A stretch of 64,000 nucleotides of DNA. It comes from Sporohalobacter salinus. Lineage in GTDB: Bacteria; Bacillota; Halanaerobiia; Halobacteroidales; Acetohalobiaceae. The notes below the pieces were generated by a model. That model ran no database searches, was not told the origin of the DNA, and saw only the letters and a list, made by a program, of their open reading frames with translations. Location of the stretch: contig NZ_JAFBEG010000004.1 in NCBI RefSeq assembly GCF_016908635.1, positions 1-64,000 on the forward strand, in the 5' to 3' direction. Shown here one piece after another: positions 1-64,000 of this stretch. The position numbers and the translations under genes were made by a program. How positions within the stretch are numbered: the stretch's first letter is position 1; every line of letters starts with the position of its first letter.

Positions 1-93
1 ACTTGGACGCAGGCTATTAAGGATGAAAAAGAAGAAGCCTTAGATATTTTAGCAACTCATTATAGTAATGCTAATTTAGAGATGAATAAATAA
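1..93 (+). CDS. C-terminal end of an unidentified protein (partial)
   Basis: Frame 1 is open from the window edge to a TAA at 91-93, giving the last 30 residues of a protein that begins upstream. The visible tail is hydrophilic and helical in character, ends in EMNK, and carries no motif I recognise. A strong intrinsic terminator follows within 8 bases, so this is the end of a transcription unit separate from the secretion genes downstream. Function cannot be assigned. Confidence 0.6.
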   Translation, partial: TWTQAIKDEKEEALDILATHYSNANLEMNK

Positions 94-100
94 AGGTTTT

Positions 101-130
101 AAACCGGAGAATTTTCTCCGGTTTCCTTTT
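101..130 (+). terminator. Rho-independent terminator
   Basis: A 10-bp GC-containing stem (AAACCGGAGA / TCTCCGGTTT) with a four-base loop is followed by CCTTTT. It closes the unit ending at position 93. Confidence 0.85.
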
Positions 131-181
131 GGTTTTAGGTAACTGAAATTATAAAAATTAATAATTATAAGGTGGTAAAGT

Positions 182-2311
182 ATGGGAGAAGAACCAAACA
201 AAAAGACATTGCGCAGTTTTATAATTATTGCTAAGTTAAATCATATATCTTTAAATGAAAATCAACTTGATCATAGATTTGCTCTTGAAGATAAAGATAT
301 GACAGAAAAAGACCTGCTGCGAATTAGTAAAAAGGTAGGGCTTAAGGCAAAGTCGAAAACAACTAACTATGACAAAATACTAGAATTACCCAAACCAATG
401 TTGGTTGAAAATACAGATGGAAAGTTTATAGTTTTAGCTAAAGCTAACGAAGATGAGGTATTAATCCTTGACCCAGATAAGAAAAAATCAGAAAAATATT
501 CTAAAGATGAATTTATTGAAGATTGGACTGGAAAGGTTATTTTAGTTAAAGATAAAGATATGAGGCTAGAAAATATAAAGTTTGGGTTAAAATGGTTTAT
601 TCCGTCTATCTTAAAATATAAAAAATCTTTTATTAATGTTTTAATAGCGGCTTTTACTTTACAGATAATTGGCTTAGTTTCACCGTTTATCATTCAGACA
701 GTGATAGATAAAGTATTAGTACATAAAGCCTTTACAACTCTTAAAGTATTAATGATTGGACTATTTATTACTATTGCTTTTGAGCTGTTTCTTAGTTTAG
801 CCAGAAAATATGTATTTACTCATACAACCAATAGAATAGATGTAATTTTAAGTTCAAGAGTATTTAACCATCTATTTAAATTGCCGTTAAGTTATTTTGA
901 AAATAGAAAAGTAGGAGTAACAATTTCGAGAGTTAGACAGGTAGAAAATATTAGAAGGTTTTTAACAGGAGCTCCGTTATCTACTATATTGGATACTTTA
1001 TTTTTAGTTGTGTATATTGTAGTTATGTATATTTACAGTACAACCTTAGCTAATATTGTAATGTTATCACTACCTTTCTTCATATTAGTAGCGGCAGTCA
1101 TAACTCCGCTCTTTAAGAACAATCTAAAGGAAAAGTTTAGGTATGGGGCAGAGATGCAAAACTTTCTAGTAGAGTCTGTCTCCGGAGTTAAAACTATAAA
1201 ATCCTTTGCTTTAGAGCCTTTAAGTCAGAAAAGATGGGAAGATAAAGTTTCAGATTATGTAGGAGCTTCTTTTAAGACATCCATAATTGGCGGAGTATCT
1301 AGTGCAGTTAGTAAATTCATTCAAAGAACGGCAGATATGATAATTTTATGGGTAGGTGCCCATCTTGTTATTAGCGGAGAGATTAGTGTTGGACAACTTG
1401 TAGCTTTTAGAATGTTATCAGGTAGAGTCAGTAGACCAATTCTTAGGTTAGTCAATCTATGGCAGGAATTTCAGCAGACTAGCGTATCAATAGAAAGGCT
1501 TAGTGATATTTTTAATGCCGAGCCAGAACCACATTCAGATATGGAGAAGGCTAAATTGCCTCAGATTAAAGGACAAGTTGAATTTGAGAATGTAACCTTT
1601 AGATATAGAAATGATATGCCAGAAGTAATTCGGAATATGTCATTTAAAGTTCCAGCGGGTAAAACTATCGGCGTAGTAGGAAGAAGTGGCTCAGGGAAAA
1701 GTACCTTAACTAAGCTTATTCAACGGCTTTATATTCCCGAGCAAGGTAAAATTATGATTGATGGAGTAGATTTATCATTGGCTGATCCATATTGGCTAAG
1801 GAGACAGATTGGAATAGTTTTACAAGAAAGCTTTTTATTTAATGGTTCAATCAAATATAATATATCTGTTCATAAACCGGGAGCCAGCCTAGAAGAAATA
1901 GTTCATTGTGCCAAAATAGCTGGAGCCCATGAATTTATATTAGAATTACCTCAAGGCTATGATACTCAGGTTGGAGAAAGAGGAACATCTCTATCAGGAG
2001 GGCAAAGACAGCGAATTGCTATAGCACGCGCTTTATTAACTGATCCACCAATACTTATTTTCGATGAAGCTACATCGTCACTTGATTATGAATCAGAAAA
2101 AGTAGTTCAACAGAATTTGAATAGGATATGTCAAGGTCGGACTGTCTTTATTATAGCTCATAGACTTTCTACTACAAGAGATGCTGATGCAATAATGGTA
2201 TTAGATAAAGGTAATTTAAAAGAATTTGGTTCTCATAGAGACTTAATGAATAAAGAAGGATTATACCATTATCTTTATACTCAACAACATAAAGGAGAGG
2301 GGGATTATTAA
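182..2311 (+). CDS. Type I secretion ABC exporter, HlyB-like, with degenerate C39 domain
   Basis: A 709-residue half-size exporter with its ATPase domain. The N-terminal ~130 residues look like a C39 peptidase-like domain. Where a bacteriocin exporter would have its catalytic Cys there is an Asn/His stretch (LNHISLNENQ), so it should bind a substrate without cleaving it, as in HlyB. Six hydrophobic segments follow (~150-430), then the nucleotide-binding domain: Walker A GRSGSGKST (~500), signature LSGGQRQ (~603), Walker B ILIFDEA (~622) and H-loop AHRLS (~657). Its stop overlaps the start of the HlyD-type partner by one base, so the two are co-translated. No RTX-type substrate lies in the window. 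Certain as an exporter; the cargo is unknown. Confidence 0.93.
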   Translation: MGEEPNKKTLRSFIIIAKLNHISLNENQLDHRFALEDKDMTEKDLLRISKKVGLKAKSKTTNYDKILELPKPMLVENTDGKFIVLAKANEDEVLILDPDKKKSEKYSKDEFIEDWTGKVILVKDKDMRLENIKFGLKWFIPSILKYKKSFINVLIAAFTLQIIGLVSPFIIQTVIDKVLVHKAFTTLKVLMIGLFITIAFELFLSLARKYVFTHTTNRIDVILSSRVFNHLFKLPLSYFENRKVGVTISRVRQVENIRRFLTGAPLSTILDTLFLVVYIVVMYIYSTTLANIVMLSLPFFILVAAVITPLFKNNLKEKFRYGAEMQNFLVESVSGVKTIKSFALEPLSQKRWEDKVSDYVGASFKTSIIGGVSSAVSKFIQRTADMIILWVGAHLVISGEISVGQLVAFRMLSGRVSRPILRLVNLWQEFQQTSVSIERLSDIFNAEPEPHSDMEKAKLPQIKGQVEFENVTFRYRNDMPEVIRNMSFKVPAGKTIGVVGRSGSGKSTLTKLIQRLYIPEQGKIMIDGVDLSLADPYWLRRQIGIVLQESFLFNGSIKYNISVHKPGASLEEIVHCAKIAGAHEFILELPQGYDTQVGERGTSLSGGQRQRIAIARALLTDPPILIFDEATSSLDYESEKVVQQNLNRICQGRTVFIIAHRLSTTRDADAIMVLDKGNLKEFGSHRDLMNKEGLYHYLYTQQHKGEGDY

Positions 2312-3648
2312 TGTTATTTAATAACAGAGATATTAAAACCGAGTTTTTACCTTCGGCGTTAGAAATTATAGAATCTCCGGCTTCCCCTCTTGGCAAATTA
2401 ACTATTTGGTTGATATTTCTTTTAATAATGAGTGCTATCATTTGGTCTATAGTAGGGAAAGTAGATAAAGTAGCAGTAGTTAGAGGAAAGGTCATTCCCG
2501 ATGGAAATGTTAAAGTTAGCCAGTCATTAGAAGGAGGCGTTGTAACTAACATTAATTGTGTTGAGGGAGAGAAAGTAAAGAAAGGAGAATTATTAGTTAA
2601 ACTTGATTCTTCTCTTGTAAAAAAAGAATTAGAGAAAGTAAGGGATTCTCTTAATGTTACTAAACTTGAAAGAAAGCTGTTATTAGCAGCTCTAAATGAA
2701 GATAAAGAGCTAATTCGAAAAATCTTAAAAAAAGATGTAGATTTAACAATAAATAAAGATATTCTTAAACGTCAGATCAAATATAAAAATTTAATCGAAG
2801 AAAACAATAGAAAGAAACAGGATAACTATCAACTGCAGTTAGAAAGATCTATGGAAGAGTATAATATGGCGAAAAAAAAGTTAGCGAAAATAGAAGCAAA
2901 AATAGATATGCTTCAAAAGAAAGTTGATAAAAAGGAAACCTTATATAAAAAAGGTGCAATTCCTGAAAAAGAACTTATAGATAAAAAGAATGAATTAAAA
3001 CTTGCCCGCTATGAACATGATTTACAATCAAACAAAATTGATTATCAAGAAGACCAATTGGCTCTTAGCAAAAGTCAGAAAGGTGTTTATAAAGTAAAAT
3101 ACAAAAAAGATATCTTTAAAAAAATAGTTAAAAAGGATAAAGAGATACAACAATTAAAAAAAGAAGAAGCAAAATTAACCGAAAAATTAGAGAGGAAGAA
3201 TCTAAAAGCTCCTGTAGATGGAATAGTTCATGAAATTAAAGTTAATACAGTTGGGGGAGTAGTTACTTCAGCTAAGCCAATTATTAGTATAGTTCCTAAA
3301 GATATGCCTCGTATTATAGAAGCAAAAGCGCTTAATAGAGACATAGGTTTTATTGAAAAAGGAGACGATGTAGAGATTAAATTGGATACTTTTCCTTTTC
3401 AAAAATATGGAACTATAAAAGGGAAAGTAACTTATATAAGTCCCGATGCAGTGAAAGATAAAAAGATGGGATATGTATATAAAGTATTAGTTGAACCTAA
3501 AACAGAAACTATTTCTGTAGACAACAAAGAAGTTCGTATTTCACCAGGAATGACAGTTAAAGGAGAAATAAAAACTGGCAAGAGAAGAATAATTGAATTC
3601 TTCTTACCAGCTATTGATTACATTAAGGAAAGCTTTGAATTAAGATAA
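2311..3648 (+). CDS. HlyD-family membrane fusion (periplasmic adaptor) protein
   Basis: A 445-residue adaptor that would link the inner-membrane exporter to an outer-membrane channel. A short cytoplasmic N-terminus is followed by one membrane segment (~30-52), then a first lipoyl half around VVRGKVIPDG. A long Lys/Glu-rich coiled coil runs from ~100 to ~295, a second lipoyl half begins around APVDGIVHEI, and a beta-barrel C-terminal region follows. The start ATG lies in the TAATG overlap with the exporter stop and has the ribosome site AAAGGAGAGG upstream. A TolC-like partner is not encoded nearby, which is common because TolC is often shared. The adaptor itself implies a diderm envelope. Confidence 0.93.
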   Translation: MLFNNRDIKTEFLPSALEIIESPASPLGKLTIWLIFLLIMSAIIWSIVGKVDKVAVVRGKVIPDGNVKVSQSLEGGVVTNINCVEGEKVKKGELLVKLDSSLVKKELEKVRDSLNVTKLERKLLLAALNEDKELIRKILKKDVDLTINKDILKRQIKYKNLIEENNRKKQDNYQLQLERSMEEYNMAKKKLAKIEAKIDMLQKKVDKKETLYKKGAIPEKELIDKKNELKLARYEHDLQSNKIDYQEDQLALSKSQKGVYKVKYKKDIFKKIVKKDKEIQQLKKEEAKLTEKLERKNLKAPVDGIVHEIKVNTVGGVVTSAKPIISIVPKDMPRIIEAKALNRDIGFIEKGDDVEIKLDTFPFQKYGTIKGKVTYISPDAVKDKKMGYVYKVLVEPKTETISVDNKEVRISPGMTVKGEIKTGKRRIIEFFLPAIDYIKESFELR

Positions 3649-3658
3649 AGCTTTCCTT
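3625..3658 (+). terminator. Hairpin over the 3' end of the HlyD gene
   Basis: A perfect 12-bp inverted repeat (AAGGAAAGCTTT / AAAGCTTTCCTT) spans the hlyD-type stop codon and lies between two convergent genes. Neither strand has a good T-run after it, so it may stabilise the 3' end or be a weak terminator. Confidence 0.35.
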
Positions 3659-3663
3659 ATGGA

Positions 3664-3861
3664 TTATCCCCACGTATCAACATTTTGCCCTTTGTGTGAA
3701 ATAGTTGCTTTTTCTAACTGTTGTCTAGATGATTGATTAGTGCTTTCAATTAATTTTTCTACTGTTGCTGCATTTTGATTTACAGCATTCCTTAAGTTGA
3801 CCATGCTTAATGCCTGTTGGATACTGTTAATGGAGTTTGCATATCCACTACTGATATTCAT
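3664..3861 (-). CDS. YjfB-like small protein (putative motility protein family)
   Basis: A 65-residue protein, facing the secretion operon. It begins MNIS, has an amphipathic helical middle rich in Asn, Gln and Ser (residues ~12-45), and ends with a GQNVDTWG tail. This pattern resembles the YjfB family, small proteins of unknown role often listed as putative motility proteins. I chose the ATG at 3861 because AAAGGAGG lies just upstream; the alternative ATG 21 bases earlier would put that ribosome site inside the gene. No membrane segment or signal peptide is visible. The family call rests on the overall pattern and the C-terminal motif, so it is moderately sure. Confidence 0.65.
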   Translation of the reverse strand: MNISSGYANSINSIQQALSMVNLRNAVNQNAATVEKLIESTNQSSRQQLEKATISHKGQNVDTWG

Positions 3862-4024
3862 AAAAATTCCTCCTTTGGTCATATTGACCTTATCTATATC
3901 TATAATTAGATATTGAAAGGTTAATTTCCTTTTTTATTTTTGTTAAGCAGGTTTTTATCTCTTTTAACTTTAATTAATTATAATGGATTATAAAATTATT
4001 TTCACTATAAAGGAGTTAAAATTA

Positions 4025-4555
4025 ATGATGCAGCAGATAAACCCAAAATTAACAGCGGCAGCCGTGATATTTTTAGTTTTAATTGGTATCTATTATACTG
4101 GAATGATTGGATTTGGTAGAGGAGTAACTAAGACTGATCCAACTGAGATGAAATTGAAGGAGTATCTTCCCTATCTTATTGAAGAAACAACAGGAGGAAT
4201 AATTAATTTAAGTGCTGATACACTGATTAATTATAAAGTTTCTGGTAAAAAATTATTATTAAATTTACATGCTAATGAAAGCTATTCCGAGGAGAAAACA
4301 AAGCGAAAGATAAAAGAGAGCAGCATTAAGATATTAAATAAATTTTTTGCAGATAGAAAAGATATAGAGAAAATAGTTTTGAACTGGCATCTAAACTTAC
4401 CAGATGTTCATGGTAATAGGAAATTTAGAAAGGTATTAGCTATTGTAATGACTAAAGAAAAAGCAGCTAATATAAATTGGAATGATCTGACAGCTTATAA
4501 TATATCCAATACTACAACTGATTACTGGGTGCATCCGATATTGAAGGTTAATTAG
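4025..4555 (+). CDS. Hypothetical protein with one N-terminal membrane segment
   Basis: About 176 residues with a hydrophobic segment at the N-terminus (LTAAAVIFLVLIGIYYTG), then a soluble mixed alpha/beta domain outside the membrane. I recognise no family. The ATG at 4025 (or the next codon at 4028) has AAAGGAG nine bases upstream; an in-frame ATG at 3983 has no ribosome site. The gene stands alone, between the YjfB-like gene and the PdxR gene, and ends at a strong bidirectional terminator. Probably a bitopic membrane protein of unknown function. Confidence 0.7.
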   Translation: MMQQINPKLTAAAVIFLVLIGIYYTGMIGFGRGVTKTDPTEMKLKEYLPYLIEETTGGIINLSADTLINYKVSGKKLLLNLHANESYSEEKTKRKIKESSIKILNKFFADRKDIEKIVLNWHLNLPDVHGNRKFRKVLAIVMTKEKAANINWNDLTAYNISNTTTDYWVHPILKVN

Positions 4556-4583
4556 GCTCTCAATTGAGAGCCTAATTTTTTTT
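4551..4583 (+). terminator. Bidirectional Rho-independent terminator
   Basis: A perfect palindrome at 4551-4576 (13 bp per arm, core GGCTCTCAA) overlaps the stop codon of the upstream gene. It is followed by a run of seven T on the plus strand. It separates two convergent genes and probably serves both. Confidence 0.85.
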
Positions 4584-4602
4584 ATTAATAAAGAATAGAA
4601 AT

Positions 4603-6075
4603 TTAAACTAATGGTAGGAATGAATCATCTAATCTATAATCACTATCTTCTAACTGATCTTTAATTATTTCACCTAATCTTTTAATTCCTTGTTTAATCT
4701 CTTTTTGGGACACTGCTGCAATACTTAATCGTATTTTATTCTTAGGTGGAGAAGCAGCATAGAAAACAGATCCAGGAGCTAGATTGATATTTGCTTGTAA
4801 CGCTTCTTGTTGCAGCTTGGCATCAGTTAATTTTGTTGGTAACTCAAGCCAGAAATTAAGGCCGCCTTGAGGCGTAATAAACTTTACTTCTTGTGGTAGA
4901 AATTTTTCCAGAGCTTTACACATTGTCAAATAGCGTTGAGAGTAGGTTTCTTTTAAAGTAGTGATCTGCTTTTCCCACATCTCTTCTTTAAAGTAAAGAT
5001 CTAATACCCGCTGGACTAATCCATCAGTAAAAATATCTGAAATATACTTTGAAATAAGAATATCTTCAAAATGGCGTTCCGGAATTAATAAAAAGGCTAA
5101 TCTTAAGCCGGGCATAAAGACTTTAGAAAAGCTTTTGATATAGATTATACGTTCATTTTGATCTAGAGACTTCAAAGATTGGTTATTATCACAGGTATAA
5201 TTTAGATTACTAAGACAGTCATCTTCAATAATAAGAAGATCATATTTATTGGCTAACTCAATAATTCTTTCTTTATTCTTTTTAGAATAGCTGTAACCAG
5301 TTGGATTTTGAAAATTAGGCATTAAATAAAGAAATTTAGGATTATGTTTAGCTAATTTTTCTTCTAAGACAGTAATGTCTATCCCTTCAGGAGTAATTGG
5401 AATTTCCACAATATTAGCTTTTCGAGAATTAAAAACAGATATAGCCCCCGGATAAGTTGGGCGTTCTACAAAGACAGTGTCACCATAATCAAGAAATGTT
5501 TTGGCTAAAATATCAATTCCTTGTTGAGCCCCAGAGATAATCTGAATTTCATTAATATTAGCTTCAATATTATAATTAGCAATATAGCTGCTGATTGTTT
5601 TGCGCAATGCAAGGTAGCCTTGACTTTTTTGATAACCAAAGGCATAGCCTCCATCTCGATCTAAAACTTTATTGACTAAACGTTTAAAAGGAGCAATAGG
5701 AAAAAGATTAGGCGTTGGAGCACCAGTAGCAAAATTAATTATTTCTTCTTGGTTATCAGTAAACTTGGTATCCTCATCAATGTAGACTTTTTCATCAAGA
5801 TAATTGTCCTGTTCTTCTTTATGTTGGACAGTTAATGGGGCCACAAAGGTGCCGCTGCCGACTTTTTTATAGACCAACTCTTCTTCTTCCAAGAGATTAT
5901 AAGCATTTACAATTGTAACGTTGTTAACATTTAACTTACGAGCAAACTTACGAATTGGTGGTAGTTTAGTGTCTGCTGTTAGTTTTTTCTTTAGAATTAA
6001 TTCTTTAAGTTGACTGTAAAGCTGGAGATAAAGATGTTTTGTCGCTGATTTATTTAATTCTATATTTTCAATCAC
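4603..6075 (-). CDS. pdxR: MocR/PdxR-type regulator (GntR HTH plus aminotransferase domain)
   Basis: A 490-residue chimera of a GntR winged-helix DNA-binding domain (~1-80, including PPIRKFARKLNVN) and a fold-type I aminotransferase domain (~110-470). The PLP-binding Lys is in SFSKVF (~residue 316), and the conserved GAQQGID and PNFQNPTGY motifs are present. MocR proteins use PLP as an effector. This one diverges from pdxS-pdxT, the PLP synthase genes, so it is most likely PdxR, sensing PLP and controlling its synthesis. It starts at ATG 6073-6075 with AAAGGAGGCAG upstream on the minus strand. Domain identity is certain; the PdxR role is inferred from gene context. Confidence 0.9.
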   Translation of the reverse strand: MIENIELNKSATKHLYLQLYSQLKELILKKKLTADTKLPPIRKFARKLNVNNVTIVNAYNLLEEEELVYKKVGSGTFVAPLTVQHKEEQDNYLDEKVYIDEDTKFTDNQEEIINFATGAPTPNLFPIAPFKRLVNKVLDRDGGYAFGYQKSQGYLALRKTISSYIANYNIEANINEIQIISGAQQGIDILAKTFLDYGDTVFVERPTYPGAISVFNSRKANIVEIPITPEGIDITVLEEKLAKHNPKFLYLMPNFQNPTGYSYSKKNKERIIELANKYDLLIIEDDCLSNLNYTCDNNQSLKSLDQNERIIYIKSFSKVFMPGLRLAFLLIPERHFEDILISKYISDIFTDGLVQRVLDLYFKEEMWEKQITTLKETYSQRYLTMCKALEKFLPQEVKFITPQGGLNFWLELPTKLTDAKLQQEALQANINLAPGSVFYAASPPKNKIRLSIAAVSQKEIKQGIKRLGEIIKDQLEDSDYRLDDSFLPLV

Positions 6076-6137
6076 ATTGCTGCCTCCTTTAATGAGAAGT
6101 AGTATAATTGTAACGGTACATTATTTCTTCAATTAAT

Positions 6138-6226
6138 ATTGTATCCTTATTGACAATACAATCCATGATAATATATAATAGATTATGGGTACAAAGGTAG
6201 TAATTGTTTAATTATACCCATACAAT
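6138..6226. promoter_or_regulatory. Candidate PdxR operator region (repeated ATACAAT and GGGTA boxes)
   Basis: The divergent spacer holds ATTGTAT (6138-6144), ATACAAT (6156-6162) and a second direct copy of ATACAAT (6220-6226). It also holds an inverted pair TATGGGTA (6184-6191) / TACCCATA (6215-6222). The first pair brackets the -35 box of the pdxS promoter and the second lies just downstream of its -10. MocR regulators typically bind repeated sites in such divergent spacers; the assignment to PdxR is inference. Confidence 0.5.
6150..6179 (+). promoter_or_regulatory. Sigma-A-type promoter of pdxST
   Basis: TTGACA (6150-6155), an 18-base spacer and TATAAT (6174-6179), about 90 bases upstream of pdxS. 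Its -35 box lies between the two ATACAAT-type repeats. Confidence 0.7.
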
Positions 6227-6269
6227 TATTATAATTGATTTTAAAACTACTGTAAAGGAGCTGAGAAAA

Positions 6270-7151
6270 ATGGATAAAGAAAGATATGAATTGAATAAGA
6301 ATTTAGCTCAAATGTTAAAAGGCGGCGTAATTATGGATGTTACTACTCCTAAGCAAGCTCAGATTGCTGAAAAAGCAGGAGCAGTAGCAGTAATGGCTTT
6401 AGAGAGAGTACCGGCTGATATTCGTCAAGAAGGCGGTGTAGCTCGATCTTCAGATCCAGCTATGGTTAAGGAAATTATTGAATCAGTTACTATTCCGGTA
6501 ATGGCTAAAGCACGTATTGGTCATTTTGTAGAAGCTCAGATTTTAGAGGAGATAGGTGTAGACTACATAGACGAAAGTGAAGTTTTAACTCCTGCTGATG
6601 AAGATAATCATATTGATAAGACTAATTTTGATGTTCCTTTTGTCTGCGGAGCTACTGATTTAGGTGAAGCATTACGCAGAATTGGTGAGGGAGCTAGTAT
6701 GATTCGTACCAAAGGAGAGGCCGGTACTGGTAATGTAGTAGAAGCAGTGCGTCATATGCGTAAAATTAATGCTCAGATTAGAGAATTGACAACCAAAGAT
6801 AGTGAAGAATTGATGACGGTAGCTAAAGAGTTGGGAGCACCTTTTGAATTACTTAAACATGTTGCAGATAATGGGGAATTACCAGTAATTAATTTTGCTG
6901 CTGGAGGAGTAGCTACTCCGGCTGATGCCTCAATGATGATGCAGTTAGGCTGTGACGGAGTTTTTGTTGGTTCAGGTATTTTCAAATCAGGTAATCCTAA
7001 TAAACGAGGTCGGGCTATTGTTGAAGCTGTAACTCATTATGATGATCCAGCAGTAGTAGCTGAAGTATCTGAAAATTTAGGTGAAGCGATGGTAGGAATT
7101 AATGTCGATACCTTATCAAATGATGAGAAATTAGCTCAACGGGGTTGGTAG
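6270..7151 (+). CDS. pdxS: Pyridoxal 5'-phosphate synthase, synthase subunit PdxS
   Basis: PdxS condenses ribose 5-phosphate, glyceraldehyde 3-phosphate and ammonia into PLP, with the ammonia supplied by PdxT. The protein is 293 residues, normal for the family. The Lys that forms the ribose-phosphate Schiff base is Lys80 (VMAKARIGH), and the second catalytic Lys is Lys148 in [11 protein letters not shown] chose ATG 6270 because AAAGGAG precedes it and the product then begins MDKERYELN as PdxS proteins do. The frame stays open upstream to 6204, but that would run through the promoter spacer. pdxT follows almost at once, so the two form an operon. Confidence 0.97.
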
Positions 7152-7153
7152 TA

Positions 7154-7762
7154 ATGGTTAGAGTAGGAGTATTAGCTCTTCAAGGGGGAGTTGAAGAACA
7201 CTTAACTCTGTTAGAATCCTTTTCAGAAGTTGTAGCTTCTCCGGTTAAGAAGCGAAATGAATTAACTAAGTTAGATGGATTGATCATTCCAGGAGGTGAA
7301 AGCACAACAATAGGTAGATTGATTGAAGTCTTTGATCTTAAAGAAACATTGATTAGATTAGGTAGAGAAGGTCTTCCAATTTGGGGTACCTGTGCTGGAA
7401 TGATTATGTTAGCTAAAGATATTATTGGAGAAGAACAAAACCATCTAGGATTGATGAATATTGAAGTTAAAAGAAATGGCTATGGTAATCAATTAGCTAG
7501 CTTTCGAACCGAAGTTGAGGTTCCAAAAGTAGCTGAAGAAAGTCTACCGTTGGTCTTTATTCGTGCTCCCTATATTACAGAAGTAGGGTCTGAAGTGGAA
7601 GTTTTAGTAAGAATTGATGAGAATATTGTAGCAGTAGAAGAAGAAAACTTCTTAGCTACTTCTTTTCATCCGGAACTAACTACTAATTCCAAGTTTCATC
7701 AATATTTTATAGATAAAGTTAAAGCTCATATTCAAAGAGACGAGATTAAGATAGGAGTATAA
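7154..7762 (+). CDS. pdxT: Pyridoxal 5'-phosphate synthase, glutaminase subunit PdxT
   Basis: PdxT hydrolyses glutamine and channels ammonia to PdxS in the 12+12 PLP synthase complex. The protein has 202 residues and the class I amidotransferase triad: Cys80 in GTCAGM, His172 and Glu174 in SFHPEL. The PGGESTT oxyanion-hole segment typical of PdxT is at ~46-52. The start is ATG 7154, two bases after the pdxS stop, giving MVRVGVLALQGG; a TTG nine bases upstream is less likely. A terminator follows at 7801. Confidence 0.97.
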   Translation: MVRVGVLALQGGVEEHLTLLESFSEVVASPVKKRNELTKLDGLIIPGGESTTIGRLIEVFDLKETLIRLGREGLPIWGTCAGMIMLAKDIIGEEQNHLGLMNIEVKRNGYGNQLASFRTEVEVPKVAEESLPLVFIRAPYITEVGSEVEVLVRIDENIVAVEEENFLATSFHPELTTNSKFHQYFIDKVKAHIQRDEIKIGV

Positions 7763-7800
7763 TTAAAATTAAAAATGAATAATTAGAGAATAATTTATGA

Positions 7801-7843
7801 GGGATAATGGAAGAAATAGTTTTCTTCTATTGTCCCTTTTTTA
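7801..7843 (+). terminator. Rho-independent terminator of pdxST
   Basis: A 16-bp stem with G-U pairs, GGGATAATGGAAGAAA against TTTCTTCTATTGTCCC, with a four-base loop and then TTTTTT. From here to 8032 the DNA is AT-rich and I see no gene. Confidence 0.85.
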
Positions 7844-8032
7844 TTTAATCTAATGAAATGAAAGATTTTTTTATTATCTACTTGTTGAAAAACTAAGCTT
7901 TCGATATAATAATGTTAAGAATTTTATAATATGAATAGGATTATACTAATAATATCTTAATTTTTTAAGATAGGTAATATTTTATTATTTTGGATAAGAA
8001 TAAGCTTGAAGAATCAGAGAGGAGTGGATTAA

Positions 8033-8497
8033 ATGGATAAATTTGAAACTAAATTAATAGACTTTTTAACTGAAAATGATGTTGATGCCAAACAGCTGAG
8101 ATTTGAAGAATCTTGTCACTCAGCTAAAGAAGCAGCAGAAGCTGCAGAAACTAACTCAGAGAACATAATTAAAAGTATCTGTATGGTAGATGGAGAAGAT
8201 AACTTAATTGTTGGTATTGTAAATGGAACTGAGCGAGTTAGTATAGAAAAAGTAAAGGACAAGCTTGGTTTAGAAGAACTTAGAACTGCTAATTTAGATG
8301 AAATTCTAGAGAGGACAGGTTATCCTTGTGGCGGTGTTCCTGCTATTGGTTATCAAGCTCAATTTGTAATTGATTCAAGTGTAATGGATAAAGAAGTAAT
8401 TTATTCTGGGGGAGGTTCTGAAAAGTCACTATTGAAAATTTCCCCTACGGAATTAAAGAAAATAAATGATGGTTTAATAGCAGAAATTAGCAAATAA
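8033..8497 (+). CDS. YbaK/ProX-family aminoacyl-tRNA deacylase
   Basis: A 154-residue single-domain protein of the YbaK/EbsC family, which hydrolyses wrongly charged tRNAs in trans (for example Cys- or Ala-tRNA-Pro). The family pattern is visible: an N-terminal helix, a core with SENIIKSICMV (the conserved Lys of the active pocket, ~residue 49), the glycine loop GYPCGGVPAIGY (~97-108), and YSGGGSEKSLLKISP near the end. The ribosome site is GAGAGGAG. The gene stands alone and ends at a terminator shared with the convergent CBS gene. Which mischarged tRNA it edits cannot be told from sequence. Confidence 0.88.
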   Translation: MDKFETKLIDFLTENDVDAKQLRFEESCHSAKEAAEAAETNSENIIKSICMVDGEDNLIVGIVNGTERVSIEKVKDKLGLEELRTANLDEILERTGYPCGGVPAIGYQAQFVIDSSVMDKEVIYSGGGSEKSLLKISPTELKKINDGLIAEISK

Positions 8498-8500
8498 ATA

Positions 8501-8534
8501 AAAGCCCTCTACTTACTTTAAGTAGAGGGTTTTA
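8501..8534 (+). terminator. Rho-independent terminator
   Basis: Stem CCCTCTACTTA / TAAGTAGAGGG with a three-base loop, flanked by AAAAG and GTTTTAG. It lies between convergent genes and may work in both directions. Confidence 0.85.
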
Positions 8535-8545
8535 GTAGATAGTTA

Positions 8546-8971
8546 CTATTTATTTGGACGACTAGGAGTTGAGATAGTAGATAAGGCTTTACCAGCTTCC
8601 ATATCAGCTTGAGATTTTGTAGATAGGTCTCCTAGTGAGACAATACCAACAATATTATCATTTTCTACTATTGGTAGTCGTCTGATTTGTTTATGGGCCA
8701 TTAATTGTGCTGCTTCTTCAGCAGACATATCTGGACTTCCATAAATCGGATCCTCAGACATGACCTGTTCTACGGGTTCATTGGTATCGCCACCCTGAGC
8801 AGTATTTCGTAGTACAATATCTCGGTCAGTAACTACACCAACAGGCTTTTGGCTACTGCAGACAGGAACAATTCCTACATTTAGGTCGTTCATGACCTTA
8901 GCAGCATCTTGAACAGTAGCGTTCGTATCTAGTGTGGATACATCACTAGTCATTATATCTTTAATCTGCAT
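8546..8971 (-). CDS. Two-CBS-domain protein
   Basis: A 141-residue protein made almost wholly of a tandem pair of CBS domains (~7-60 and ~70-125). The repeated signature is clear: IMTSDVSTLD ... GVVTDRDIVLR in the first and VMSEDPIYGS ... GIVSLGDLS in the second. Such pairs bind adenosine nucleotides or SAM and usually act as energy or ligand sensors. A short Ser/Pro-rich tail ends the protein. It has its own ribosome site (AAAAGGAGGCGAG) and is monocistronic. The ligand and partner cannot be read from the sequence. Confidence 0.93.
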   Translation of the reverse strand: MQIKDIMTSDVSTLDTNATVQDAAKVMNDLNVGIVPVCSSQKPVGVVTDRDIVLRNTAQGGDTNEPVEQVMSEDPIYGSPDMSAEEAAQLMAHKQIRRLPIVENDNIVGIVSLGDLSTKSQADMEAGKALSTISTPSRPNK

Positions 8972-9155
8972 TTAATCTCGCCTCCTTTTCATAATTAAGA
9001 TGTGTAAATCAGACGAATTTTAATCATAAATTCAAATTAGAAAATTATGTTAATTGAAAAAGATGAGGTTAAAACTAAGAAAGATAAACGTCAATCTTCT
9101 ATTAGTATAAAAAAATTTGGTTAGTTTTAAATTATTAATAAAGAGGTGAAAATTA

Positions 9156-9854
9156 ATGCTGAAAATAGGTCATAGAGGAGCGGCTGGATTAGCACCAGAA
9201 AATACGGAGTCAGCTTTTCAAAAAGCTCTAAAATTAAATCTAGATATGGTTGAATTAGATGTGCAGTTTTCAAAAGATAAAGAGTTAGTTGTTTTTCATG
9301 ACTATAACTTAAAGCGAATAGCAGGAATTGATATGGAGGTATCTGATTTAAGTTTGAAAAAACTAAAACAGATTGATATTGGTAGTTGGTTTGGAAAAGA
9401 GTATATAGATGAAAGAATAATGACTTTACAAGAAGTAATCGAATTAGTTAAAGATAGTATGCAGCTTAATATTGAGATTAAACCAGCTGGAAATAAATAC
9501 AAAGAAATTGCAGTTTCATTGTTAAAGGTATTGAGAAAGAATAAATTTAGTCAAGAAGTTATTATTTCTTCTTTTGACCATCAGTTGTTGAAATATCTAA
9601 AATCTATTAAATCTGATTTAACAACAGCAATTTTATTAGCTTCATTACCAGTGAATCCATTAAAATTAGTAGATTGGGCTGGAGCTGATGGGATTCATTC
9701 TTATTATAGAATAATTAATCAACAGTTAATCTCTTCTGCCAAAGAACAAGATTTAATAATTAATGTCTGGACTGTCAATGATAAAGCAAAAATAGATAGG
9801 CTAAAACAAATGGAAGTTAATGGTATCATAAGTGATTATCCACAAATGATTTAA
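9156..9854 (+). CDS. Glycerophosphodiester phosphodiesterase
   Basis: A 232-residue GDPD-family TIM barrel that releases glycerol 3-phosphate from glycerophosphodiesters. Visible motifs are GHRGAAGLAPENT at the N-terminus (catalytic His-Arg and metal Glu), ELDVQFSKD and VFHDYNLKR (metal Asp and second catalytic His), LNIEIKPAG (metal Glu), and a C-terminal VWTVNDKAKI ... GIISDYP. No signal peptide, so it acts in the cytoplasm on lipid breakdown products. Monocistronic, with AAAGAGGTG upstream, and convergent with the next gene at 12 bases distance. Confidence 0.95.
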   Translation: MLKIGHRGAAGLAPENTESAFQKALKLNLDMVELDVQFSKDKELVVFHDYNLKRIAGIDMEVSDLSLKKLKQIDIGSWFGKEYIDERIMTLQEVIELVKDSMQLNIEIKPAGNKYKEIAVSLLKVLRKNKFSQEVIISSFDHQLLKYLKSIKSDLTTAILLASLPVNPLKLVDWAGADGIHSYYRIINQQLISSAKEQDLIINVWTVNDKAKIDRLKQMEVNGIISDYPQMI

Positions 9855-9866
9855 GCACCAAATAAA

Positions 9867-10895
9867 TTAAATATTTTGGGCTAATTTTAGTAAAACTGTT
9901 CTATTTTCTGTGAAGTATTTATTTAAATATTTAGATGGAAGCGGCTGTTTAGTTTTACCCTTACCGACTTCAATAGTAAATCCAGGGCGATTAAATTCTT
10001 TAATAAACCAATCTTTATAACCAGCTGCTATTGTATCACTTTCTTCTGGTGTAATTAATTTATACTTATTTTCTTTGCTAAGTTTTTTAGCTAACTTATA
10101 ATCTTGTTTATATTGTTTTCCTTTTTGATTATAATACCAATAGATAATATTGCCACTGTTATGGAAGGCAACTACTGTTTTGAAATTCTTGTTACGTGTT
10201 AAGTCTGCTAGAGCTTGACTTTCTGGTTCGCTTTTTGGCTTAGGACCTTTATAATTTTTGAAATGAGGGTTATTTTCTGATTCAACTTGCTTCCAATTAG
10301 CTGGAAATTGTTTATTAAGATCTACTCCTCGTCCGTTTGCTTTCCAACGTTTAAAATTTGAACTTCCTTCATTAGCTTCAAGGTAGAAGTTTTTATTCTT
10401 AATTTCATTTTTAATTCCATTAGAAGTTATCTCTATCCCATCAGGATTGAGCATTGGTATAAAATAGAAAGTTACATGATTTAATAATTTATTTAAATCA
10501 TAATTTTTGATATCTTTATTGTCTTGTAAATTTTTTGCGTAATCTTCTATTATCTTGAGTATTAACAGAGAAGTAATTCTTTCTCGACCGTGAATGCCTC
10601 CCACAACGCCGATTCCTTTTTCTCCATTGCCCAAAGTTAAAAGATAGAGATTACGTTTAGCTAGAGACTCTCCAATAGTTGAAACTTGTATATTGTCATA
10701 TTTATTTTCTAATTTATTTATCTGTTTTTTCATTTGAGAATAGTTATAATTAGAAATTGGAGTTATAATAGAAGAATTTTCTTGTTTAACTTTGGGTTCA
10801 TTACTTTTTTGGTTATGTTGATGATTTTGACATCCTGTTATATTAAATAGTAAACAGCTTATTAATAACATTATAAGGATAAATTTTATTTTCAT
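9867..10895 (-). CDS. M14-family zinc carboxypeptidase lipoprotein
   Basis: A 342-residue secreted peptidase. The N-terminus is a lipoprotein signal with lipobox ITGC (Cys ~22), so the protein is anchored to a membrane facing outward. The M14 zinc site is seen as IHGRE (His and Glu), a later His in VVAFHNSG, and the catalytic Glu in FTIEVGKG near the C-terminus. The residues N-P-D-G and the run before NKQFPANW are also typical of the family. The closest functional group is the D-glutamyl/diaminopimelyl peptidases that trim peptidoglycan peptides, though digestion of food peptides is equally possible. Monocistronic on the minus strand. Confidence 0.9.
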   Translation of the reverse strand: MKIKFILIMLLISCLLFNITGCQNHQHNQKSNEPKVKQENSSIITPISNYNYSQMKKQINKLENKYDNIQVSTIGESLAKRNLYLLTLGNGEKGIGVVGGIHGRERITSLLILKIIEDYAKNLQDNKDIKNYDLNKLLNHVTFYFIPMLNPDGIEITSNGIKNEIKNKNFYLEANEGSSNFKRWKANGRGVDLNKQFPANWKQVESENNPHFKNYKGPKPKSEPESQALADLTRNKNFKTVVAFHNSGNIIYWYYNQKGKQYKQDYKLAKKLSKENKYKLITPEESDTIAAGYKDWFIKEFNRPGFTIEVGKGKTKQPLPSKYLNKYFTENRTVLLKLAQNI

Positions 10896-11336
10896 TATTA
10901 AATTCCTTTCTTAAGATTTATTTTTATTATTATCATAGATTATTAAGTATATGTCCGGAATAATTAAAGCTTTTATTTCTAAAAATTATTTGAAATCATG
11001 ACCATTTTACTTAATTTTACAGAAAATATAGTATAAATAATTTGTAGTAATTTAAAGGAATTATTAAATTAATAACGAATACATAATGTTGGTGTTTATT
11101 TGTCAAAATTAAGATCTAATGGAAAATAAGTTAAGTTCTCTAATTGAGGGGATAGGGGGAGCAGTTGGTAGATAAAGTAGTCAGTAGTTATAGGAGCTAC
11201 CTAACTTATGGCTTTATTTAACTCAATAATAAAAAGATAAGGAGGAGTTATTTATAAGTCATTTTTTATTTAAAAAATAACGAAAGTTATAATTGAATTT
11301 ATCTTTTAGATAATTATAAAGAAGGTGGTGGCTTTT
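10896..11336. other. 441-base intergenic region with a possible structured leader
   Basis: No convincing gene. From ~11100 the sequence is less AT-rich and can fold two competing helices (see 11126-11209). A ribosome-site-like AAGGAGGAG at ~11239 has no usable start after it. I tested it by eye against the cores of the c-di-GMP, preQ1, purine, SAM, fluoride and TPP riboswitches and found no match. Confidence 0.5.
11126..11209 (+). promoter_or_regulatory. Candidate structured 5' leader of the chemoreceptor gene
   Basis: ATAAGTTA (11126-11133) can pair with TAACTTAT (11202-11209). AGTTGGTAG (11163-11171) can pair with CTACC-T-AACT (11197-11206) with one bulge. The two helices share bases 11203-11206, so they exclude each other. 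Conserved function is not shown; this is structure only. Confidence 0.3.
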
Positions 11337-13289
11337 ATGAAATCAATCAAGAAAAAATTAGTTTTGATTACTTTAGTACTTATCTTAGTTCCATTTGTTT
11401 TTTCTAATTTAATGAATTATTACTTTATATCTTCAGGTTTTGAAAGTAGAGTTAAAAAAGAAAACTTAACATTAGCTCACAGTATTTCCAATAACGTAGA
11501 AGAATTTATGGATAAAGCTTATAAGATATCAGAGAGGTTAACAGATAATTCTAATATAAAAGGATTTGATAGTGAAAAACAAGAAAAGGTATTAAATAAA
11601 ACAATTGATAAGAATTCTTATTTTAAAGTATTTTATGTTCAAGATACTACCGGTATGCAGACAGCAACAAGTATTGGAGCAGTAAATGATATGTCAGGGC
11701 GCTGGTGGTTTAAGAGGATAATGAAGACTAAAGATTCCTTTATTAGTAAATCATACTTTACTATAACAGATAATATTCCGGTTACTTCGATTATTATGCC
11801 GATTTATAATCAAGGTAAGCTAAAGGGAGTTTTTGGAGCCGATCTTAAATTGAATTATCTTCAAAAACTTGTAGAGAAACTCAGCTTAGGTAAAGGGAGT
11901 CATGCCTATATAATTGATGGTCAAGGTGTTGTTATTGCCCATCCTAACAAAAAACAGGTTTCTCAACTTTATAATTACCGAGAGATGACTAAAAAGGTAA
12001 TACTCAGAGACGAAAATGGTAATATTGTAAGGGATGCGGAAGGAAATCAGAAGTCAGAGCTGCGTAAAATAGAAGTACCTGATAAACTAAAAAAGATAAC
12101 TTCTAAAGTTTTAAACGGAAAATCAGGTGTTGCTGAATATGTTAATAATAAAGGTGAAGAAGTAATTAGTGGTTATTACCCTATTGAATTAAAAGGTGAC
12201 TCTAATAATTGGGCTGTTATTACTGTTCAAAATAAAGATAAGGCTATGGGATTTGTTTCAAGTGTACAATATAAAAATATAATTATTGCTGCTGGGTTAA
12301 TTTTATTAGTAATTGCTGCTATGTACTATGCTGCTAATAAGATTACAACTCCAATTTTAAATATCGTTGATTTAATGGAACAGGCAGCCGGAGGCGATCT
12401 ATCTGTATATTCAGCTTATCAGGGAGAAGATGAGATTGGTAGATTAAGTGATAGCTTTAATGATATGATTAATGATTTAAGAGATATTATTCAGACAACA
12501 GAGAAAACTGCAGCTAGAACTTTATCTACTAGTGAAAAATTGTCAGCTAGTAGTCAAGAAACGGCCGCTGCAGTAGAAGAGGCTACAGCATTAACCGAAG
12601 AATTTACTTCTAGTGTTGATCAACTGAGTGCAAATGCTCAGGATATGGCTCAATCAGCTAATGAGATTAGTAATTTGGCTCAAAGTGGATTAGAAGATAT
12701 GGAAGATACTCAACAGAAGATGGAAGATATACTTCAATCTTCCTCAGAATCACAACAAGCAATTGAAGAACTAAATGCTTATTCTTTAAAGATTGAAAAT
12801 ATCATTGATGTAATTTCCGATATATCTGATCAGACAAATTTATTAGCCTTGAATGCAGCAATTGAAGCTGCTCGAGCTGGAGAAGCTGGACATGGATTTG
12901 CTGTTGTTGCTGAGGAAATAAGAGAATTAGCAGAAGAAACACAGAAATCAGTAGAAAATATTAAGAATATAATTGAAGAATTAACTTCTCAGACTGATCA
13001 GACTGTAAATACTATTCAAAAAAGTAGTGATCAAATTGAAGCAGGAGCAGAAATGGTAAATGAAACTGAAGAAGCTTTTCAGAATATAGCCAATAAGATT
13101 CAAAGCATTACTGTTCAGATTCAAACAGTAGCTGAAACAGGACAGGATTTAGCTTCTGGTAGTAACGAGATTTCTAAAACTTCCGAAGAGCAGGCAGAAG
13201 CTACACAAGAGATGTCCAATTTAGCTCAGCAGTTATCTCAGATGGCAGCTGAACTAAAAGAATTAGTAGATCGCTTTGAAATTAAATAA
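11337..13289 (+). CDS. Methyl-accepting chemotaxis protein with dCache-type sensor
   Basis: A transmembrane chemoreceptor of about 650 residues. The order is an N-terminal membrane segment (~8-30), an extracellular double-Cache-like sensor (~35-280, with ISGYYPI near its end), and a second membrane segment (YKNIIIAAGLILLVIAAMYY, ~310-330). A HAMP domain (~333-385) and a cytoplasmic signalling rod follow. The hairpin tip is ALNAAIEAARAGEAGHGFAV, which binds CheA and CheW. I took ATG 11337 because GAAGGTGG lies eight bases upstream; a GTG at 11325 overlaps that site. No other chemotaxis gene is nearby. The ligand is unknown; small organic acids or amino acids are usual for dCache sensors. Confidence 0.95.
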   Translation: MKSIKKKLVLITLVLILVPFVFSNLMNYYFISSGFESRVKKENLTLAHSISNNVEEFMDKAYKISERLTDNSNIKGFDSEKQEKVLNKTIDKNSYFKVFYVQDTTGMQTATSIGAVNDMSGRWWFKRIMKTKDSFISKSYFTITDNIPVTSIIMPIYNQGKLKGVFGADLKLNYLQKLVEKLSLGKGSHAYIIDGQGVVIAHPNKKQVSQLYNYREMTKKVILRDENGNIVRDAEGNQKSELRKIEVPDKLKKITSKVLNGKSGVAEYVNNKGEEVISGYYPIELKGDSNNWAVITVQNKDKAMGFVSSVQYKNIIIAAGLILLVIAAMYYAANKITTPILNIVDLMEQAAGGDLSVYSAYQGEDEIGRLSDSFNDMINDLRDIIQTTEKTAARTLSTSEKLSASSQETAAAVEEATALTEEFTSSVDQLSANAQDMAQSANEISNLAQSGLEDMEDTQQKMEDILQSSSESQQAIEELNAYSLKIENIIDVISDISDQTNLLALNAAIEAARAGEAGHGFAVVAEEIRELAEETQKSVENIKNIIEELTSQTDQTVNTIQKSSDQIEAGAEMVNETEEAFQNIANKIQSITVQIQTVAETGQDLASGSNEISKTSEEQAEATQEMSNLAQQLSQMAAELKELVDRFEIK

Positions 13290-13300
13290 TAGAGATTAAG

Positions 13301-13338
13301 GAGAGGACTAATTATTCTTATAATTAGTTCTCTTTTTT
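13301..13338 (+). terminator. Rho-independent terminator of the chemoreceptor gene
   Basis: A 14-base stem with two G-U pairs, GAGAGGACTAATTA against TAATTAGTTCTCTT, followed by TTTTT. The fabH promoter begins three bases later. Confidence 0.8.
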
Positions 13339-13340
13339 CA

Positions 13341-13369
13341 TTGACAGTGTTGTATATAAATGACATAAT
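13341..13369 (+). promoter_or_regulatory. Sigma-A-type promoter of fabH
   Basis: TTGACA (13341-13346), a 17-base spacer and CATAAT (13364-13369), about 54 bases upstream of the fabH start. Confidence 0.7.
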
Positions 13370-13422
13370 TAGATTAATACTAAATAAAAAATCAAGGTAA
13401 TCAATGGGAGAGGAAAGTATTG

Positions 13423-14418
13423 ATGAGTAAGAAGGTAAGAAAAGCAGGAATTACTGGAGTAGGTTCTTATGTACCCAAAAATATTTTAACTAATCATGAT
13501 TTAGAAGAAATGGTTGAAACGAGTGATGAATGGATTAAAAGTAGAACAGGAATTGAAGAAAGAAGAATAGCAGATGACGATGAAACTACATCAGATTTAG
13601 CTTATAAAGCAGCTCGAAAAGCATTATCTAATGCAGAATTAGCTGCTGAAGATTTAGACCTAATTTTAGTAGCAACAATGACTCCTGATATGCCCTTTCC
13701 GGCTACAGCCTGTTTATTGCAGGACAGGTTAGCTGCTAAACAAGCTGCTGCTTTTGATTTGCAAGCTGCTTGTTCAGGTTTTGCTTATGGTTTATCAGTA
13801 GCTAGTCAGTTTATAGCTAGTAGAGCCTATAATAATGTATTGGTGGTAGGGGCGGAAACTATTTCAAAAATTTTGAATTGGGAGGATAGAAATACTTGTA
13901 TTCTGTTTGGTGATGGAGCAGGAGCAGCTGTAGTGCAATCATTAGACTCAGGTGGTATTTTAGCTAATGTTTTAGGAGCTGATGGTTCTGATAGTGAAGT
14001 ATTAAAGATGCCAGCTGGAGGATCTCAGAAACCAGCTTCATTAACAACAGTTGAAAATAACCTTCATTATATGGAGATGGATGGGAATTCTGTTTTTAAA
14101 TTTGCTGTTCGCATTGTAGATAAGGTAGCATTAGAGGTGTTGAAAAAAGCAGATTTGACTCCTGAAGATGTTGATTTCTTTATTCCGCATCAGGCTAACA
14201 TTCGCATTATAGAGGCAGCTGTTAAACGGTTGAATTTAAATGAAGAAGAAGTTTTTATTAATTTAGATAAGTATGGTAATACTTCTGCTGCTTCTATTCC
14301 TATTGCATTGGATGAAGCTTTACAGGCGGGGAGAATAAGTATGGGAGATAAAGTCCTTACTGTCGGTTTTGGAGCTGGTTTAACTTGGGGAGCAAATATT
14401 ATTGAATGGTCTTATTAA
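13423..14418 (+). CDS. fabH: 3-oxoacyl-ACP synthase III (FabH)
   Basis: FabH starts fatty-acid synthesis by condensing an acyl-CoA primer with malonyl-ACP. The protein is 331 residues, normal for the family. The catalytic triad is complete: Cys117 in AACSGF, His256 in IPHQAN and Asn286 in YGNTSA. The start at ATG 13423 follows GAGAGGAAAG; a TTG directly before it is less likely. Unlike many Firmicutes, no fabD, fabG or acpP follows; the gene has its own promoter and a strong terminator, so it is transcribed alone. Primer preference (acetyl or branched) cannot be read here. Confidence 0.96.
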   Translation: MSKKVRKAGITGVGSYVPKNILTNHDLEEMVETSDEWIKSRTGIEERRIADDDETTSDLAYKAARKALSNAELAAEDLDLILVATMTPDMPFPATACLLQDRLAAKQAAAFDLQAACSGFAYGLSVASQFIASRAYNNVLVVGAETISKILNWEDRNTCILFGDGAGAAVVQSLDSGGILANVLGADGSDSEVLKMPAGGSQKPASLTTVENNLHYMEMDGNSVFKFAVRIVDKVALEVLKKADLTPEDVDFFIPHQANIRIIEAAVKRLNLNEEEVFINLDKYGNTSAASIPIALDEALQAGRISMGDKVLTVGFGAGLTWGANIIEWSY

Positions 14419-14460
14419 ATTATTACCGACTATTTTAAAATAGTCGGTAATAATTTTTTT
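14419..14460 (+). terminator. Rho-independent terminator of fabH
   Basis: A perfect 36-base palindrome (arm ATTATTACCGACTATTTT) at 14419-14454, ending in a run of T to 14460. Confidence 0.88.
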
Positions 14461-14617
14461 AATTGATTATAAAATAGAGACAATTTATTTCATTGCTTGG
14501 ATAATTGTATTAATTTAGTGATATATAATTAATTTAGTATAATTTAAATTGAGGATAAATGACTGTTAAATATCTTTTATTTATGATATTATGAAAGTAA
14601 GTTTATGGGGGGATAGA

Positions 14618-15868
14618 ATGAAGGCAGAAGTAATTTCTATCGGAACTGAGTTATTATTAGGCCAAATTGTTGATACAAATGCTTCATATATTGCAGAAAA
14701 GTTAGCTTATTTAGGTATCAATTTATATCATAAAACTACAGTAGGAGATAATCAAAAGCGGTTACAAAAAGTATTGGAAAGAAGTTTAGAAAGATCGGAT
14801 GTAGTAATTACTACTGGAGGGTTAGGGCCAACAGATGATGATTTAACTAGAGAAGCTGTTGCCAAAGCAATAGGAGTAGATTTGGTTAGAGATGAAGAAT
14901 TAGAAAAAGAAATTAAGAGTTTCTTTATAGATTTAGATCGAGAAATGTCTGCTAATAATCTTAGTCAGGCTTATTTGCCTGCTGGAGCAGAAGCCATTAT
15001 TAATTCTCGAGGAACTGCACCAGGTATTATTATTGAACATAGCGGAAAAATAGTGATTTCAATGCCTGGAGTTCCTATAGAGATGAAACAAATGATGAAG
15101 AAAAGAGTAATTCCTTATTTACATGATAAGGTAGGTAATAAACAATTAATTAAATCTAAAGTATTAAAAGTCTGCGGTTATGGTGAATCATCTTTAGAAA
15201 CAGAGATTAAAGATATTTTAGATCGTCAAACTAATCCCACAATTGCTCTTTTATCCAATAAAGCTGAAGTTCATTTACGTTTGACAGCTAAAGCTGAGAG
15301 CCAAGAGAAAGCAGATAACTTAATTAATGAAGTTGAAACTGAATTAAGAGATCGTTTAGGAGATAGCATATTTGGAGTTGATAATGAGATTATGGAGCAA
15401 GTAGTTGGAGATAAATTAAAAGAAGAGTCATTAACATTAGCAGTAGCCGAATCATGTACTGGAGGATTAATTGGGCATCGAATTACTAATGTATCTGGAA
15501 GTTCAGATTATTTCAAACAGGGAGTTGTAGTTTATAGTAACCAGGCTAAAAAAGATTTGGTTCAGGTTAAGAAAGAAACATTATCAAAATATGGGGCTGT
15601 TAGTACAGAGACGGCCTGTGAAATGGCTCAAGGAGTTAAAGAGTTAGCCAATACCGATTTAGGTATAGCAGTTACTGGAATTGCTGGCCCTACTGGAGGA
15701 AGTGAAGAAAAGCCAGTTGGATTGGTTTATATGGGATTAGCTACCGACGAGCAAGTAAAAGGATTTAAATTCAAATTCCATGGAAGTCGAAAACAGATTA
15801 AGTATCTTACCTCCCAATATGCTTTAGATAATCTAAGAAAGTATCTAGAAGGTAGTATCATTTTATAA
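14618..15868 (+). CDS. cinA: CinA: competence/damage-inducible protein, NMN amidase
   Basis: A 416-residue two-domain CinA. The N-terminal MoCF-like pyrophosphatase domain (~1-170) shows ISIGTELLLGQ, TTGGLGPTDDD and MPGVPIEM. The C-terminal domain (~255-410) is the nicotinamide-nucleotide amidase, with AESCTGGLIG, TNVSGSSDYF and GIAGPTGG. It salvages pyridine nucleotides. In many Firmicutes cinA lies next to recA; here recA is 12 kb away. The start ATG 14618 follows GGGGGGA; an upstream in-frame ATG at 14591 would add nine residues ahead of the conserved MKAEVISIG. The metallophosphoesterase gene follows after 25 bases and is probably co-transcribed. Confidence 0.96.
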   Translation: MKAEVISIGTELLLGQIVDTNASYIAEKLAYLGINLYHKTTVGDNQKRLQKVLERSLERSDVVITTGGLGPTDDDLTREAVAKAIGVDLVRDEELEKEIKSFFIDLDREMSANNLSQAYLPAGAEAIINSRGTAPGIIIEHSGKIVISMPGVPIEMKQMMKKRVIPYLHDKVGNKQLIKSKVLKVCGYGESSLETEIKDILDRQTNPTIALLSNKAEVHLRLTAKAESQEKADNLINEVETELRDRLGDSIFGVDNEIMEQVVGDKLKEESLTLAVAESCTGGLIGHRITNVSGSSDYFKQGVVVYSNQAKKDLVQVKKETLSKYGAVSTETACEMAQGVKELANTDLGIAVTGIAGPTGGSEEKPVGLVYMGLATDEQVKGFKFKFHGSRKQIKYLTSQYALDNLRKYLEGSIIL

Positions 15869-15893
15869 ATAGAAAATGATAGGTGGTATTTAG

Positions 15894-17291
15894 ATGAAAC
15901 AAGAAATAGTAGTTTTAATTCTAATTGCTATTTTAACGACAATATTTGCAGTTAATTTAATGAGTAATACTATTTATAAGTTAGGAGCTTTTGAAGTAGA
16001 AATAGAGGCTAAGATTTCGGATAATACAGTAACAGAAATTAGATTTCCCCCAGTAGGAAAAGTAATTGCTGATACCCATTTTCTCCCCTTAAATTTAGGA
16101 ATAAATATATTAAATATAAATCCTGATCGATTAAAAAAATTAATGAAAAACATTGATGATAAAGAAGAATTTATAGCTGGAATCAAAGTAAAAGCAGGAG
16201 AAATTTTAGAGTTATTTGTTCTACGAACTCTCTTAATTGCTTTTGGTGGAGGAATATTAGGCGTTATCATTATGGGGTCACACGATTGGATTAAATTACT
16301 TTCCGGTGGTTTAGTAGGGCTTATATTTATTTCTTTCTTATTTACCGGTCTTTATTTTACTTATGATTTTGACCGGTTTAATGATCCTAATTACCAGGGA
16401 ATGTTATCGGCGGCTCCATGGATGGTTAACTTGATTGAAGAAGGGTTGAATAATATTGATGACTTAGGAGCAGAGGTAGAAACAATAACAAGTAATATTG
16501 CTAATCTTTTTAATGAAGTAGAATCTTTGCGTGCTTTAGGAGATGTAAAGGGTGGAATTAATGTGCTACATGTTAGTGATATTCATAATAATCCTGTAGC
16601 ATTAGATTTTATAGAGAAGGCTGTCAATAGTTTTGAAGTAGATTTAATTATAGATACTGGTGATATTAGTGATTATGGTACTCCAGTAGAAGCAAAGTTA
16701 GTTGAAAGGATTGAAAAATTAGATTTGCCTTATGTTTTTATTCCTGGAAATCATGATTCACCTACAATTATTGAAAAGATGGACTCATTTGATAATGTAA
16801 TTGTCTTGAATGAAGATACAGTTGAAGTAAAAGGATTGACTATTACAGGAATTAAAGATCCAGCAGCAGTTACTAAAGATATTAAACCACCAGAATCAGA
16901 AATGATAGATGCTTATCAGCAGAAGTTAGCAGGATTACTAACTGAATTATCGACCCCTCCTGATATATTAGCAACTCATAATTTTTTAATAGCTTCAAAG
17001 CTTACAGAAAAAGTACCAGTTTTATTACATGGTCATGACCATCAATTTAAGGTAAGACAGGAAAATAAAGCAACTGTTATTGATGCTGGAACGACTGGGG
17101 CTTCTGGAGTTAGGGGATTACAGAGTAAAGAAGAAATACCTTATACAGTAGCTTTACTTCATTTTAATAAGCAGCCCAATTTATTTTTAGAAGTAGTTGA
17201 TATAATTAAAATATATAGCCAGACAAGTAGTTTTATTTTAGAAAGAAAAGGAATTGGGCTCCAACAACAGAAGACCAATTCAGCTCAATAG
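15894..17291 (+). CDS. Membrane-anchored metallophosphoesterase
   Basis: A 465-residue protein with one N-terminal membrane segment (~5-24), a soluble stretch, and a pair of membrane segments (~105-150). The C-terminal calcineurin-like phosphoesterase domain (~215-440) has the full metal-site set: HVSDIHNN, DTGDISD, PGNHDS, ATHNF and GHDHQ. Fold and metal binding are therefore certain and the substrate is not. It follows cinA closely and ends at a strong terminator. Membrane-bound members of this superfamily often act on nucleotide, lipid or cyclic-nucleotide phosphates. The first ~210 residues match no family I know. Confidence 0.88.
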   Translation: MKQEIVVLILIAILTTIFAVNLMSNTIYKLGAFEVEIEAKISDNTVTEIRFPPVGKVIADTHFLPLNLGINILNINPDRLKKLMKNIDDKEEFIAGIKVKAGEILELFVLRTLLIAFGGGILGVIIMGSHDWIKLLSGGLVGLIFISFLFTGLYFTYDFDRFNDPNYQGMLSAAPWMVNLIEEGLNNIDDLGAEVETITSNIANLFNEVESLRALGDVKGGINVLHVSDIHNNPVALDFIEKAVNSFEVDLIIDTGDISDYGTPVEAKLVERIEKLDLPYVFIPGNHDSPTIIEKMDSFDNVIVLNEDTVEVKGLTITGIKDPAAVTKDIKPPESEMIDAYQQKLAGLLTELSTPPDILATHNFLIASKLTEKVPVLLHGHDHQFKVRQENKATVIDAGTTGASGVRGLQSKEEIPYTVALLHFNKQPNLFLEVVDIIKIYSQTSSFILERKGIGLQQQKTNSAQ

Positions 17292-17292
17292 T

Positions 17293-17514
17293 TTAATTAT
17301 TTAAGTAATCTTGAGGATTAACTGGTTGACCATTAATCCTCAAGATTACTTTTTTATTGTGGTCAGCTTTGATGTTAGTTCCAGGATTCACAGTATAATC
17401 TATTCCTTCATGCATTCTCCCCAATCGTTGACCAAAGGGGGATGAAATACCTGCCTTAACTGGTTCAATAAAATGCTGCTTTAATCGAGACTGATAATTA
17501 AATGTCTCATTTAA
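17293..17514 (-). pseudogene. Decayed M23-family peptidase fragment
   Basis: Read on the minus strand from the codon after a TGA at 17515-17517, 73 codons are open to a TAA at 17293. They encode PVKAGISSPFGQRL, then RMHEGIDYTVNPGTNIKA, which is the start of an M23 (LytM-type) peptidase domain with its first zinc ligands (H and D). The text then jumps to VILRINGQPVNPQDYLNN, a typical C-terminus of these proteins. The middle of the domain, including the HxH zinc motif, is missing, and there is no start codon or 5' end. This is an internally deleted, 5'-truncated remnant. Confidence 0.7.
17304..17356 (+). terminator. Rho-independent terminator, partly inside a gene remnant
   Basis: A perfect 18-bp stem, AGTAATCTTGAGGATTAA (17304-17321) against TTAATCCTCAAGATTACT (17333-17350), followed by TTTTTT. 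On the minus strand the same bases are the last codons of the M23 peptidase fragment. Confidence 0.8.
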
Positions 17515-17557
17515 TCACTCCTAAAAGCAAATTACTGTACTTAATATTAGATTTATT

Positions 17558-17628
17558 TTTTGGAACATATTGCCCACCAAATTCTTCAAAAAACCATCAG
17601 AGTCCGGGTAAGAATTTATAGATATCAT
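17558..17628 (-). pseudogene. Possible remnant of the trpB 5' end
   Basis: On the minus strand an ATG at 17628 with an AAGGAATTAATT ribosome site begins MISINSYPDSDG. After a frameshift in a T-run it continues as FFEEFGGQYVPK in the next frame. Tryptophan synthase beta chains begin this way (a Phe/Tyr-rich stretch, then GGQYVP). Nothing further of TrpB is recognisable. The match covers only about a dozen residues, so the call is tentative. Confidence 0.4.
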
Positions 17629-18028
17629 AATTAATTCCTTTTTTTATGCTATATTATGTAATTTAATAGTATATTATCCTAGTGTATCATCATTAATACT
17701 GCTAGTTAATAATCTGTTAGTTGAGGTATGTTTTTATATTTATTTAAACTATTAATTTTTGGATAGTTTTAGGTTAGCATAATTTTGAATTAGTTGCTTA
17801 TGAATATAGAAAACTCTCTATTTCTTAATAATTTGTAATACATGCTAATATGTCTAATATATATTAATAATAGACTAGTAATGATATTAGCAGATATTAA
17901 CAATTAAGTTTTGATTTAAAAATACTATTAAAAACATATTATAATTTGATTTAACGTTTTTAACGTCCTATTGAAATTGGACAAAGAGTTACTTAATTTA
18001 CCTATAACTCAAAAAGGAGGGAAAGTAA
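17629..18028. other. 400-base AT-rich upstream region of the gas vesicle cluster
   Basis: No open gene is seen on either strand. The region holds AT-rich repeats, a TATAAT at 17940-17945 without a convincing -35 box at the right spacing, and a small hairpin with GTCC/GGAC ends near 17966-17983. It should carry the promoter of gvpO, but I cannot place it firmly. Confidence 0.4.
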
Positions 18029-18283
18029 ATGAGAATCAATAAAGTTCTAGAAAAATTAAGAACATTTTTTCTTGAAGTATTAAATAAAGAAATAGAAGTA
18101 ATTTCAATAATTCCGACTGAAGATGGATGGAATGTAGAGTTTGAAGTAATAACAGAAGATAGATATATGAGAAAGAAAGGAAGAAATGATTTGATTGCTA
18201 AATATGAAGCTAAAATTGATAAAGAGTTAAATATTACTTCGTATGCTAGAAAGGAATTAAGAGAAAGAGGTTCAGTAGAATAA
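18029..18283 (+). CDS. gvpO: Gas vesicle protein GvpO
   Basis: An 84-residue protein with the GvpO pattern: a central WNVEFEVITEDR strand region, then DLIAKYEAKIDKE and a basic TSYARKELRERG end. GvpO is an accessory, regulatory or assembly protein best known from haloarchaeal and actinobacterial gas vesicle clusters. It is the first gene of the plus-strand gvp operon, with a very strong ribosome site (AAAAAGGAGGG), and gvpN follows after 22 bases. Its place at the head of the operon fits a regulatory or early-assembly role. Confidence 0.82.
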   Translation: MRINKVLEKLRTFFLEVLNKEIEVISIIPTEDGWNVEFEVITEDRYMRKKGRNDLIAKYEAKIDKELNITSYARKELRERGSVE

Positions 18284-18305
18284 TTTTATTAGGAGGGGGG
18301 TTGTA

Positions 18306-19217
18306 ATGAAGTTAAAAGATATAGAAGAATCAGGTATGAAATCTTTTGCTGAGACAGATTACATAAAGAATATAACTAATAGAGCTTTAATGTATTTAGA
18401 AACAGGTTATGCAATACATTTTAAAGGATTACCTGGCACAGGGAAAACAACTCTTGCTTTATATGTTGCTAAGTTAATGGATAGACCAGTCCAAATAATG
18501 TTTGGTAACGAAGACTTTGGAAGAAGAGACTTAATTGGGGGAAGTTTAGGATTGACAAAGGAAATCACCTATGACAATTTTATTCATTCAGTAACTAAAT
18601 ATAAGGAAGATTACAATGAAGATTGGGTTGAAGGAAGATTATTGAAAGCCTGTAAAGAAGGAATGGTACTAATTTATGATGAGTTTACAAGATCAAGACC
18701 TGAAATAAACAACTTTTTATTATCTATTCTAGAGGAGGGAGTAGTTGAGTTACCTTTAACTAGGAACAAGACGAATCAAATTGAAGTACACCCTGACTTC
18801 AGAATGATATTTACTAGTAATCCAGAGGAATATGCTGGAGTACATAAAACTCAGGATGCTTTAAGAAGTAGAATGATTACTTTGGAGTTGGATTTTCCAG
18901 ATCGAGAAACTGAAATTAAAATTGTTAATAAAAATACTAATGTATCTCAAAGAATTTGTCAATCTATTGTTGATGTAGTAAGGGCTTTTCGACATGATTC
19001 TAATAAATCTAATCCTACTGTTAGATCAAGTATTATGATTGCTAATATATTAAAATTTAATAACCTTGATTTAGTTAAAGACAAAAAGATAATTAGGCAG
19101 ATATTTATTGATGTTTTACTTTCGGAAATTTCAAAAACTCACATTAGTGATAAAAGAAGAGAAAAACTAGAGGCTTCAATTGGTGAATTACTTATAGAAT
19201 TTAATCTTTTAAAATAA
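18306..19217 (+). CDS. gvpN: Gas vesicle AAA+ ATPase GvpN
   Basis: A 303-residue MoxR-type AAA+ ATPase. Walker A is GLPGTGKTT (~40-48), Walker B is LIYDEFTRS (~120), sensor 1 is FTSNPEEYAG, and the arginine-finger region is ALRSRM. The stretch FGNEDFGRRDLIGG is characteristic of GvpN. It is thought to drive growth of the gas vesicle shell. The start ATG follows AGGAGGGGGG. It lies between gvpO and the gvpH-like gene on one transcript. Confidence 0.95.
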   Translation: MKLKDIEESGMKSFAETDYIKNITNRALMYLETGYAIHFKGLPGTGKTTLALYVAKLMDRPVQIMFGNEDFGRRDLIGGSLGLTKEITYDNFIHSVTKYKEDYNEDWVEGRLLKACKEGMVLIYDEFTRSRPEINNFLLSILEEGVVELPLTRNKTNQIEVHPDFRMIFTSNPEEYAGVHKTQDALRSRMITLELDFPDRETEIKIVNKNTNVSQRICQSIVDVVRAFRHDSNKSNPTVRSSIMIANILKFNNLDLVKDKKIIRQIFIDVLLSEISKTHISDKRREKLEASIGELLIEFNLLK

Positions 19218-19241
19218 ATTGTTATTTTGGGAGGAGATAGT

Positions 19242-19793
19242 ATGAGTGATAGTAATTTTACAAATGAAAACGATAATAAGAAAGAAAGCGCTAAAGAAGC
19301 TTCTACTCAAAATAAGTTAGAAGGAGTATTATCAGGAATATCTAAGGTCTTTGATATTTGTTCAGAAATGTTAAATAACGAGGAAATGTATAGGCAATAT
19401 GAAGGTGAGATGGAAAATGAAACTGATAGGGGTTCAGATATGAAAGGGTTATATAAATTAGGTATTAAGCTGGGAGAGTTAGGTAAGGAGGCTAAAACTT
19501 CATCTAAATTAAGGAGTATTCCACCTAGTAAATATTCTCCTTCTAAGGTTAATGTAGAAGAAAGTGAGGAAGAAATTACAATTAAGGTTGCTTTTAAAAA
19601 TATTATGAAAGAAGAAATTAATATTTTTCATGAGAAAGCATTGGTTGTTAATACACGAGGGGGAACTGAAAATTCTAAAGAATTGGAGTTTAGTCAAGAG
19701 GATTATAGAATTAAAGAAATTGAATATAAGTTTCCGCATTTAATAATAACTTTAATCCAAAGAAGTAAGAGAGGGGATCGGAAACATGAATAA
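19242..19793 (+). CDS. GvpH-like protein with a small-heat-shock (alpha-crystallin) domain
   Basis: A 183-residue protein: a charged, low-complexity N-terminus (~1-25), a helical part (~25-85), and a C-terminal beta domain (~105-180) that reads like an Hsp20/alpha-crystallin fold (EEEITIKVAF, EKALVVNTRG, PHLIITLIQR). In haloarchaea GvpH has this fold and binds GvpA or regulators. Position after gvpN and the domain support GvpH, but overall resemblance is weak. The ATG at 19242 has GGGAGGAG eight bases upstream, so a TTG at 19227 is rejected. Its end overlaps gvpF by eight bases, so the two are translationally coupled. Confidence 0.65.
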   Translation: MSDSNFTNENDNKKESAKEASTQNKLEGVLSGISKVFDICSEMLNNEEMYRQYEGEMENETDRGSDMKGLYKLGIKLGELGKEAKTSSKLRSIPPSKYSPSKVNVEESEEEITIKVAFKNIMKEEINIFHEKALVVNTRGGTENSKELEFSQEDYRIKEIEYKFPHLIITLIQRSKRGDRKHE

Positions 19794-20511
19794 ATATTGT
19801 TTTTGCATAATAAATGGTTTTAAGGATAATAAAGATTTAATCAAAGATAAGGGATTGTATACAGTAGAGTATAAGGATGTTGCTGTAGTAGTCGAAAATA
19901 GAGATATTAATGCTGAGGAAATATTTCCTACTAGAGATGAATTATTAAAACATGAAAAAGTAATCGAAAGTATTATGGAGGAAGTAGAATTAATTCCTAT
20001 GAGTTTTGGGCATGTTTGTGAAAGTGAAGATGAAATAAAGAGCTTTTTAAGTAGTAACTATAATAAATTACTTAACTTTTTTGATAAGATTAAGGATAGA
20101 ATTGAGGTAGGTTTGAAAGTGTTTTGGACCGATGAATCTTTTAGTGAAGAAATAGAAGATCAGGAGATTCAGAATTTAAAGGAACAAGCTATGAAAGATG
20201 AATATTCAGAGCAAATGGAAGTAGCAGAAATAGGAAAAATAGTTGAAGAGAGAGTTGAAGCAGCTAGAGATTTTTATATTGAAAAAATATATATGAAATT
20301 AGCAGATGCTTCAGTTGATAGTAAGTTAAATTCTGTTCCTAATCCTAAGATGATACTTAATAGTGCTTACTTAATTGATGAAAGTAAGGAAGAGAAATTT
20401 GATAAGTTAGTAAATGATATCTATGAGGAATATGAAGATAAATTAGTTTTTAATTATACAGGTCCTTGGCCCCCCTATAATTTTGTAGAAGAAGAGTTTA
20501 CGGTAGAATAG
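19786..20511 (+). CDS. gvpF: Gas vesicle protein GvpF/GvpL (first copy)
   Basis: A 241-residue GvpF/L-family protein. The N-terminal domain includes IPMSFGHV (~68-75), matching the IPMxFG signature of the family. A charged helical middle follows, then NSAYLID (~180) and a C-terminal TGPWPPYNFV. GvpF binds GvpA and is needed for shell nucleation. The start overlaps the gvpH-like gene and gvpG starts one base after its stop, so all three are tightly coupled. By order (after gvpN, before gvpG) this is the gvpF position of other clusters. Confidence 0.92.
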   Translation: MNKYCFCIINGFKDNKDLIKDKGLYTVEYKDVAVVVENRDINAEEIFPTRDELLKHEKVIESIMEEVELIPMSFGHVCESEDEIKSFLSSNYNKLLNFFDKIKDRIEVGLKVFWTDESFSEEIEDQEIQNLKEQAMKDEYSEQMEVAEIGKIVEERVEAARDFYIEKIYMKLADASVDSKLNSVPNPKMILNSAYLIDESKEEKFDKLVNDIYEEYEDKLVFNYTGPWPPYNFVEEEFTVE

Positions 20512-20512
20512 T

Positions 20513-20749
20513 ATGTTTGGAATAAATAGCATAATAAAGGTGATCAAGATAGTATATGACCAAGCAAAAGAAGAATATCTAAATGAAGACAAAGTTAGAG
20601 AACAACTATTAAATTTAAATTTAAAATATGAGAGAGGAGACATAAATCAAGAAGAATATAGAGCTCAAGAAAAAAAATTAATGCAGAGAATTAAAGATAT
20701 AAGAGAATATAAAAGGGGCTTTAGAGAAGAAGGTGGAAGGGAAGAATGA
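20513..20749 (+). CDS. gvpG: Gas vesicle protein GvpG
   Basis: A 78-residue, mostly alpha-helical protein. The N-terminal hydrophobic stretch (INSIIKVIKIVYDQA) is followed by a helix with the family pattern of paired Leu and charged residues and GDINQEEYRAQEKKL, which matches the G-x-I-x-x-x-E-(F/Y) motif of GvpG. It is an assembly protein that associates with GvpF and GvpL. It starts one base after gvpF and overlaps the next gene by four bases (ATGA). Confidence 0.88.
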   Translation: MFGINSIIKVIKIVYDQAKEEYLNEDKVREQLLNLNLKYERGDINQEEYRAQEKKLMQRIKDIREYKRGFREEGGREE

Positions 20750-20943
20750 ATAATTTAGAATTGGATAGAGAGCTAAGTTTATTAGAATTATTAGATAGAT
20801 TATTGGATAAAGGGATTGTATTAACTGGAGATTTAGTTATTTCAGTAGCAGATGTTGATTTGTTGTATGTAGGTTTGAGAGCAATTATTACTTCTGTAGA
20901 AAACATAGATAATACCAAAAGGACTGATAAGTATGAGGAATAA
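20746..20943 (+). CDS. gvpS: Minor GvpA-family protein (GvpS-like)
   Basis: A 65-residue member of the GvpA/J/M/S family. The core LLELLDRLLDKGIVLTGDLVISVADVDLLYVGLRAIITSVE has the LDKG and SVE landmarks of GvpA. It has GDLVIS in place of the structural protein's aromatic stretch, and it lacks an extended tail. This fits GvpS-type minor shell or tip proteins of Bacillus clusters. It overlaps gvpG by four bases and the following gvpL by eleven. GvpM is an alternative name used in haloarchaea, so the letter is less sure than the family. Confidence 0.8.
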   Translation: MNNLELDRELSLLELLDRLLDKGIVLTGDLVISVADVDLLYVGLRAIITSVENIDNTKRTDKYEE

Positions 20944-21652
20944 TTTCACTTATTTATATGGTATTAGTAAGTTCAATACGAACAAATTGATTAAAGGTAT
21001 TGAAGGAGAAGAAGTAAAAGGTATTAATTATTCTAATTTTTATGTTCTTTATAGTGATGTTAAAAAGAGTAAGTATAAAGCAAAGTTAACTCAATTACAA
21101 GAACATAATAGAGTATTAGATTTCTTAATACAAGATTATGTAGTATTACCTTTTGCTTTTGGAACAGTAGTAAAAAATAAAAAAATTATTGACAAGTTTG
21201 TAGAGGCTAATACTGATGAAATTAATAAATTATTGGAGGATTATAAAGGGAAGGTAGAAGTAGGTTTAAAAATATGTAGTAAATTGGAGCAAGAAACAAA
21301 GAGAAATAAGATTGAAAAAGGAACAGGAAAATCTTATATGATGAAATTATATAATGATTATCAGAAAAGAAAAAAATTAATTAAGAATATAAAGCAAAGA
21401 ATCAAGCCATTAACTGATTCATTGAACAAAAATTGCGATAAACATACTTCTGAATATATGGAAAGTCCTCCCTTGATTTTTAATGCTTCCTATTTAATTA
21501 AGGAAAATAAGTTTGATTTTTTTAAAGAAAAGATTAATGAGTTTAAGGCAACAGCTAAGGATGATGTAATTTATAAATTTAGTGGGCCTTGGGCACCTTA
21601 TAATTTTGTAAATCTTAAAGGGGGAGGTGACTTACTCTCTTATGAAAGATGA
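20933..21652 (+). CDS. gvpL: Gas vesicle protein GvpF/GvpL (second copy)
   Basis: A 239-residue GvpF/L-family protein with LPFAFGTVV (~73) in place of the IPMxFG signature, a Lys-rich helical middle, FNASYLIK (~185) and a C-terminal SGPWAPYNFV. Less like the first copy than the shared motifs suggest, so not a recent duplicate. It overlaps the preceding GvpS-like gene by eleven bases and reaches into the gvpK start region. By its position between gvpS and gvpK it corresponds to GvpL of Bacillus clusters. Confidence 0.9.
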   Translation: MRNNFTYLYGISKFNTNKLIKGIEGEEVKGINYSNFYVLYSDVKKSKYKAKLTQLQEHNRVLDFLIQDYVVLPFAFGTVVKNKKIIDKFVEANTDEINKLLEDYKGKVEVGLKICSKLEQETKRNKIEKGTGKSYMMKLYNDYQKRKKLIKNIKQRIKPLTDSLNKNCDKHTSEYMESPPLIFNASYLIKENKFDFFKEKINEFKATAKDDVIYKFSGPWAPYNFVNLKGGGDLLSYER

Positions 21653-21974
21653 TTATTCATCCTTAGAGGAAGAAATCAGCCGACAAACTGATAATATTAA
21701 AGATAACTTTAATGATCGGATAAATGCTAATCAAGATAATGTAGAACAAGGATTAGCAAAGCTTGTATTAACTTTAATTGAATTGTTAAGGAAATTATTA
21801 GAAAAGCAGGCGATGTTGAGAATAGAGAATAATTCCTTAAGAGATGAAGAGATAGAAAAGTTAGGTTTAACTTTTATGAAATTAGAGGATAAGATGGAAG
21901 AGTTAAAGGCTGTCTTTAATTTAGAAAATGAAGAATTAAATATCGATTTAGGTCCATTAGGCAAACTAATATAG
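21642..21974 (+). CDS. gvpK: Gas vesicle protein GvpK
   Basis: About 110 residues with the very conserved GvpK core: VEQGLAKLVLTLIELLRKLL, then EKQAMLRIE, EEIEKLGLTFMKLE and LNIDLGPLGKL. GvpK is needed for proper vesicle formation. The start is uncertain: ATG 21642 lies 14 bases after the GGAGG core, while a GTG at 21627 overlaps that core and so is unlikely. Either start overlaps gvpL. The conserved part is unaffected. Confidence 0.93.
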   Translation: MKDDYSSLEEEISRQTDNIKDNFNDRINANQDNVEQGLAKLVLTLIELLRKLLEKQAMLRIENNSLRDEEIEKLGLTFMKLEDKMEELKAVFNLENEELNIDLGPLGKLI

Positions 21975-21989
21975 AGGAGGAAAATAGAA

Positions 21990-22325
21990 ATGCCTTCAAA
22001 TAGCATTGCCCGTTCTACATCGGCGTCAGGAATAGGTGAAATTTTAGAGAGGATATTAGATAGAGGGGTAGTTATTGCAGGAGATATAAGCGTTGCTTTA
22101 GCAGATATTGAATTGCTTACTATTAAGATTCGCTTAATCGTTGCTTCAGTTGATAAAGCCAAAGAAATTGGAATTGATTGGTGGACAATGGATCCTTCGC
22201 TTTCTTCATTAGCCCATGAAGATAAAGAAGGAATAGAAAAAACTAAGGCTGAAAGATTTAATGATCTAGAAAGAGCCGAAATTATAAAAAGATTAGAAAA
22301 TATAGAAGCTAAGCTAGATGATTAA
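21990..22325 (+). CDS. gvpJ: Gas vesicle protein GvpJ
   Basis: A 111-residue GvpA-family protein with a C-terminal extension. The GvpA-like core (~16-55) has ILDRGVVIAGDISVALADIELL and RLIVASVDKA, then EIGIDWWTMDPSLS, a marker of GvpJ, and a charged coiled tail (~75-111). GvpJ is a minor component thought to help form the conical tips. It has AGAGGAGG upstream and follows gvpK after 15 bases. Confidence 0.95.
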   Translation: MPSNSIARSTSASGIGEILERILDRGVVIAGDISVALADIELLTIKIRLIVASVDKAKEIGIDWWTMDPSLSSLAHEDKEGIEKTKAERFNDLERAEIIKRLENIEAKLDD

Positions 22326-22343
22326 GAAAAAGGAGGTTAAGTA

Positions 22344-23135
22344 GTGGATAAAGGAATTTACTTTTATGGAGTAACTTTAGATAGAAACTGGGATGACCAT
22401 AAAATTAAAGGTATGGATTCTAATTATTATCTTCGTAAAATTAAAATAGAAGACTTAAATGGACTAATAAGTTTAGTTCCTTTAGCAGAATATGGACATC
22501 CAGCAATAGATGAAAATATTGAGAATTTAAGTTGGTTAAAGAAAAAATCAGAAGAGCATATGAATATTTTAAAATCAGCGATGGAGTATTCTCAAATAAT
22601 TCCTATGAAGTTCTGTACAGTTTTCTATGATGAGAAAAAAATAGAAGAATTATTAGAACAAAATTATACTCGATTATATGAAAAATTGGAATACTTATCA
22701 AATAAGGAAGAATGGTCTTGTAAACTTTATATTGATAAAGAAAAGTTTATAGAAGAATATAAAGAGTCTAAACAGGATTTAGATGATATTAATGGTATGT
22801 CTAAAGGGGCTGCTTATTTTAAGAAGAAGAAGTTAAGTAATGAACTTGAAGAAAAGGCTAGAAAGGAAATTTATGATATAAGTGATTACATATATAATCG
22901 GATTAAAGAATTGGGGATGGAATGTCAACGAAATGATAATCTTGGACAAGAAATAACTGGAATAGAAAAAGAAATGATCTTAAATACGGCTATATTAATA
23001 GACAATAAAAAAAATGAAAAAATAATAAATAAAATAAACAAGGAGTTTAATAAATTAAACAATGAACATATTGACATTGAATGTACCGGCCCTTGGCCAC
23101 CATATAATTTTATTTCTACTCTTAAAATAGAATAA
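22344..23135 (+). CDS. Gas vesicle protein GvpF/GvpL (third copy)
   Basis: A 263-residue GvpF/L-family protein with IPMKFCTVF (~90) in the signature position, a long Lys/Glu-rich middle (~125-215), ILNTAILID (~220) and the C-terminal TGPWPPYNFI. It starts at GTG 22344, eight bases after AAGGAGG, and is the last plus-strand gene of the cluster, ending at a strong terminator. Two GvpF/L genes are usual; this is the third. In other clusters a late GvpF/L copy may be an alternative nucleation or tip factor; its role here is unknown. Confidence 0.9.
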   Translation: MDKGIYFYGVTLDRNWDDHKIKGMDSNYYLRKIKIEDLNGLISLVPLAEYGHPAIDENIENLSWLKKKSEEHMNILKSAMEYSQIIPMKFCTVFYDEKKIEELLEQNYTRLYEKLEYLSNKEEWSCKLYIDKEKFIEEYKESKQDLDDINGMSKGAAYFKKKKLSNELEEKARKEIYDISDYIYNRIKELGMECQRNDNLGQEITGIEKEMILNTAILIDNKKNEKIINKINKEFNKLNNEHIDIECTGPWPPYNFISTLKIE

Positions 23136-23140
23136 TTTAA

Positions 23141-23176
23141 AATGAACAAGGGCCAACATGTTGGCCCTTGTTCATT
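23141..23176. terminator. Bidirectional terminator between the gvp operon and gvpA
   Basis: A perfect 36-base palindrome (arm AATGAACAAGGGCCAACA) with a GC-rich core, beginning six bases after the third gvpF/L stop. T-runs are weak, but the stem is long and lies between convergent transcripts. Confidence 0.7.
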
Positions 23177-23244
23177 CATAAATAAGAAGTGTACCATATG
23201 AATTAATAGTTTTCAATTATTCAGTTTGTAATTGTTACTTTGTT

Positions 23245-23463
23245 TTATACTGCAGTAGTAGTGTCATCAGCAACTAACCCTACAGCTTCGGCATAGCTTA
23301 ACCATCTTTCTACACTTGCAATGACCACTCTAGCTTCAACAGATAATAATTCAATCCCTACTAAAGCTACTATAGCGTAGGCATCAATAACAATACCTTT
23401 ATCTAAAATTCTGTCTACAACCTCTGCTAGACTGGAAGCATCTGTAGACTTCTTTAAAGCCAT
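23245..23463 (-). CDS. gvpA: Gas vesicle structural protein GvpA
   Basis: The 72-residue shell protein that polymerises into the ribs of the gas vesicle. It has the standard [17 protein letters not shown] helix, [19 protein letters not shown] (second strand and helix) and the YAEAVGLV end. The stretch after ID reads [11 protein letters not shown]. Most GvpA proteins have an aromatic residue, then a small residue and Arg (AWVRVSLVGIE or AFARVSVVGIE), so here the Arg is Ile and the Ser is Ala. It has a strong ribosome site (GGGAAGGGAGGG) and stands alone on the minus strand, convergent with the other gvp genes, which allows separate high expression. Confidence 0.97.
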
Positions 23464-23641
23464 TAGATTCCCTCCTTCCCTTCTGGACTTAATATATTAA
23501 TATATTTCCTTACTATATATTATGATTTTATTGAAAAAATAGTTCGGGTATTACTATTTTTTGCTTAATTCATGTAACTAGATAATGATTTTTCGTTTAG
23601 ATTAAAATATTATAAATTTAATTTGTTTACTTATGTTTGTT

Positions 23642-24151
23642 TTAAAACTGTATTCCTGTTGTTATTATAAATCCTGCATTTGCAAGTAATGAGGCTTCAA
23701 GCGAAAGCTTATCATACTTAATACAAATGCTTGGTATGATTACAGGAAATGTACCTATTCGATTAAGGTATGAGTTGTATCTACCATCTTCATCATCATA
23801 TCCAGTAATAATTCCGTAAGTTAGTTTCCAATATATTTTAAAATAAGATATTTGTTTGAGATTATAAGATTTTCCAGTATAGATATACCAACAAGGCTGA
23901 GAATATGAGTTTTTGAAATGGATCAATCCATAAAGATTAGAGTTAGGTGAATGATACTCTAAACCTATTAACTCTTGAGAGTTATTATAATCAGAATTGT
24001 TATTCCAATGATGAGTTAAAAGACTTGTTCGAAGGGACAAGAAGGCTTTGTTATTCTTTTTTGTTTGTTTAGCAGCTGTAATTTGTGAACATGTTATTGT
24101 TATTATAAATAATAATAGAAGTAGTGAAATTTTTATAATTCTTTTTGCCAT
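23642..24151 (-). CDS. Small outer-membrane beta-barrel-like protein
   Basis: A 169-residue exported protein with a clear signal peptide (KRIIKISLLLLLFIITIT, cleavage likely after ITAA). The mature part has alternating short strands with aromatic girdles (GLEYHSP, YGLIHFKNSYSQPCWYIYTG, YWKLTYGIITGYD, FPVIIPSICIKY, AGFIITTGIQF), as in small eight-stranded barrels. It recalls the ~170-residue proteins often annotated as sn-glycerol-3-phosphate transporters (PagP-like barrels). That name is probably not a true function. It ends in Phe, as outer-membrane proteins usually do. Monocistronic on the minus strand. Confidence 0.6.
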   Translation of the reverse strand: MAKRIIKISLLLLLFIITITCSQITAAKQTKKNNKAFLSLRTSLLTHHWNNNSDYNNSQELIGLEYHSPNSNLYGLIHFKNSYSQPCWYIYTGKSYNLKQISYFKIYWKLTYGIITGYDDEDGRYNSYLNRIGTFPVIIPSICIKYDKLSLEASLLANAGFIITTGIQF

Positions 24152-24314
24152 ATTGCAATACCACCTTTTGATTTATTATGTTCTATTCAATTGAGATAGG
24201 AAACGTGCTTTGAAAAATATGTTTCTTTAACTTTTTGGTTTAATTAAATTTATGCTGTAATAGTTACACAAATATGTAATAAATACATAAATTAAATAAA
24301 AGCAATTAATAATC

Positions 24315-26891
24315 ATGGTTGAAAAAGTTATCTTAATAAGGAGGGGAGACAATATTTTTAATAAGAAAAGAATAAAATTATTCTTAATTCCATTATTAAT
24401 TATTATATGTGCTTTAACAGGTTGTCTATATAACCAGTATAACCTTAGAATTACTACTGTTGGTCAGGGGAAAGTATTTAAAGATCCAAATAAACTTAAT
24501 TATGAAAAGTATGATAGAGTAAAATTAACTGCTGAACCTAAAGCAGGATGGAAATTTAACTGTTGGAAAGGTTCGCTTGAAGGTTCTGCTAATCCTAAGA
24601 ATATTATTATAAATGATGACTTAGAAATTAAAGCAGTATTTCAAGGGGGAAAACATCCATTAAATATTAAAGTAACAGGGAAAGGGAGAGTAACTAAAGA
24701 AAAAATTTCAACTATTAATTCTTCTTCCGATTATAAGCATGGAGTAAAAATTAAATTAACAGCTATTCCTGATGAAAATTGGGAATTCAAACATTGGCAG
24801 GGAGATTTGACAGGCAAAAAAAATCCAAATACAATTATGATTGATGAAGAAAAGACAGTAAAAGCAGTATTTACTAAATCAAAATATTTACTGCATGCTA
24901 TTACATTTGGTAAAGGACAGATTAAGCAGACAATACTTTCACCAACTTCTCAAGGAGTTACTCATCGCCCCTATGAACCCGGAACTAAAGTAAGATTAAC
25001 TGCTGTTCCTAATGAAGGTTGGGTATTTGATCATTGGGAGCTTGATTTATTAGGTAGTAAGAATCCAGCAACAGTAACTATGAATAAAGAAAAAGTAGTA
25101 ACTGCAGTATTTTCTAAATTAAAATATCCTTTAGGAATTAATACAATTGGAAGAGGAAGTGTAAAAAAAGAATTAATTTCAGAAATGAGTAGTCGAGACT
25201 ACAAATATGGATCCAAAGTTAAATTAACAGCTATGGCTGATAGTGGTTGGAAATTTGATCATTGGAAGAATGATATTCTAGGAACAAAGAATCCAGCAAC
25301 AATTATAATTGATGAACCAAAAAAAGTAACAGCAGTATTTACTAAAACAACTACTTTAAAAGGAAAAGTTAAGGTTAATAATAAAACCAAAAATAATTGG
25401 GTAAAAAGAATGGAAGCAACTCAAACAATTAAAAATAGAATGTTACCTCTAAAACCAAAACAGTTATCCTCACAATATAAGAAATCTGAAGTCATAATTA
25501 AGTATAAAAATGAAACCTCAACACGTTTAATGAACAAATTAAAACAAAAAAGTAATTTAAAATATTTAACTGAATTACAATCGAAAAACGGGAAAATAGT
25601 TCATTATCAAATTCCAGAGAATAAAACTATAAAGGAAGTAATTCAATATTGTAAACAATTGCCACAGGTAGAATGGATTGAACCAAACTATATTTATCAT
25701 GCTACTGCTATACCTAGTGATAAATATTACCATAAGCAGTGGGGAAATGTTCACTCAAATCTTGAAGCAGCTTGGGATATACAACAGGGACTTAGGTCAG
25801 TAAAAGTTGCAGTAATTGATTCTGGTATCATTCCTAAACATCCTGACTTAAAGCAGAATCTTTTATCAGGTTATGATTTTGTAGATAATGATAACAATCC
25901 AACTGATGAAACTTCACGGAAAAATCATGGTAGTCATGGGACTCATGTAGCTGGTATTATTGGAGCAGTTAGCAATAATAAGCTAGGGATAGCAGGAGTA
26001 AATTGGAAATTGAAGATTTTGCCTGTTCGAGTTCTAGCAACGAATAGTGGTTCTGTTATTGATGTGGCTAAAGGTATTGAATATGCAATTAAAAAGAATG
26101 TAGATATTATTAATCTCAGTTTAGGTGGCCCAGCAAGTAGAGTAATGAAATCAGCTATTGATAAAGCGGTCAGGGCTGGAATAACCGTTGTTGCAGCAGC
26201 TGGTAATCAGAGTAGTTCCGTTATTTATCCTGCTGCTTATAGAAATACCATTGCTGTTGGTGCAATTGGCAAAGATAATTTACTTGCTTCCTATTCAAAT
26301 TATGGACCACAGATTGATGTAGTTGCACCAGGGGGAGACGATAAGAATTTCATTTTAAGTACTTGGGGATATTATGAAAATAGGCAAACATATTCTAATT
26401 ATGCAGGAATGCAAGGGACTTCCATGGCCGCTCCTTATGTTAGTGGGGTAACAGCATTGTTAGTAGCTGATGGAATTAATAGCCCCCAAAGCATACGTGA
26501 ACGTTTACAAAACACAGCTGTGGATTTAGGCTTTCAAGGAAAGGATAATAAGTATGGGTATGGACTAGTGGATGCCTATGGAGCGTTATTAAATAAAAAG
26601 CTAGGTAATATTCCTATAGGCATATTTGCTGCCACTAAAAATGGTAATACTCTTAAATTAAGAAGTAAAATTAAAAGAATTAAAGATGATAATAATTATA
26701 TTCTTGATGGAGTCAAACCCGGTAATCTATATTTAATTGGTTGGCGAGATATTAATGAAAATAATATAATCGATGCTGGAGACTACTATGGTGAAAATGG
26801 TCCCCTAAAGATAAATGAAGGATCAACTAGAAATATAGATTTAGAAATATATTATTTTGATTCTACAACTAATTTTGAAATTGAAAGATAA
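24315..26891 (+). CDS. Subtilisin-like (S8) serine protease lipoprotein with four InlB-like repeats
   Basis: An 858-residue cell-surface protease. A lipoprotein signal ends in lipobox LTGC. Four repeats of ~75 residues (to ~345) follow, each with V-K-L-T-A, a Trp-containing F-x-H-W, N-P-x-x-I and a final V-x-A-V-F: divergent InlB B-repeats, likely spacers or adhesins. A subtilase propeptide (~395-465) precedes the S8 domain, with Asp in VIDSGI (~501), His in HGTHVAG (~541) and Ser in GTSMAAP (~701). A C-terminal beta domain (~770-855) ends it. The strong site AAGGAGGGG (24338-24346) points to an ATT start at 24354, seven bases on. I give the upstream ATG, which has no ribosome site, only as the conventional choice. 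Confidence 0.9.
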   Translation: MVEKVILIRRGDNIFNKKRIKLFLIPLLIIICALTGCLYNQYNLRITTVGQGKVFKDPNKLNYEKYDRVKLTAEPKAGWKFNCWKGSLEGSANPKNIIINDDLEIKAVFQGGKHPLNIKVTGKGRVTKEKISTINSSSDYKHGVKIKLTAIPDENWEFKHWQGDLTGKKNPNTIMIDEEKTVKAVFTKSKYLLHAITFGKGQIKQTILSPTSQGVTHRPYEPGTKVRLTAVPNEGWVFDHWELDLLGSKNPATVTMNKEKVVTAVFSKLKYPLGINTIGRGSVKKELISEMSSRDYKYGSKVKLTAMADSGWKFDHWKNDILGTKNPATIIIDEPKKVTAVFTKTTTLKGKVKVNNKTKNNWVKRMEATQTIKNRMLPLKPKQLSSQYKKSEVIIKYKNETSTRLMNKLKQKSNLKYLTELQSKNGKIVHYQIPENKTIKEVIQYCKQLPQVEWIEPNYIYHATAIPSDKYYHKQWGNVHSNLEAAWDIQQGLRSVKVAVIDSGIIPKHPDLKQNLLSGYDFVDNDNNPTDETSRKNHGSHGTHVAGIIGAVSNNKLGIAGVNWKLKILPVRVLATNSGSVIDVAKGIEYAIKKNVDIINLSLGGPASRVMKSAIDKAVRAGITVVAAAGNQSSSVIYPAAYRNTIAVGAIGKDNLLASYSNYGPQIDVVAPGGDDKNFILSTWGYYENRQTYSNYAGMQGTSMAAPYVSGVTALLVADGINSPQSIRERLQNTAVDLGFQGKDNKYGYGLVDAYGALLNKKLGNIPIGIFAATKNGNTLKLRSKIKRIKDDNNYILDGVKPGNLYLIGWRDINENNIIDAGDYYGENGPLKINEGSTRNIDLEIYYFDSTTNFEIER

Positions 26892-26904
26892 ATTAATTAT
26901 ATAT

Positions 26905-26934
26905 TTTAGATTCCCTAATATTAGGGAATCTAAA
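26905..26934 (+). terminator. Hairpin after the subtilase gene
   Basis: A perfect 30-base palindrome (arm TTTAGATTCCCTAAT) 14 bases after the stop codon. The T-run after it is interrupted (ATATATAAGTTTT), so termination is probable but not certain. Confidence 0.55.
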
Positions 26935-27263
26935 TATATAAGTTTTCAGTTTAGTTTTTTTATATTTATAATATTATTTGTATAGTAATTAATAGGTGAA
27001 AATTAAATTTTTAGAAAGAAAAGAATAGATTGTTATTTAGAAATTGATAAAGTAGTAGTAAGTAAGCTAAGGAGAAAGGAAAATAATTTAAGTTATAGAA
27101 ATATATAATAAATAAGAGTTATCTATTATTAAGATTGGATTGAAGTTACTAATAACTTTAATTGGAATTAATTATTATAAAAGTATATAATAATTTTAAA
27201 CGTTTGGGGAGATTGAATAATTTGTTATAATTAAAAATAAGTTATTTTAATGCTATTTTTGTA
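26935..27263. other. 330-base AT-rich region without a gene
   Basis: No reading frame with a ribosome site is seen on either strand. Small AT-rich inverted repeats occur but none looks functional. The recA promoter begins at its right end. Confidence 0.5.
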
Positions 27264-27292
27264 TTGTAATCGAAGAACATTTGTTCTATAAT
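27264..27292 (+). promoter_or_regulatory. recA promoter
   Basis: TTGTAA (27264-27269), a 17-base spacer and TATAAT (27287-27292). The LexA box lies in the spacer and touches the -10. Confidence 0.7.
27274..27287. promoter_or_regulatory. LexA (SOS) box of recA
   Basis: AGAACATTTGTTCT fits the Gram-positive SOS core GAAC-N4-GTTC. It sits between the -35 and -10 boxes, where bound LexA would block RNA polymerase. Confidence 0.8.
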
Positions 27293-27397
27293 ATATATGA
27301 TGTCTTTTCGTCAAAGAGAACTATTTTTTGCAGTTTATAGTAAACATAAATGAGAGTTAAAATTTTATTGATTTTTAAATTAAGGAGTTGATAATTA

Positions 27398-28432
27398 ATG
27401 AGTGATGAGAAAGAGAAAGCCCTAGAACGGACTTTAAAACAGATTGAAAAGGAATATGGAAAAGGCTCAATTATGAGATTAGGTGAAGCAAAGACTTTAG
27501 ATGTAGAAGCAATTCCCACTGGAGCTTTGTCACTAGATGTAGCTTTAGGAGTAGGTGGAATTCCTCGTGGTAGGATAGTTGAAGTCTTTGGGCCTGAAGC
27601 TTCCGGAAAAACAACAGTAGCTTTGCATATAATTGCTGAAGCTCAGAAAATGGATGGTGTTGCTGCTTTTATTGATGCTGAGCATGCTTTAGATCCTAAA
27701 TATGCTAAAAATTTAGGTGTAGATATAGATGAATTATTAATCTCACAGCCTAACACTGGTGAGGAAGCACTGGAGATTTGTGAATCCTTGGTTCGTAGTG
27801 GAGCAATTGATATTGTTGTAGTTGATTCAGTTGCTGCTTTAGTACCTGAAGCTGAAATTGAGGGTGAAATGGGAGATGCACATGTTGGACTTCAAGCGAG
27901 GCTAATGTCTCAAGCTATGCGGAAGTTATCGGGTACTATTAGTAAATCAAAGACTACATGTATCTTTATTAATCAGATTCGTGAGAAAGTTGGAGTTATG
28001 TTTGGTAATCCAGAAACAACTCCAGGTGGACGAGCCCTTAAATTTTATTCTTCAGTTCGACTAGATATTAGAAGGAGAAAGGCTATCAAAGATGGTGATG
28101 AGTTTCTAGGGAATAAAACTAAAGTGAAAGTAGTTAAAAATAAGGTAGCTCCACCATTTAAGACAGCGAAATTTGATATTATGTATGGTACAGGAATTTC
28201 TAAAACAGGTTGTATTTTGGATATGGCTGAAAAAGAGGACATAGTTGAACGTTCTGGAGCTTGGTATTCTTATGGTGATGATGTAACTTTAGGTCAAGGT
28301 AGAGCTAATTCCAAAGAGGCTTTAGAAGAAAATCCAGAAATGTTAGCCGAAATCGAAAAGAAAGTAAGACAGGAATTAGGAATGATTGATGAAGAAGAGA
28401 CAGAAGATGATGCCGAAGAAGATGAAGAGTAA
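27398..28432 (+). CDS. recA: Recombinase RecA
   Basis: The 344-residue recombinase that forms filaments on single-stranded DNA and activates LexA self-cleavage. Walker [10 protein letters not shown] (~65-73), [11 protein letters not shown] (Walker B), the MAW-like region [12 protein letters not shown], and [13 protein letters not shown] (DNA-binding loops) are all present. The C-terminus is acidic, as usual. A LexA box overlaps its promoter. No recX follows; the next genes are an Mre11/Rad50-like set, so this is a small DNA-repair block. Confidence 0.98.
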
Positions 28433-28449
28433 AATTTGAATCAATTTTT

Positions 28450-28489
28450 AAAAAGAACTTGAAGCCATATATGGTGGAAAGTTCTTTTT
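28450..28489 (+). terminator. Rho-independent terminator of recA
   Basis: Stem AAAAAGAACTT / AAGTTCTTTTT with an inner CCATATATGG helix; the T-run is part of the stem, as in U-tract-paired terminators. Confidence 0.65.
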
Positions 28490-28620
28490 GTTATAATAGT
28501 AAATTATTTTATTATGGAATATAGGTAATTTTTGTCTTAACTTTAATTAATATATTAAGGCAGGGATTGTGGCTATTTATCGAGAATTAGAGTTAAATAG
28601 TATAAAGGAGGTAGCTGTAG

Positions 28621-29598
28621 TTGAAGATATTAGTTTTAACTGATACACATATCCGGGGGACTACTCCGCAGAATAGATTAGATGATTTTCCTGTAACTTT
28701 AAAAGAAAAATTATTAGAGGTTAAAGATATGATTGAACAAGAAGGAATTGACTTTGTTCTGCATGGAGGCGATTTATTTGACCGACCAGATACTGCTCCA
28801 TCAGTAGTTAGTGATTTTATTCAGATCCTGCGGGGGTTCGAGGTTCCAATTTATATTGTAGCTGGAAATCATGATCTTTATGGCCATAATCCAACTACAT
28901 TATCTCGTACAATGCTCGGATTATTAAATGCTTCTGGAATTGTAGAGGTATTAAATTTTAAAGAAGAGAAAATAATTGAGGTTTCTGGAGTGAGACTCCA
29001 ACTGCAGGGTTGTCCGTATTATTACGACTTAGATAGTAGTGATGAGCCTAATAAATATTTATTAGAAAAGAGATCAGATGTTGATTATGCAGTTAATTTA
29101 ATTCACGGCTTGTTGTTACCACAGCCGTTTGGGATAGATTTAGATTATACATTGATTGATGATATCCAGACTACAGAAGCAGATATTACTATTGTAGGTC
29201 ACTATCACACTGGGTTTGGCATCGAAGAAATAAGTGATCAAAAATATTGTTTGAATCCAGGTAGTTTAGTTCGGATCGGTGCTTATACTGGAGAATTAAA
29301 TCGAATTCCTCAAGTAGCAATTATTGAATTAACTACTGACAAGTTAGATATTACGTTACATGAATTAGATACAGCTCCCCCCGGAAAAGAAGTATTAGAT
29401 CGCAGTCAAATAGAATTAAATGAGTATAGAGAGCAGAAATTAGCTGATTTTACCCAAAGTATTAAAGGAGCAGGAGAATTTAATTTTTTAGAGGTCAAAG
29501 AGATTTTAGAAGAATTAGCTGATAACAAAGATTTAAAAAAGAAAGTTAGAATTGAAGCACGGAATAGAATTGCTAAGGCAGAGGAAAATTTGGCGTGA
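28621..29598 (+). CDS. Mre11/SbcD-like nuclease (metallophosphoesterase)
   Basis: A 325-residue calcineurin-fold phosphoesterase with all metal motifs: TDTHIRG, HGGDLFDR, AGNHDLYG, IHGLL and GHYHTGF, then NPGSLVR. The order and spacing, and the Rad50-like genes that follow, make it the nuclease partner of an Mre11-Rad50 type complex that processes DNA ends. It is shorter than SbcD and ends in a helical tail (~260-325) that could bind the Rad50 coils. It starts at TTG 28621 after AAAGGAGG. The gene precedes the ATPase by 22 bases. Confidence 0.85.
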   Translation: MKILVLTDTHIRGTTPQNRLDDFPVTLKEKLLEVKDMIEQEGIDFVLHGGDLFDRPDTAPSVVSDFIQILRGFEVPIYIVAGNHDLYGHNPTTLSRTMLGLLNASGIVEVLNFKEEKIIEVSGVRLQLQGCPYYYDLDSSDEPNKYLLEKRSDVDYAVNLIHGLLLPQPFGIDLDYTLIDDIQTTEADITIVGHYHTGFGIEEISDQKYCLNPGSLVRIGAYTGELNRIPQVAIIELTTDKLDITLHELDTAPPGKEVLDRSQIELNEYREQKLADFTQSIKGAGEFNFLEVKEILEELADNKDLKKKVRIEARNRIAKAEENLA

Positions 29599-29620
29599 AT
29601 GGAAGCAGAGGTGAAAATAG

Positions 29621-31078
29621 GTGATTGAAGAGATCAGAATTGAAAATTTTCAGTCACATCAGGATACAGTATTAGAATTAGACGATGGTTTGAACCTGAT
29701 TACTGGTCCTTCTGATAGCGGTAAATCTGCTATCATTAGAGCACTTCGCTGGGTTTTATACAATGAGCCATTAGGTGATGACTTTATTAGAATATCCTCT
29801 AACCAATGTCGAGTAGGGATTTTATTGACTAGCGGTTATCGTGTAATTCGAGAGCGTTCCAGTAAAGATAACAGATATTTAGTAGTTGATCCTGATGGTA
29901 AGCAAGAGATTTATACCGGATTTGGAACTAAAGTACCTCAAGAAATAAAAAAATTACATCAAATGTCTAAAGTAGCTTTAGATAATGATTTAGAAACAAC
30001 TTTAAATTTAGATTATCAATTAATAGGTCCTTTTTTATTAACTGATAGCGGTTCGACAAAAGCTAAAGCTATCGGTCAATTAACTGGAGTACATGTAATT
30101 GATTCTGCTATTAAAGATTTAGCACGCGATTTGCGTCGTACCAAGGATAATAAAAAGCAGGAATTATCTGAAGTAGAAAGAATTGATGAAAAAATAATTA
30201 ATTATCAAGATCTACCTAAATTGAAAGAAGAAATTGATAAAAAGGATAAATTATTGAAACAGATTAAAGAAGTATATACTAAATTACAGGAATATCGGAG
30301 TTTAAAAGAACAATGGGAGGATTTGGTAACTGAGAAAACTGAATTAAATAAAGTATTGAATAAATTAGCAGATTTAAATAGAGTAGAATCTATTTACCAA
30401 CAGATTAAAGAGTATGATAGTCAAAGAAGTAATTTGCAGGAAATTAATCAGGATTGGCAGCAGGTAAATAGAGCACTAAAAGAGGTAGATAAAATACTTA
30501 AGGAGTTAAGTGAATTAGATAGGATAGAAAAGAATTATCAACAGTTAGTTCAGTTTCTACAAAGAAGAGATAAATTAATTGAATTACAGCAGAATTTACA
30601 GAAATCAACTGAAGAATTGACTGCTAGTAAGAAGATTTTAAAGGAGACCAATAAATTAGACCAGATTGAAAAAAAATTGACTCAGATTGTAGAGTTAAGA
30701 AAAGAACTATCTACACTAAAAACGGTTAATGAGAATTTATCAGGGGTAAATAAAGAATTACACAAGAAACAACAAGTTTTATCGAAACTGCCTAAAATAG
30801 AAAAGAGTCAACAGTTAATGTTACAGATTGAAAAAACTAAGGAACGATTAGATAAGTTAAAGAAATTAAAACAAAAAGAAAAAGAGAATAAGAAAAATTG
30901 GCATAAAGGGCAAGAATGTATTCAAGAAGTAAATCAAAGTTTAAAATCGCAAGTAAAAGCATATAAAACAAAATTAAGAGAATTAAATAGGTGTCCTGTC
31001 TGTTTTAGCCGGATTGAAGCTGATACTTTAGAACAAATAATTGATAATTATTCTGTAGGAGGAATTGAAAGTGAGTGA
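29621..31078 (+). CDS. Rad50/SbcC-like ATPase, N-terminal part with zinc-hook Cys pair
   Basis: A 485-residue protein holding the N-terminal half of an SMC/Rad50 ATPase: Walker A GPSDSGKSA (~30-38) after IRIENFQSHQ, and a Q-loop-like region around LNLDYQLIGPF. A long coiled coil runs from ~160 to ~460. Near the C-terminus is CPVC (the C-P-x-C of a Rad50 zinc hook), and the protein stops about 20 residues later. There is no Walker B or signature motif, so it cannot work alone; those lie in the third gene. It starts at GTG 29621 after GAGGTGAAAATAG. Its end overlaps the next gene by eight bases. Confidence 0.85.
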   Translation: MIEEIRIENFQSHQDTVLELDDGLNLITGPSDSGKSAIIRALRWVLYNEPLGDDFIRISSNQCRVGILLTSGYRVIRERSSKDNRYLVVDPDGKQEIYTGFGTKVPQEIKKLHQMSKVALDNDLETTLNLDYQLIGPFLLTDSGSTKAKAIGQLTGVHVIDSAIKDLARDLRRTKDNKKQELSEVERIDEKIINYQDLPKLKEEIDKKDKLLKQIKEVYTKLQEYRSLKEQWEDLVTEKTELNKVLNKLADLNRVESIYQQIKEYDSQRSNLQEINQDWQQVNRALKEVDKILKELSELDRIEKNYQQLVQFLQRRDKLIELQQNLQKSTEELTASKKILKETNKLDQIEKKLTQIVELRKELSTLKTVNENLSGVNKELHKKQQVLSKLPKIEKSQQLMLQIEKTKERLDKLKKLKQKEKENKKNWHKGQECIQEVNQSLKSQVKAYKTKLRELNRCPVCFSRIEADTLEQIIDNYSVGGIESE

Positions 31079-31319
31079 TTTTGCTGAAGAAATCAAGAAG
31101 TTAAAGTCTGATTTGGATCAGGCTAAAAACAAGAGATACAAATATGAAGCTAGAATGGAAGAGTTAAAGAAACAGCGTCAGAAGTTATTAGATAAACTTG
31201 ATGAATGTGGAGTTAATCCAGAGGAATTAGATGATGAGATAGAAAAATTAGAAACCAAACTTCAAGGATTAATTACTGAAGCTAAAGAGTTACTTCCGCA
31301 GGATATTCTTGATGAGTAA
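31071..31319 (+). CDS. Small coiled-coil protein between the Rad50-like halves
   Basis: An 82-residue, highly charged, alpha-helical protein, almost all coiled coil, with a break around CGVNPEELDDEIE. It starts at GTG 31071, eight bases after AGGAGG, inside the end of the ATPase N-terminal gene. It has no catalytic motif. By position it would supply part of the descending coil of a Rad50-type arm. I recognise no named family. Confidence 0.75.
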   Translation: MSDFAEEIKKLKSDLDQAKNKRYKYEARMEELKKQRQKLLDKLDECGVNPEELDDEIEKLETKLQGLITEAKELLPQDILDE

Positions 31320-31330
31320 GGAGCGGTAGT

Positions 31331-31987
31331 ATGCAGGTTGAAGGAATAATTAATAAATTAGAAAAGAACATAGATAAGAAAAAAGAAGAGTATAATCTGC
31401 GTAAAGGTCAGCGTGATCAGCTTGTAGATGAAAAAAAGGAGCGTCAAAAAAGGATAAAGAAGTTAAAAGAAGAGATAGAGGTCTTTGAAGAGACGCGAAT
31501 TCTATTACAAGAGACAGCAGAGTATGCTAGAGAGCAAGCTAAACAGCAGATAGAGAATTTAGTTACTAAGGCTTTACAGTATGTTTTTGGTTCAGAGTTT
31601 AGTTTTAAAATAGAGATTGAAGAGAAACGTGGGCGCCCTTCGGCTGAGTTTTATGTTGTATCTGATTATCAAGATCAAAAATTAAAGAATAATCCTCAGA
31701 CAGCTAGAGGGGGAGGAATAGTTGATGTTGTCTCTTTGGCTTTGCGGATAGCAATTTTGGAGTCGTATCGGCCTAAAGTAGCTGGGCCGTTGGTTTTAGA
31801 TGAACCAGCTAAACATGTTAGCGAAGAATATATAAGTAATGTAGCCCAGTTTTTGAAACATATTAACCAACATTTTTCACGACAGGTAATTATAGTTACC
31901 CATAAAAGTTATCTTAGTGAAATCGGGGATAAAGCTTTTCAAGTAAAGCTTAGAGAAGGGATTAGTGAGGTAACTACAGATTTTTAA
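31331..31987 (+). CDS. Rad50/SbcC-like ATPase, C-terminal part with Walker B
   Basis: A 218-residue protein that begins with a coiled coil (~1-80) and ends with the C-terminal ATPase lobe. The signature region reads TARGGGIVDVVSLALRIA instead of a classical LSGGE, Walker B is GPLVLDEPAKHVSEE, and the H-loop is IIVTHKS. Together with the first gene it completes one ATP-binding head. It starts 11 bases after the small coiled-coil gene and ends just before the rny promoter. The deviating signature motif is a genuine oddity. Confidence 0.85.
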   Translation: MQVEGIINKLEKNIDKKKEEYNLRKGQRDQLVDEKKERQKRIKKLKEEIEVFEETRILLQETAEYAREQAKQQIENLVTKALQYVFGSEFSFKIEIEEKRGRPSAEFYVVSDYQDQKLKNNPQTARGGGIVDVVSLALRIAILESYRPKVAGPLVLDEPAKHVSEEYISNVAQFLKHINQHFSRQVIIVTHKSYLSEIGDKAFQVKLREGISEVTTDF

Positions 31988-31990
31988 AGC

Positions 31991-32019
31991 TTGACATAGG
32001 TTAAGTAAAGAGATACAAT
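31991..32019 (+). promoter_or_regulatory. Sigma-A-type promoter of rny
   Basis: TTGACA (31991-31996), a 17-base spacer and TACAAT (32014-32019), beginning three bases after the stop codon of the Rad50-like gene. The ~90-base leader contains a tandem TTTCTCTACAT repeat. Confidence 0.8.
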
Positions 32020-32110
32020 GTAGGCAGGGTATTTTTCTCTACATTTCTCTACATTATGAAAAATAATTACTTTTTATAAAATTGACAACTTAATATGGAG
32101 GTGAATGATT

Positions 32111-33646
32111 ATGCCAATCACATTAATTTATATTGTAGTTACATTGGTAATTGGCGTCGGAGTAGGTTATTTAGTCAGACGCTATATTGCTGAAAGTAAG
32201 ATTGAATCTGCTGAAAAAAGAGCAGAACAGATTATAGAAGACGCTAGTCGTGAAGCTGATTCCAAGCAGCGAGAAATTTTATTAGAAGCCAAAGAAAAGG
32301 CTCATGAAATAAAAGAAGATGTTGAGAATGAATGTCGAAAGCGACGTGATGAATTACAGCGTCTAGAAAAACGATTAGTCAAAAAGGAAGATACTCTAGA
32401 AAATAGACTAGAGGATGTAGAGCAAAGAGAAAAAGATCTAAATGAAAAAGAAGAAGAGATTAAAGAGAAGAAAGAGAAGATTAATAAGTTGCATAAGAAG
32501 CATGTTAAGGAATTAGAAGAGCTATCAGGTTTAACAACTGAGGAAGCTAAAGATCTTCTTTTACAGCGAGTTGAAGATGAAGTTGAACATGAATCAGCAC
32601 GAATGATTAAAGAAATTGAAAGTCAGGCCCGCGAAGAAGCTAACAAACGGGCTAGAGAGATTATTTCCACAGCTATACAGCGTTGTGCTGCCGATCATGT
32701 AGCAGAAACAACAGTATCAGTTGTATCTCTACCTAATGATGAAATGAAAGGTAGAATTATTGGTCGGGAAGGACGTAATATTCGTGCTTTAGAGAACTTA
32801 ACGGGAATTGATCTAATTATTGATGATACTCCAGAAGCAGTTATTCTATCAGGATTTGATCCGATCCGGCGAGAAATTGCAAGAATTGCTTTAGAAAAAT
32901 TAATTGCCGACGGTAGAATCCATCCAGCTAGAATTGAAGAAATGGTAGAGAAAGCAGAAGAAGAGATAGACTCTCGTATATACGAAGAAGGAGAGCAAGC
33001 GACCTTTGATACTGGAGTGCATGGATTAGATAATGAGATTATTAAACTGTTAGGTAGACTAAAATATCGTACAAGTTATGGTCAGAATGTATTGCAACAT
33101 TCGATTGAAGTTGCTCACTTGGCTGGAGTAATGGCAACTGAGTTGGGAGTAGATGCTAAGTTAGCTAAACGAGCTGGTCTTTTACACGACTTAGGTAAAG
33201 CTGTTGACCATGATGTAGAAGGACCACATGTTAAGATTGGAGCTGATTTAGCAGAGAAATATGGTGAATCACCAGAGGTTATTCATGCTATTTTAGCTCA
33301 CCATGGTGATATAGAAGCAGAATCCGTTGAAGCTGTCTTGGTAGCAGCTGCAGATGCAGTATCAGCAGCTCGACCAGGAGCCAGAAGAGAGACATTGGAA
33401 TCTTATATTAAACGTCTAGAAAATTTAGAAAATCTAGCTGATTCCTTTAATGGAGTAGAAACAGCTTATGCTATTCAAGCTGGTCGGGAATTAAGAATTA
33501 TGGTAGAACCGGATCAGATTTCTGATAACAAAGCATCTAAATTGGCTTATGATGTTTCTAAACAGGTAGAAGATGAATTAGAGTATCCAGGTCAGATTAA
33601 AGTAACAGTTGTACGTGAGACTAGGAAAGTTGAATATGCGCAATAA
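32111..33646 (+). CDS. rny: Ribonuclease Y
   Basis: A 511-residue membrane-anchored endoribonuclease that starts mRNA turnover in Firmicutes. It has an N-terminal membrane segment ([20 protein letters not shown]), a long coiled coil (~25-195), a KH domain (~210-275, [15 protein letters not shown]) and an HD domain (~330-430, [12 protein letters not shown]). The ATG at 32111 is nine bases after TGGAGG; the ATG at 32105 is too close. A strong promoter precedes it and a terminator follows. Confidence 0.97.
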
Positions 33647-33659
33647 TAGATTTTAAATT

Positions 33660-33695
33660 AACCGCTCTAGTCGTTAAAGATTAGAGCGGTTTTTT
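33660..33695 (+). terminator. Rho-independent terminator of rny
   Basis: Stem AACCGCTCTA / TAGAGCGGTT followed by TTTT. Confidence 0.88.
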
Positions 33696-33808
33696 AATGG
33701 TTTTAGAGTTTTGTAATATTTTACTCTGGTTTTGAGCAGGAGTTTTAATAATTAGTCTAGAATCCATGCTAAGTATATTATTATATACTAAGGGATGGTG
33801 TAATTATT

Positions 33809-34327
33809 TTGGAAATTGAAGCTGAAGATTACAATCAAAAGTCAGATAGTATGGAATTAGTCATTTCTCTTTTACTCCAGTATCCTCAAGTTAATAAAGT
33901 AAATGTTAACTTAAACTCACAAGAAGTAATCTTTACTTTTCTAATTCAAAGAGAATTATCTATTTCAGGGCTAAAGGAGTTTAAATCAAAGTTAAATCAG
34001 AGTTTGAGACTTTATGGCAGTTTAAGTCAGATAGATGTTGCTCAAATTAAAATTGATTATAAATGTTGTGGAGATTTGACTGAATTGGAAATTACATCTG
34101 GTTTATGTAATTTAACAGAAGAAGTGATTTCCTTTATAATTAGATTCATTTATAATGAATTTGGAACTGAGTTATTGAGTGAGGATATAGTCAAAGATAA
34201 TTCAACAGTTGAGAATGAAATTATTAATGAGCTATTAGAAAATTTAAAAGTTAATAATTTAAATCAGAGATTAGTTGGATTTAGAGAGAAAAATAAAGTA
34301 TTGGTATTTAATAAAGCGAATAATTAA
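33809..34327 (+). CDS. Hypothetical protein between rny and ymdB
   Basis: A 172-residue soluble protein, likely alpha/beta, with no signal peptide or membrane segment. It has a Cys pair (YKCCGDLTELE, ~95) and an acidic N-terminus. I recognise no family. The given start is TTG 33809; the upstream GGGATGGTG is a poor ribosome site, so the Met at residue 15 (SMELVISLL) is a possible alternative. ymdB follows after 45 bases and may be co-transcribed. Confidence 0.65.
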   Translation: MEIEAEDYNQKSDSMELVISLLLQYPQVNKVNVNLNSQEVIFTFLIQRELSISGLKEFKSKLNQSLRLYGSLSQIDVAQIKIDYKCCGDLTELEITSGLCNLTEEVISFIIRFIYNEFGTELLSEDIVKDNSTVENEIINELLENLKVNNLNQRLVGFREKNKVLVFNKANN

Positions 34328-34372
34328 GTAATTTAAAATTGTTTATAATATATAATAGAAAGGAGAAAAATA

Positions 34373-35155
34373 ATGAAACTGTTGTTAATTGGAGATATAG
34401 TAGGTAGAGCTGGTAGAAGAGCAGTAAGAGAATTACTACCAGAGATTAAAGAAGAGGAAGAAATTGATTTTGTTATTGCTAATGGTGAGAATGCTGCTGG
34501 AGGATTTGGACTTACCAAAAAGGTAGCTCAAGAGCTTTATGGATATGGAATTGATGTTTTAACTATGGGGAACCATACTTGGGATAATAAAGCAATTTTT
34601 AATTTTATTGATGATGATTCTAACTTAATTAGACCATATAATTATCCACCAGGAACGCCTGGACGTGGTTATGGAATTTATGAGTTAGAATCAGGAATTA
34701 AAATTGGAGTAGTTAACCTTCTAGGAAGGATCTTTATGGATAATGTAGATTGTCCATTTCGTAGTTTAGAGGAATTATTGCCTGATATAAAAGCAGATTT
34801 TACAGTAGTCGATTTTCATGCTGAAGCAACATCCGAAAAGATAGGTTTAGGTAGATATTTTGATGGAGAGGTAGCAGCAGTTTTCGGTACTCATACTCAT
34901 GTGCAGACAGCTGATGAAAAGGTATTTTCACAAGGGACAGCTTACATAACAGATTTAGGTTTGACTGGTGGAGTAGAGTCAATCCTAGGTATGAAAGAAA
35001 AAGAAGTCCTAAAGAAATTGACTACACAGCTGCCGCAGAGATTTTCAGTAGCTACTGGTGATACTCAATTAACTGGGGCTATAGTAGATATTAATCTTGA
35101 AACTGGACTAGCTAATTCAATTACTAGAGTTAGAGAAATTCATTTAAACCAGTAA
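34373..35155 (+). CDS. ymdB: YmdB-family 2',3'-cyclic-nucleotide phosphodiesterase
   Basis: A 260-residue TIGR00282-type metallophosphoesterase. The motifs are IGDIVGRAGRRA (metal Asp), IANGENAAGG (Asn-Glu), MGNHTWDN, VDFHAEATSEK and GTHTHVQTAD. In Bacillus YmdB lies next to rny and spoVS and affects biofilm, motility and sporulation choices. The same rny - ymdB - spoVS order here supports the name. Strong ribosome site GAAAGGAG. Confidence 0.95.
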   Translation: MKLLLIGDIVGRAGRRAVRELLPEIKEEEEIDFVIANGENAAGGFGLTKKVAQELYGYGIDVLTMGNHTWDNKAIFNFIDDDSNLIRPYNYPPGTPGRGYGIYELESGIKIGVVNLLGRIFMDNVDCPFRSLEELLPDIKADFTVVDFHAEATSEKIGLGRYFDGEVAAVFGTHTHVQTADEKVFSQGTAYITDLGLTGGVESILGMKEKEVLKKLTTQLPQRFSVATGDTQLTGAIVDINLETGLANSITRVREIHLNQ

Positions 35156-35293
35156 TTGTTCTATCTCCTCTTTTATTAGCTAGAATTAAAATAATATGAA
35201 TTTTTTAAAAGAAGAAGGAATTTTTTTCTAAATCTCTAAATAAATACTATAGTACTCAGAAGTTAATTTTAACTAAAAGAGGAGGTATTTAAC

Positions 35294-35554
35294 ATGGAAG
35301 TACTAAAGGTATCATCTAGTTCCAGTCCAAATTCAGTAGCTGGTGCATTGGCTGGAGTTTTGCGAGAAAGAGGAGCAGCAGAACTTCAAGCTATAGGTGC
35401 AGGAGCAATTAATCAGGGAATTAAAGCAGTAGCAATTGCACGAGGATTTGTTGCCCCAAGTGGACTTGACCTTATCTGTATTCCTGCCTTTACGGATATT
35501 GAGATTGATGGCGAAGAGCGCACAGCCATCAAATTAATTGTAGAACCAAGATAG
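35294..35554 (+). CDS. spoVS: Stage V sporulation protein S
   Basis: An 86-residue SpoVS, near-identical in length to the Bacillus protein, with VLKVSSSSSPNSVAGALAG, the central GAGAINQGIKAVAIARG and IPAFTDIEIDGEERTAIK. It is needed for spore coat and septation steps, and is a small DNA-binding-like (Alba-type) fold. Its presence argues for an endospore former. It has AAAAGAGGAGG upstream, is transcribed alone and ends at a terminator. Confidence 0.97.
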   Translation: MEVLKVSSSSSPNSVAGALAGVLRERGAAELQAIGAGAINQGIKAVAIARGFVAPSGLDLICIPAFTDIEIDGEERTAIKLIVEPR

Positions 35555-35585
35555 ATTAATTTTAAAAGAATAAATTCTGAATTCT

Positions 35586-35623
35586 CACCTACCCATATTA
35601 AATTAACTGGGTAGGTGTTTTTT
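35586..35623 (+). terminator. Rho-independent terminator of spoVS
   Basis: A perfect 10-bp GC-rich stem CACCTACCCA / TGGGTAGGTG followed by TTTTTT. Confidence 0.9.
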
Positions 35624-35681
35624 ATGCATATCCCTTCTGTTTTATAGCATATGATTTATTAGAGAAGGAGGAGAGTTATTT

Positions 35682-36260
35682 GTGATAAATCATATTTGGT
35701 TTGGACTTATTATTATAGGAGTTATTACTGGAATAATAACTGGTAATTTAGGTCAGGTATCTCAAGCAGTTTTACAAACGACAGAACAAGGGGTTATGAT
35801 GTTAATTAAGTTAATTGGGCCGATGTCTTTGTGGTTGGGAATTATGAAATTAGCTGAAGAATCTAATTTTGTTGATCTATTAGCCAAAATTATTAAACCG
35901 GTAACCCGGCGTCTATTTCCTAAGTTGCCAACAAATCATCCTGCTTTGGGAGCAATTATGCTTAATATAAGTGCTAATATGTTGGGACTAGGAAATTCAG
36001 CTACTCCGTTAGGAATTAAAGCAATGCAGAGATTACAGGAATTAAATCCTGAATCAGATACAGCTACAGATACTATGTGTACTTTTTTGGTAGTTAATAC
36101 TTCTAGTGTTACCTTAATTCCCGCTACAATTATTAGTTTAAGAACAGCAGCTGGTTCTAATGCACCATTAGAGATTGTAGGAACTACTATTTTTGCTACT
36201 ACCTGTTCTACTATTGTAGGTATTATAGCCGATAGGATTTTGCGTCGTGTTTGGTCATAA
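35682..36260 (+). CDS. spmA: Spore maturation protein A
   Basis: A 192-residue polytopic membrane protein of the nucleoside-recognition/gate superfamily, with about four membrane segments, KLIGPMSLWLGIMKLAEES, and the gate motif ISANMLGLGNSATPLGIKAM. SpmA and SpmB are needed for full dehydration of the spore core. The start is GTG 35682 after GAAGGAGGAG. spmB follows after 22 bases. Confidence 0.94.
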   Translation: MINHIWFGLIIIGVITGIITGNLGQVSQAVLQTTEQGVMMLIKLIGPMSLWLGIMKLAEESNFVDLLAKIIKPVTRRLFPKLPTNHPALGAIMLNISANMLGLGNSATPLGIKAMQRLQELNPESDTATDTMCTFLVVNTSSVTLIPATIISLRTAAGSNAPLEIVGTTIFATTCSTIVGIIADRILRRVWS

Positions 36261-36282
36261 TATCGAGAAAGGTTGAAAAGAT

Positions 36283-36813
36283 ATGATTAATTTTTTAAAG
36301 TATTTATCTGAATGGGCAATTCCAATTACAATCTTAGTTATTGTTGGTTATGCTTATTATAAAGGGCTTAAAATTTATGAAGTTTTTACCGAAGGGGCGG
36401 TAGAAGGGTTTAGTACTGTAATTAAGATTATTCCATATTTAGTAGCTATGTTAATGGCAATTAGTATTTTTAGAGCTTCTGGAGCTTTAGAAATATTATT
36501 AGATTTACTTCAACCATTATTAAACTTTCTTGGAGTACCGAGAGAAATAGTAACTTTAGGGGTAGTACGTCCGCTATCAGGTACAGGATCTTTAGGAATA
36601 GTGACGGAATTGATCCAACAGTATGGTCCTGATTCATTTATTGGTCGTTTAGCTTCTACAATTCAAGGTAGTACTGAGACGACTTTTTATGTTGTTGCTG
36701 TCTATTTTGGAGCAGCAGGCATTAAGAATACTAGATATGCAATTATTGCTGGATTAATAGCTGATTTAGCAGGTTTTTTAGCTGCAATTTATATTACTAA
36801 ATTAATATTTTGA
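36283..36813 (+). CDS. spmB: Spore maturation protein B
   Basis: A 176-residue membrane protein, partner of SpmA and a distant homologue of it, with GFSTVIKIIPYLVAMLMAI, RPLSGTGSLGIV and IQGSTETTFYVVAVYFG. Together they make a membrane gate complex acting during core dehydration. It is co-transcribed with spmA. No dacB-like peptidase follows, unlike in Bacillus. Confidence 0.94.
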   Translation: MINFLKYLSEWAIPITILVIVGYAYYKGLKIYEVFTEGAVEGFSTVIKIIPYLVAMLMAISIFRASGALEILLDLLQPLLNFLGVPREIVTLGVVRPLSGTGSLGIVTELIQQYGPDSFIGRLASTIQGSTETTFYVVAVYFGAAGIKNTRYAIIAGLIADLAGFLAAIYITKLIF

Positions 36814-36902
36814 AAATGATTTGCTATTTTTTAAAATAACAATTATAATGATAAATGGTGGTAATATAATAGGTGATTTAAAAAGATGGAGGATAGATTA
36901 AA

Positions 36903-37745
36903 ATGACAGTAGATTTACATCTACATACGACAGCATCTGATGGTAGTTTTACTCCTAGTGAAGTAGTAAATAAAGCAGTTGAGTTAGGATTAGAAACAAT
37001 TTCTATTACTGATCATGATACAGTTGATGGAATAGCAGAAGCTAAAGAAGAAGTTGTTGGCAAGGATTTAGAATTTATTCCTGGAGTTGAAATAAATACA
37101 GAGTTATCTGAATATGAAGTTCATATTTTAGGATATTATATTGATGATAATAATTTAAGTCTGATTAATGAATTAAATAAATTGAGAACTGCTAGATATG
37201 ATCGAATCAGAGATATGATAAAGAAATTGGATCAGTTAGGAATAGAAATTGATTTTAATTATGTTTGTCAATTAGCTGGGAACAACACTTTAAGTCGAGT
37301 TCATTTGGCTCAAGCTATTGTTGAAAAAGGCTATGTAACTCAAATTAGTGAAGCTTTTGATAAATATATAGGTAGGGGTTGTCCTGGTTATGCGAGTAGA
37401 TATAAACTTACACCTACAAGAGCAATTGAATTAATTAGAACAGCTGGGGGAATTCCTGTTTTAGCTCATCCTGCTTTACTTGGGGGAGATGAGTTAATTC
37501 CTGAATTTATTGATGCTGGTCTAGCAGGGATTGAAGTATATCATTCTGAACATAGTCAGTCTGATGTTGAACATTATAAGAACTTGGCGCAGAAATATGG
37601 GATGGTTATAACTGGTGGTTCTGATTGTCATGGGGAATATAAAGATGAGGTTTTAATCGGAAGTGTTCATGTACCTAAAAAAGTTGTAATTAATTTAAAA
37701 CATAAACTTAGAGACTTAAGTTCAGGATTAATCAACTTTAGCTAA
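36903..37745 (+). CDS. PHP-domain phosphoesterase
   Basis: A 280-residue PHP protein of the type acting on 3',5'-bisphosphonucleotides or RNA 5' ends. The metal motifs are DLHLHTTASDGS at the start, SITDHDTVDG, PGVEINTE, and VLAHPALL with GGSDCHGE near the end. It is not the histidinol-phosphatase type by length or context, though that role has not been excluded. It has a ribosome site AGATGGAGGA and its own terminator. Confidence 0.9.
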   Translation: MTVDLHLHTTASDGSFTPSEVVNKAVELGLETISITDHDTVDGIAEAKEEVVGKDLEFIPGVEINTELSEYEVHILGYYIDDNNLSLINELNKLRTARYDRIRDMIKKLDQLGIEIDFNYVCQLAGNNTLSRVHLAQAIVEKGYVTQISEAFDKYIGRGCPGYASRYKLTPTRAIELIRTAGGIPVLAHPALLGGDELIPEFIDAGLAGIEVYHSEHSQSDVEHYKNLAQKYGMVITGGSDCHGEYKDEVLIGSVHVPKKVVINLKHKLRDLSSGLINFS

Positions 37746-37761
37746 AAGAAAATTTTTAATT

Positions 37762-37798
37762 ACCTCTAATTTCCAGTAGCGATTGGAGGTCTTTTTTT
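37762..37798 (+). terminator. Rho-independent terminator of the PHP gene
   Basis: Stem ACCTCTAAT / ATTGGAGGT (one G-U pair) with an 11-base loop, then CTTTTTTT. Confidence 0.8.
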
Positions 37799-37902
37799 AT
37801 ATTTTGCAGGAATCAACTATTGGGATGTCGAAAATTTAGAAGTAGATGGAAGTTAAATTAACGGATGGAAATTAAATTGTATTTTGTTAAGGAGGATATG
37901 AA

Positions 37903-38565
37903 ATGTTAAAATTTGTACTAAAAGGTGGTCCAACTATTATTCCCCTATTGGTTTGTTCGATTTTGAGTGTTGCAATTATACTTGAGAGGTATTTTTATTT
38001 TAGAAGTATAAATAATAACGATTTTAGATTGGTAAAGCGGGTAGAACTATTACTTTCAAATGATAAACTATCAAAGGCCAAAAAGGAAGCCGAGAATACA
38101 AATGGGCCGATTTCAGCTATGATTTTAGCTGGTTTAGAAAAATATGGACATGACCGTCAAACAGTAAAAGAATTTATTCAAGCTCGTGGGCAACATGAAA
38201 TTAAAGTGATGGAAAAAAGATTGCGTGTGCTTGATTTTATTGCTTCAGTAGCGCCTTTATTGGGCTTACTAGGGACAGTAATTGGAATTATAGAAAGCTT
38301 TAATATTTTGGCAGGAGCTCAGGGAATGGCTGCTCCTAGTGCTTTAAGTGCTGGTATTGCTGAAGCATTAATTAGTACAGCTATTGGTTTAATAGTTGCG
38401 ATTCCAACTATGTTATTTTATACTTATCTTGACAGTAAAGTAGAAGCTAAGATGACTGAAATGCGTCAGTGGTCAACTAGATTAGTAGAAATGTTATCAG
38501 AGGATTCAAATAGAAATTATTCTAGCTCAAGGGCTAGAGGTGAAAGTTATGTTTCACAGAAATAA
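37903..38565 (+). CDS. exbB: MotA/TolQ/ExbB proton-channel protein (ExbB-like)
   Basis: A 220-residue membrane protein with three membrane segments (~10-30, ~108-135, ~150-180) and the family run FIASVAPLLGLLGTVIGI. ExbB with ExbD uses the proton gradient to energise TonB-dependent transport across an outer membrane. It overlaps the exbD start by 17 bases and tonB follows, so the three form one unit. The gene argues strongly for a diderm cell. Confidence 0.93.
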   Translation: MLKFVLKGGPTIIPLLVCSILSVAIILERYFYFRSINNNDFRLVKRVELLLSNDKLSKAKKEAENTNGPISAMILAGLEKYGHDRQTVKEFIQARGQHEIKVMEKRLRVLDFIASVAPLLGLLGTVIGIIESFNILAGAQGMAAPSALSAGIAEALISTAIGLIVAIPTMLFYTYLDSKVEAKMTEMRQWSTRLVEMLSEDSNRNYSSSRARGESYVSQK

Positions 38566-38959
38566 TAAACGAAAAAGCAAGATCAAGATTTTACCTATGA
38601 TTGATGTAATATTCTTTTTATTGGTCTTTTTTATGTTATTTACTACTTTTAGAACTACTCCAACTGGTTTAGATATAGATTTGCCACAGGCTAAAACAGT
38701 TACAGAACAGAAACAGGAGCAGTTGATGATTAATTTATCAGCTAAAGGTCAGATTTATGTAAATGAAAAGTTATTGACTAAGACTGATTTAAAGAATAAA
38801 GTAGCTGAGATGATTGATCGAGATCCTAAATCAGTAGTTATTATTAAAGCTGATAGATCAGTAGCTTATGATAAAGTAGTGGAAGTAATGGATATAGCAC
38901 GTCAGGTTGGTGCTTCTAAATTAGCTTTAGCAGCTGATAATAAAGCTGACCAGAAATAA
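38549..38959 (+). CDS. exbD: ExbD/TolR-family biopolymer transport protein
   Basis: A 136-residue bitopic protein. A basic N-terminus is followed by the membrane segment LPMIDVIFFLLVFFMLFTTF, with the essential proton-handling Asp in MIDV. The C-terminal periplasmic domain (~60-136) includes QIYVNEKLL and VVIIKADRSVAY. The ATG at 38549 follows GAGGTGAAAG, so an in-frame GTG at 38540 is rejected. It lies between exbB and tonB. Confidence 0.93.
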   Translation: MFHRNNKRKSKIKILPMIDVIFFLLVFFMLFTTFRTTPTGLDIDLPQAKTVTEQKQEQLMINLSAKGQIYVNEKLLTKTDLKNKVAEMIDRDPKSVVIIKADRSVAYDKVVEVMDIARQVGASKLALAADNKADQK

Positions 38960-38983
38960 TTATGACTTAAGGTGGTTGGTTTG

Positions 38984-39961
38984 ATGAAACGATATATTGT
39001 AATTTCTATTTTGCTTCACATATTGATTCTTTTTTTTACTCCTAATTTTTATGAAGCCAAACCTGCTTTTAAGACTTATCCATTAAGACAGCAGGGAATA
39101 ATTGAATTTAGTGAGTTAGATGAGCCTGATTCTGAGGCAATTGATAAAGTACAGGGAGTAGAAAAGGTAGAGACTAAGGATAAAGTAGATAATAAGAAAG
39201 ATAAAAGGGATAAACAGAAAAAGAAAAGTAAAGAAAATGAGAAAAAGATGAATAAAGATGTAAAAAATGAAACAAAACAAGCAAAGTCAAAGCAGAAAGA
39301 ACCGAAACAAAATAGGCAGGATAAGGCTACAGAAAATCAACAAAAGGAAACTAATCAGTCTAAAGCTAATAAGGAGTCCAAACCTAAATCAGAAAAAACA
39401 GAACCTAAATCTAAGAAGGATTCAAGTTCTGAAGCTAATTCCGATATTTTAGATAGTAAGCAAGGAGAGGAAACAGTAGAAGTTAAAGAGAAATCAAAGG
39501 CGGATAATGATCGGCAGAAGAAAAAAGCCCAAGAGAATAAAGAATCAAAAGAAAAAGAAGAAACGCAAAAAAATAAATCTGATGAAGTTTCGAAAGAATC
39601 AGAAAAAGCTGAAGAAACTACTGCTGGAAATGATGACAGCAGTAAAGATAAAGAACAGCCTAAAGAGAAGACGCCGCAGATGATGGTAGCTAAAAAGAAA
39701 ATGCCTGTTTATCCTAAGAATGCTTCCAATCAAGGAATAGAAGGAAAAGTTACACTTAAAGTTGATGTAGAAGCAACAGGTGAAGTAGGGGATGTCATAA
39801 TTGTTGAGTCTTCAGGTGATAGTAATTTAGATGGAGTAGCTAAATTGACTGTGAAGCGTGGTTGGGAGTTTGATACAGCAGGCAGCGATTATACAATCTT
39901 TTTAGATGTTATCTTTACTTCAGGTGAAGTAGAAATTAAGTTTAACCAACTTGATTTATAA
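38984..39961 (+). CDS. tonB: TonB-family energy transducer
   Basis: A 325-residue protein: an N-terminal membrane anchor (YIVISILLHILILFF), a very long Lys/Glu/Gln/Ser linker (~60-240) that would span the periplasm, and a C-terminal TonB domain (~245-325) with the PVYPKNASNQGIEGKVTLKV start. The linker is Lys-Glu rich rather than Pro-rich as in Proteobacteria. ATG 38984 has AAGGTGG eight bases upstream. No TonB-dependent receptor is encoded in the window. Confidence 0.92.
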   Translation: MKRYIVISILLHILILFFTPNFYEAKPAFKTYPLRQQGIIEFSELDEPDSEAIDKVQGVEKVETKDKVDNKKDKRDKQKKKSKENEKKMNKDVKNETKQAKSKQKEPKQNRQDKATENQQKETNQSKANKESKPKSEKTEPKSKKDSSSEANSDILDSKQGEETVEVKEKSKADNDRQKKKAQENKESKEKEETQKNKSDEVSKESEKAEETTAGNDDSSKDKEQPKEKTPQMMVAKKKMPVYPKNASNQGIEGKVTLKVDVEATGEVGDVIIVESSGDSNLDGVAKLTVKRGWEFDTAGSDYTIFLDVIFTSGEVEIKFNQLDL

Positions 39962-39989
39962 AATTTGGCTGTTAAGAGGTGAGTAATGT

Positions 39990-41975
39990 ATGAAAGATAG
40001 ATTTGTGGTAATAATAGTAATAGTTGTATCTCTATTATTGAGTACAGCTGCTTTAGCATCAGTGGATGAACATGGAAATCTTCAAATTAAGAATGACTAT
40101 ATTTCAATAGTTGTAAATCAGGAGGATAAGAATAATGGACGTTTTGCTGTTGATGTAACCGGCGGTGACCCGATGCATGAGAATGATAATGGAAAGCCAT
40201 TAATTTATGGTAGACCAAAGCCGTGGACATCATATACTACAATTAAGATTGATGATACTAATTATATTTTTGGAGGTAAAACTGATAAACGGGCTGGTAA
40301 ATTAGGAAAGTATGGAAAACAGATTAAGGCTCCGTACCTAACTGAACAGGGAGCAATTGAGACTGTCTATAAATATGGGAATATAAAAGTGATTCAAAGT
40401 TTAAGTTTTGTTAAGAGTAACACTACTGGGCTTCCTGATACAGCACAGATCAAATATAAGATAGAAAACAATAGTGATAAATTACATAAAATAGGTCTTA
40501 GGATTATGCTTGATACTATGTTAGGTAATAATGATGGAGCTCCGTTTAGAGTTGGTGCTAATGCTTTAAAAACAGATAGAATGTATACTAAAGATAAATT
40601 ACCTATGTTTTGGCAGGCTTTTGATAATCTAGATAATGCTCAAGTGGTAGCTCAAGGTACTGTAAAAGGAAATCAGGTAACTGCTCCCGATAAACTTTAT
40701 GTTGCTGACTGGGGTAGTCTAGCTGATGGAATTTGGAATTTTAATTATAATCCAGGTGAAGAATTTATGCGTAAAGGGGAATTTCAATTAGATAGTGCTT
40801 TGGCTCTTTTTTGGGAATCTGCATCCTTACCTCCTGGAGAAACTAGAACCTATGTTACTAATTATGGTTTGGGTGGGATTACTACTGTACCTGGTTTGTT
40901 ATCATTAGGAGTTAGTTCACCAGCCGAAGTAATATTAGATAAACAGAATAAATCATTTCCTGTAATTGCTTATGTTCAGAATACAGCAGATATTGAAGCA
41001 AAAGAGGCAGCAGCAGAACTTAATTTACCAAATGGTTTGACTTTGGCAAGTAATGAATCTAAAAAGAAATCCCTTGGTAATCTCAAGCCAGGATCTACAA
41101 GCCAAATAGTTTGGCAGGTAGTGCCCAAACAAGCAGATGAACAAGAGTTAGAATATAATGTTAAAGTTACAGCTGAGAATACTGATGATAATTCAGTTAG
41201 TCGATCAGTTACAGTTATTGGACCTCCTAAATTGGATTTATCATTATCAGGTCCTGAAAAATTAAAAATTAAGAATAGAACTTTAGATCCTAATCCTTTT
41301 AAAGTAATTACTACAGTGTCTAATAAAGGCGCCTCTACTGCTTATGATCCAACAGTATCTATTGTTTTACCACCAGGATTGAAGTTGGTAAGTGGAGAAA
41401 AGAGAATTAAGTATTTGGGTTATCTGGAACCTAATGAAGAGGTGGATATTCCTTGGATGGTAGAGTCAGTTGGTATTCAAGGTGATCTACCATATGCAGT
41501 AGAAATGAAATCGATTAATACCAATGCTGAGTCAGATATGAAGTTTTTACATGTTCCAAAGTTAAAACCAGCAGCTTATCTTCAGAATAATAACGAGAAT
41601 ATAGAGGTAGGAAATTATCTAACAGTTTACTTTAAAGTAGCTAATATTGAAGATCTTTATAGAGTAGCTGCTAAATTAAAGTATGATCAAGATAATTTAG
41701 ATTTGATTTATGCTTCGCGCGGGACGTTATTTGTTCATAACAATAAGCTGCTTAATTGGGAACATAAGGTTAATAGAAATGAAGGAATGATTTCTTTAAA
41801 AGGAAATATTAAAAAAGAAGCTGATGTATTGTCTGATACTGTAGGTGTTCTTTATTTTAAAGTGAAGAGAGCTGGTCCTGTTAATATTAGCTTTAAAGAT
41901 TTATCAATTACTAATGAAGCAGGACAGAAAATAAATTATAATCAAGAAGGATTTAGCTTTATAATTGATAATTAA
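39990..41975 (+). CDS. Secreted multi-domain protein with C-terminal cohesin-like domain
   Basis: A 661-residue exported protein with a signal peptide (VVIIVIVVSLLLSTAALA). Residues ~25-305 form a beta-rich domain I do not recognise, rich in G, D and N, with repeated aromatic turns. Residues ~310-400 and ~415-520 look like two DUF11/CARDB-type Ig-like repeats (ELNLPNGLTL, SIVLPPGLKLV). Residues ~535-661 resemble a cohesin-type fold (VEVGNYLTVYFKV, LKYDQDNLDLIY, GVLYFKVK). No SLH or sortase signal is present. It lies directly after tonB, so it may be part of the same outer-envelope system. Function unknown. Confidence 0.72.
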   Translation: MKDRFVVIIVIVVSLLLSTAALASVDEHGNLQIKNDYISIVVNQEDKNNGRFAVDVTGGDPMHENDNGKPLIYGRPKPWTSYTTIKIDDTNYIFGGKTDKRAGKLGKYGKQIKAPYLTEQGAIETVYKYGNIKVIQSLSFVKSNTTGLPDTAQIKYKIENNSDKLHKIGLRIMLDTMLGNNDGAPFRVGANALKTDRMYTKDKLPMFWQAFDNLDNAQVVAQGTVKGNQVTAPDKLYVADWGSLADGIWNFNYNPGEEFMRKGEFQLDSALALFWESASLPPGETRTYVTNYGLGGITTVPGLLSLGVSSPAEVILDKQNKSFPVIAYVQNTADIEAKEAAAELNLPNGLTLASNESKKKSLGNLKPGSTSQIVWQVVPKQADEQELEYNVKVTAENTDDNSVSRSVTVIGPPKLDLSLSGPEKLKIKNRTLDPNPFKVITTVSNKGASTAYDPTVSIVLPPGLKLVSGEKRIKYLGYLEPNEEVDIPWMVESVGIQGDLPYAVEMKSINTNAESDMKFLHVPKLKPAAYLQNNNENIEVGNYLTVYFKVANIEDLYRVAAKLKYDQDNLDLIYASRGTLFVHNNKLLNWEHKVNRNEGMISLKGNIKKEADVLSDTVGVLYFKVKRAGPVNISFKDLSITNEAGQKINYNQEGFSFIIDN

Positions 41976-42012
41976 TATAATTAGAACCTAATTAAGGGAA
42001 GGGGAGGAGATT

Positions 42013-42681
42013 ATGAAAAAAATAGTAAGTCTTGGCTTGATAGTAAGTCTATTACTAGTATTTACTTTACCAGCATTTGGACAAGAAAAGGTTAAGGATG
42101 TTCCTAAAGATCATTGGGCTTATCAAAGTGTTAAAAAATTAGTAGATAAAGGATTTATGTCTCTGTATGAGGATAATACTTTTAAAGGTGAAAAAGAAGT
42201 AACAAGATATCAATTAGCCGAAGTGGTAGCTAAGATTTTAGCAGCTATTGATCAAGGGAATGTAAAGGCTTCTAAGGAAGATGTTACTACATTGCGGAAG
42301 TTATCTACAGAGTTTAGATCAGAATTAGTAGAATTAAATAATGAGACAGATATTTTTGCTAAAAAGATAGAAAAGCTGTCGGAACAGAATAAAGTAGCTG
42401 AAGAAGATAGAATTAGTACTAAGGAACAATTGATGGCTGTTCGAAAAGAAGTAGACAAGATAATTAAAGACATTAAGGATTATAAAAAGACGCAGAATAA
42501 TATTAAATCAAGATTGACAATGTTAGAAAGTAAGAATCGCAATTTAAGAAATCGTGTTTCTACTTTGGAAGAAGAACTTGTTGAAACTAAATCTAAAAAT
42601 AAAGAATTAAAGTCTAAATCCAAAAATCAGATGTTAATTGGTGGTGGGCTACTCTTATTAGTATTAGCAGCCGGCAGTTAA
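42013..42681 (+). CDS. SLH / coiled-coil protein with C-terminal membrane anchor (Omp-alpha-like tether)
   Basis: A 222-residue protein with a signal peptide (cleavage after AFG), one SLH domain (~25-85: [29 protein letters not shown]), a long coiled coil (~95-200), and a final hydrophobic segment [14 protein letters not shown]. This order is that of Thermotoga Omp-alpha, where SLH binds the peptidoglycan and the C-terminal helix sits in the outer membrane. It would hold the outer membrane at a set distance. It has AAGGGGAGGAG upstream, is 37 bases after the cohesin-like gene, and ndk follows after 13 bases. Confidence 0.8.
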
Positions 42682-42694
42682 GGGGGAAATAAAT

Positions 42695-43108
42695 GTGGAA
42701 CAGACTTTTTTCATGATCAAACCAGATGGAGTTAAGCGTAATTTAGTAGGAGAGATAATTTCTAGAATTGAAAAGAAAGGGTTAACAATTAAAGCAATGA
42801 AGATGATGCAAATTTCTGATGAATTGGCTAAAAAGCATTATGCAGAACATGTAGACAAACCTTTCTTTTCCGATCTAAAGGAATTTATTACTTCTGGACC
42901 AGTAGTGGCTATGGTAATTGAAGGTTTAGGAGCTATTAAAACTGTAAGAAAGATGATGGGCAAAACAGATCCTGCTAAGTCTACTCCAGGAAGTATACGA
43001 GGAGATTATGCTTTAAATATTAGTGAAAATATAGTACATGGTTCAGATTCCCCAGAAAGCGCTGAACGTGAGATTAATTTATTCTTCAATGAAAATGAAA
43101 TGATGTAA
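42695..43108 (+). CDS. ndk: Nucleoside-diphosphate kinase
   Basis: A 137-residue Ndk, normal for the family, that transfers phosphate from ATP to NDPs through a phospho-histidine. Motifs: [11 protein letters not shown] at the start, then [26 protein letters not shown], and ENIVHGSDS with the catalytic His. The start is GTG 42695 after AGGGGGAAA, in the same transcript as the SLH gene. Cytoplasmic housekeeping gene embedded in an envelope cluster. Confidence 0.97.
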
Positions 43109-43135
43109 ATAAATCTTATAGAGGAGTAGGTGTTA

Positions 43136-43729
43136 ATGAAAAAGCAAATAGGATTCAGCTTTAAAGTAGTAACTTTAACGTTGATATTTACTCTATTAAT
43201 TCCTTACATAACAGTATTATTGCCATTACAGCAAACTGATGTTGCTCATGCTTCTGGAATTGATATTGAACTTAGCGGAGATGATGCTGCTAAAGGTTTA
43301 GCTTTAGTTTTATTATTTGCTATAGCTAAAGAGGCTTTAGATGAAGATGAAGATGTAAATGCAGAAAATGTGTCTGATTCAGGTCAGGGATTGCTAGCAC
43401 GTATAATTCATGCGGAGGCCCGAGGAGAACCGTATAAAGGACAAGTAGCCGTAGGTGCAGTAGTAATAAATCGAGTAGAGAGCAGTGAGTTTCCTGATAC
43501 AATTCAAGGAGTTATCTATCAGAAAGGTCAGTTTACTTCAGTAAAGAATGGACAGATTAATTTAGAACCTAATCAGACAGCTTATCGAGCAGCTAAGGAA
43601 GCATTAAATGGTCGCGATCCTTCAAGAGGAGCACTTTATTTTTATAATCCTGATAAAGCTCGTACTCTGTGGTGGTTGTCTACTAGAGATACTACAGTTG
43701 AAATAGGAAATCATGTATTTGCTGAATAG
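43136..43729 (+). CDS. Spore-cortex-lytic-type cell wall hydrolase (SleB/Hydrolase_2 domain)
   Basis: A 197-residue exported protein: N-terminal signal (KVVTLTLIFTLLIPYITVLLP), a short spacer, and a SleB-type lytic domain (~85-197). The domain has LLARIIHAEARGE (catalytic Glu), GQVAVGAVVINRV, ARGALYFYNP and the end IGNHVFAE. SleB cleaves spore cortex muramic-lactam peptidoglycan during germination; similar domains also act on vegetative walls. It lacks the peptidoglycan-binding repeat found in true SleB, so the spore role is less sure. ATG 43136 follows GAGGAG. It ends at a terminator. Confidence 0.88.
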   Translation: MKKQIGFSFKVVTLTLIFTLLIPYITVLLPLQQTDVAHASGIDIELSGDDAAKGLALVLLFAIAKEALDEDEDVNAENVSDSGQGLLARIIHAEARGEPYKGQVAVGAVVINRVESSEFPDTIQGVIYQKGQFTSVKNGQINLEPNQTAYRAAKEALNGRDPSRGALYFYNPDKARTLWWLSTRDTTVEIGNHVFAE

Positions 43730-43737
43730 ATAGTTAG

Positions 43738-43773
43738 AAATCCTAACACTGATGAGGTGTTAGGATTTTTTAT
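43738..43773 (+). terminator. Rho-independent terminator before the his operon
   Basis: Perfect 12-bp stem AAATCCTAACAC / GTGTTAGGATTT followed by TTTATATTTT. It ends the exbB-to-hydrolase run. Confidence 0.88.
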
Positions 43774-43779
43774 ATTTTG

Positions 43780-43808
43780 TTGACATTTAAAAGGTAGTAT
43801 GTTATATT
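43780..43808 (+). promoter_or_regulatory. Sigma-A-type promoter of the his operon
   Basis: TTGACA (43780-43785), a 17-base spacer and TATATT (43803-43808), 50 bases upstream of hisZ. No leader attenuator, T-box or His-codon run is seen in the short leader. Confidence 0.8.
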
Positions 43809-43857
43809 TTAATGAATTAATACTTTAGCATGTTAAAACAATAAAGAGGTGGAAAGA

Positions 43858-45120
43858 ATGGATAAGGAATTGAATTTTACTAAAATGCAGACTCCAGATG
43901 GTACTAAAGATTATTTACCTAATGAAGTCAAGAAAAAGAAATATTTAGAAAGAAAGATTGAATCTATTTTTACTAGATGGGGTTATGAAGAGGTAATAAC
44001 TCCGTCAATTGAGTTTTTTGCTGCTTTGTCAGTTGGGACTGGACAAGAATTACAACAGAAGATGTATAAATTATTTGATCGTAATGGTCATATTTTAGCC
44101 TTACGACCGGAAATGACAGCTCCAATTGCTAGATTAGTAGCAAACAGATTAAATGAAGCTCCGCGTCCGCTGCGGCTTTCTTATCAGGCAAATGTATTTA
44201 AATATGAAACTCCTCAAGCGGGACGTCAGCGTGAATTTTACCAAGCAGGTATAGAATTAATTGGGGTCGAGGAGAAGTTGGCTGATGCTGAAATTGTAGC
44301 TATAGCTGTAGAAGTATTGCAACAAGTAGGTTTAGAAAATTTTTCTTTAGATATTGGACAGATTGATTATTTAACTGGCTTAATGGGAGAAACAAGTTTA
44401 ACTGAAGAAATGAAGAATAGGTTTCGAAGGAAGTTAGCTCAAAAAGACTTTGTAGGTTTAGAAAGACTAGTAAAAGAGATAGATTTAACTTCCAGACAGA
44501 AGAAAGCTATTCTTACTTTACCAGATTTAAGAGGGGGAAAAGAAATTATAGATCAAGCTCGAGAACTAGTGGATAATCAAGAATCAAAGTCAGCTTTGAA
44601 TAATCTAGAGAAAATCTATAAAAATTTAGAACTGTTGGGAGTAGCTGATTACATAAATCTTGATTTAAATATTATTCGTGGATTTAATTACTATACAGGA
44701 ATGGTTTTTGAGGGTTATACGAAAGATTTAGGATTTACTATTTGTGGTGGCGGAAGATATGATAATTTATTAGAACAGTTTGGAGATGAAGGTTCAGCTA
44801 CAGGTTTTGCAGTTGGAATTGATAGATTATTAATAGCTTTAGAAAATCAGAATATAAAATTGCCGATTAAGGATGATAAGATATTCTTGCTTTATGATAA
44901 GGATAAAAAACAAACAGCAATTGATTTAGCTAAAAAGTTACGAAGGGAAGGTAAGAAAGTAGTTTTAGAAATAATGGATCGTGATTTAGATAATAGTATA
45001 GAGTATGCATTTAAAAAGAATTTGAACCAATTAATCTATCTTGGTTCTAAGGATTCAATTGGAGATAGGGATTATGAAGTTGATACTTTGTATGGACAAG
45101 AAGTATTTAGATTAAATTAG
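43858..45120 (+). CDS. hisZ: ATP phosphoribosyltransferase regulatory subunit
   Basis: A 420-residue HisZ, a class II aminoacyl-tRNA synthetase-like protein (histidyl-tRNA synthetase relative) that regulates short-form HisG. Motif 2-like LRPEMTAPIARLV and PLRLSYQANVF, and motif 3-like FAVGIDRLLIAL, are present; it should not charge tRNA. The start ATG 43858 has AAAGAGGTGG six bases upstream; a GTG at 43849 overlaps that site. It is the first gene of the his operon, and short-form hisG follows, as expected. Confidence 0.95.
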   Translation: MDKELNFTKMQTPDGTKDYLPNEVKKKKYLERKIESIFTRWGYEEVITPSIEFFAALSVGTGQELQQKMYKLFDRNGHILALRPEMTAPIARLVANRLNEAPRPLRLSYQANVFKYETPQAGRQREFYQAGIELIGVEEKLADAEIVAIAVEVLQQVGLENFSLDIGQIDYLTGLMGETSLTEEMKNRFRRKLAQKDFVGLERLVKEIDLTSRQKKAILTLPDLRGGKEIIDQARELVDNQESKSALNNLEKIYKNLELLGVADYINLDLNIIRGFNYYTGMVFEGYTKDLGFTICGGGRYDNLLEQFGDEGSATGFAVGIDRLLIALENQNIKLPIKDDKIFLLYDKDKKQTAIDLAKKLRREGKKVVLEIMDRDLDNSIEYAFKKNLNQLIYLGSKDSIGDRDYEVDTLYGQEVFRLN

Positions 45121-45131
45121 GAGGGACGATT

Positions 45132-45782
45132 ATGTCGTTATTAAGAATTGCTTTACCTAAGGGAAGACTTTTTGATCCTGTTGTGGATATTTTACAGAAG
45201 GCAGGAGTGGTAGAAAAAGATTTAAATGATAATTCTAGAAAATTAATATTATCTGATCAGAATGGAGATTTTGAATTTATTTTATCTAAATCAGTAGATG
45301 TACCAACTTATGTTGAATATGGGGCGGCTGATATCGGAATATCTGGTAAAGATGTATTATTGGAAGCTGATAAGAAAGTTTGTGAAGTAGTTGATTTAGG
45401 TTTAGGTTTTTGTCGGTTAGTAGTAGCAGTACCAAAAGAGTTAGGAATTACTACGCTAGAAGAATTACCAGCAAAGGCTAGAGTTGCTACTAAATATCCT
45501 AAAATAGCAGAGAATTTCTTTAATCAACATGGGATTCAGGTAGAAACAATTAAGCTTAATGGATCAATTGAAATGGCTCCAGCAGTTGATTTGGCAGAAA
45601 TGATAGTCGATATAACTTCAACGGGGACTACTTTGCGGAAAAATAATTTAATTGAAATTGCTGAAGTAGCTGAATCTTCGGCCCGATTAATTATAAACCA
45701 AGTTAGTTATAAAACTCATTATAGTGAGATTAAAAATATAGTTAGAAAGATAGAAAGGAGCTTGAATAATAGAGATGATTAA
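45132..45782 (+). CDS. hisG: ATP phosphoribosyltransferase, short form
   Basis: A 216-residue short-form HisG that catalyses the first step of histidine synthesis (ATP + PRPP). Its motif set includes IALPKGRLFDPV, EYGAADIGISGKD and the PRPP site DITSTGTTLRKNNL. The short form lacks the regulatory domain and works with HisZ, which is encoded directly upstream. It overlaps hisD by eight bases. Confidence 0.97.
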   Translation: MSLLRIALPKGRLFDPVVDILQKAGVVEKDLNDNSRKLILSDQNGDFEFILSKSVDVPTYVEYGAADIGISGKDVLLEADKKVCEVVDLGLGFCRLVVAVPKELGITTLEELPAKARVATKYPKIAENFFNQHGIQVETIKLNGSIEMAPAVDLAEMIVDITSTGTTLRKNNLIEIAEVAESSARLIINQVSYKTHYSEIKNIVRKIERSLNNRDD

Positions 45783-47070
45783 GCTAATTAATACTAAAAG
45801 ATCGAAAGTAGAGAAAGAATTAGATAATATTTTAACCCGTTCTTCTTTTGATGATCCTGAAAAATTAGAAAAAGTAGATCATATATTGAATGATATTCAG
45901 AACAATGGCGATGAAGCGATACTGAATTATACTGCTAAATTTGATGGAGTAAAACTGAGTAAAGAAGGAATCCTGGTAAGTCCAGAGGAGATAGAAGCTG
46001 CTTACCAGCAAGTAGATAAAGAATTTTTAGCTGCTTTAGAGACAGCAATTAATAATATTAAGGATTTTCATAAGCGTCAAAAAAGGGAAAACTGGATGAA
46101 TGTTGATGATGATGGAGTAATGTTAGGACAGGTGATTCGACCTTTAGAAAGTGTAGGTTTATATGTGCCTGGGGGAACTGCTGCTTATCCATCTTCAGTC
46201 TTAATGACTGGAATTCCAGCTAAGGTTGCCGAAGTGGATGAAGTAGTTATGGTCTCGCCGCCAGCTAAGTCAGGTAAGATGAATCCCTATACATTAGTAG
46301 CAGCTGACAAAATAGATATAGATAAAATTTATAAAGTAGGTGGGGCTCAGGCAGTAGGGGCAGTAGCTTTTGGAACTGAAACAGTGCCAAAGGTAGATAA
46401 GATAGTAGGGCCCGGAAATATATATGTTACTTTAGCCAAAAAGTTAGCTTATGGATATGTTGATATCGATATGTTAGCTGGTCCTAGTGAAGTACTGGTT
46501 TTAGCAGATAATACAGCAGTACCTAAACATGTAGCTGCTGATCTTCTATCTCAAGCTGAACATGATTCCATGGCTTCTTCGGTTTTAGTAACTGATTCAA
46601 AAGAATTGGCTGTAGCTGTAAAAGAAGAAGTTGAAAAGCAATTAACTGAATTATCACGGCGGGATATAGCTGCTCAAGCTCTTGAAGAATATGGAGCAAT
46701 AATCTTGACAGATAATTTAACAGAAGCAGTTAAGATTACTAACCGTTTTGCTCCTGAACATTTAGAAGTTGCTGTTGATAAACCGTTCCAATTATTAGGT
46801 AAGATTAGGAATGCCGGTGCAATCTTTTTAGGTCATTATTCGGCTGAACCACTTGGTGATTACATAGCTGGGCCGAATCATGTTTTACCGACAGGAGGGT
46901 CAGCTCGGTTTTATTCTTCTTTGAATCTGGATGATTTTATTAAAAAGTCTAGTATTGTATCTTATTCGAAAGAAGGATTAGCTAAGGTAAAGGATAAAGC
47001 CATTAAATTAGCAGAGGTAGAAGGGCTAGATGCTCATGCTAATTCAGTTAAAGTTCGGTTTGAAGATTAA
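45775..47070 (+). CDS. hisD: Histidinol dehydrogenase
   Basis: A 431-residue HisD that oxidises histidinol to histidine (last two steps). Motifs: [51 protein letters not shown] and [10 protein letters not shown], with FAPEHLEVA near the C-terminus. It follows hisG with an eight-base overlap. Confidence 0.97.
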
Positions 47071-47090
47071 ACGAGGAAAGGAAGATTCAA

Positions 47091-47678
47091 ATGAGAGAAG
47101 CTGAAATTAAACGTCAAACTTCGGAAACAGAAATTGATCTTAAGTTGAATTTGGATGGAGACGGCAGCAGTGAGATAGAAACAGGAATACCGTTTTTAGA
47201 TCATATGTTGGAGTTATTCAGTAAACACGGTTTATTCAATCTTGAGCTTAAGGCTAAAGGAGATTTAGAAATTGATGCTCATCATACAGTGGAAGATATA
47301 GGTATCTGTCTAGGGCGTGGGATTCACAAAGCTATAGGAGATAAAGCAGGAATTAATCGATATGGAACTGAATATGTACCTATGGATGAAGCCTTAGTTT
47401 CAGTTTCGCTGGATTTAAGCGGTAGGGCTTATCTAGCTTATGGATTAGAATTAACACGTGATAAGGTAGGTAATTTTGATACTGAGCTAGTAATAGAATT
47501 TATGCGGGCTGTAGTACAGAATGGTGGCCTAAATCTTCATCTTCGCCAGTTAGCAGGCCAAAATACACATCATATTATTGAAGCAGCTTTTAAAGCTTTT
47601 GGTCGTGCTTTGCGAAAAGCAGTAAAGCAGGATGAACGAATAGTTGGAGTTATGTCTACAAAGGATAAGTTGGAGTAA
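47091..47678 (+). CDS. hisB: Imidazoleglycerol-phosphate dehydratase
   Basis: A 195-residue monofunctional HisB. Two manganese-binding repeats are visible: [13 protein letters not shown] with [12 protein letters not shown], and [25 protein letters not shown]. It lacks a phosphatase domain, so histidinol-phosphate phosphatase must be another gene. Ribosome site GAGGAAAGGAAG. Confidence 0.97.
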
Positions 47679-47697
47679 AGTAGGGAGGTAGCAGCTA

Positions 47698-48306
47698 ATG
47701 ATTAGTATTATAGATTACGGTATGGGAAATTTACGCAGTGTCCAAAAAGGATTTGAAAAGGTAGGTTTTTCTGCTGAAATAACTTCAAATCCTGAAAAGA
47801 TAATTGATGCTGATGGAGTAGTCCTGCCAGGGGTTGGTGCCTTTGGTGATGCTATGAATAATTTAAGAGGGGCAGGATTAATTGGAGTAATTAATAAGGT
47901 AATTGAACAGGAGACTCCATTTTTAGGAATCTGTCTGGGACTACATTTACTTTTTTCGACTAGTGAAGAGTGGGGGAGACAGAAAGGATTAGATATTATA
48001 TCAGGAAAAGTAGTAAAATTTTCTGATGCTTTTGATAAAAAGATTCCTCATATGGGGTGGAATCAGCTTGAAGTAAAAAAATCGACAGATCTTTTTAAAG
48101 AATTAGAATCGGGCTTTTTTCAATATTTTGTTCATTCTTATTATGTGGTGCCGGATGATGATTCAGTAATAGCTACTACTACTGAATATGGAATAGAGTT
48201 TGTTTCTAGTATTCAAAAGAATAATATTTATGCTGTTCAGTATCATCCAGAGAAGAGTAGTAAAAAAGGGTTACAGATTTTGCATAATTTTGGAGAGTTG
48301 ATATAA
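47698..48306 (+). CDS. hisH: Imidazole glycerol phosphate synthase, glutaminase subunit
   Basis: A 202-residue class I amidotransferase that feeds ammonia to HisF. Nucleophile Cys is in GICLGLHLL, and His and Glu are in YHPEKSS; VLPGVGAFGDAM is the oxyanion segment. Its stop overlaps the hisA start by one base (TAATG). Confidence 0.97.
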   Translation: MISIIDYGMGNLRSVQKGFEKVGFSAEITSNPEKIIDADGVVLPGVGAFGDAMNNLRGAGLIGVINKVIEQETPFLGICLGLHLLFSTSEEWGRQKGLDIISGKVVKFSDAFDKKIPHMGWNQLEVKKSTDLFKELESGFFQYFVHSYYVVPDDDSVIATTTEYGIEFVSSIQKNNIYAVQYHPEKSSKKGLQILHNFGELI

Positions 48307-49037
48307 TGGATGTTATTCCGGCAATAGATATCAAAGATGGAGAATGTGTTCGACTTTATAAAGGAGATTTTGAACAGAAGACAGTTTATGGTCAGCCTTT
48401 GGAGATGGCTGAATTATGGAAATCTAAAGGAGCTACAAGACTACATATTGTTGATTTAGATGGAGCGTTAGATGGTAAACCACAGAATCTAGATCTCATT
48501 TCTGAAATTGTAGATAGAGTAAAATTACCACTGCAGGTAGGAGGCGGGATTCGGGATTTAGCCATAATAGAGAATTATTTAAATATTGGAGTTGAACGGG
48601 TGATTATTGGTACGGCAGCAATAGAGAATCCCGATTTAGTAGTGAGTGCAATTGATAACTTTGGTAGTGAACGAATAGTTGTTGGTATTGATGCTAAAAA
48701 TGGTTATGTAGCTACCGAAGGTTGGTTAGAAACTTCTGATACTACTGCTGTAGAATTAGGAAAAGCTATGCAACAGAGTGGAGTTAAACGGGTTGTTTTT
48801 ACAGATATCAGTAAAGACGGAACGCTGACTGGGCCTAATATCGAGAGTACTAAGGAGCTAGCTCATAAGACTGACCTTAAAGTTATAGCATCTGGAGGAG
48901 TTTCTAAATTAACTGATATTGAGGCTTTAATTGCTTTAGAAAAGTTTGGGGTTGAAGGAGTAATTACTGGGAAAGCCCTTTATAGTAATAATTTAGATTT
49001 AAAAGCAGCGATTAATTTAGCTAGTGGTCAAGATTAA
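48306..49037 (+). CDS. hisA: ProFAR isomerase HisA
   Basis: A 243-residue TIM barrel that isomerises the phosphoribosyl side chain (fourth step). VIPAIDIKDGECVRLYKG (catalytic Asp), LPLQVGGGIRD, VFTDISKDGTL (second Asp) and IASGGVSKL are the standard phosphate-binding and catalytic segments. A half-barrel repeat relationship to HisF is visible. It is coupled to hisH by a one-base overlap. Confidence 0.97.
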   Translation: MDVIPAIDIKDGECVRLYKGDFEQKTVYGQPLEMAELWKSKGATRLHIVDLDGALDGKPQNLDLISEIVDRVKLPLQVGGGIRDLAIIENYLNIGVERVIIGTAAIENPDLVVSAIDNFGSERIVVGIDAKNGYVATEGWLETSDTTAVELGKAMQQSGVKRVVFTDISKDGTLTGPNIESTKELAHKTDLKVIASGGVSKLTDIEALIALEKFGVEGVITGKALYSNNLDLKAAINLASGQD

Positions 49038-49055
49038 TGATGGGAGGGAAGATAT

Positions 49056-49817
49056 GTGTTAGCTAAACGAATCATTCCTTGTCTTGATGTAGATAAAGGC
49101 CGAGTAGTAAAAGGTGTTAATTTTGTTGGACTTAGAGATGCCGGTGATCCAGTAGAATTAGCTTCTTTCTATGACCAAGCAGGAGCTGATGAATTAGTTT
49201 TTTTAGATATTACGGCTTCAGCAGAAAAGAGAGAAACTATGCTTAAAGTAGTAGAGCGGACTTCAGAAGAAGTATTTATTCCTTTTACAATTGGAGGCGG
49301 TATTAGAACAATTGGTGATATGCGGCGGCTTTTAAAGGCTGGTGCTGACAAAACTTCCATTAATTCAGCAGCAGTTAAGAATCCGAAGTTGATTGCTAAA
49401 GGGGCTAAAAAGTTTGGTAGTCAATGTATTGTAGTAGCTATAGATGCTAAGCGTACAGAGAATAATTCAGGCTGGGAAGTATATACTCATGGTGGTCGTA
49501 AGGCTACAGGTTTAGATGCGGTTGAGTGGGCTAAAAAAGTAGAAAATTTAGGAGCAGGTGAAATTTTGCTAACCAGTATGGATTCTGACGGAACTAAAGA
49601 CGGCTATGATAATCAATTAAATGTTACTATTTCTAATCAAGTAGATATTCCTGTAATTGCTTCTGGTGGGGCAGGAAGTCCGAAAGATATCTTGAATGCT
49701 TTTATTGAGGGGAAAGCTGATGCGGCTTTAGCTGCTTCTATTTTTCATTTTGATGAATATTCAATTAAAGAGGTTAAAAACTATTTACAACAGAAGGGGG
49801 TAGTAGTAAGGTCATGA
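49056..49817 (+). CDS. hisF: Imidazole glycerol phosphate synthase, cyclase subunit
   Basis: A 253-residue TIM barrel that uses ammonia from HisH. It begins [19 protein letters not shown], with [26 protein letters not shown] (catalytic Asp) and [10 protein letters not shown]. The start is GTG 49056, with GGGAGGGAAG upstream; an ATG two bases earlier is in another frame. It overlaps hisI by four bases (ATGA). Confidence 0.97.
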
Positions 49818-50536
49818 GTTATTTAACTGATCTTAAGTTTAATGATAATGGTTTACTTCCAGCTATTGTTCAGGATGTTGAGACTGATGAGGTTCTGATG
49901 ATGGCTTATATGAATCAGGAGGCAGTAACTAAGACTATAGAAACTGGTTATACCTGGTTTTGGAGTCGTAGCCGTCAGAAATTATGGAAGAAAGGGGAAT
50001 CTTCTGGACATTTGCAGCAAGTAGAAGAAGTTAACCTCGATTGTGATGGAGATACATTATTGGTTAAGGTGCAGCAGACTGGAGGTGCCTGTCATACTGG
50101 TCATTATTCCTGTTTTCATCGAGAGCTTAATGCCAATGAAAAATTTGAAGTTATAGATAAAGAAGTTTTTGATCCTGATGAAGTTTATGGTGAAAAAGAG
50201 AATGAGACTTTTGAGCAGGAAACTGAAAGTCAACTAGTACCAAAGAATAATCTGCCACAGATTTTACAGAAAGTTTATCAGGTAGTGGAAGAGCGCAAAC
50301 AGAATCCAGTAGAAAATTCTTATACTTGTTATCTTTTTGATGAAGGTTTAGACAAGATATTAAAAAAAGTAGGGGAAGAAGCAACAGAAGTAGTTATTGC
50401 TTCTAAAAATGGAGAAGACGAAGAAATCATTGCCGAAATAGCTGATTTATTGTATCATTTATTGGTTTTATTAAATTATCATAAGATTAATTTAGATCAG
50501 GTATATAATGAGCTGGCTAATAGATTTGAGAGATAG
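49814..50536 (+). CDS. hisI: Bifunctional PR-AMP cyclohydrolase / PR-ATP pyrophosphatase
   Basis: A 240-residue HisIE fusion. The N-terminal cyclohydrolase (~1-115) has [31 protein letters not shown] and the zinc-binding [12 protein letters not shown]. The C-terminal pyrophosphohydrolase (~135-235) has [27 protein letters not shown] and [13 protein letters not shown]. It is the last gene of the operon. hisC is absent, so the aminotransferase step must be coded elsewhere. Confidence 0.96.
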
Positions 50537-50548
50537 AAACAACCTTTT

Positions 50549-50578
50549 AAGATAGCTTTTAAGAGCTATCTTTTTTTC
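50549..50578 (+). terminator. Rho-independent terminator of the his operon
   Basis: Stem AAGATAGCT / AGCTATCTT with a six-base loop, then TTTTTT. Confidence 0.9.
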
Positions 50579-50742
50579 TTGCAATTAGAATTAAAGAATG
50601 TTATATTAATAGACAGTTATGTTAATTTCTTTTATTTACTAGATGATTAATAATTTCTTGAAATATAGAAAACCTTATTATTAAAGAGGAATTTTATTAA
50701 TTATCTAGAAATAGCTATTTTAAAGTAGGAAGGTGAGAGAAG

Positions 50743-51627
50743 ATGCTTAGAAGCATGACCGGCTATGGGCAAGCGAGAATAGAAACAGAAGAATGTAATG
50801 TAATAATAGAGATAAAATCTGTTAATCATAAATATCAGAAGGTATACTTACATATTCCTAATCGTTTTTCTTTATTGGAGCCTAAAATTAAACAGATTAT
50901 TGAAGATAGAGTTGGTAGAGGAAAAGTAGATTATAATTTAGAGGTAGAGAATAAAAAAGAAGCTGAAGTAAAAGTAAGTATCAATCAGACGGCAGTTAAA
51001 GAATATATTACTTCATTAAAAAAATTGAAGGATAAATTTGAATTAGCCGGTGAATTGAATATTAATCTATTAACAAAATTTGATGATGTTCTAGAAGTGG
51101 AAGAGGTAGAACAAGACGTAAGTGATATTTGGTCTGAGATTGAAGAAGCAACGAAAGAAGCTTTAACTGATTTTATAGAGATGAGAGAAAAGGAAGGTAG
51201 TAAGCTTTTTTCTGATTTATCAGATAGAATAGAAAAAATCAAAGACTTAATTGAAAAGATAGAAATTAGAATTCCTGATATGGTTGATAAATATAGGTCT
51301 AAATTAAAGAGTAGGCTTAATGATTTATTAACCGATGTTGAAGTTGATAAAGAAAGATTAGCCAATGAAGTAGTTATTATGGCTGATAAAAGTGACGTTA
51401 CAGAGGAATTAGTTAGATTAAAAAGTCATATTGAGCAATTTCAAGAGACATTAGAATTAGATGTAGTAGAAGCAGTAGGAAGAAAATTAGATTTTATTGC
51501 CCAAGAGATGCATAGAGAGGTAAATACCATTGGTTCTAAAATAAATGATTCAGAAATTAGTAATTATGTTATAGATTTAAAGAGTGAAGTAGATAAGATT
51601 CGAGAACAGGTAAGAAATGTAGAGTGA
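50743..51627 (+). CDS. YicC-family endoribonuclease
   Basis: A 294-residue YicC/YloC protein. The conserved start is MLRSMTGYGQARIE, followed by IEIKSVNHKYQKVYLHIP and RGKVDYNLEVENK. The C-terminal DUF1732 end has VGRKLDFIAQEMHREVNTIGSK. YicC proteins are RNA endonucleases. It heads the well-known yicC-remA-gmk-rpoZ-coaBC order of Firmicutes. The start follows AGGAAGGTGAG. Confidence 0.95.
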   Translation: MLRSMTGYGQARIETEECNVIIEIKSVNHKYQKVYLHIPNRFSLLEPKIKQIIEDRVGRGKVDYNLEVENKKEAEVKVSINQTAVKEYITSLKKLKDKFELAGELNINLLTKFDDVLEVEEVEQDVSDIWSEIEEATKEALTDFIEMREKEGSKLFSDLSDRIEKIKDLIEKIEIRIPDMVDKYRSKLKSRLNDLLTDVEVDKERLANEVVIMADKSDVTEELVRLKSHIEQFQETLELDVVEAVGRKLDFIAQEMHREVNTIGSKINDSEISNYVIDLKSEVDKIREQVRNVE

Positions 51628-51666
51628 TATAATAAATTTTGTTTTTATAAAAGGAGGTATTTAAAT

Positions 51667-51906
51667 ATGGGAGTCGAGTTAATCAATATTGGTTTTGGTA
51701 ATATTGCGGCAGCTAATCGTATTATTGCAATTGTTAGTCCAGAATCAGCACCAATCAAAAGAATAATTCAAGAGGCTAGAGATCGCGGAATGTTAGTTGA
51801 TGCTACTTATGGTCGAAGAACTAGAGCAGTAGTAATTACTGACAGTGATCATGTTATTTTATCAGCAGTCCAACCAGAAACAGTATCCCAGCGTATAGAC
51901 GACTAA
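51667..51906 (+). CDS. remA: Extracellular matrix regulator RemA
   Basis: A 79-residue DUF370 protein: [62 protein letters not shown]. RemA binds DNA as rings and activates matrix and osmoprotection genes in Bacillus. It lies between yicC and gmk, as usual. Confidence 0.96.
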
Positions 51907-51927
51907 AATTAAGAAGGTGACGCAAAA

Positions 51928-52506
51928 ATGTTAAAGTCTGAAAAAGGAAAATTAATTATTCTATCGGGCCCTTCAGCTGTAGGAAAGGGTACAGTACTTA
52001 CGTCATTAATGGCTGACTATCAGAATATATCATATTCTGTTTCTGCTACTACTCGTCCACCTAGGGTTAACGAAGAAGATGGTACTGATTACTTTTTTGT
52101 ATCAGAAGAAGAATTCAAGGAAATGATAGAAGATGATGAGTTTATAGAGTGGGCAAAGGTACATGGTAATTATTACGGTACGCCCAAAAAGTATGTTGAA
52201 GATACTCTGGAAGCTGGGCAGGATGTAATTTTAGAGATAGATATTCAAGGTGCTGCTCAAGTGAAGGAAAAATATCAGCAGGGTGTTTTTATCTTTTTAG
52301 CCCCCCCTTCTTTAGAAGAACTAGAAGTTAGAATTCAAAAAAGAGGGGTCGATAGCAAAGAAACTATGGAAATTAGAATGAAGAATGCTACTGAAGAAAT
52401 GAAACGAGCTAAAAACTATGATTATATAGTTGTTAATGATGAAATTGATGAAGCTGTGGAAAAGGTGAAATCAATTATTATTGCTGAACGTTGTAAGGTA
52501 AATTAA
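51928..52506 (+). CDS. gmk: Guanylate kinase
   Basis: A 192-residue Gmk (GMP to GDP). P-loop LSGPSAVGKGTVL at ~12-24, then SVSATTRPPRVNEEDGTDYFF (GMP site), EWAKVHGNYYGTPK and ILEIDIQGAAQVK. It follows remA after 21 bases and precedes rpoZ. Confidence 0.97.
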   Translation: MLKSEKGKLIILSGPSAVGKGTVLTSLMADYQNISYSVSATTRPPRVNEEDGTDYFFVSEEEFKEMIEDDEFIEWAKVHGNYYGTPKKYVEDTLEAGQDVILEIDIQGAAQVKEKYQQGVFIFLAPPSLEELEVRIQKRGVDSKETMEIRMKNATEEMKRAKNYDYIVVNDEIDEAVEKVKSIIIAERCKVN

Positions 52507-52533
52507 AATTACATTAAATCAGGAGGGATTAAG

Positions 52534-52737
52534 ATGTTAGCCTATCCACATTTGGATGAGTTATTGGAGAAGTCTGGTGCTGAGGAGTATACATTAGTAA
52601 TTGAATCAGCAAAGAGGGCAAGGCAATTAAATGATGAAGAACCAGTAGTTGAGTGTGAAACTAATAAGCCTGTTTCTAATGCTTTAGAAGAAATTATGGC
52701 TGGTAGATTGAAACATAAATCAGCTGATAAAGAATAA
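52534..52737 (+). CDS. rpoZ: RNA polymerase omega subunit
   Basis: A 67-residue omega subunit with the short, Firmicutes-type pattern: LDELLEKSGAEEYTLVIESAKRARQL and a second helix NALEEIMAGRLKH. It helps RNA polymerase assembly. It lies between gmk and coaBC as usual. Confidence 0.93.
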   Translation: MLAYPHLDELLEKSGAEEYTLVIESAKRARQLNDEEPVVECETNKPVSNALEEIMAGRLKHKSADKE

Positions 52738-52757
52738 ATTATAATGGAATGATAATC

Positions 52758-53990
52758 ATGCATAAAATAAAAGAGGAATTGGAGAATAAGAATATATTAC
52801 TGGGAGTAACCGGAGGGATTGCTGCTTATAAAGCATTAGAAGTAGTAAGTAGATTAAAAAAATTGGGAGCTGAAGTTGATGTGATTATGACTGAGGCAGC
52901 AAAAGAATTTGTTCAGCCTTTAAGTTTTCGCTCTTTAAGTCATAATCCAGTAATAGTAGATATGTTTTCTGAACCTAAACAGTGGAATGTTAAGCATATT
53001 TCTTTGGCAGAGAAGGCAGATATTTGTTTAGTGGCTCCAGCAACAGCTAATATTGTTGGTAAAATCGCTAATGGAATTGCTGATGACATGTTATCTACTA
53101 CAGTAATGGCTACTAATGCCCCGGTTCTTTTAGCTCCAGCTATGAACTGTAATATGTATAGTAATCCTATTTTTCAGCAGAATTTGGATAGACTTAGAGG
53201 ATTAGGCTATTATTTAATTAAACCAGATGCCGGCTATTTAGCTTGTGGGACTGAAGGTAAAGGAAGATTGCCTGCTCCAAGTAGAATCGTAGAGAATGTA
53301 GTTGAGCAGTTAACTAAGGAGAAAGATTTAACTGGACAGCAAGTGATGATTACGGCAGGAGGTACTCAGGAACCTATTGATCCAGTAAGATTTATTGGTA
53401 ACCATTCTTCTGGGAAAATGGGTTATGCTATAGCTAGAGAAGCTGTCAAGCGTGGAGCAGAAGTAACATTAATTACAGCTTCCACATCGCTTCAACCTCC
53501 GTCGGGGATTGAAATTATTCAAGTTGAAACTGCTCAACAGATGTATGAAAGTGTAATGAAACTACAGGTTGAGCAGGATGTAATCATTAAAGCAGCTGCT
53601 GTTGCTGATTATCGCCCGCAAGTAGTTGCAGAGGATAAGATTAAAAAAGATGAATCTGAGTTAGTAATTAAGTTGGAGCGGAATCCTGATATTTTGGCTG
53701 AGTTAGGAAGAGTAAAAGAAGAGAAATTATTAATTGGATTTGCAGCTGAATCAGAAGATTTAATTGCCAATGCGAAAGATAAATTAAGTCGTAAGAACTT
53801 AGATTTAATTGTTGCTAACGATATTACTGCTGATGATGCTGGGTTTGGTGCTGATACTAATCGAGTAGTAATGATTAGTAGGACAGACAAAACAGAGTTA
53901 CCTACTTTATCTAAAGAGGAAGTAGCCAATAGATTATTGGGTCGAATTATTGAACTGTTAGAAGGGACAGGTGAAAAGAATGGAGATTAA
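52758..53990 (+). CDS. coaBC: Bifunctional PPC decarboxylase / PPC synthetase (CoaBC)
   Basis: A 410-residue fusion for two steps of coenzyme A synthesis. The CoaC flavoprotein domain (~1-180) has LLGVTGGIAAYKALE, the catalytic His in KHISLAEKAD, and APAMNCNMYSNP. The CoaB domain (~185-405) has ITAGGTQEPIDPVRFIGNHSSGKMG and KAAAVADYRP. ATG 52758 with GGA nine bases upstream is chosen over the ATG at 52749. It overlaps luxS by 11 bases, which is unusual, because in other Firmicutes priA follows. Confidence 0.95.
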   Translation: MHKIKEELENKNILLGVTGGIAAYKALEVVSRLKKLGAEVDVIMTEAAKEFVQPLSFRSLSHNPVIVDMFSEPKQWNVKHISLAEKADICLVAPATANIVGKIANGIADDMLSTTVMATNAPVLLAPAMNCNMYSNPIFQQNLDRLRGLGYYLIKPDAGYLACGTEGKGRLPAPSRIVENVVEQLTKEKDLTGQQVMITAGGTQEPIDPVRFIGNHSSGKMGYAIAREAVKRGAEVTLITASTSLQPPSGIEIIQVETAQQMYESVMKLQVEQDVIIKAAAVADYRPQVVAEDKIKKDESELVIKLERNPDILAELGRVKEEKLLIGFAAESEDLIANAKDKLSRKNLDLIVANDITADDAGFGADTNRVVMISRTDKTELPTLSKEEVANRLLGRIIELLEGTGEKNGD

Positions 53991-54420
53991 AGTAGAAAGC
54001 TTTGAATTGGACCATACTAAAGTTGAAGCACCTTATGTACGTGAGGCGGGAAAGATTGAGACGCCTAAAGGTGATGTGATCCAAAAATATGATTTACGGT
54101 TATTACAACCTAATGAAGGCGTTGTACCAACAGGAGCAATGCATACATTAGAACATCTTTTAGCAGGCTATTTAAGAGAAAGGATAAATAACATAGTTGA
54201 TATATCGCCAATGGGATGTAGGACAGGTTTTTATTTAATTGTAGTTGGTAGTCCAGATGTTGCCGAAGTGAAAACAGCATTAATTGATTCACTACGAAAA
54301 GTTATTAAGACTGATGAAGTTCCAGCAACTACAGCTAAAGAATGTGGTAACTATCGTGACCATTCACTTTTTGGAGCCAAAGAATATGCACAAGAAGTTT
54401 TGAATGGATTTAAAGAGTAA
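53980..54420 (+). CDS. luxS: S-ribosylhomocysteine lyase LuxS
   Basis: A 146-residue LuxS that splits S-ribosylhomocysteine to homocysteine and DPD, the precursor of autoinducer-2. The metal site is His55 and His59 in HTLEHL, with Cys80 in MGCRTGFY as the catalytic Cys, and CGNYRDHS supplies the third metal ligand. ATG 53980 follows ACAGGTGAAAAGA. It starts inside the end of coaBC (11-base overlap), so it is probably translated with it. With metK downstream it belongs to the activated methyl cycle. Confidence 0.97.
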   Translation: MEIKVESFELDHTKVEAPYVREAGKIETPKGDVIQKYDLRLLQPNEGVVPTGAMHTLEHLLAGYLRERINNIVDISPMGCRTGFYLIVVGSPDVAEVKTALIDSLRKVIKTDEVPATTAKECGNYRDHSLFGAKEYAQEVLNGFKE

Positions 54421-54436
54421 TTTAGTTAAATTAAAA

Positions 54437-54465
54437 TTGACTTTCATGAAAAATTAGGATATAGT
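54437..54465 (+). promoter_or_regulatory. Sigma-A-type promoter of the TrpXYZ-type transporter
   Basis: TTGACT (54437-54442), a 17-base spacer and TATAGT (54460-54465). Transcription would start near 54472, so the leader RNA is about 230 bases long up to the terminator. Confidence 0.7.
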
Positions 54466-54471
54466 TAACAT

Positions 54472-54704
54472 GTAGGGTCTTATATTTAAAGTAGGTTTGT
54501 AGAAACTGTAGGTTTTTATCTCTCTGTAGGAAGAGTAGATAATATTGTAGGGTAGTATAGAGAAAATTCTATTTAAAAATTGTAGTTAGGTTTTACGGTG
54601 GGAGATAACTCAAGCTTATATAATATATATACTAGTATTTGTATTTATGGCAGATGGTCAATCTATGGTTACTAGTATATATATTAGAGCGTTAGAGCGC
54701 ATTT
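54472..54704 (+). promoter_or_regulatory. Candidate leader RNA (attenuator or riboswitch) of the transporter
   Basis: Three parts can be seen. First, 54472-54604 is rich in TAG and GAG triplets (about fourteen), many as GTAG. Second, a perfect 16-bp stem AATATATATACTAGTA (54622-54637) / TACTAGTATATATATT (54670-54685) closes a 32-base loop. Third, TGGGAG (54599-54604) is complementary to CTCCCA (54710-54715), the 5' arm of the downstream terminator, so it can act as an antiterminator. This is a typical transcription-attenuation design. The signal is unknown; no known riboswitch core or T-box sequence is visible. Confidence 0.55.
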
Positions 54705-54736
54705 AAACACTCCCAATGGGAGTGTTTTTTATTTTT
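54705..54736 (+). terminator. Intrinsic terminator in the transporter leader
   Basis: 10-bp stem AAACACTCCC / GGGAGTGTTT with loop AAT, followed by T-rich sequence just before the ribosome site of the substrate-binding gene. Its position upstream of the gene makes it a conditional terminator. Confidence 0.85.
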
Positions 54737-54753
54737 AAAAGGAGTTGATGAAG

Positions 54754-55737
54754 ATGATAAATTTAATTAACAAAAAAATAGTATTAGGATTATTAATTTT
54801 AGGATTAATTATAGTAACAATAGGATGTGGTCAACAGCAAACTAGTGATAAAAAATTAAAGATTGGAGTTATTCAGATTGTAGAACATCCTGCTTTAGAT
54901 GCTGCTCGAGAAGGATTTGTTGATTTTTTAGCTGAGCAAGGATATAAAGAAGGGGAAAATGTGGTTTATGATTACCAGAATGCTCAGGGGGATATGTCTA
55001 CAGCTCAGACAATAGCTAAGCAGTTTAAAAATAATCAGGTAGATATGATTTTAGCAATTGCTACCCCTACAGCTCAAGTAGCTGCTAATACTACTTCCGA
55101 GATTCCTATTTTGATTACAGCAGTTACTGATCCAAAAGCAGCAGGATTAGTTAAAGATTTAGAGAAACCTGGAACCAATGTAACGGGAACTAGTGATTTA
55201 ACTCCAGTAGGAAAACAGTTAGAGTTATTAACTGAAATTAGTCCGAAAGTTAAAAATATTGGAATATTATATAATGCAGGAGAGACTAACTCTGTAGTAC
55301 AAGCTAAGTTAGCTCAAAAGAAATCAAAAGAATTAGGCCTTAACTTAATTGAAGGTGCTGTTAGTACTAGTAGTGATGTCTTTCAGGTAGCTCAAACATT
55401 AGCTGGAAAAGTAGATGCTTTCTATGTACCTACTGATAATACAGTAGCGTCAGCAATTGAATCGGTAGTAAAGGTTGCTAATGAAAATAATCTACCATTA
55501 ATTGTTGGAGAAGATGAATTAATTGATCGAGGCGGATTAGCTACTATTGGAATTAATTATTATCGTTTAGGTCAACAGACTGGAAGAATGGCAATTAAAG
55601 TTATTAATGGAGCAGATCCAGCTAAGATGCCGATAGAATATCAAAATAAAAAAGAATTAGTAATAAATAAAGAAGCCGCTAAAAAAATGGATGTAGATTT
55701 ACCAGAAGATATAGTTGAACAAGCTCAAGATAAATAA
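54754..55737 (+). CDS. ABC transporter substrate-binding lipoprotein (TrpX family)
   Basis: A 327-residue substrate-binding protein of the COG2984 (TrpX-like) family. The lipoprotein signal ends in lipobox TIGC. The mature part has IGVIQIVEHPALDAAREGF, ILAIATPTAQVAANTT and PILITAVTDPKAAGLV, all strongly typical of the family. Members are predicted to carry tryptophan or related aromatic compounds, but the specificity is often untested. ATG 54754 has AAAGGAG nine bases upstream; TTG 54745 and ATG 54748 are too close. It is under the leader terminator. A permease and ATPase follow. Confidence 0.92.
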   Translation: MINLINKKIVLGLLILGLIIVTIGCGQQQTSDKKLKIGVIQIVEHPALDAAREGFVDFLAEQGYKEGENVVYDYQNAQGDMSTAQTIAKQFKNNQVDMILAIATPTAQVAANTTSEIPILITAVTDPKAAGLVKDLEKPGTNVTGTSDLTPVGKQLELLTEISPKVKNIGILYNAGETNSVVQAKLAQKKSKELGLNLIEGAVSTSSDVFQVAQTLAGKVDAFYVPTDNTVASAIESVVKVANENNLPLIVGEDELIDRGGLATIGINYYRLGQQTGRMAIKVINGADPAKMPIEYQNKKELVINKEAAKKMDVDLPEDIVEQAQDK

Positions 55738-55774
55738 GTAATGATACAAAATAAGATTGGGGTGTTGGTTAAGA

Positions 55775-56671
55775 ATGATAACGTGGGGGACATTACTAAG
55801 TTCCGTAGAACAAGGGTTAGTTTATGGTATTATGGCTTTAGGTGTTTATCTGACCTTTAGAATTTTAGATTTTCCTGATTTAACTGTAGACGGTAGTTTT
55901 CCCTTAGGAGCTGCTGTGACTGCTAAGTTAATTGTTAGTGGAGTAGATCCTATATTAGCTACCTTAATAGCGATGTTAATTGGAGCTGCAGCAGGCGTGA
56001 TTACTGGAATTTTAAATACTAAATTAAAGATTGTAGGATTATTAGCAGGGATTTTGACAATGACTGCTCTTTATTCTATTAATTTACGCATTATGGGAAA
56101 GGCTAATATTCCATTACTTAAGCAAGAGACAGTTTTGACTAAGATAGAATCACTTGGGATTACTGGATCATGGCAGACTGGAGTTTTATTTTTAAGTGTC
56201 ATTATCCTTTTAAAATTATTGATAGATTGGTTTTTGCATACTGAATTGGGATTGGCTTTAAGAGCAACAGGAGATAATCAGCAGATGATTAGAAGTTTGG
56301 GGGTTAATACTGATCTGATGATTATTCTTGGCTTAGCTTTATCCAATTCGTTAGTTGCTCTTTCTGGTTCATTAGTAGCACAATATCAAGGCTTTGCTGA
56401 TGTTGGAATGGGAATTGGAATGATTATTATCGGTTTGGCTTCGGTAATTATTGGAGAAGTAGTTTTTAGTGATAAAACAATTGCTTGGGCTACTTTAAGT
56501 GTAATCGGGGGTTCAATAGTTTATCGTTTAGCTATTACTATTGCTTTGCGTCTAGGTTTTGCACCAACGGATTTAAAAATAGTAACGGCTGTGTTAGTAA
56601 TTTTTGCTCTGGCAGCACCTACTTTGAAGGAAGATTTTAATTTAAACTTGTTATCAAACAGTAGTTTTTAG
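55775..56671 (+). CDS. ABC transporter permease (TrpY family)
   Basis: A 298-residue membrane permease of the COG4120 family (branched-chain-type fold, eight to nine membrane segments). It begins WGTLLSSVEQGLVYGIMALGVY, then FRILDFPDLTVDGSFPLGAAV, and a cytoplasmic coupling segment near GLALRATGDNQQMIRSLGVN. The ATG at 55775 is preferred to an in-frame TTG at 55757; GGGGTGTTGG lies upstream. Follows the substrate-binding gene. Confidence 0.93.
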   Translation: MITWGTLLSSVEQGLVYGIMALGVYLTFRILDFPDLTVDGSFPLGAAVTAKLIVSGVDPILATLIAMLIGAAAGVITGILNTKLKIVGLLAGILTMTALYSINLRIMGKANIPLLKQETVLTKIESLGITGSWQTGVLFLSVIILLKLLIDWFLHTELGLALRATGDNQQMIRSLGVNTDLMIILGLALSNSLVALSGSLVAQYQGFADVGMGIGMIIIGLASVIIGEVVFSDKTIAWATLSVIGGSIVYRLAITIALRLGFAPTDLKIVTAVLVIFALAAPTLKEDFNLNLLSNSSF

Positions 56672-56688
56672 TAAGGGAGGGAACTATT

Positions 56689-57486
56689 ATGCTAAAAGTA
56701 AAAAGAGTACGTAAAATATTTGGTCAGGGAACTGTTAATGAAAATTTAGCTCTTAAAGATATAGATTTGGAATTAAAAGCTGGTGAATTTGTAACTATTA
56801 TTGGTAGTAATGGTGCTGGTAAGTCTACATTATTAAATTCAATAGCTGGTACTTTTCCAATAAATTCAGGTAGTATTGAGGTAAATGGAATTGAATTGAC
56901 TGGTCAACCTGATTATAAGCGGGCTAGTTTAATTGGGCGCGTTTTTCAGGATCCTCTTGAAGGAACTGCTGCTTCTATGTCAATTGAGGAGAATTTAGCT
57001 ATGGCAGCAGCTCGCAGTAAAAGGCGAGGGCTAAGTATCGGAGTGGATAGTGAACGAAAAAAGGAGTTTAAGGAATATTTAAGTTTGTTAGGTTTAGGTT
57101 TAGAAGATAGATTAACCGATAAAGTAGGTCTCTTATCTGGTGGTCAGCGTCAATCTTTAACATTGCTTATGGCTACAATTGCTAGGCCAGAAGTGCTGCT
57201 TTTGGATGAACATACTGCTGCTTTAGATCCTAAGACGGCAGAACAAGTTATTAATTTAACTAATAAGATAGTAGACCAACATAATTTGACAGTATTAATG
57301 GTTACTCATGATTTAACTCAAGCTCTAGAGATGGGTAATAGAACAATTATGATGGATAATGGAGAAATAGTTTTAGATATTAAAGGTCTTGCTCGTAAAC
57401 AGATGACAGTAGATGATTTATTGGATGAATTTGCTCAAGTACAAGGGAAAGAACTAATGAATGATCGCATATTATTGGCTCAATAA
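56689..57486 (+). CDS. ABC transporter ATPase (TrpZ family)
   Basis: A 265-residue ABC ATPase of the COG1101 type. Walker A IGSNGAGKSTLLN (~38-50), signature LLSGGQRQSLTLL (~148), Walker B EVLLLDEHTAAL (~172) and H-loop TVLMVTHDLT (~205). DEHTAALDP is the family form in place of DEPT. It completes the transporter. The operon then ends without a clear terminator before the next small frame. Confidence 0.93.
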   Translation: MLKVKRVRKIFGQGTVNENLALKDIDLELKAGEFVTIIGSNGAGKSTLLNSIAGTFPINSGSIEVNGIELTGQPDYKRASLIGRVFQDPLEGTAASMSIEENLAMAAARSKRRGLSIGVDSERKKEFKEYLSLLGLGLEDRLTDKVGLLSGGQRQSLTLLMATIARPEVLLLDEHTAALDPKTAEQVINLTNKIVDQHNLTVLMVTHDLTQALEMGNRTIMMDNGEIVLDIKGLARKQMTVDDLLDEFAQVQGKELMNDRILLAQ

Positions 57487-57527
57487 CTAGACGTAAATAA
57501 AAGGTGGAGAATAGATTTATTGCTAAA

Positions 57528-57647
57528 GTGAAAGTAGATAATATTGATTTAAAATTTGGTAATGCTTTACGAGAAACTGTTAAAAAGAAAGTAAGATTCT
57601 TTACTTATGTTTGTGATTTAGATTTGGAAGAAATAATTGACAATTAA
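57528..57647 (+). CDS. Possible small protein upstream of metK
   Basis: A 39-codon open frame from GTG 57528 to TAA 57645-57647. The text (DLKFGNALRETVKKKVRFF, then a short acidic end DLDLEEIIDN) looks coding rather than random. It has AAGGTGGAG about 18 bases upstream, which is too far, so the start may be a rarer codon nearer 57519. Its last codons overlap the metK promoter. Could be a remnant or a true small protein; I cannot tell. Confidence 0.35.
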   Translation: MKVDNIDLKFGNALRETVKKKVRFFTYVCDLDLEEIIDN

Positions 57648-57665
57648 TTTTTAATGTGTTACTAT
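57637..57665 (+). promoter_or_regulatory. Sigma-A-type promoter of metK
   Basis: TTGACA (57637-57642), a 17-base spacer and TACTAT (57660-57665). The SAM-I aptamer starts about 30 bases downstream. Confidence 0.75.
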
Positions 57666-57695
57666 ACTAGTGTATCTATTATCTGTCTATAGATA

Positions 57696-57778
57696 CTGCA
57701 TCAAGAGAGGCGGAGGGACAGGCCCGATGAACCCCGGCAACCAGCAACTTGCATGGTGCTAATTCCTAGGAGATGTGG
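57696..57778 (+). ncRNA. SAM-I riboswitch (S-box) of metK
   Basis: The aptamer has the S-box core: AAGAGAGGCGGAGGGACAGG, then CCCGATGAACCCCGGCAACC, GGTGCTAATTCC and the closing GGAGATGTGG. The P1 helix is CTGCATC (57696-57702) / GATGTGG (57772-57778). A terminator follows at 57797. With SAM bound, transcription of metK should stop. The AGAGAGG in the aptamer can also pair with CCTCTCT next to the terminator, a possible alternative fold. Confidence 0.95.
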
Positions 57779-57796
57779 TAGAATGGATTTTAATTA

Positions 57797-57832
57797 ACCC
57801 TCTCTCCTTCGGGAGAGTATTTTTTTATTTTG
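57797..57832 (+). terminator. Riboswitch-controlled terminator before metK
   Basis: Stem CTCTCC / GGAGAG with a TTCG loop (57802-57817), followed by TATTTTTTTATTTT. Expected to form when SAM is bound. Confidence 0.85.
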
Positions 57833-57844
57833 AGAGGTGATATA

Positions 57845-59035
57845 ATGGCTGATAAAAATTATTTATTTACATCGGAATCAGTAACTGAAGGACATCCAGA
57901 TAAAGTTGCTGACCAGATTTCTGATGCTGTATTAGATGCAATTTTAAGTCAGGACCCACAAGGAAGAGTAGCTTGTGAGACATTAGTAACAACAGGAATG
58001 GTCTTAATTTCTGGTGAAATTTCTACTGAGTGTTATGTTGATATTTCAAAGATTGCTAGAGATACCGTTAAGGAGATTGGTTATACTCGAGCTAAATTTG
58101 GTTTTGATGGTGATACCTGTGCTGTCTTAACATCTATTGATGAACAATCACCGGATATTGCTATGGGAGTGGATGAAGCTTTAGAGGTTAAAGAAGGCGG
58201 TATTGATAAAGATGAAGAGCTTGGTGCTGGAGATCAAGGATTAATGTTTGGTTATGCTACTAATGAAACTGAAGAATTAATGCCGCTGCCAATTACTCTT
58301 TCTCACAAATTGGCTAGGAAGTTAGCTAAAGTAAGGAAAGATGATGTCTTACCTTATTTGCGGCCTGATGGTAAAACACAGGTTACTATTGAGTATGAAG
58401 AGGACAAGCCTGTTAGAGTAGATACTGTAGTAGTTTCTACCCAACATAGTCCTGATGTAGTATTAGAACAGATTAAAGAAGATATTATTGCTGAAGTAAT
58501 TAAACCAGTTATTGGAGGAGAAATGCTGGATAATAAAACAGAATACTTAGTAAATCCAACAGGAAGATTTGTTATTGGAGGGCCACATGGTGATGCTGGT
58601 CTGACTGGGCGTAAGATAATAGTTGATACTTATGGTGGTACAGCTAGACACGGTGGAGGAGCTTTTTCCGGTAAAGATCCAACAAAAGTAGATAGGTCTG
58701 CTTCTTATGCAGCACGATATGTAGCTAAAAACGTGGTAGCAGCAGGCTTAGCTGATAAATGTGAAGTGCAATTATCTTATGCTATTGGTGTTGCTTCTCC
58801 AGTATCAATTATGATAGACACCTTCGGTACAGCTAAAATTGAAGAGGAAGTTTTAAAAGATTTAATTACAAAACACTTTGATTTACGTCCTGGTAAGATT
58901 ATTGAGGAATTAGATTTGAGGAGACCTATTTATAATCAAATATCTGCTTATGGTCACTTTGGTCGAAGTGATCTAGAATTGCCCTGGGAACGTACAGATA
59001 AGGCTGATCTTTTACGTGAAAATGCAGGATTATAA
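57845..59035 (+). CDS. metK: S-adenosylmethionine synthetase
   Basis: A 396-residue MetK that makes SAM from methionine and ATP. Motifs: [32 protein letters not shown], the P-loop-like [21 protein letters not shown] (shown in part), and [13 protein letters not shown] near the end. ATG 57845 with GAGAGGTGATAT upstream is chosen over TTG 57830. Controlled by the SAM-I riboswitch. With luxS three genes upstream it brings together two steps of the activated methyl cycle. Confidence 0.98.
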
Positions 59036-59044
59036 AATAAAAAT

Positions 59045-59075
59045 AGGACTAGGCAGTTAGTGTCTAGTCCTTTTA
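59045..59075 (+). terminator. Rho-independent terminator of metK
   Basis: Stem AGGACTAG / CTAGTCCT with an 11-base loop, then TTT. From here to 59245 I see only AT-rich sequence and no gene. Confidence 0.8.
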
Positions 59076-59245
59076 TCATTATATAGGAATTTACACTTTT
59101 ATAAGCTTTAGTATAGACAAAAAAAGGACTTATTAAGTTTGCTTTTTTATATGGACTTTTACTTTTTTAAAGGAATATTCAATTAGGTCTTGAATAATAA
59201 TAGTGGTAAGAATTAGCCGCAGTAAGAAGATCTGGAGGCAAAATT

Positions 59246-61489
59246 ATGAAGTCTGAATATGCAGAAGTAATTGTAGATTTACAAATTAATGAAGTTGATA
59301 AACCTTTTACATATGTTATTCCTGATCAATTAAGAGAAGAGATTGATATTGGATATCAGGTGGAAGTTCCTTTTGGTTACCGTAAATTGTCTGGTTATGT
59401 TGTAGAATTAAAGGATGAGACTGATTCGGATGTGAAAGAGTTAAAAGAAATAATAGGATTAAAGAGTTCGCTACCTTTATTTGATCGAGAACTTTTGGAG
59501 TTGGCTAATTGGATTGCCAATTATTATCAGACTTATTTAATTACAGTTTTGAAGTCTATAATTCCATCCGGAGATGTAGGTCGGAAGACAGAACGGATTG
59601 TAAGATTAAATTATTCTTTAACTGATATAAAATCAGAGCTTTCTAAGTTAAGCAAACGGGCTTATAAACAACGAGAGATTCTAAAGTATTTAATTGAGAA
59701 TCAAGATAAAAACTTAACTTCTACTGCTTTGGCTGAAAAAGTAGATACTACTCCTGGTACGGTTAGAAGATTATATGAGAAAGATTTAGTTAGATATGAG
59801 GAAATGGAAATTAGAAGAGATCCAATGTCAAATATAGATTTTGAATCTACTGCCCCCTTTTCTTTAACTGCTCAACAGCAGGAAGCTTTAGATCAGATTG
59901 AGGATTTAAGGAAAAAAACAGAAAGTGGGACATTGCTGCTTAAAGGAGTTACAGGGAGCGGTAAGACAGAAGTTTATCTTCAGGCTATTGCTAAAGTAGT
60001 AAATGATGGTCAAGATGCAATTGTATTAGTGCCTGAGATTTCTTTAACTCCCCAGACAGTAAAGCGATTTAAAAGTAGATTTGGTGATCAGATTGCTATT
60101 TATCATAGTCATCTATCTGCTGGTGAACGTTATGATGAATGGTTGAGAATGAAGCGGGGAGAGGCAAATATAGTAGTAGGGGCTCGGTCTGCTATTTTTG
60201 CTCCTTTTAGCAATTTAGGTTTAATAATTATTGATGAAGAACATGAAACGTCCTATAAACAAGGAGGTCATCCTAAATATCAAGCTCGTAAGGTAGCAGT
60301 TAAACGAGCAGAATTGACTGGGGCAGTAACGGTTTTGGGGACAGCAACTCCTGCTTTAGAGAGTTATTATCAGATGAAACAGGGAAATTATGAATATGCA
60401 AGCTTGGACAATAGGATAGATGATAGACCGTTACCTCCAGTAGAAATAATAGATATGAAGGAAGAACTAGAAGCGGGAAATAGAAGTATCTTTAGCAGAA
60501 AACTAACTTCTGCTATTGAGGATAGATTGGCTAAGAATGAACAGATTATTCTCTTTTTAAATCGGCGCGGCTTTTCTACTTTTGTTCTCTGCCGCGAATG
60601 TGGTTTTGTATTGGAGTGTCCTAACTGTGATGTATCACTAACCTATCATGCTGATAAGACGCTTCTTCGCTGTCATTATTGTGATTATCAAAAACAAGTT
60701 CCTGACATCTGTCCTGAGTGTGAGAGTCGGTATATTAAATACTTTGGAGTTGGGACTCAGAAAGTAGAACAGGCGATTAAAGAAGAATTTCCTACTGCTC
60801 GAGTATTACGCATGGATGTAGATACTACTACTCGTAAAGGGGCTCATCAAAGTATATTAGATAAATTTAAAAATAAAGAAGCTGATATTCTGTTAGGGAC
60901 TCAAATGATTGCTAAGGGGCATGATTTTCCTAATATTACTTTGGTTGGTGTTATCACAGCTGATACTGCTTTGAATTTTCCAGATTTTAGAGCAGCAGAA
61001 CATACATTTCAACTTTTAACTCAGGTAGCTGGTCGGACTGGTCGCGGAGATATAGTAGGAAAGGTAATAGTTCAGACTTATGATTCTGATCATTATAGTA
61101 TTCAATTAGCTAAAGAACATGATTATGAGACTTTTTATCAGCAGGAAATAGAGGCTAGAAAGGAATTGAATTATCCTCCTTTTACTCATTTAATCAATTT
61201 AATTATTAAGGATGAAGATGAAGTTAAAGTTAGCAAGGTAGCTAATCAATTGGGGGGGATACTTCAACAACAGTTTGAAGATGAAGGATTAAATGCTAAT
61301 ATATTAGGACCTATTCCAGCACCATTAGCTAAATTAAGAGGTAAGTACAGATGGCAGATTATGCTCAAAGGTAATAATTTAAGTAAAATGAGAAAATTGA
61401 CCAGTTGTAGTTTGGATTTTTTAAAGGATAATATTAATTTAGGAAGTACGGTGATTAGTGTTGATGTTGATCCAATAAAAATGTTATAA
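59246..61489 (+). CDS. priA: Primosomal replication-restart helicase PriA
   Basis: A 747-residue PriA, which reloads the replicative helicase at stalled forks. Domains in order: N-terminal DNA-binding domain (~5-100), winged-helix region (~125-190), helicase lobe 1 with GVTGSGKTEVYL and DEEHE, two zinc sites (CRECGF / CPNCD / CHYCDY / CPECES, ~445-490), and lobe 2 with GTQMIAKGHDFPNITL and QVAGRTGRG. It begins the downstream half (priA-def-fmt) of a cluster that normally continues from coaBC. Confidence 0.97.
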   Translation: MKSEYAEVIVDLQINEVDKPFTYVIPDQLREEIDIGYQVEVPFGYRKLSGYVVELKDETDSDVKELKEIIGLKSSLPLFDRELLELANWIANYYQTYLITVLKSIIPSGDVGRKTERIVRLNYSLTDIKSELSKLSKRAYKQREILKYLIENQDKNLTSTALAEKVDTTPGTVRRLYEKDLVRYEEMEIRRDPMSNIDFESTAPFSLTAQQQEALDQIEDLRKKTESGTLLLKGVTGSGKTEVYLQAIAKVVNDGQDAIVLVPEISLTPQTVKRFKSRFGDQIAIYHSHLSAGERYDEWLRMKRGEANIVVGARSAIFAPFSNLGLIIIDEEHETSYKQGGHPKYQARKVAVKRAELTGAVTVLGTATPALESYYQMKQGNYEYASLDNRIDDRPLPPVEIIDMKEELEAGNRSIFSRKLTSAIEDRLAKNEQIILFLNRRGFSTFVLCRECGFVLECPNCDVSLTYHADKTLLRCHYCDYQKQVPDICPECESRYIKYFGVGTQKVEQAIKEEFPTARVLRMDVDTTTRKGAHQSILDKFKNKEADILLGTQMIAKGHDFPNITLVGVITADTALNFPDFRAAEHTFQLLTQVAGRTGRGDIVGKVIVQTYDSDHYSIQLAKEHDYETFYQQEIEARKELNYPPFTHLINLIIKDEDEVKVSKVANQLGGILQQQFEDEGLNANILGPIPAPLAKLRGKYRWQIMLKGNNLSKMRKLTSCSLDFLKDNINLGSTVISVDVDPIKML

Positions 61490-61535
61490 TAGGTAAATAA
61501 TAATGATATAATTGGTGGTTAAGGAGGAGTTTAAA

Positions 61536-61973
61536 ATGGCTATATTATCGATTAGAACTATTGGAGATCCTGTTTTGCGAACTGAAACTAAACCTGTTGA
61601 TGAAATTACTGATCAGACAAAAAAATTAATCGAAAATATGAAGGATACCATGTATGATGCTTCAGGTGTTGGTTTGGCAGCACCACAGGTTGGTATTTCT
61701 AAACAGATTATTATTGTTGATGTTGGAGATGGTCCATTAACTTTGATTAATCCTGAAATTGTAGATAGTTCAGGGGCTGAAATAGATGAGGAAGGATGTT
61801 TGAGCATTCCAGGAGAAAATGGTAAAGTAGAACGAGCATCTAAAATTGTAGTTGAGGCTTTAAATAGTGATGGTGAGGAAGTAGAGATTGAAGCTGAAGG
61901 TTTATTAGCCAGAGCTTTACAACATGAAATTGATCATTTAGAGGGGACCTTATTTGTTGATAAAGTAAAATAG
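61536..61973 (+). CDS. def: Peptide deformylase
   Basis: A 145-residue deformylase that removes the N-formyl group from new proteins. The three motifs are present: GVGLAAPQVG, EGCLSIPG (metal Cys) and QHEIDHLEG (metal His pair and catalytic Glu). ATG 61536 follows AAGGAGGAG; an upstream in-frame start at 61512 would pull that site into the gene. Co-transcribed with fmt. Confidence 0.97.
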   Translation: MAILSIRTIGDPVLRTETKPVDEITDQTKKLIENMKDTMYDASGVGLAAPQVGISKQIIIVDVGDGPLTLINPEIVDSSGAEIDEEGCLSIPGENGKVERASKIVVEALNSDGEEVEIEAEGLLARALQHEIDHLEGTLFVDKVK

Positions 61974-62003
61974 TTATGGTAAATACAAAGGAGGATCTAG
62001 TTT

Positions 62004-62969
62004 ATGGATGTTATATTTATGGGAACTCCTGATTTTTCAGTACCGACACTTAAACGATTAATTGAAGAAGATTTTACTGATGTAATAGGAGTTGTTACCC
62101 AGCCGGACCGACCTAGAGGTAGGGGGCAGAAGATGCACCCATCTCCCGTTAAAGAAGAAGCCCTAAAAGAGGATTTAACCTTATTACAGCCTGAAGATAT
62201 TAATAACTCAGATTCAGTTACTAAACTAAAAGAATTAAATCCTGATGTAATTGTAGTTATTGCTTATGGTCAGATTTTGGATAAGGAGATCCTTGATTTA
62301 CCTAAATTAGGATGCATTAATGTTCATGCTTCATTATTGCCTAAGTATCGCGGTTCTGGCCCTCTACATCGAGTGATTATTAATGGAGAAGAAGAAACTG
62401 GAATTACTACAATGTATATGGAAGAAGGCTTAGATATTGGTGATATAATTTTAAAAGAAAAAGTTGAGATTACTTCTGAAGAGACTGTTGGTGAATTACA
62501 TGATAGATTAGCTGTTTTAGGAGCTGAGGTCTTGCTTGAAACTTTAGAGTTAATTAAGGCTGGAGAAGCTAATCGTATTTCGCAGGACGATAGAAAAGCT
62601 ACTTATGCCCAAAAGATTACTAAAGAAGAAGGGCGAATTGATTGGACAGCAAGTGCTCAAGAGATTAAAAACTTAATTCGAGGGATGAACCCTTGGCCAG
62701 GTGCTTATACTTTCTATAATGATAATAGACTTAAAGTCTGGAATAGTAGGATATATGATTCTAAAACAAAGCCCTCTGTAATCCCCGGGACAGTAGTTGA
62801 TATTGAAAATGAATCTGGTTTTATAGTTCAGAGTGGAGAAGGACAGCTATTGATTAGTGAAGTTCAGCCAGAGAATAAACAGCGAATGTCGGCTAATGAT
62901 TTTTTGCGGGGATATGATTTACAAGAGGGGACTTTATTAACTACGGACCAGGATCAGAATGGAGATTAA
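62004..62969 (+). CDS. fmt: Methionyl-tRNA formyltransferase
   Basis: A 321-residue Fmt that formylates initiator Met-tRNA. N-terminal formyltransferase domain (~1-190): FMGTPDFSVPTL, the catalytic N and H in INVHASLLPKYRGSGPLH, and the conserved EGLDIGDI. C-terminal domain (~205-315) has KEEGRIDW and NPWPGAYTF. Ribosome site AAAGGAGGA. Pairs functionally with def just upstream; its end region runs up to the DUF116 gene. Confidence 0.97.
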   Translation: MDVIFMGTPDFSVPTLKRLIEEDFTDVIGVVTQPDRPRGRGQKMHPSPVKEEALKEDLTLLQPEDINNSDSVTKLKELNPDVIVVIAYGQILDKEILDLPKLGCINVHASLLPKYRGSGPLHRVIINGEEETGITTMYMEEGLDIGDIILKEKVEITSEETVGELHDRLAVLGAEVLLETLELIKAGEANRISQDDRKATYAQKITKEEGRIDWTASAQEIKNLIRGMNPWPGAYTFYNDNRLKVWNSRIYDSKTKPSVIPGTVVDIENESGFIVQSGEGQLLISEVQPENKQRMSANDFLRGYDLQEGTLLTTDQDQNGD

Positions 62970-62970
62970 G

Positions 62971-63732
62971 ATGCAGCAAGATAAAGAGAATGCTAGAGAC
63001 CAAAAGCTATTTTTAAGTCTACTGGTATTATCAGTAATAATTCTGGGCATTATAGTAGGTAGTATCTGGTATTTAAATCTGACTAATTTTAATTATATTA
63101 GCCGAAGTATTCTATTGATTGTAGGAATAATAATTACTTTATTTAGTTTGGTTGTGGTTTTAGGAATAATAGGTATTTTGATCATTTTACAGAAGAAAAA
63201 AACTGTTTCCTTCTTTTATGTACCAATTAGAATTGTAATTTCTTATCTTTTTCCCTTAGTTATTTATTTAGGTAAGATATTGGGATTTGATAAATTAGAA
63301 ATCAAAAATTCTTTTATTGAGGTTAATAATCAATTAGTTAAGCCGGATAGATTAAAGGTTGCTCCGGAAAAGATATTAATGCTATTGCCACACTGTATTC
63401 AAAAAGCTGATTGTCAATATAGGATAACGAATGACCTTGATAACTGTCGCCGTTGTGGTCAATGTCAAGTTGATGATATTCTAAAGCTAAAGGAGAAATA
63501 TGGTTTTAAAGCAGTGGTAGCTACCGGTGGGACTTTAGCTCGGAGAAAAATTAAAGAAGTACAGCCGAAGGCTATTATTGCTGTAGCTTGCGAACGGGAT
63601 TTAACTAGTGGAATTCAGGATACTTATCCTCTGCCAGTGATTGGAGTGATTAATATTCGGCCGGAAGGACCTTGTATTAATACTTTAGTTAATATCGAAG
63701 AATTAGAAAAGGCTATTAATAAACTATTATAA
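62971..63732 (+). CDS. DUF116-family membrane protein
   Basis: A 253-residue protein with two N-terminal membrane segments (~15-40 and ~45-75) and a DUF116 cytoplasmic domain. The cysteine signature is in LPHCIQKADCQ and NCRRCGQCQVDD, then VACERDLTSG and RPEGPC; it may bind a metal or Fe-S centre. ATG 62971 follows GGAG by six bases; an in-frame ATG at 62959 would overlap fmt further. The gene is usual in the def-fmt neighbourhood of clostridia. Function is unknown. Confidence 0.85.
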   Translation: MQQDKENARDQKLFLSLLVLSVIILGIIVGSIWYLNLTNFNYISRSILLIVGIIITLFSLVVVLGIIGILIILQKKKTVSFFYVPIRIVISYLFPLVIYLGKILGFDKLEIKNSFIEVNNQLVKPDRLKVAPEKILMLLPHCIQKADCQYRITNDLDNCRRCGQCQVDDILKLKEKYGFKAVVATGGTLARRKIKEVQPKAIIAVACERDLTSGIQDTYPLPVIGVINIRPEGPCINTLVNIEELEKAINKLL

Positions 63733-63745
63733 AGGAGGGGTTAAT

Positions 63746-64000
63746 ATGTTTTTTCCATTTTTTGATCCGACGTTTTTTATTTTAATACCTGCTTTATTGA
63801 TTTCAATGTATGCTCAGTATAAAGTTAAGAGTACTTTCAATAAATATTTAAATGTAGCAGCTAGTAGAGGCTATACTGGAGCAGAAGTAGCGCGAGATAT
63901 TTTACAGCAGAAAGGAATTCGGAATGTAACAATAGAGAGAGCCCAGGAAAGCTTGAGTGATCATTATGATCCACGTAGTAAAACAGTTCGTTTATCACCA
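63746..64000 (+). CDS. YugP-type zinc metallopeptidase (partial, runs off the window)
   Basis: The first 85 codons of a neutral zinc metallopeptidase of the YugP family. The N-terminus is MFFPFFDPTFFILIPALLIS (membrane segment), then SRGYTGAEVARDILQQKGI and HYDPRSKTVRLS, which are the family hallmarks. The HExxH zinc site lies beyond the window. AAAGGAGGGG precedes the ATG. It follows the DUF116 gene by 13 bases, as in many clostridial genomes. Confidence 0.88.
   Translation, partial: MFFPFFDPTFFILIPALLISMYAQYKVKSTFNKYLNVAASRGYTGAEVARDILQQKGIRNVTIERAQESLSDHYDPRSKTVRLSP

Follow-up and report, generated by a model that had tools for sequence, protein, structure and literature searches.

Within the 64-kb stretch of DNA that we analysed (henceforth the window), an untranslated leader lies between luxS and the genes of a TrpX-like ABC transporter (PF04392, BPD_transp_2 and ABC_tran), with metK further on (see Table 1). 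The substrate-binding protein of the transporter scored 350 bits against the NCBIfam TrpX model, which is under the family's cut-off of 390 bits. An earlier note on this DNA had described a promoter, a stretch rich in TAG and GAG triplets, a perfect 16-bp stem, an antiterminator strand and a terminator arm; every element was found where the note had placed it, and the stem was confirmed as an inverted repeat. We also detected a SAM riboswitch (RF00162, 63.6 bits) ahead of metK, at window positions 57695-57779. Given that metK has a SAM riboswitch of its own, its control is separate from that of the transporter, and we found no evidence that SAM or SRH controls the leader, a possibility raised by the luxS-metK setting.

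Table 1. Features of the trpX leader and of the transporter genes that follow it (positions in the window).
Feature	Position	Strand	Basis
Sigma-70-type promoter, TTGACT-17-TATAGT	54437-54465	+	Consensus scan, 10/12 matches
Nine GUAG elements, proposed binding array for a HutP-like protein (site I region)	54472-54589	+	GUAG enrichment, 8-nt periodicity
Proposed site II, short hairpin AGTTA (54584-54588)/TAACT (54606-54610) around GGTTTTACGGTGGGAGA	54584-54610	+	Alignment of trpX and hutP leaders
Antiterminator strand UGGGAG, which closes the last repeat (GGUGGGAG)	54599-54604	+	Duplex partner, nascent minimum free energy (MFE) fold
Bridging hairpin, perfect 16-bp stem 54622-54637/54670-54685	54622-54685	+	Inverted repeat, folds
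CUCCCA, common to antiterminator and terminator	54710-54715	+	Folds
Intrinsic terminator, 10-bp stem (54705-54727), then U tract	54705-54730	+	Terminator scan
trpX-like gene, substrate-binding lipoprotein of ABC transporter (PF04392), controlled gene	54748-55737	+	Pfam, 2e-92
trpY-like gene, permease (PF02653)	55775-56671	+	Pfam
trpZ-like gene, ATPase (PF00005)	56689-57486	+	Pfam

The leader contains a single intrinsic terminator (10 bp followed by a T-rich tract; 0.0 expected in shuffled sequences), and the best upstream partner for the 5' arm of this terminator is the TGGGAG strand (-10.5 kcal/mol). Folding of the leader gave z = -3.9; for its nascent part up to position 54718 z was -3.7, and the MFE structure contained the antiterminator. 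Specifically, RNA from 54590 to 54718 folds into the antiterminator, which encloses the bridging hairpin (-35.1 kcal/mol), while in the presence of the 3' arm of the terminator it is the terminator that wins (-46.1 kcal/mol vs. -35.9 kcal/mol with the antiterminator forced). When the repeats were blocked in the folding, the antiterminator became impossible and the terminator remained. These nascent and full-length folds bear out the competition of TGGGAG with the terminator 3' arm for CTCCCA proposed in the earlier note, which was also right to place the last triplet inside the antiterminator strand, UGGGAG being the end of the last repeat. The leader is a genuine transcriptional on/off switch, and the suggestion of a transcription attenuator is supported: nascent RNA adopts the antiterminator and finished RNA the terminator.

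The same fold switch was found in the leaders of four relatives, with a bridging hairpin of quite different sequence. A conserved 16-bp stem could thus be ruled out (no conservation of its sequence was found in the relatives, which have a hairpin of other sequence there), and the stem is most readily understood as one form that the bridging hairpin can take, i.e., a spacer that unites the two strands rather than an aptamer.

We then examined the triplet-rich stretch. Between positions 54470 and 54605 we counted 14 (G/U)AG triplets (11 UAG and 3 GAG), matching the earlier estimate of about 14, and the intervals between GUAG elements in its opening part (19, 8, 9, 18 and 9 nt) agree with the spacing of often around 9 bases noted before. 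Testing triplet density with dinucleotide shuffles, as had been proposed, gave a result that depended on the word: GUAG was strongly enriched (9 vs. a mean of 2.4; P = 0.0004), KAG in general less so (14 vs. 10.7; P = 0.03), and GAG not at all (3 vs. 2.9). The GUAG count of the array was the maximum among all 136-nt stretches on both strands of the window.

One protein known to read such triplets is TRAP (MtrB), and the array could be explained if TRAP with bound tryptophan were to cover it and free the terminator. The mtrB gene, for which the earlier note had proposed a search, is indeed present in this genome (PF02081, E = 1.4e-37; G000:C1:125752) and in 48 of 61 relatives; moreover, the transporter is TrpX-like, and a last triplet within the antiterminator strand is the layout of the Bacillus subtilis trp leader. 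However, recognisable TRAP targets look different. In this genome mtrB adjoins aroF-trpE on the upstream side, and the stretch after mtrB has GAG or UAG every 5 nt and then a terminator; across the trp-operon TRAP leaders of ten genomes we found a 5-nt spacing peak (z = 16.3), with GUA nearly missing. By contrast, in ten trpX leaders from the two nearest families GUA peaked at 8 nt (z = 6.2), and triplet spacing was irregular with peaks at 8 and 3 nt. The 14 triplets of our leader are likewise irregularly spaced, as opposed to the 9-11 (G/U)AG with 2-3 nt between them that are the norm for TRAP, and the earlier observation that they stand wider apart than in classical TRAP sites holds (8 nt vs. 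5 nt). The absence of GAG enrichment also speaks against TRAP, as does the distribution of this type of leader: mtrB is lacking in family f7 and in 7 of the 21 named genomes with the motif (described below) at trpX, the genomes without it including Thermoanaerobacterium and Lutispora; T. saccharolyticum, for instance, carries both the motif and HutP. Given that both spacing and distribution disagree, we reject TRAP as the reader of the trpX leader and consider its involvement as sole regulator unlikely. Of the earlier suggestion of TRAP-like control, a repeat-binding protein stays probable and TRAP itself does not. A TRAP-type GAG array over the trpX start codons of family f6 was also considered, and no 5-nt period was detected there. 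At locus L001 (1486-2020) mtrB immediately precedes aroF-trpE and is followed by a canonical TRAP array with 5-nt spacing and a terminator; more KAG clusters overlap the start of aroF.

A different candidate emerged from the genome's aromatic genes. A HutP-family gene heads the operon hutP-aroH-hisC-aroF-tyrA-aroA, whose leader has the same build as that of trpX, with GGTA repeats, GGTTGAACGGTAGGAG and the terminator CACTCCTTCCGGGAGTG. In hutP leaders of the same families (n = 11) spacing again peaked at 8 nt (z = 10.1). Judged from loci of known name, the window probably belongs to the class Halanaerobiia, within the family of Candidatus Frackibacter (G004 and G062 have identical coordinates). 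Extending the comparison to about a hundred genomes, we found that many Firmicutes carry the tandem motif GGYAG-N-AY upstream of trpX, repeated every 8 nt and usually in 2 or 3 copies (as RNA, the tripled unit is (GGUAGCAU)3). The tandem either reaches into the antiterminator strand, where it ends in GGYAGGAG, or covers the Shine-Dalgarno sequence and start codon (as at loci L072, L131 and L144). Clusters of three GGYAG with 8-nt spacing were found together with a HutP gene, and several leaders had two clusters; in three families of the class, as well as at L099, L105 and L131, a HutP-family gene (PF09021) lies directly upstream of the trpX leader. We compared 48 motif-bearing leaders in front of different genes; in 39 of them, the upstream sequence that pairs best with the terminator arm overlapped a repeat (14.4 expected; P < 0.0001). 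An exact triple repeat was absent from our own genome in the genome-wide pattern search. Since the array studied here is degenerate in this sense, we base its assignment on the word, the spacing and its likeness to the hutP leader. At one locus with two tandem trpX copies (L018/L044; G007:C1:49678-51709) the UAG array and terminator precede the first copy only.

Alignment of the two leader types further showed that trpX leaders have a short hairpin similar to the one around the last repeat of hutP leaders. In the hutP-leader stem that matches site II, 3 of 7 pairs were changed on both sides, as judged from five sequences and hence few rows. Covariation in the antiterminator helix was weak (only 3 pairs with double changes, a value reached in 33 of 500 shuffles) and we did not count it as proof. 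A looser site II pattern derived from our own family (GGTT-N-GTRGGAGW) was discarded, as besides trpX and hutP leaders its matches were mostly at chance level.

To quantify the link between motif and protein, we searched whole genomes for the triple repeat GGYARNAYGGYARNAYGGYAR (three repeats, at most 1 mismatch). It was found in 44 of 62 genomes with this HutP and in 1 of 18 without (Fisher P = 6e-7), and the reversed pattern had far fewer matches. These counts are not independent, as the genomes are related, and some of the genomes counted had also served to define the motif. Of the 21 named genomes that carry the motif at trpX, 20 have this HutP. At trpX alone the association was weaker (P = 0.03), because HutP genomes without a clear trpX motif are common (19 of the 27 named genomes whose examined trpX copy lacked the motif still carry HutP). 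No UAG array was found at trpX in family f5 and genome G059, both of which lack this HutP, and no triple repeat in four genomes with longer HutP paralogues only (G016, G025, G028 and G030). HutP-domain proteins also come in a form of about 263 aa (G000:C29:2706-3074 and relatives) and in a third one of about 160 aa; these are present in almost every relative and do not track the motif. An exact triple repeat (GGTAGCATGGTAGCATGGTAG) in G059 (L274; G059:C18:38882) has no obvious gene target and is probably due to chance.

An alternative raised in the earlier note is that the RNA itself senses a ligand, as a new riboswitch class or another RNA-only sensor. The stable leader fold and the small hairpin that covaries at the last repeat are compatible with this. 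Nevertheless, searches of the leader and 18 related loci with Rfam covariance models returned no match at the gathering score (including T-box in the leader), save one SAM riboswitch elsewhere in L131; a hit to the trpB motif (26 bits vs. a threshold of 59) was dismissed as chance. No conserved fold was found beyond the attenuator and the short hairpin, the sequence of the bridging hairpin is not conserved, the compact forms consist of three 8-nt repeats with little structure (elsewhere lying directly over start codons), and the motif tracks a protein gene. We thus regard an RNA-only sensor as highly improbable.

The genes behind the repeats suggest what such a protein may respond to. The motif precedes aroF, pheA, tyrA, aroH, hisC, aroA, trpXYZ and hutP itself. 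Operons of the type aroF-pheA-tyrA or aroF-tyrA follow it at L259 (Moorella), L266 (Desulforadius), L267 (Desulfofundulus), L260, L269, L271, L273 and L275, hutP-aroH is also found downstream of repeats, and trpXYZ follows them at L256-L258, L262 and L270; the trp operon was not found among the targets. Since these target genes are unrelated to one another, common descent of one leader fails to explain the motif. Histidine had to be considered as the ligand, as it is the signal for B. subtilis HutP and as some PF04392-type transporters are predicted to carry histidine (PMC9413887). We set it aside given that the regulon is aromatic; this gene set points to tyrosine or phenylalanine. In single lineages the repeats also precede DctP/DctM transporters, a sodium symporter with an AMP-binding ligase, or a LIV-type ABC transporter. 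Specifically, at L263, L264 and L268 (Desulfosporosinus/Peptococcaceae-like) HutP-type repeats and a terminator stand before DctP-family transporters whose substrate may be an aromatic acid, and at L265 repeats stand before a sodium:solute symporter and then an AMP-binding ligase, possibly for use of aromatic acids.

The protein encoded in our genome has a clear HutP domain (PF09021, 5.5e-50), and the structural model of its homologue at L105 (pLDDT 84.8, pTM 0.82) aligned over its full length with B. subtilis HutP (1vea; Z = 17.0, 2.4 A over 127 residues, 20% identity). Matches of the model to HutP structures ranged from Z = 14.5 to 17.0, the next unrelated fold reaching 8.1. A direct search of the PDB with our own HutP profile gave no HutP match, and the kinship is thus based on Pfam and fold. 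In a low-scoring profile alignment, for which the B. subtilis sequence was checked against PDB 1vea, His73 and His77 of B. subtilis HutP fall on invariant glycines 77 and 81. The alignment thereby placed the first two of the three histidines (His73, His77 and His138) that hold Mg2+ and L-histidine in the B. subtilis protein. As glycines appear to take their place here, a ligand other than L-histidine is plausible for the HutP-like protein. Taken together, the sequence comparisons indicate that the trpX leader is read by a branch of the HutP family not described before, one that seems to govern genes for aromatic amino acids; we found no link between HutP and aromatic genes in the open-access literature searched.

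From the computed alternative folds, shared 8-nt repeat, link with HutP, aromatic gene set and HutP fold, we infer how binding, ligand and direction of control may fit together, and consider it likely that the leader is a protein-dependent attenuator read by a HutP-family protein loaded with an aromatic amino acid. The protein, encoded elsewhere in the genome at the head of the hutP operon, would bind the GUAG array once loaded with an aromatic amino acid, of which tyrosine and phenylalanine are the likeliest; the last repeat of the array (GGUGGGAG) doubles as the antiterminator strand. With the protein absent or empty, this strand would pair with CUCCCA across the bridging hairpin and RNA polymerase would read into trpXYZ; with the protein bound, the strand would be hidden, the terminator would form and uptake would be switched off. 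The hutP operon itself would be regulated by the protein in this way too, and in other bacteria it would block translation where the repeats cover the start codon.

The opposite sign, with the HutP-like protein released by its ligand or activating, so that binding raises expression, has a precedent in B. subtilis HutP, which is an antiterminator (PMC7430163). It is nonetheless an improbable reading here: the repeats are located within the antiterminator strand, at L072, L131 and L144 they cover sites where binding should repress, and feedback on biosynthesis genes calls for repression. Alternatively, a HutP-type switch could be overlaid by weak binding of TRAP to some UAG or GAG triplets, such that both tryptophan and tyrosine or phenylalanine lower uptake. 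Both mtrB and hutP are present in the genome, the array offers 14 KAG triplets, and TRAP accepts some irregularity in their spacing. Yet the array has no 5-nt register and no finding requires TRAP, which makes joint action very unlikely.

More broadly, we lean towards a regulatory system widespread among Clostridia and Halanaerobiia. Its protein would be a HutP branch that differs from the B. subtilis histidine antiterminator in ligand and sign, senses tyrosine or phenylalanine, and acts by attenuation and by blocking translation at tandem GGYAG-N-AY repeats in front of aroF, pheA, tyrA, aroH, hutP and trpXYZ. If true, tyrosine and phenylalanine biosynthesis and aromatic uptake would, across much of the Firmicutes, gain the regulator and RNA site that they have so far lacked, and HutP proteins would have a role outside histidine use. 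It would also mean that one RNA-binding family can change both its ligand and the sign of its control, and that TRAP has a counterpart for the other aromatic amino acids on an unrelated fold. UAG-rich leaders in genomes with TRAP should thus not be assumed to be TRAP sites.

Compared with known systems, the closest relative of the proposed regulator is HutP at the B. subtilis hut operon, which binds clusters of three NAG repeats (PMC7430163). The two share the family (PF09021) and the fold (Z = 17), and the putative RNA sites here, clusters of three UAG-type repeats, would resemble those of HutP. They differ in protein sequence (only about 20% identity), in two ligand-metal histidines that align with glycines here, in the repeats (here GGYAG every 8 nt) and in the targets (here aromatic biosynthesis and transport, there histidine use). 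Furthermore, the site overlaps the antiterminator here and the terminator there, so the sign is probably opposite; judged by layout, the repeats (in the antiterminator strand in the 39 leaders above, or over start codons) do not suggest binding that prevents the terminator as in the hut operon. In its logic the proposed system resembles TRAP at the B. subtilis trp operon, where an amino-acid-bound protein covers an array that includes the antiterminator strand and frees the terminator, and also acts at start codons; here the protein, repeat word, spacing (8 nt, not 5) and regulon are different. Finally, attenuators of the T-box type precede the same class of ABC transporter, namely trpX in Streptococcus suis (PMC9382623) and hisXYZ (PMC9413887), in contrast to the trpX leader described here, which has no T-box match in Rfam and would instead be read by a protein.
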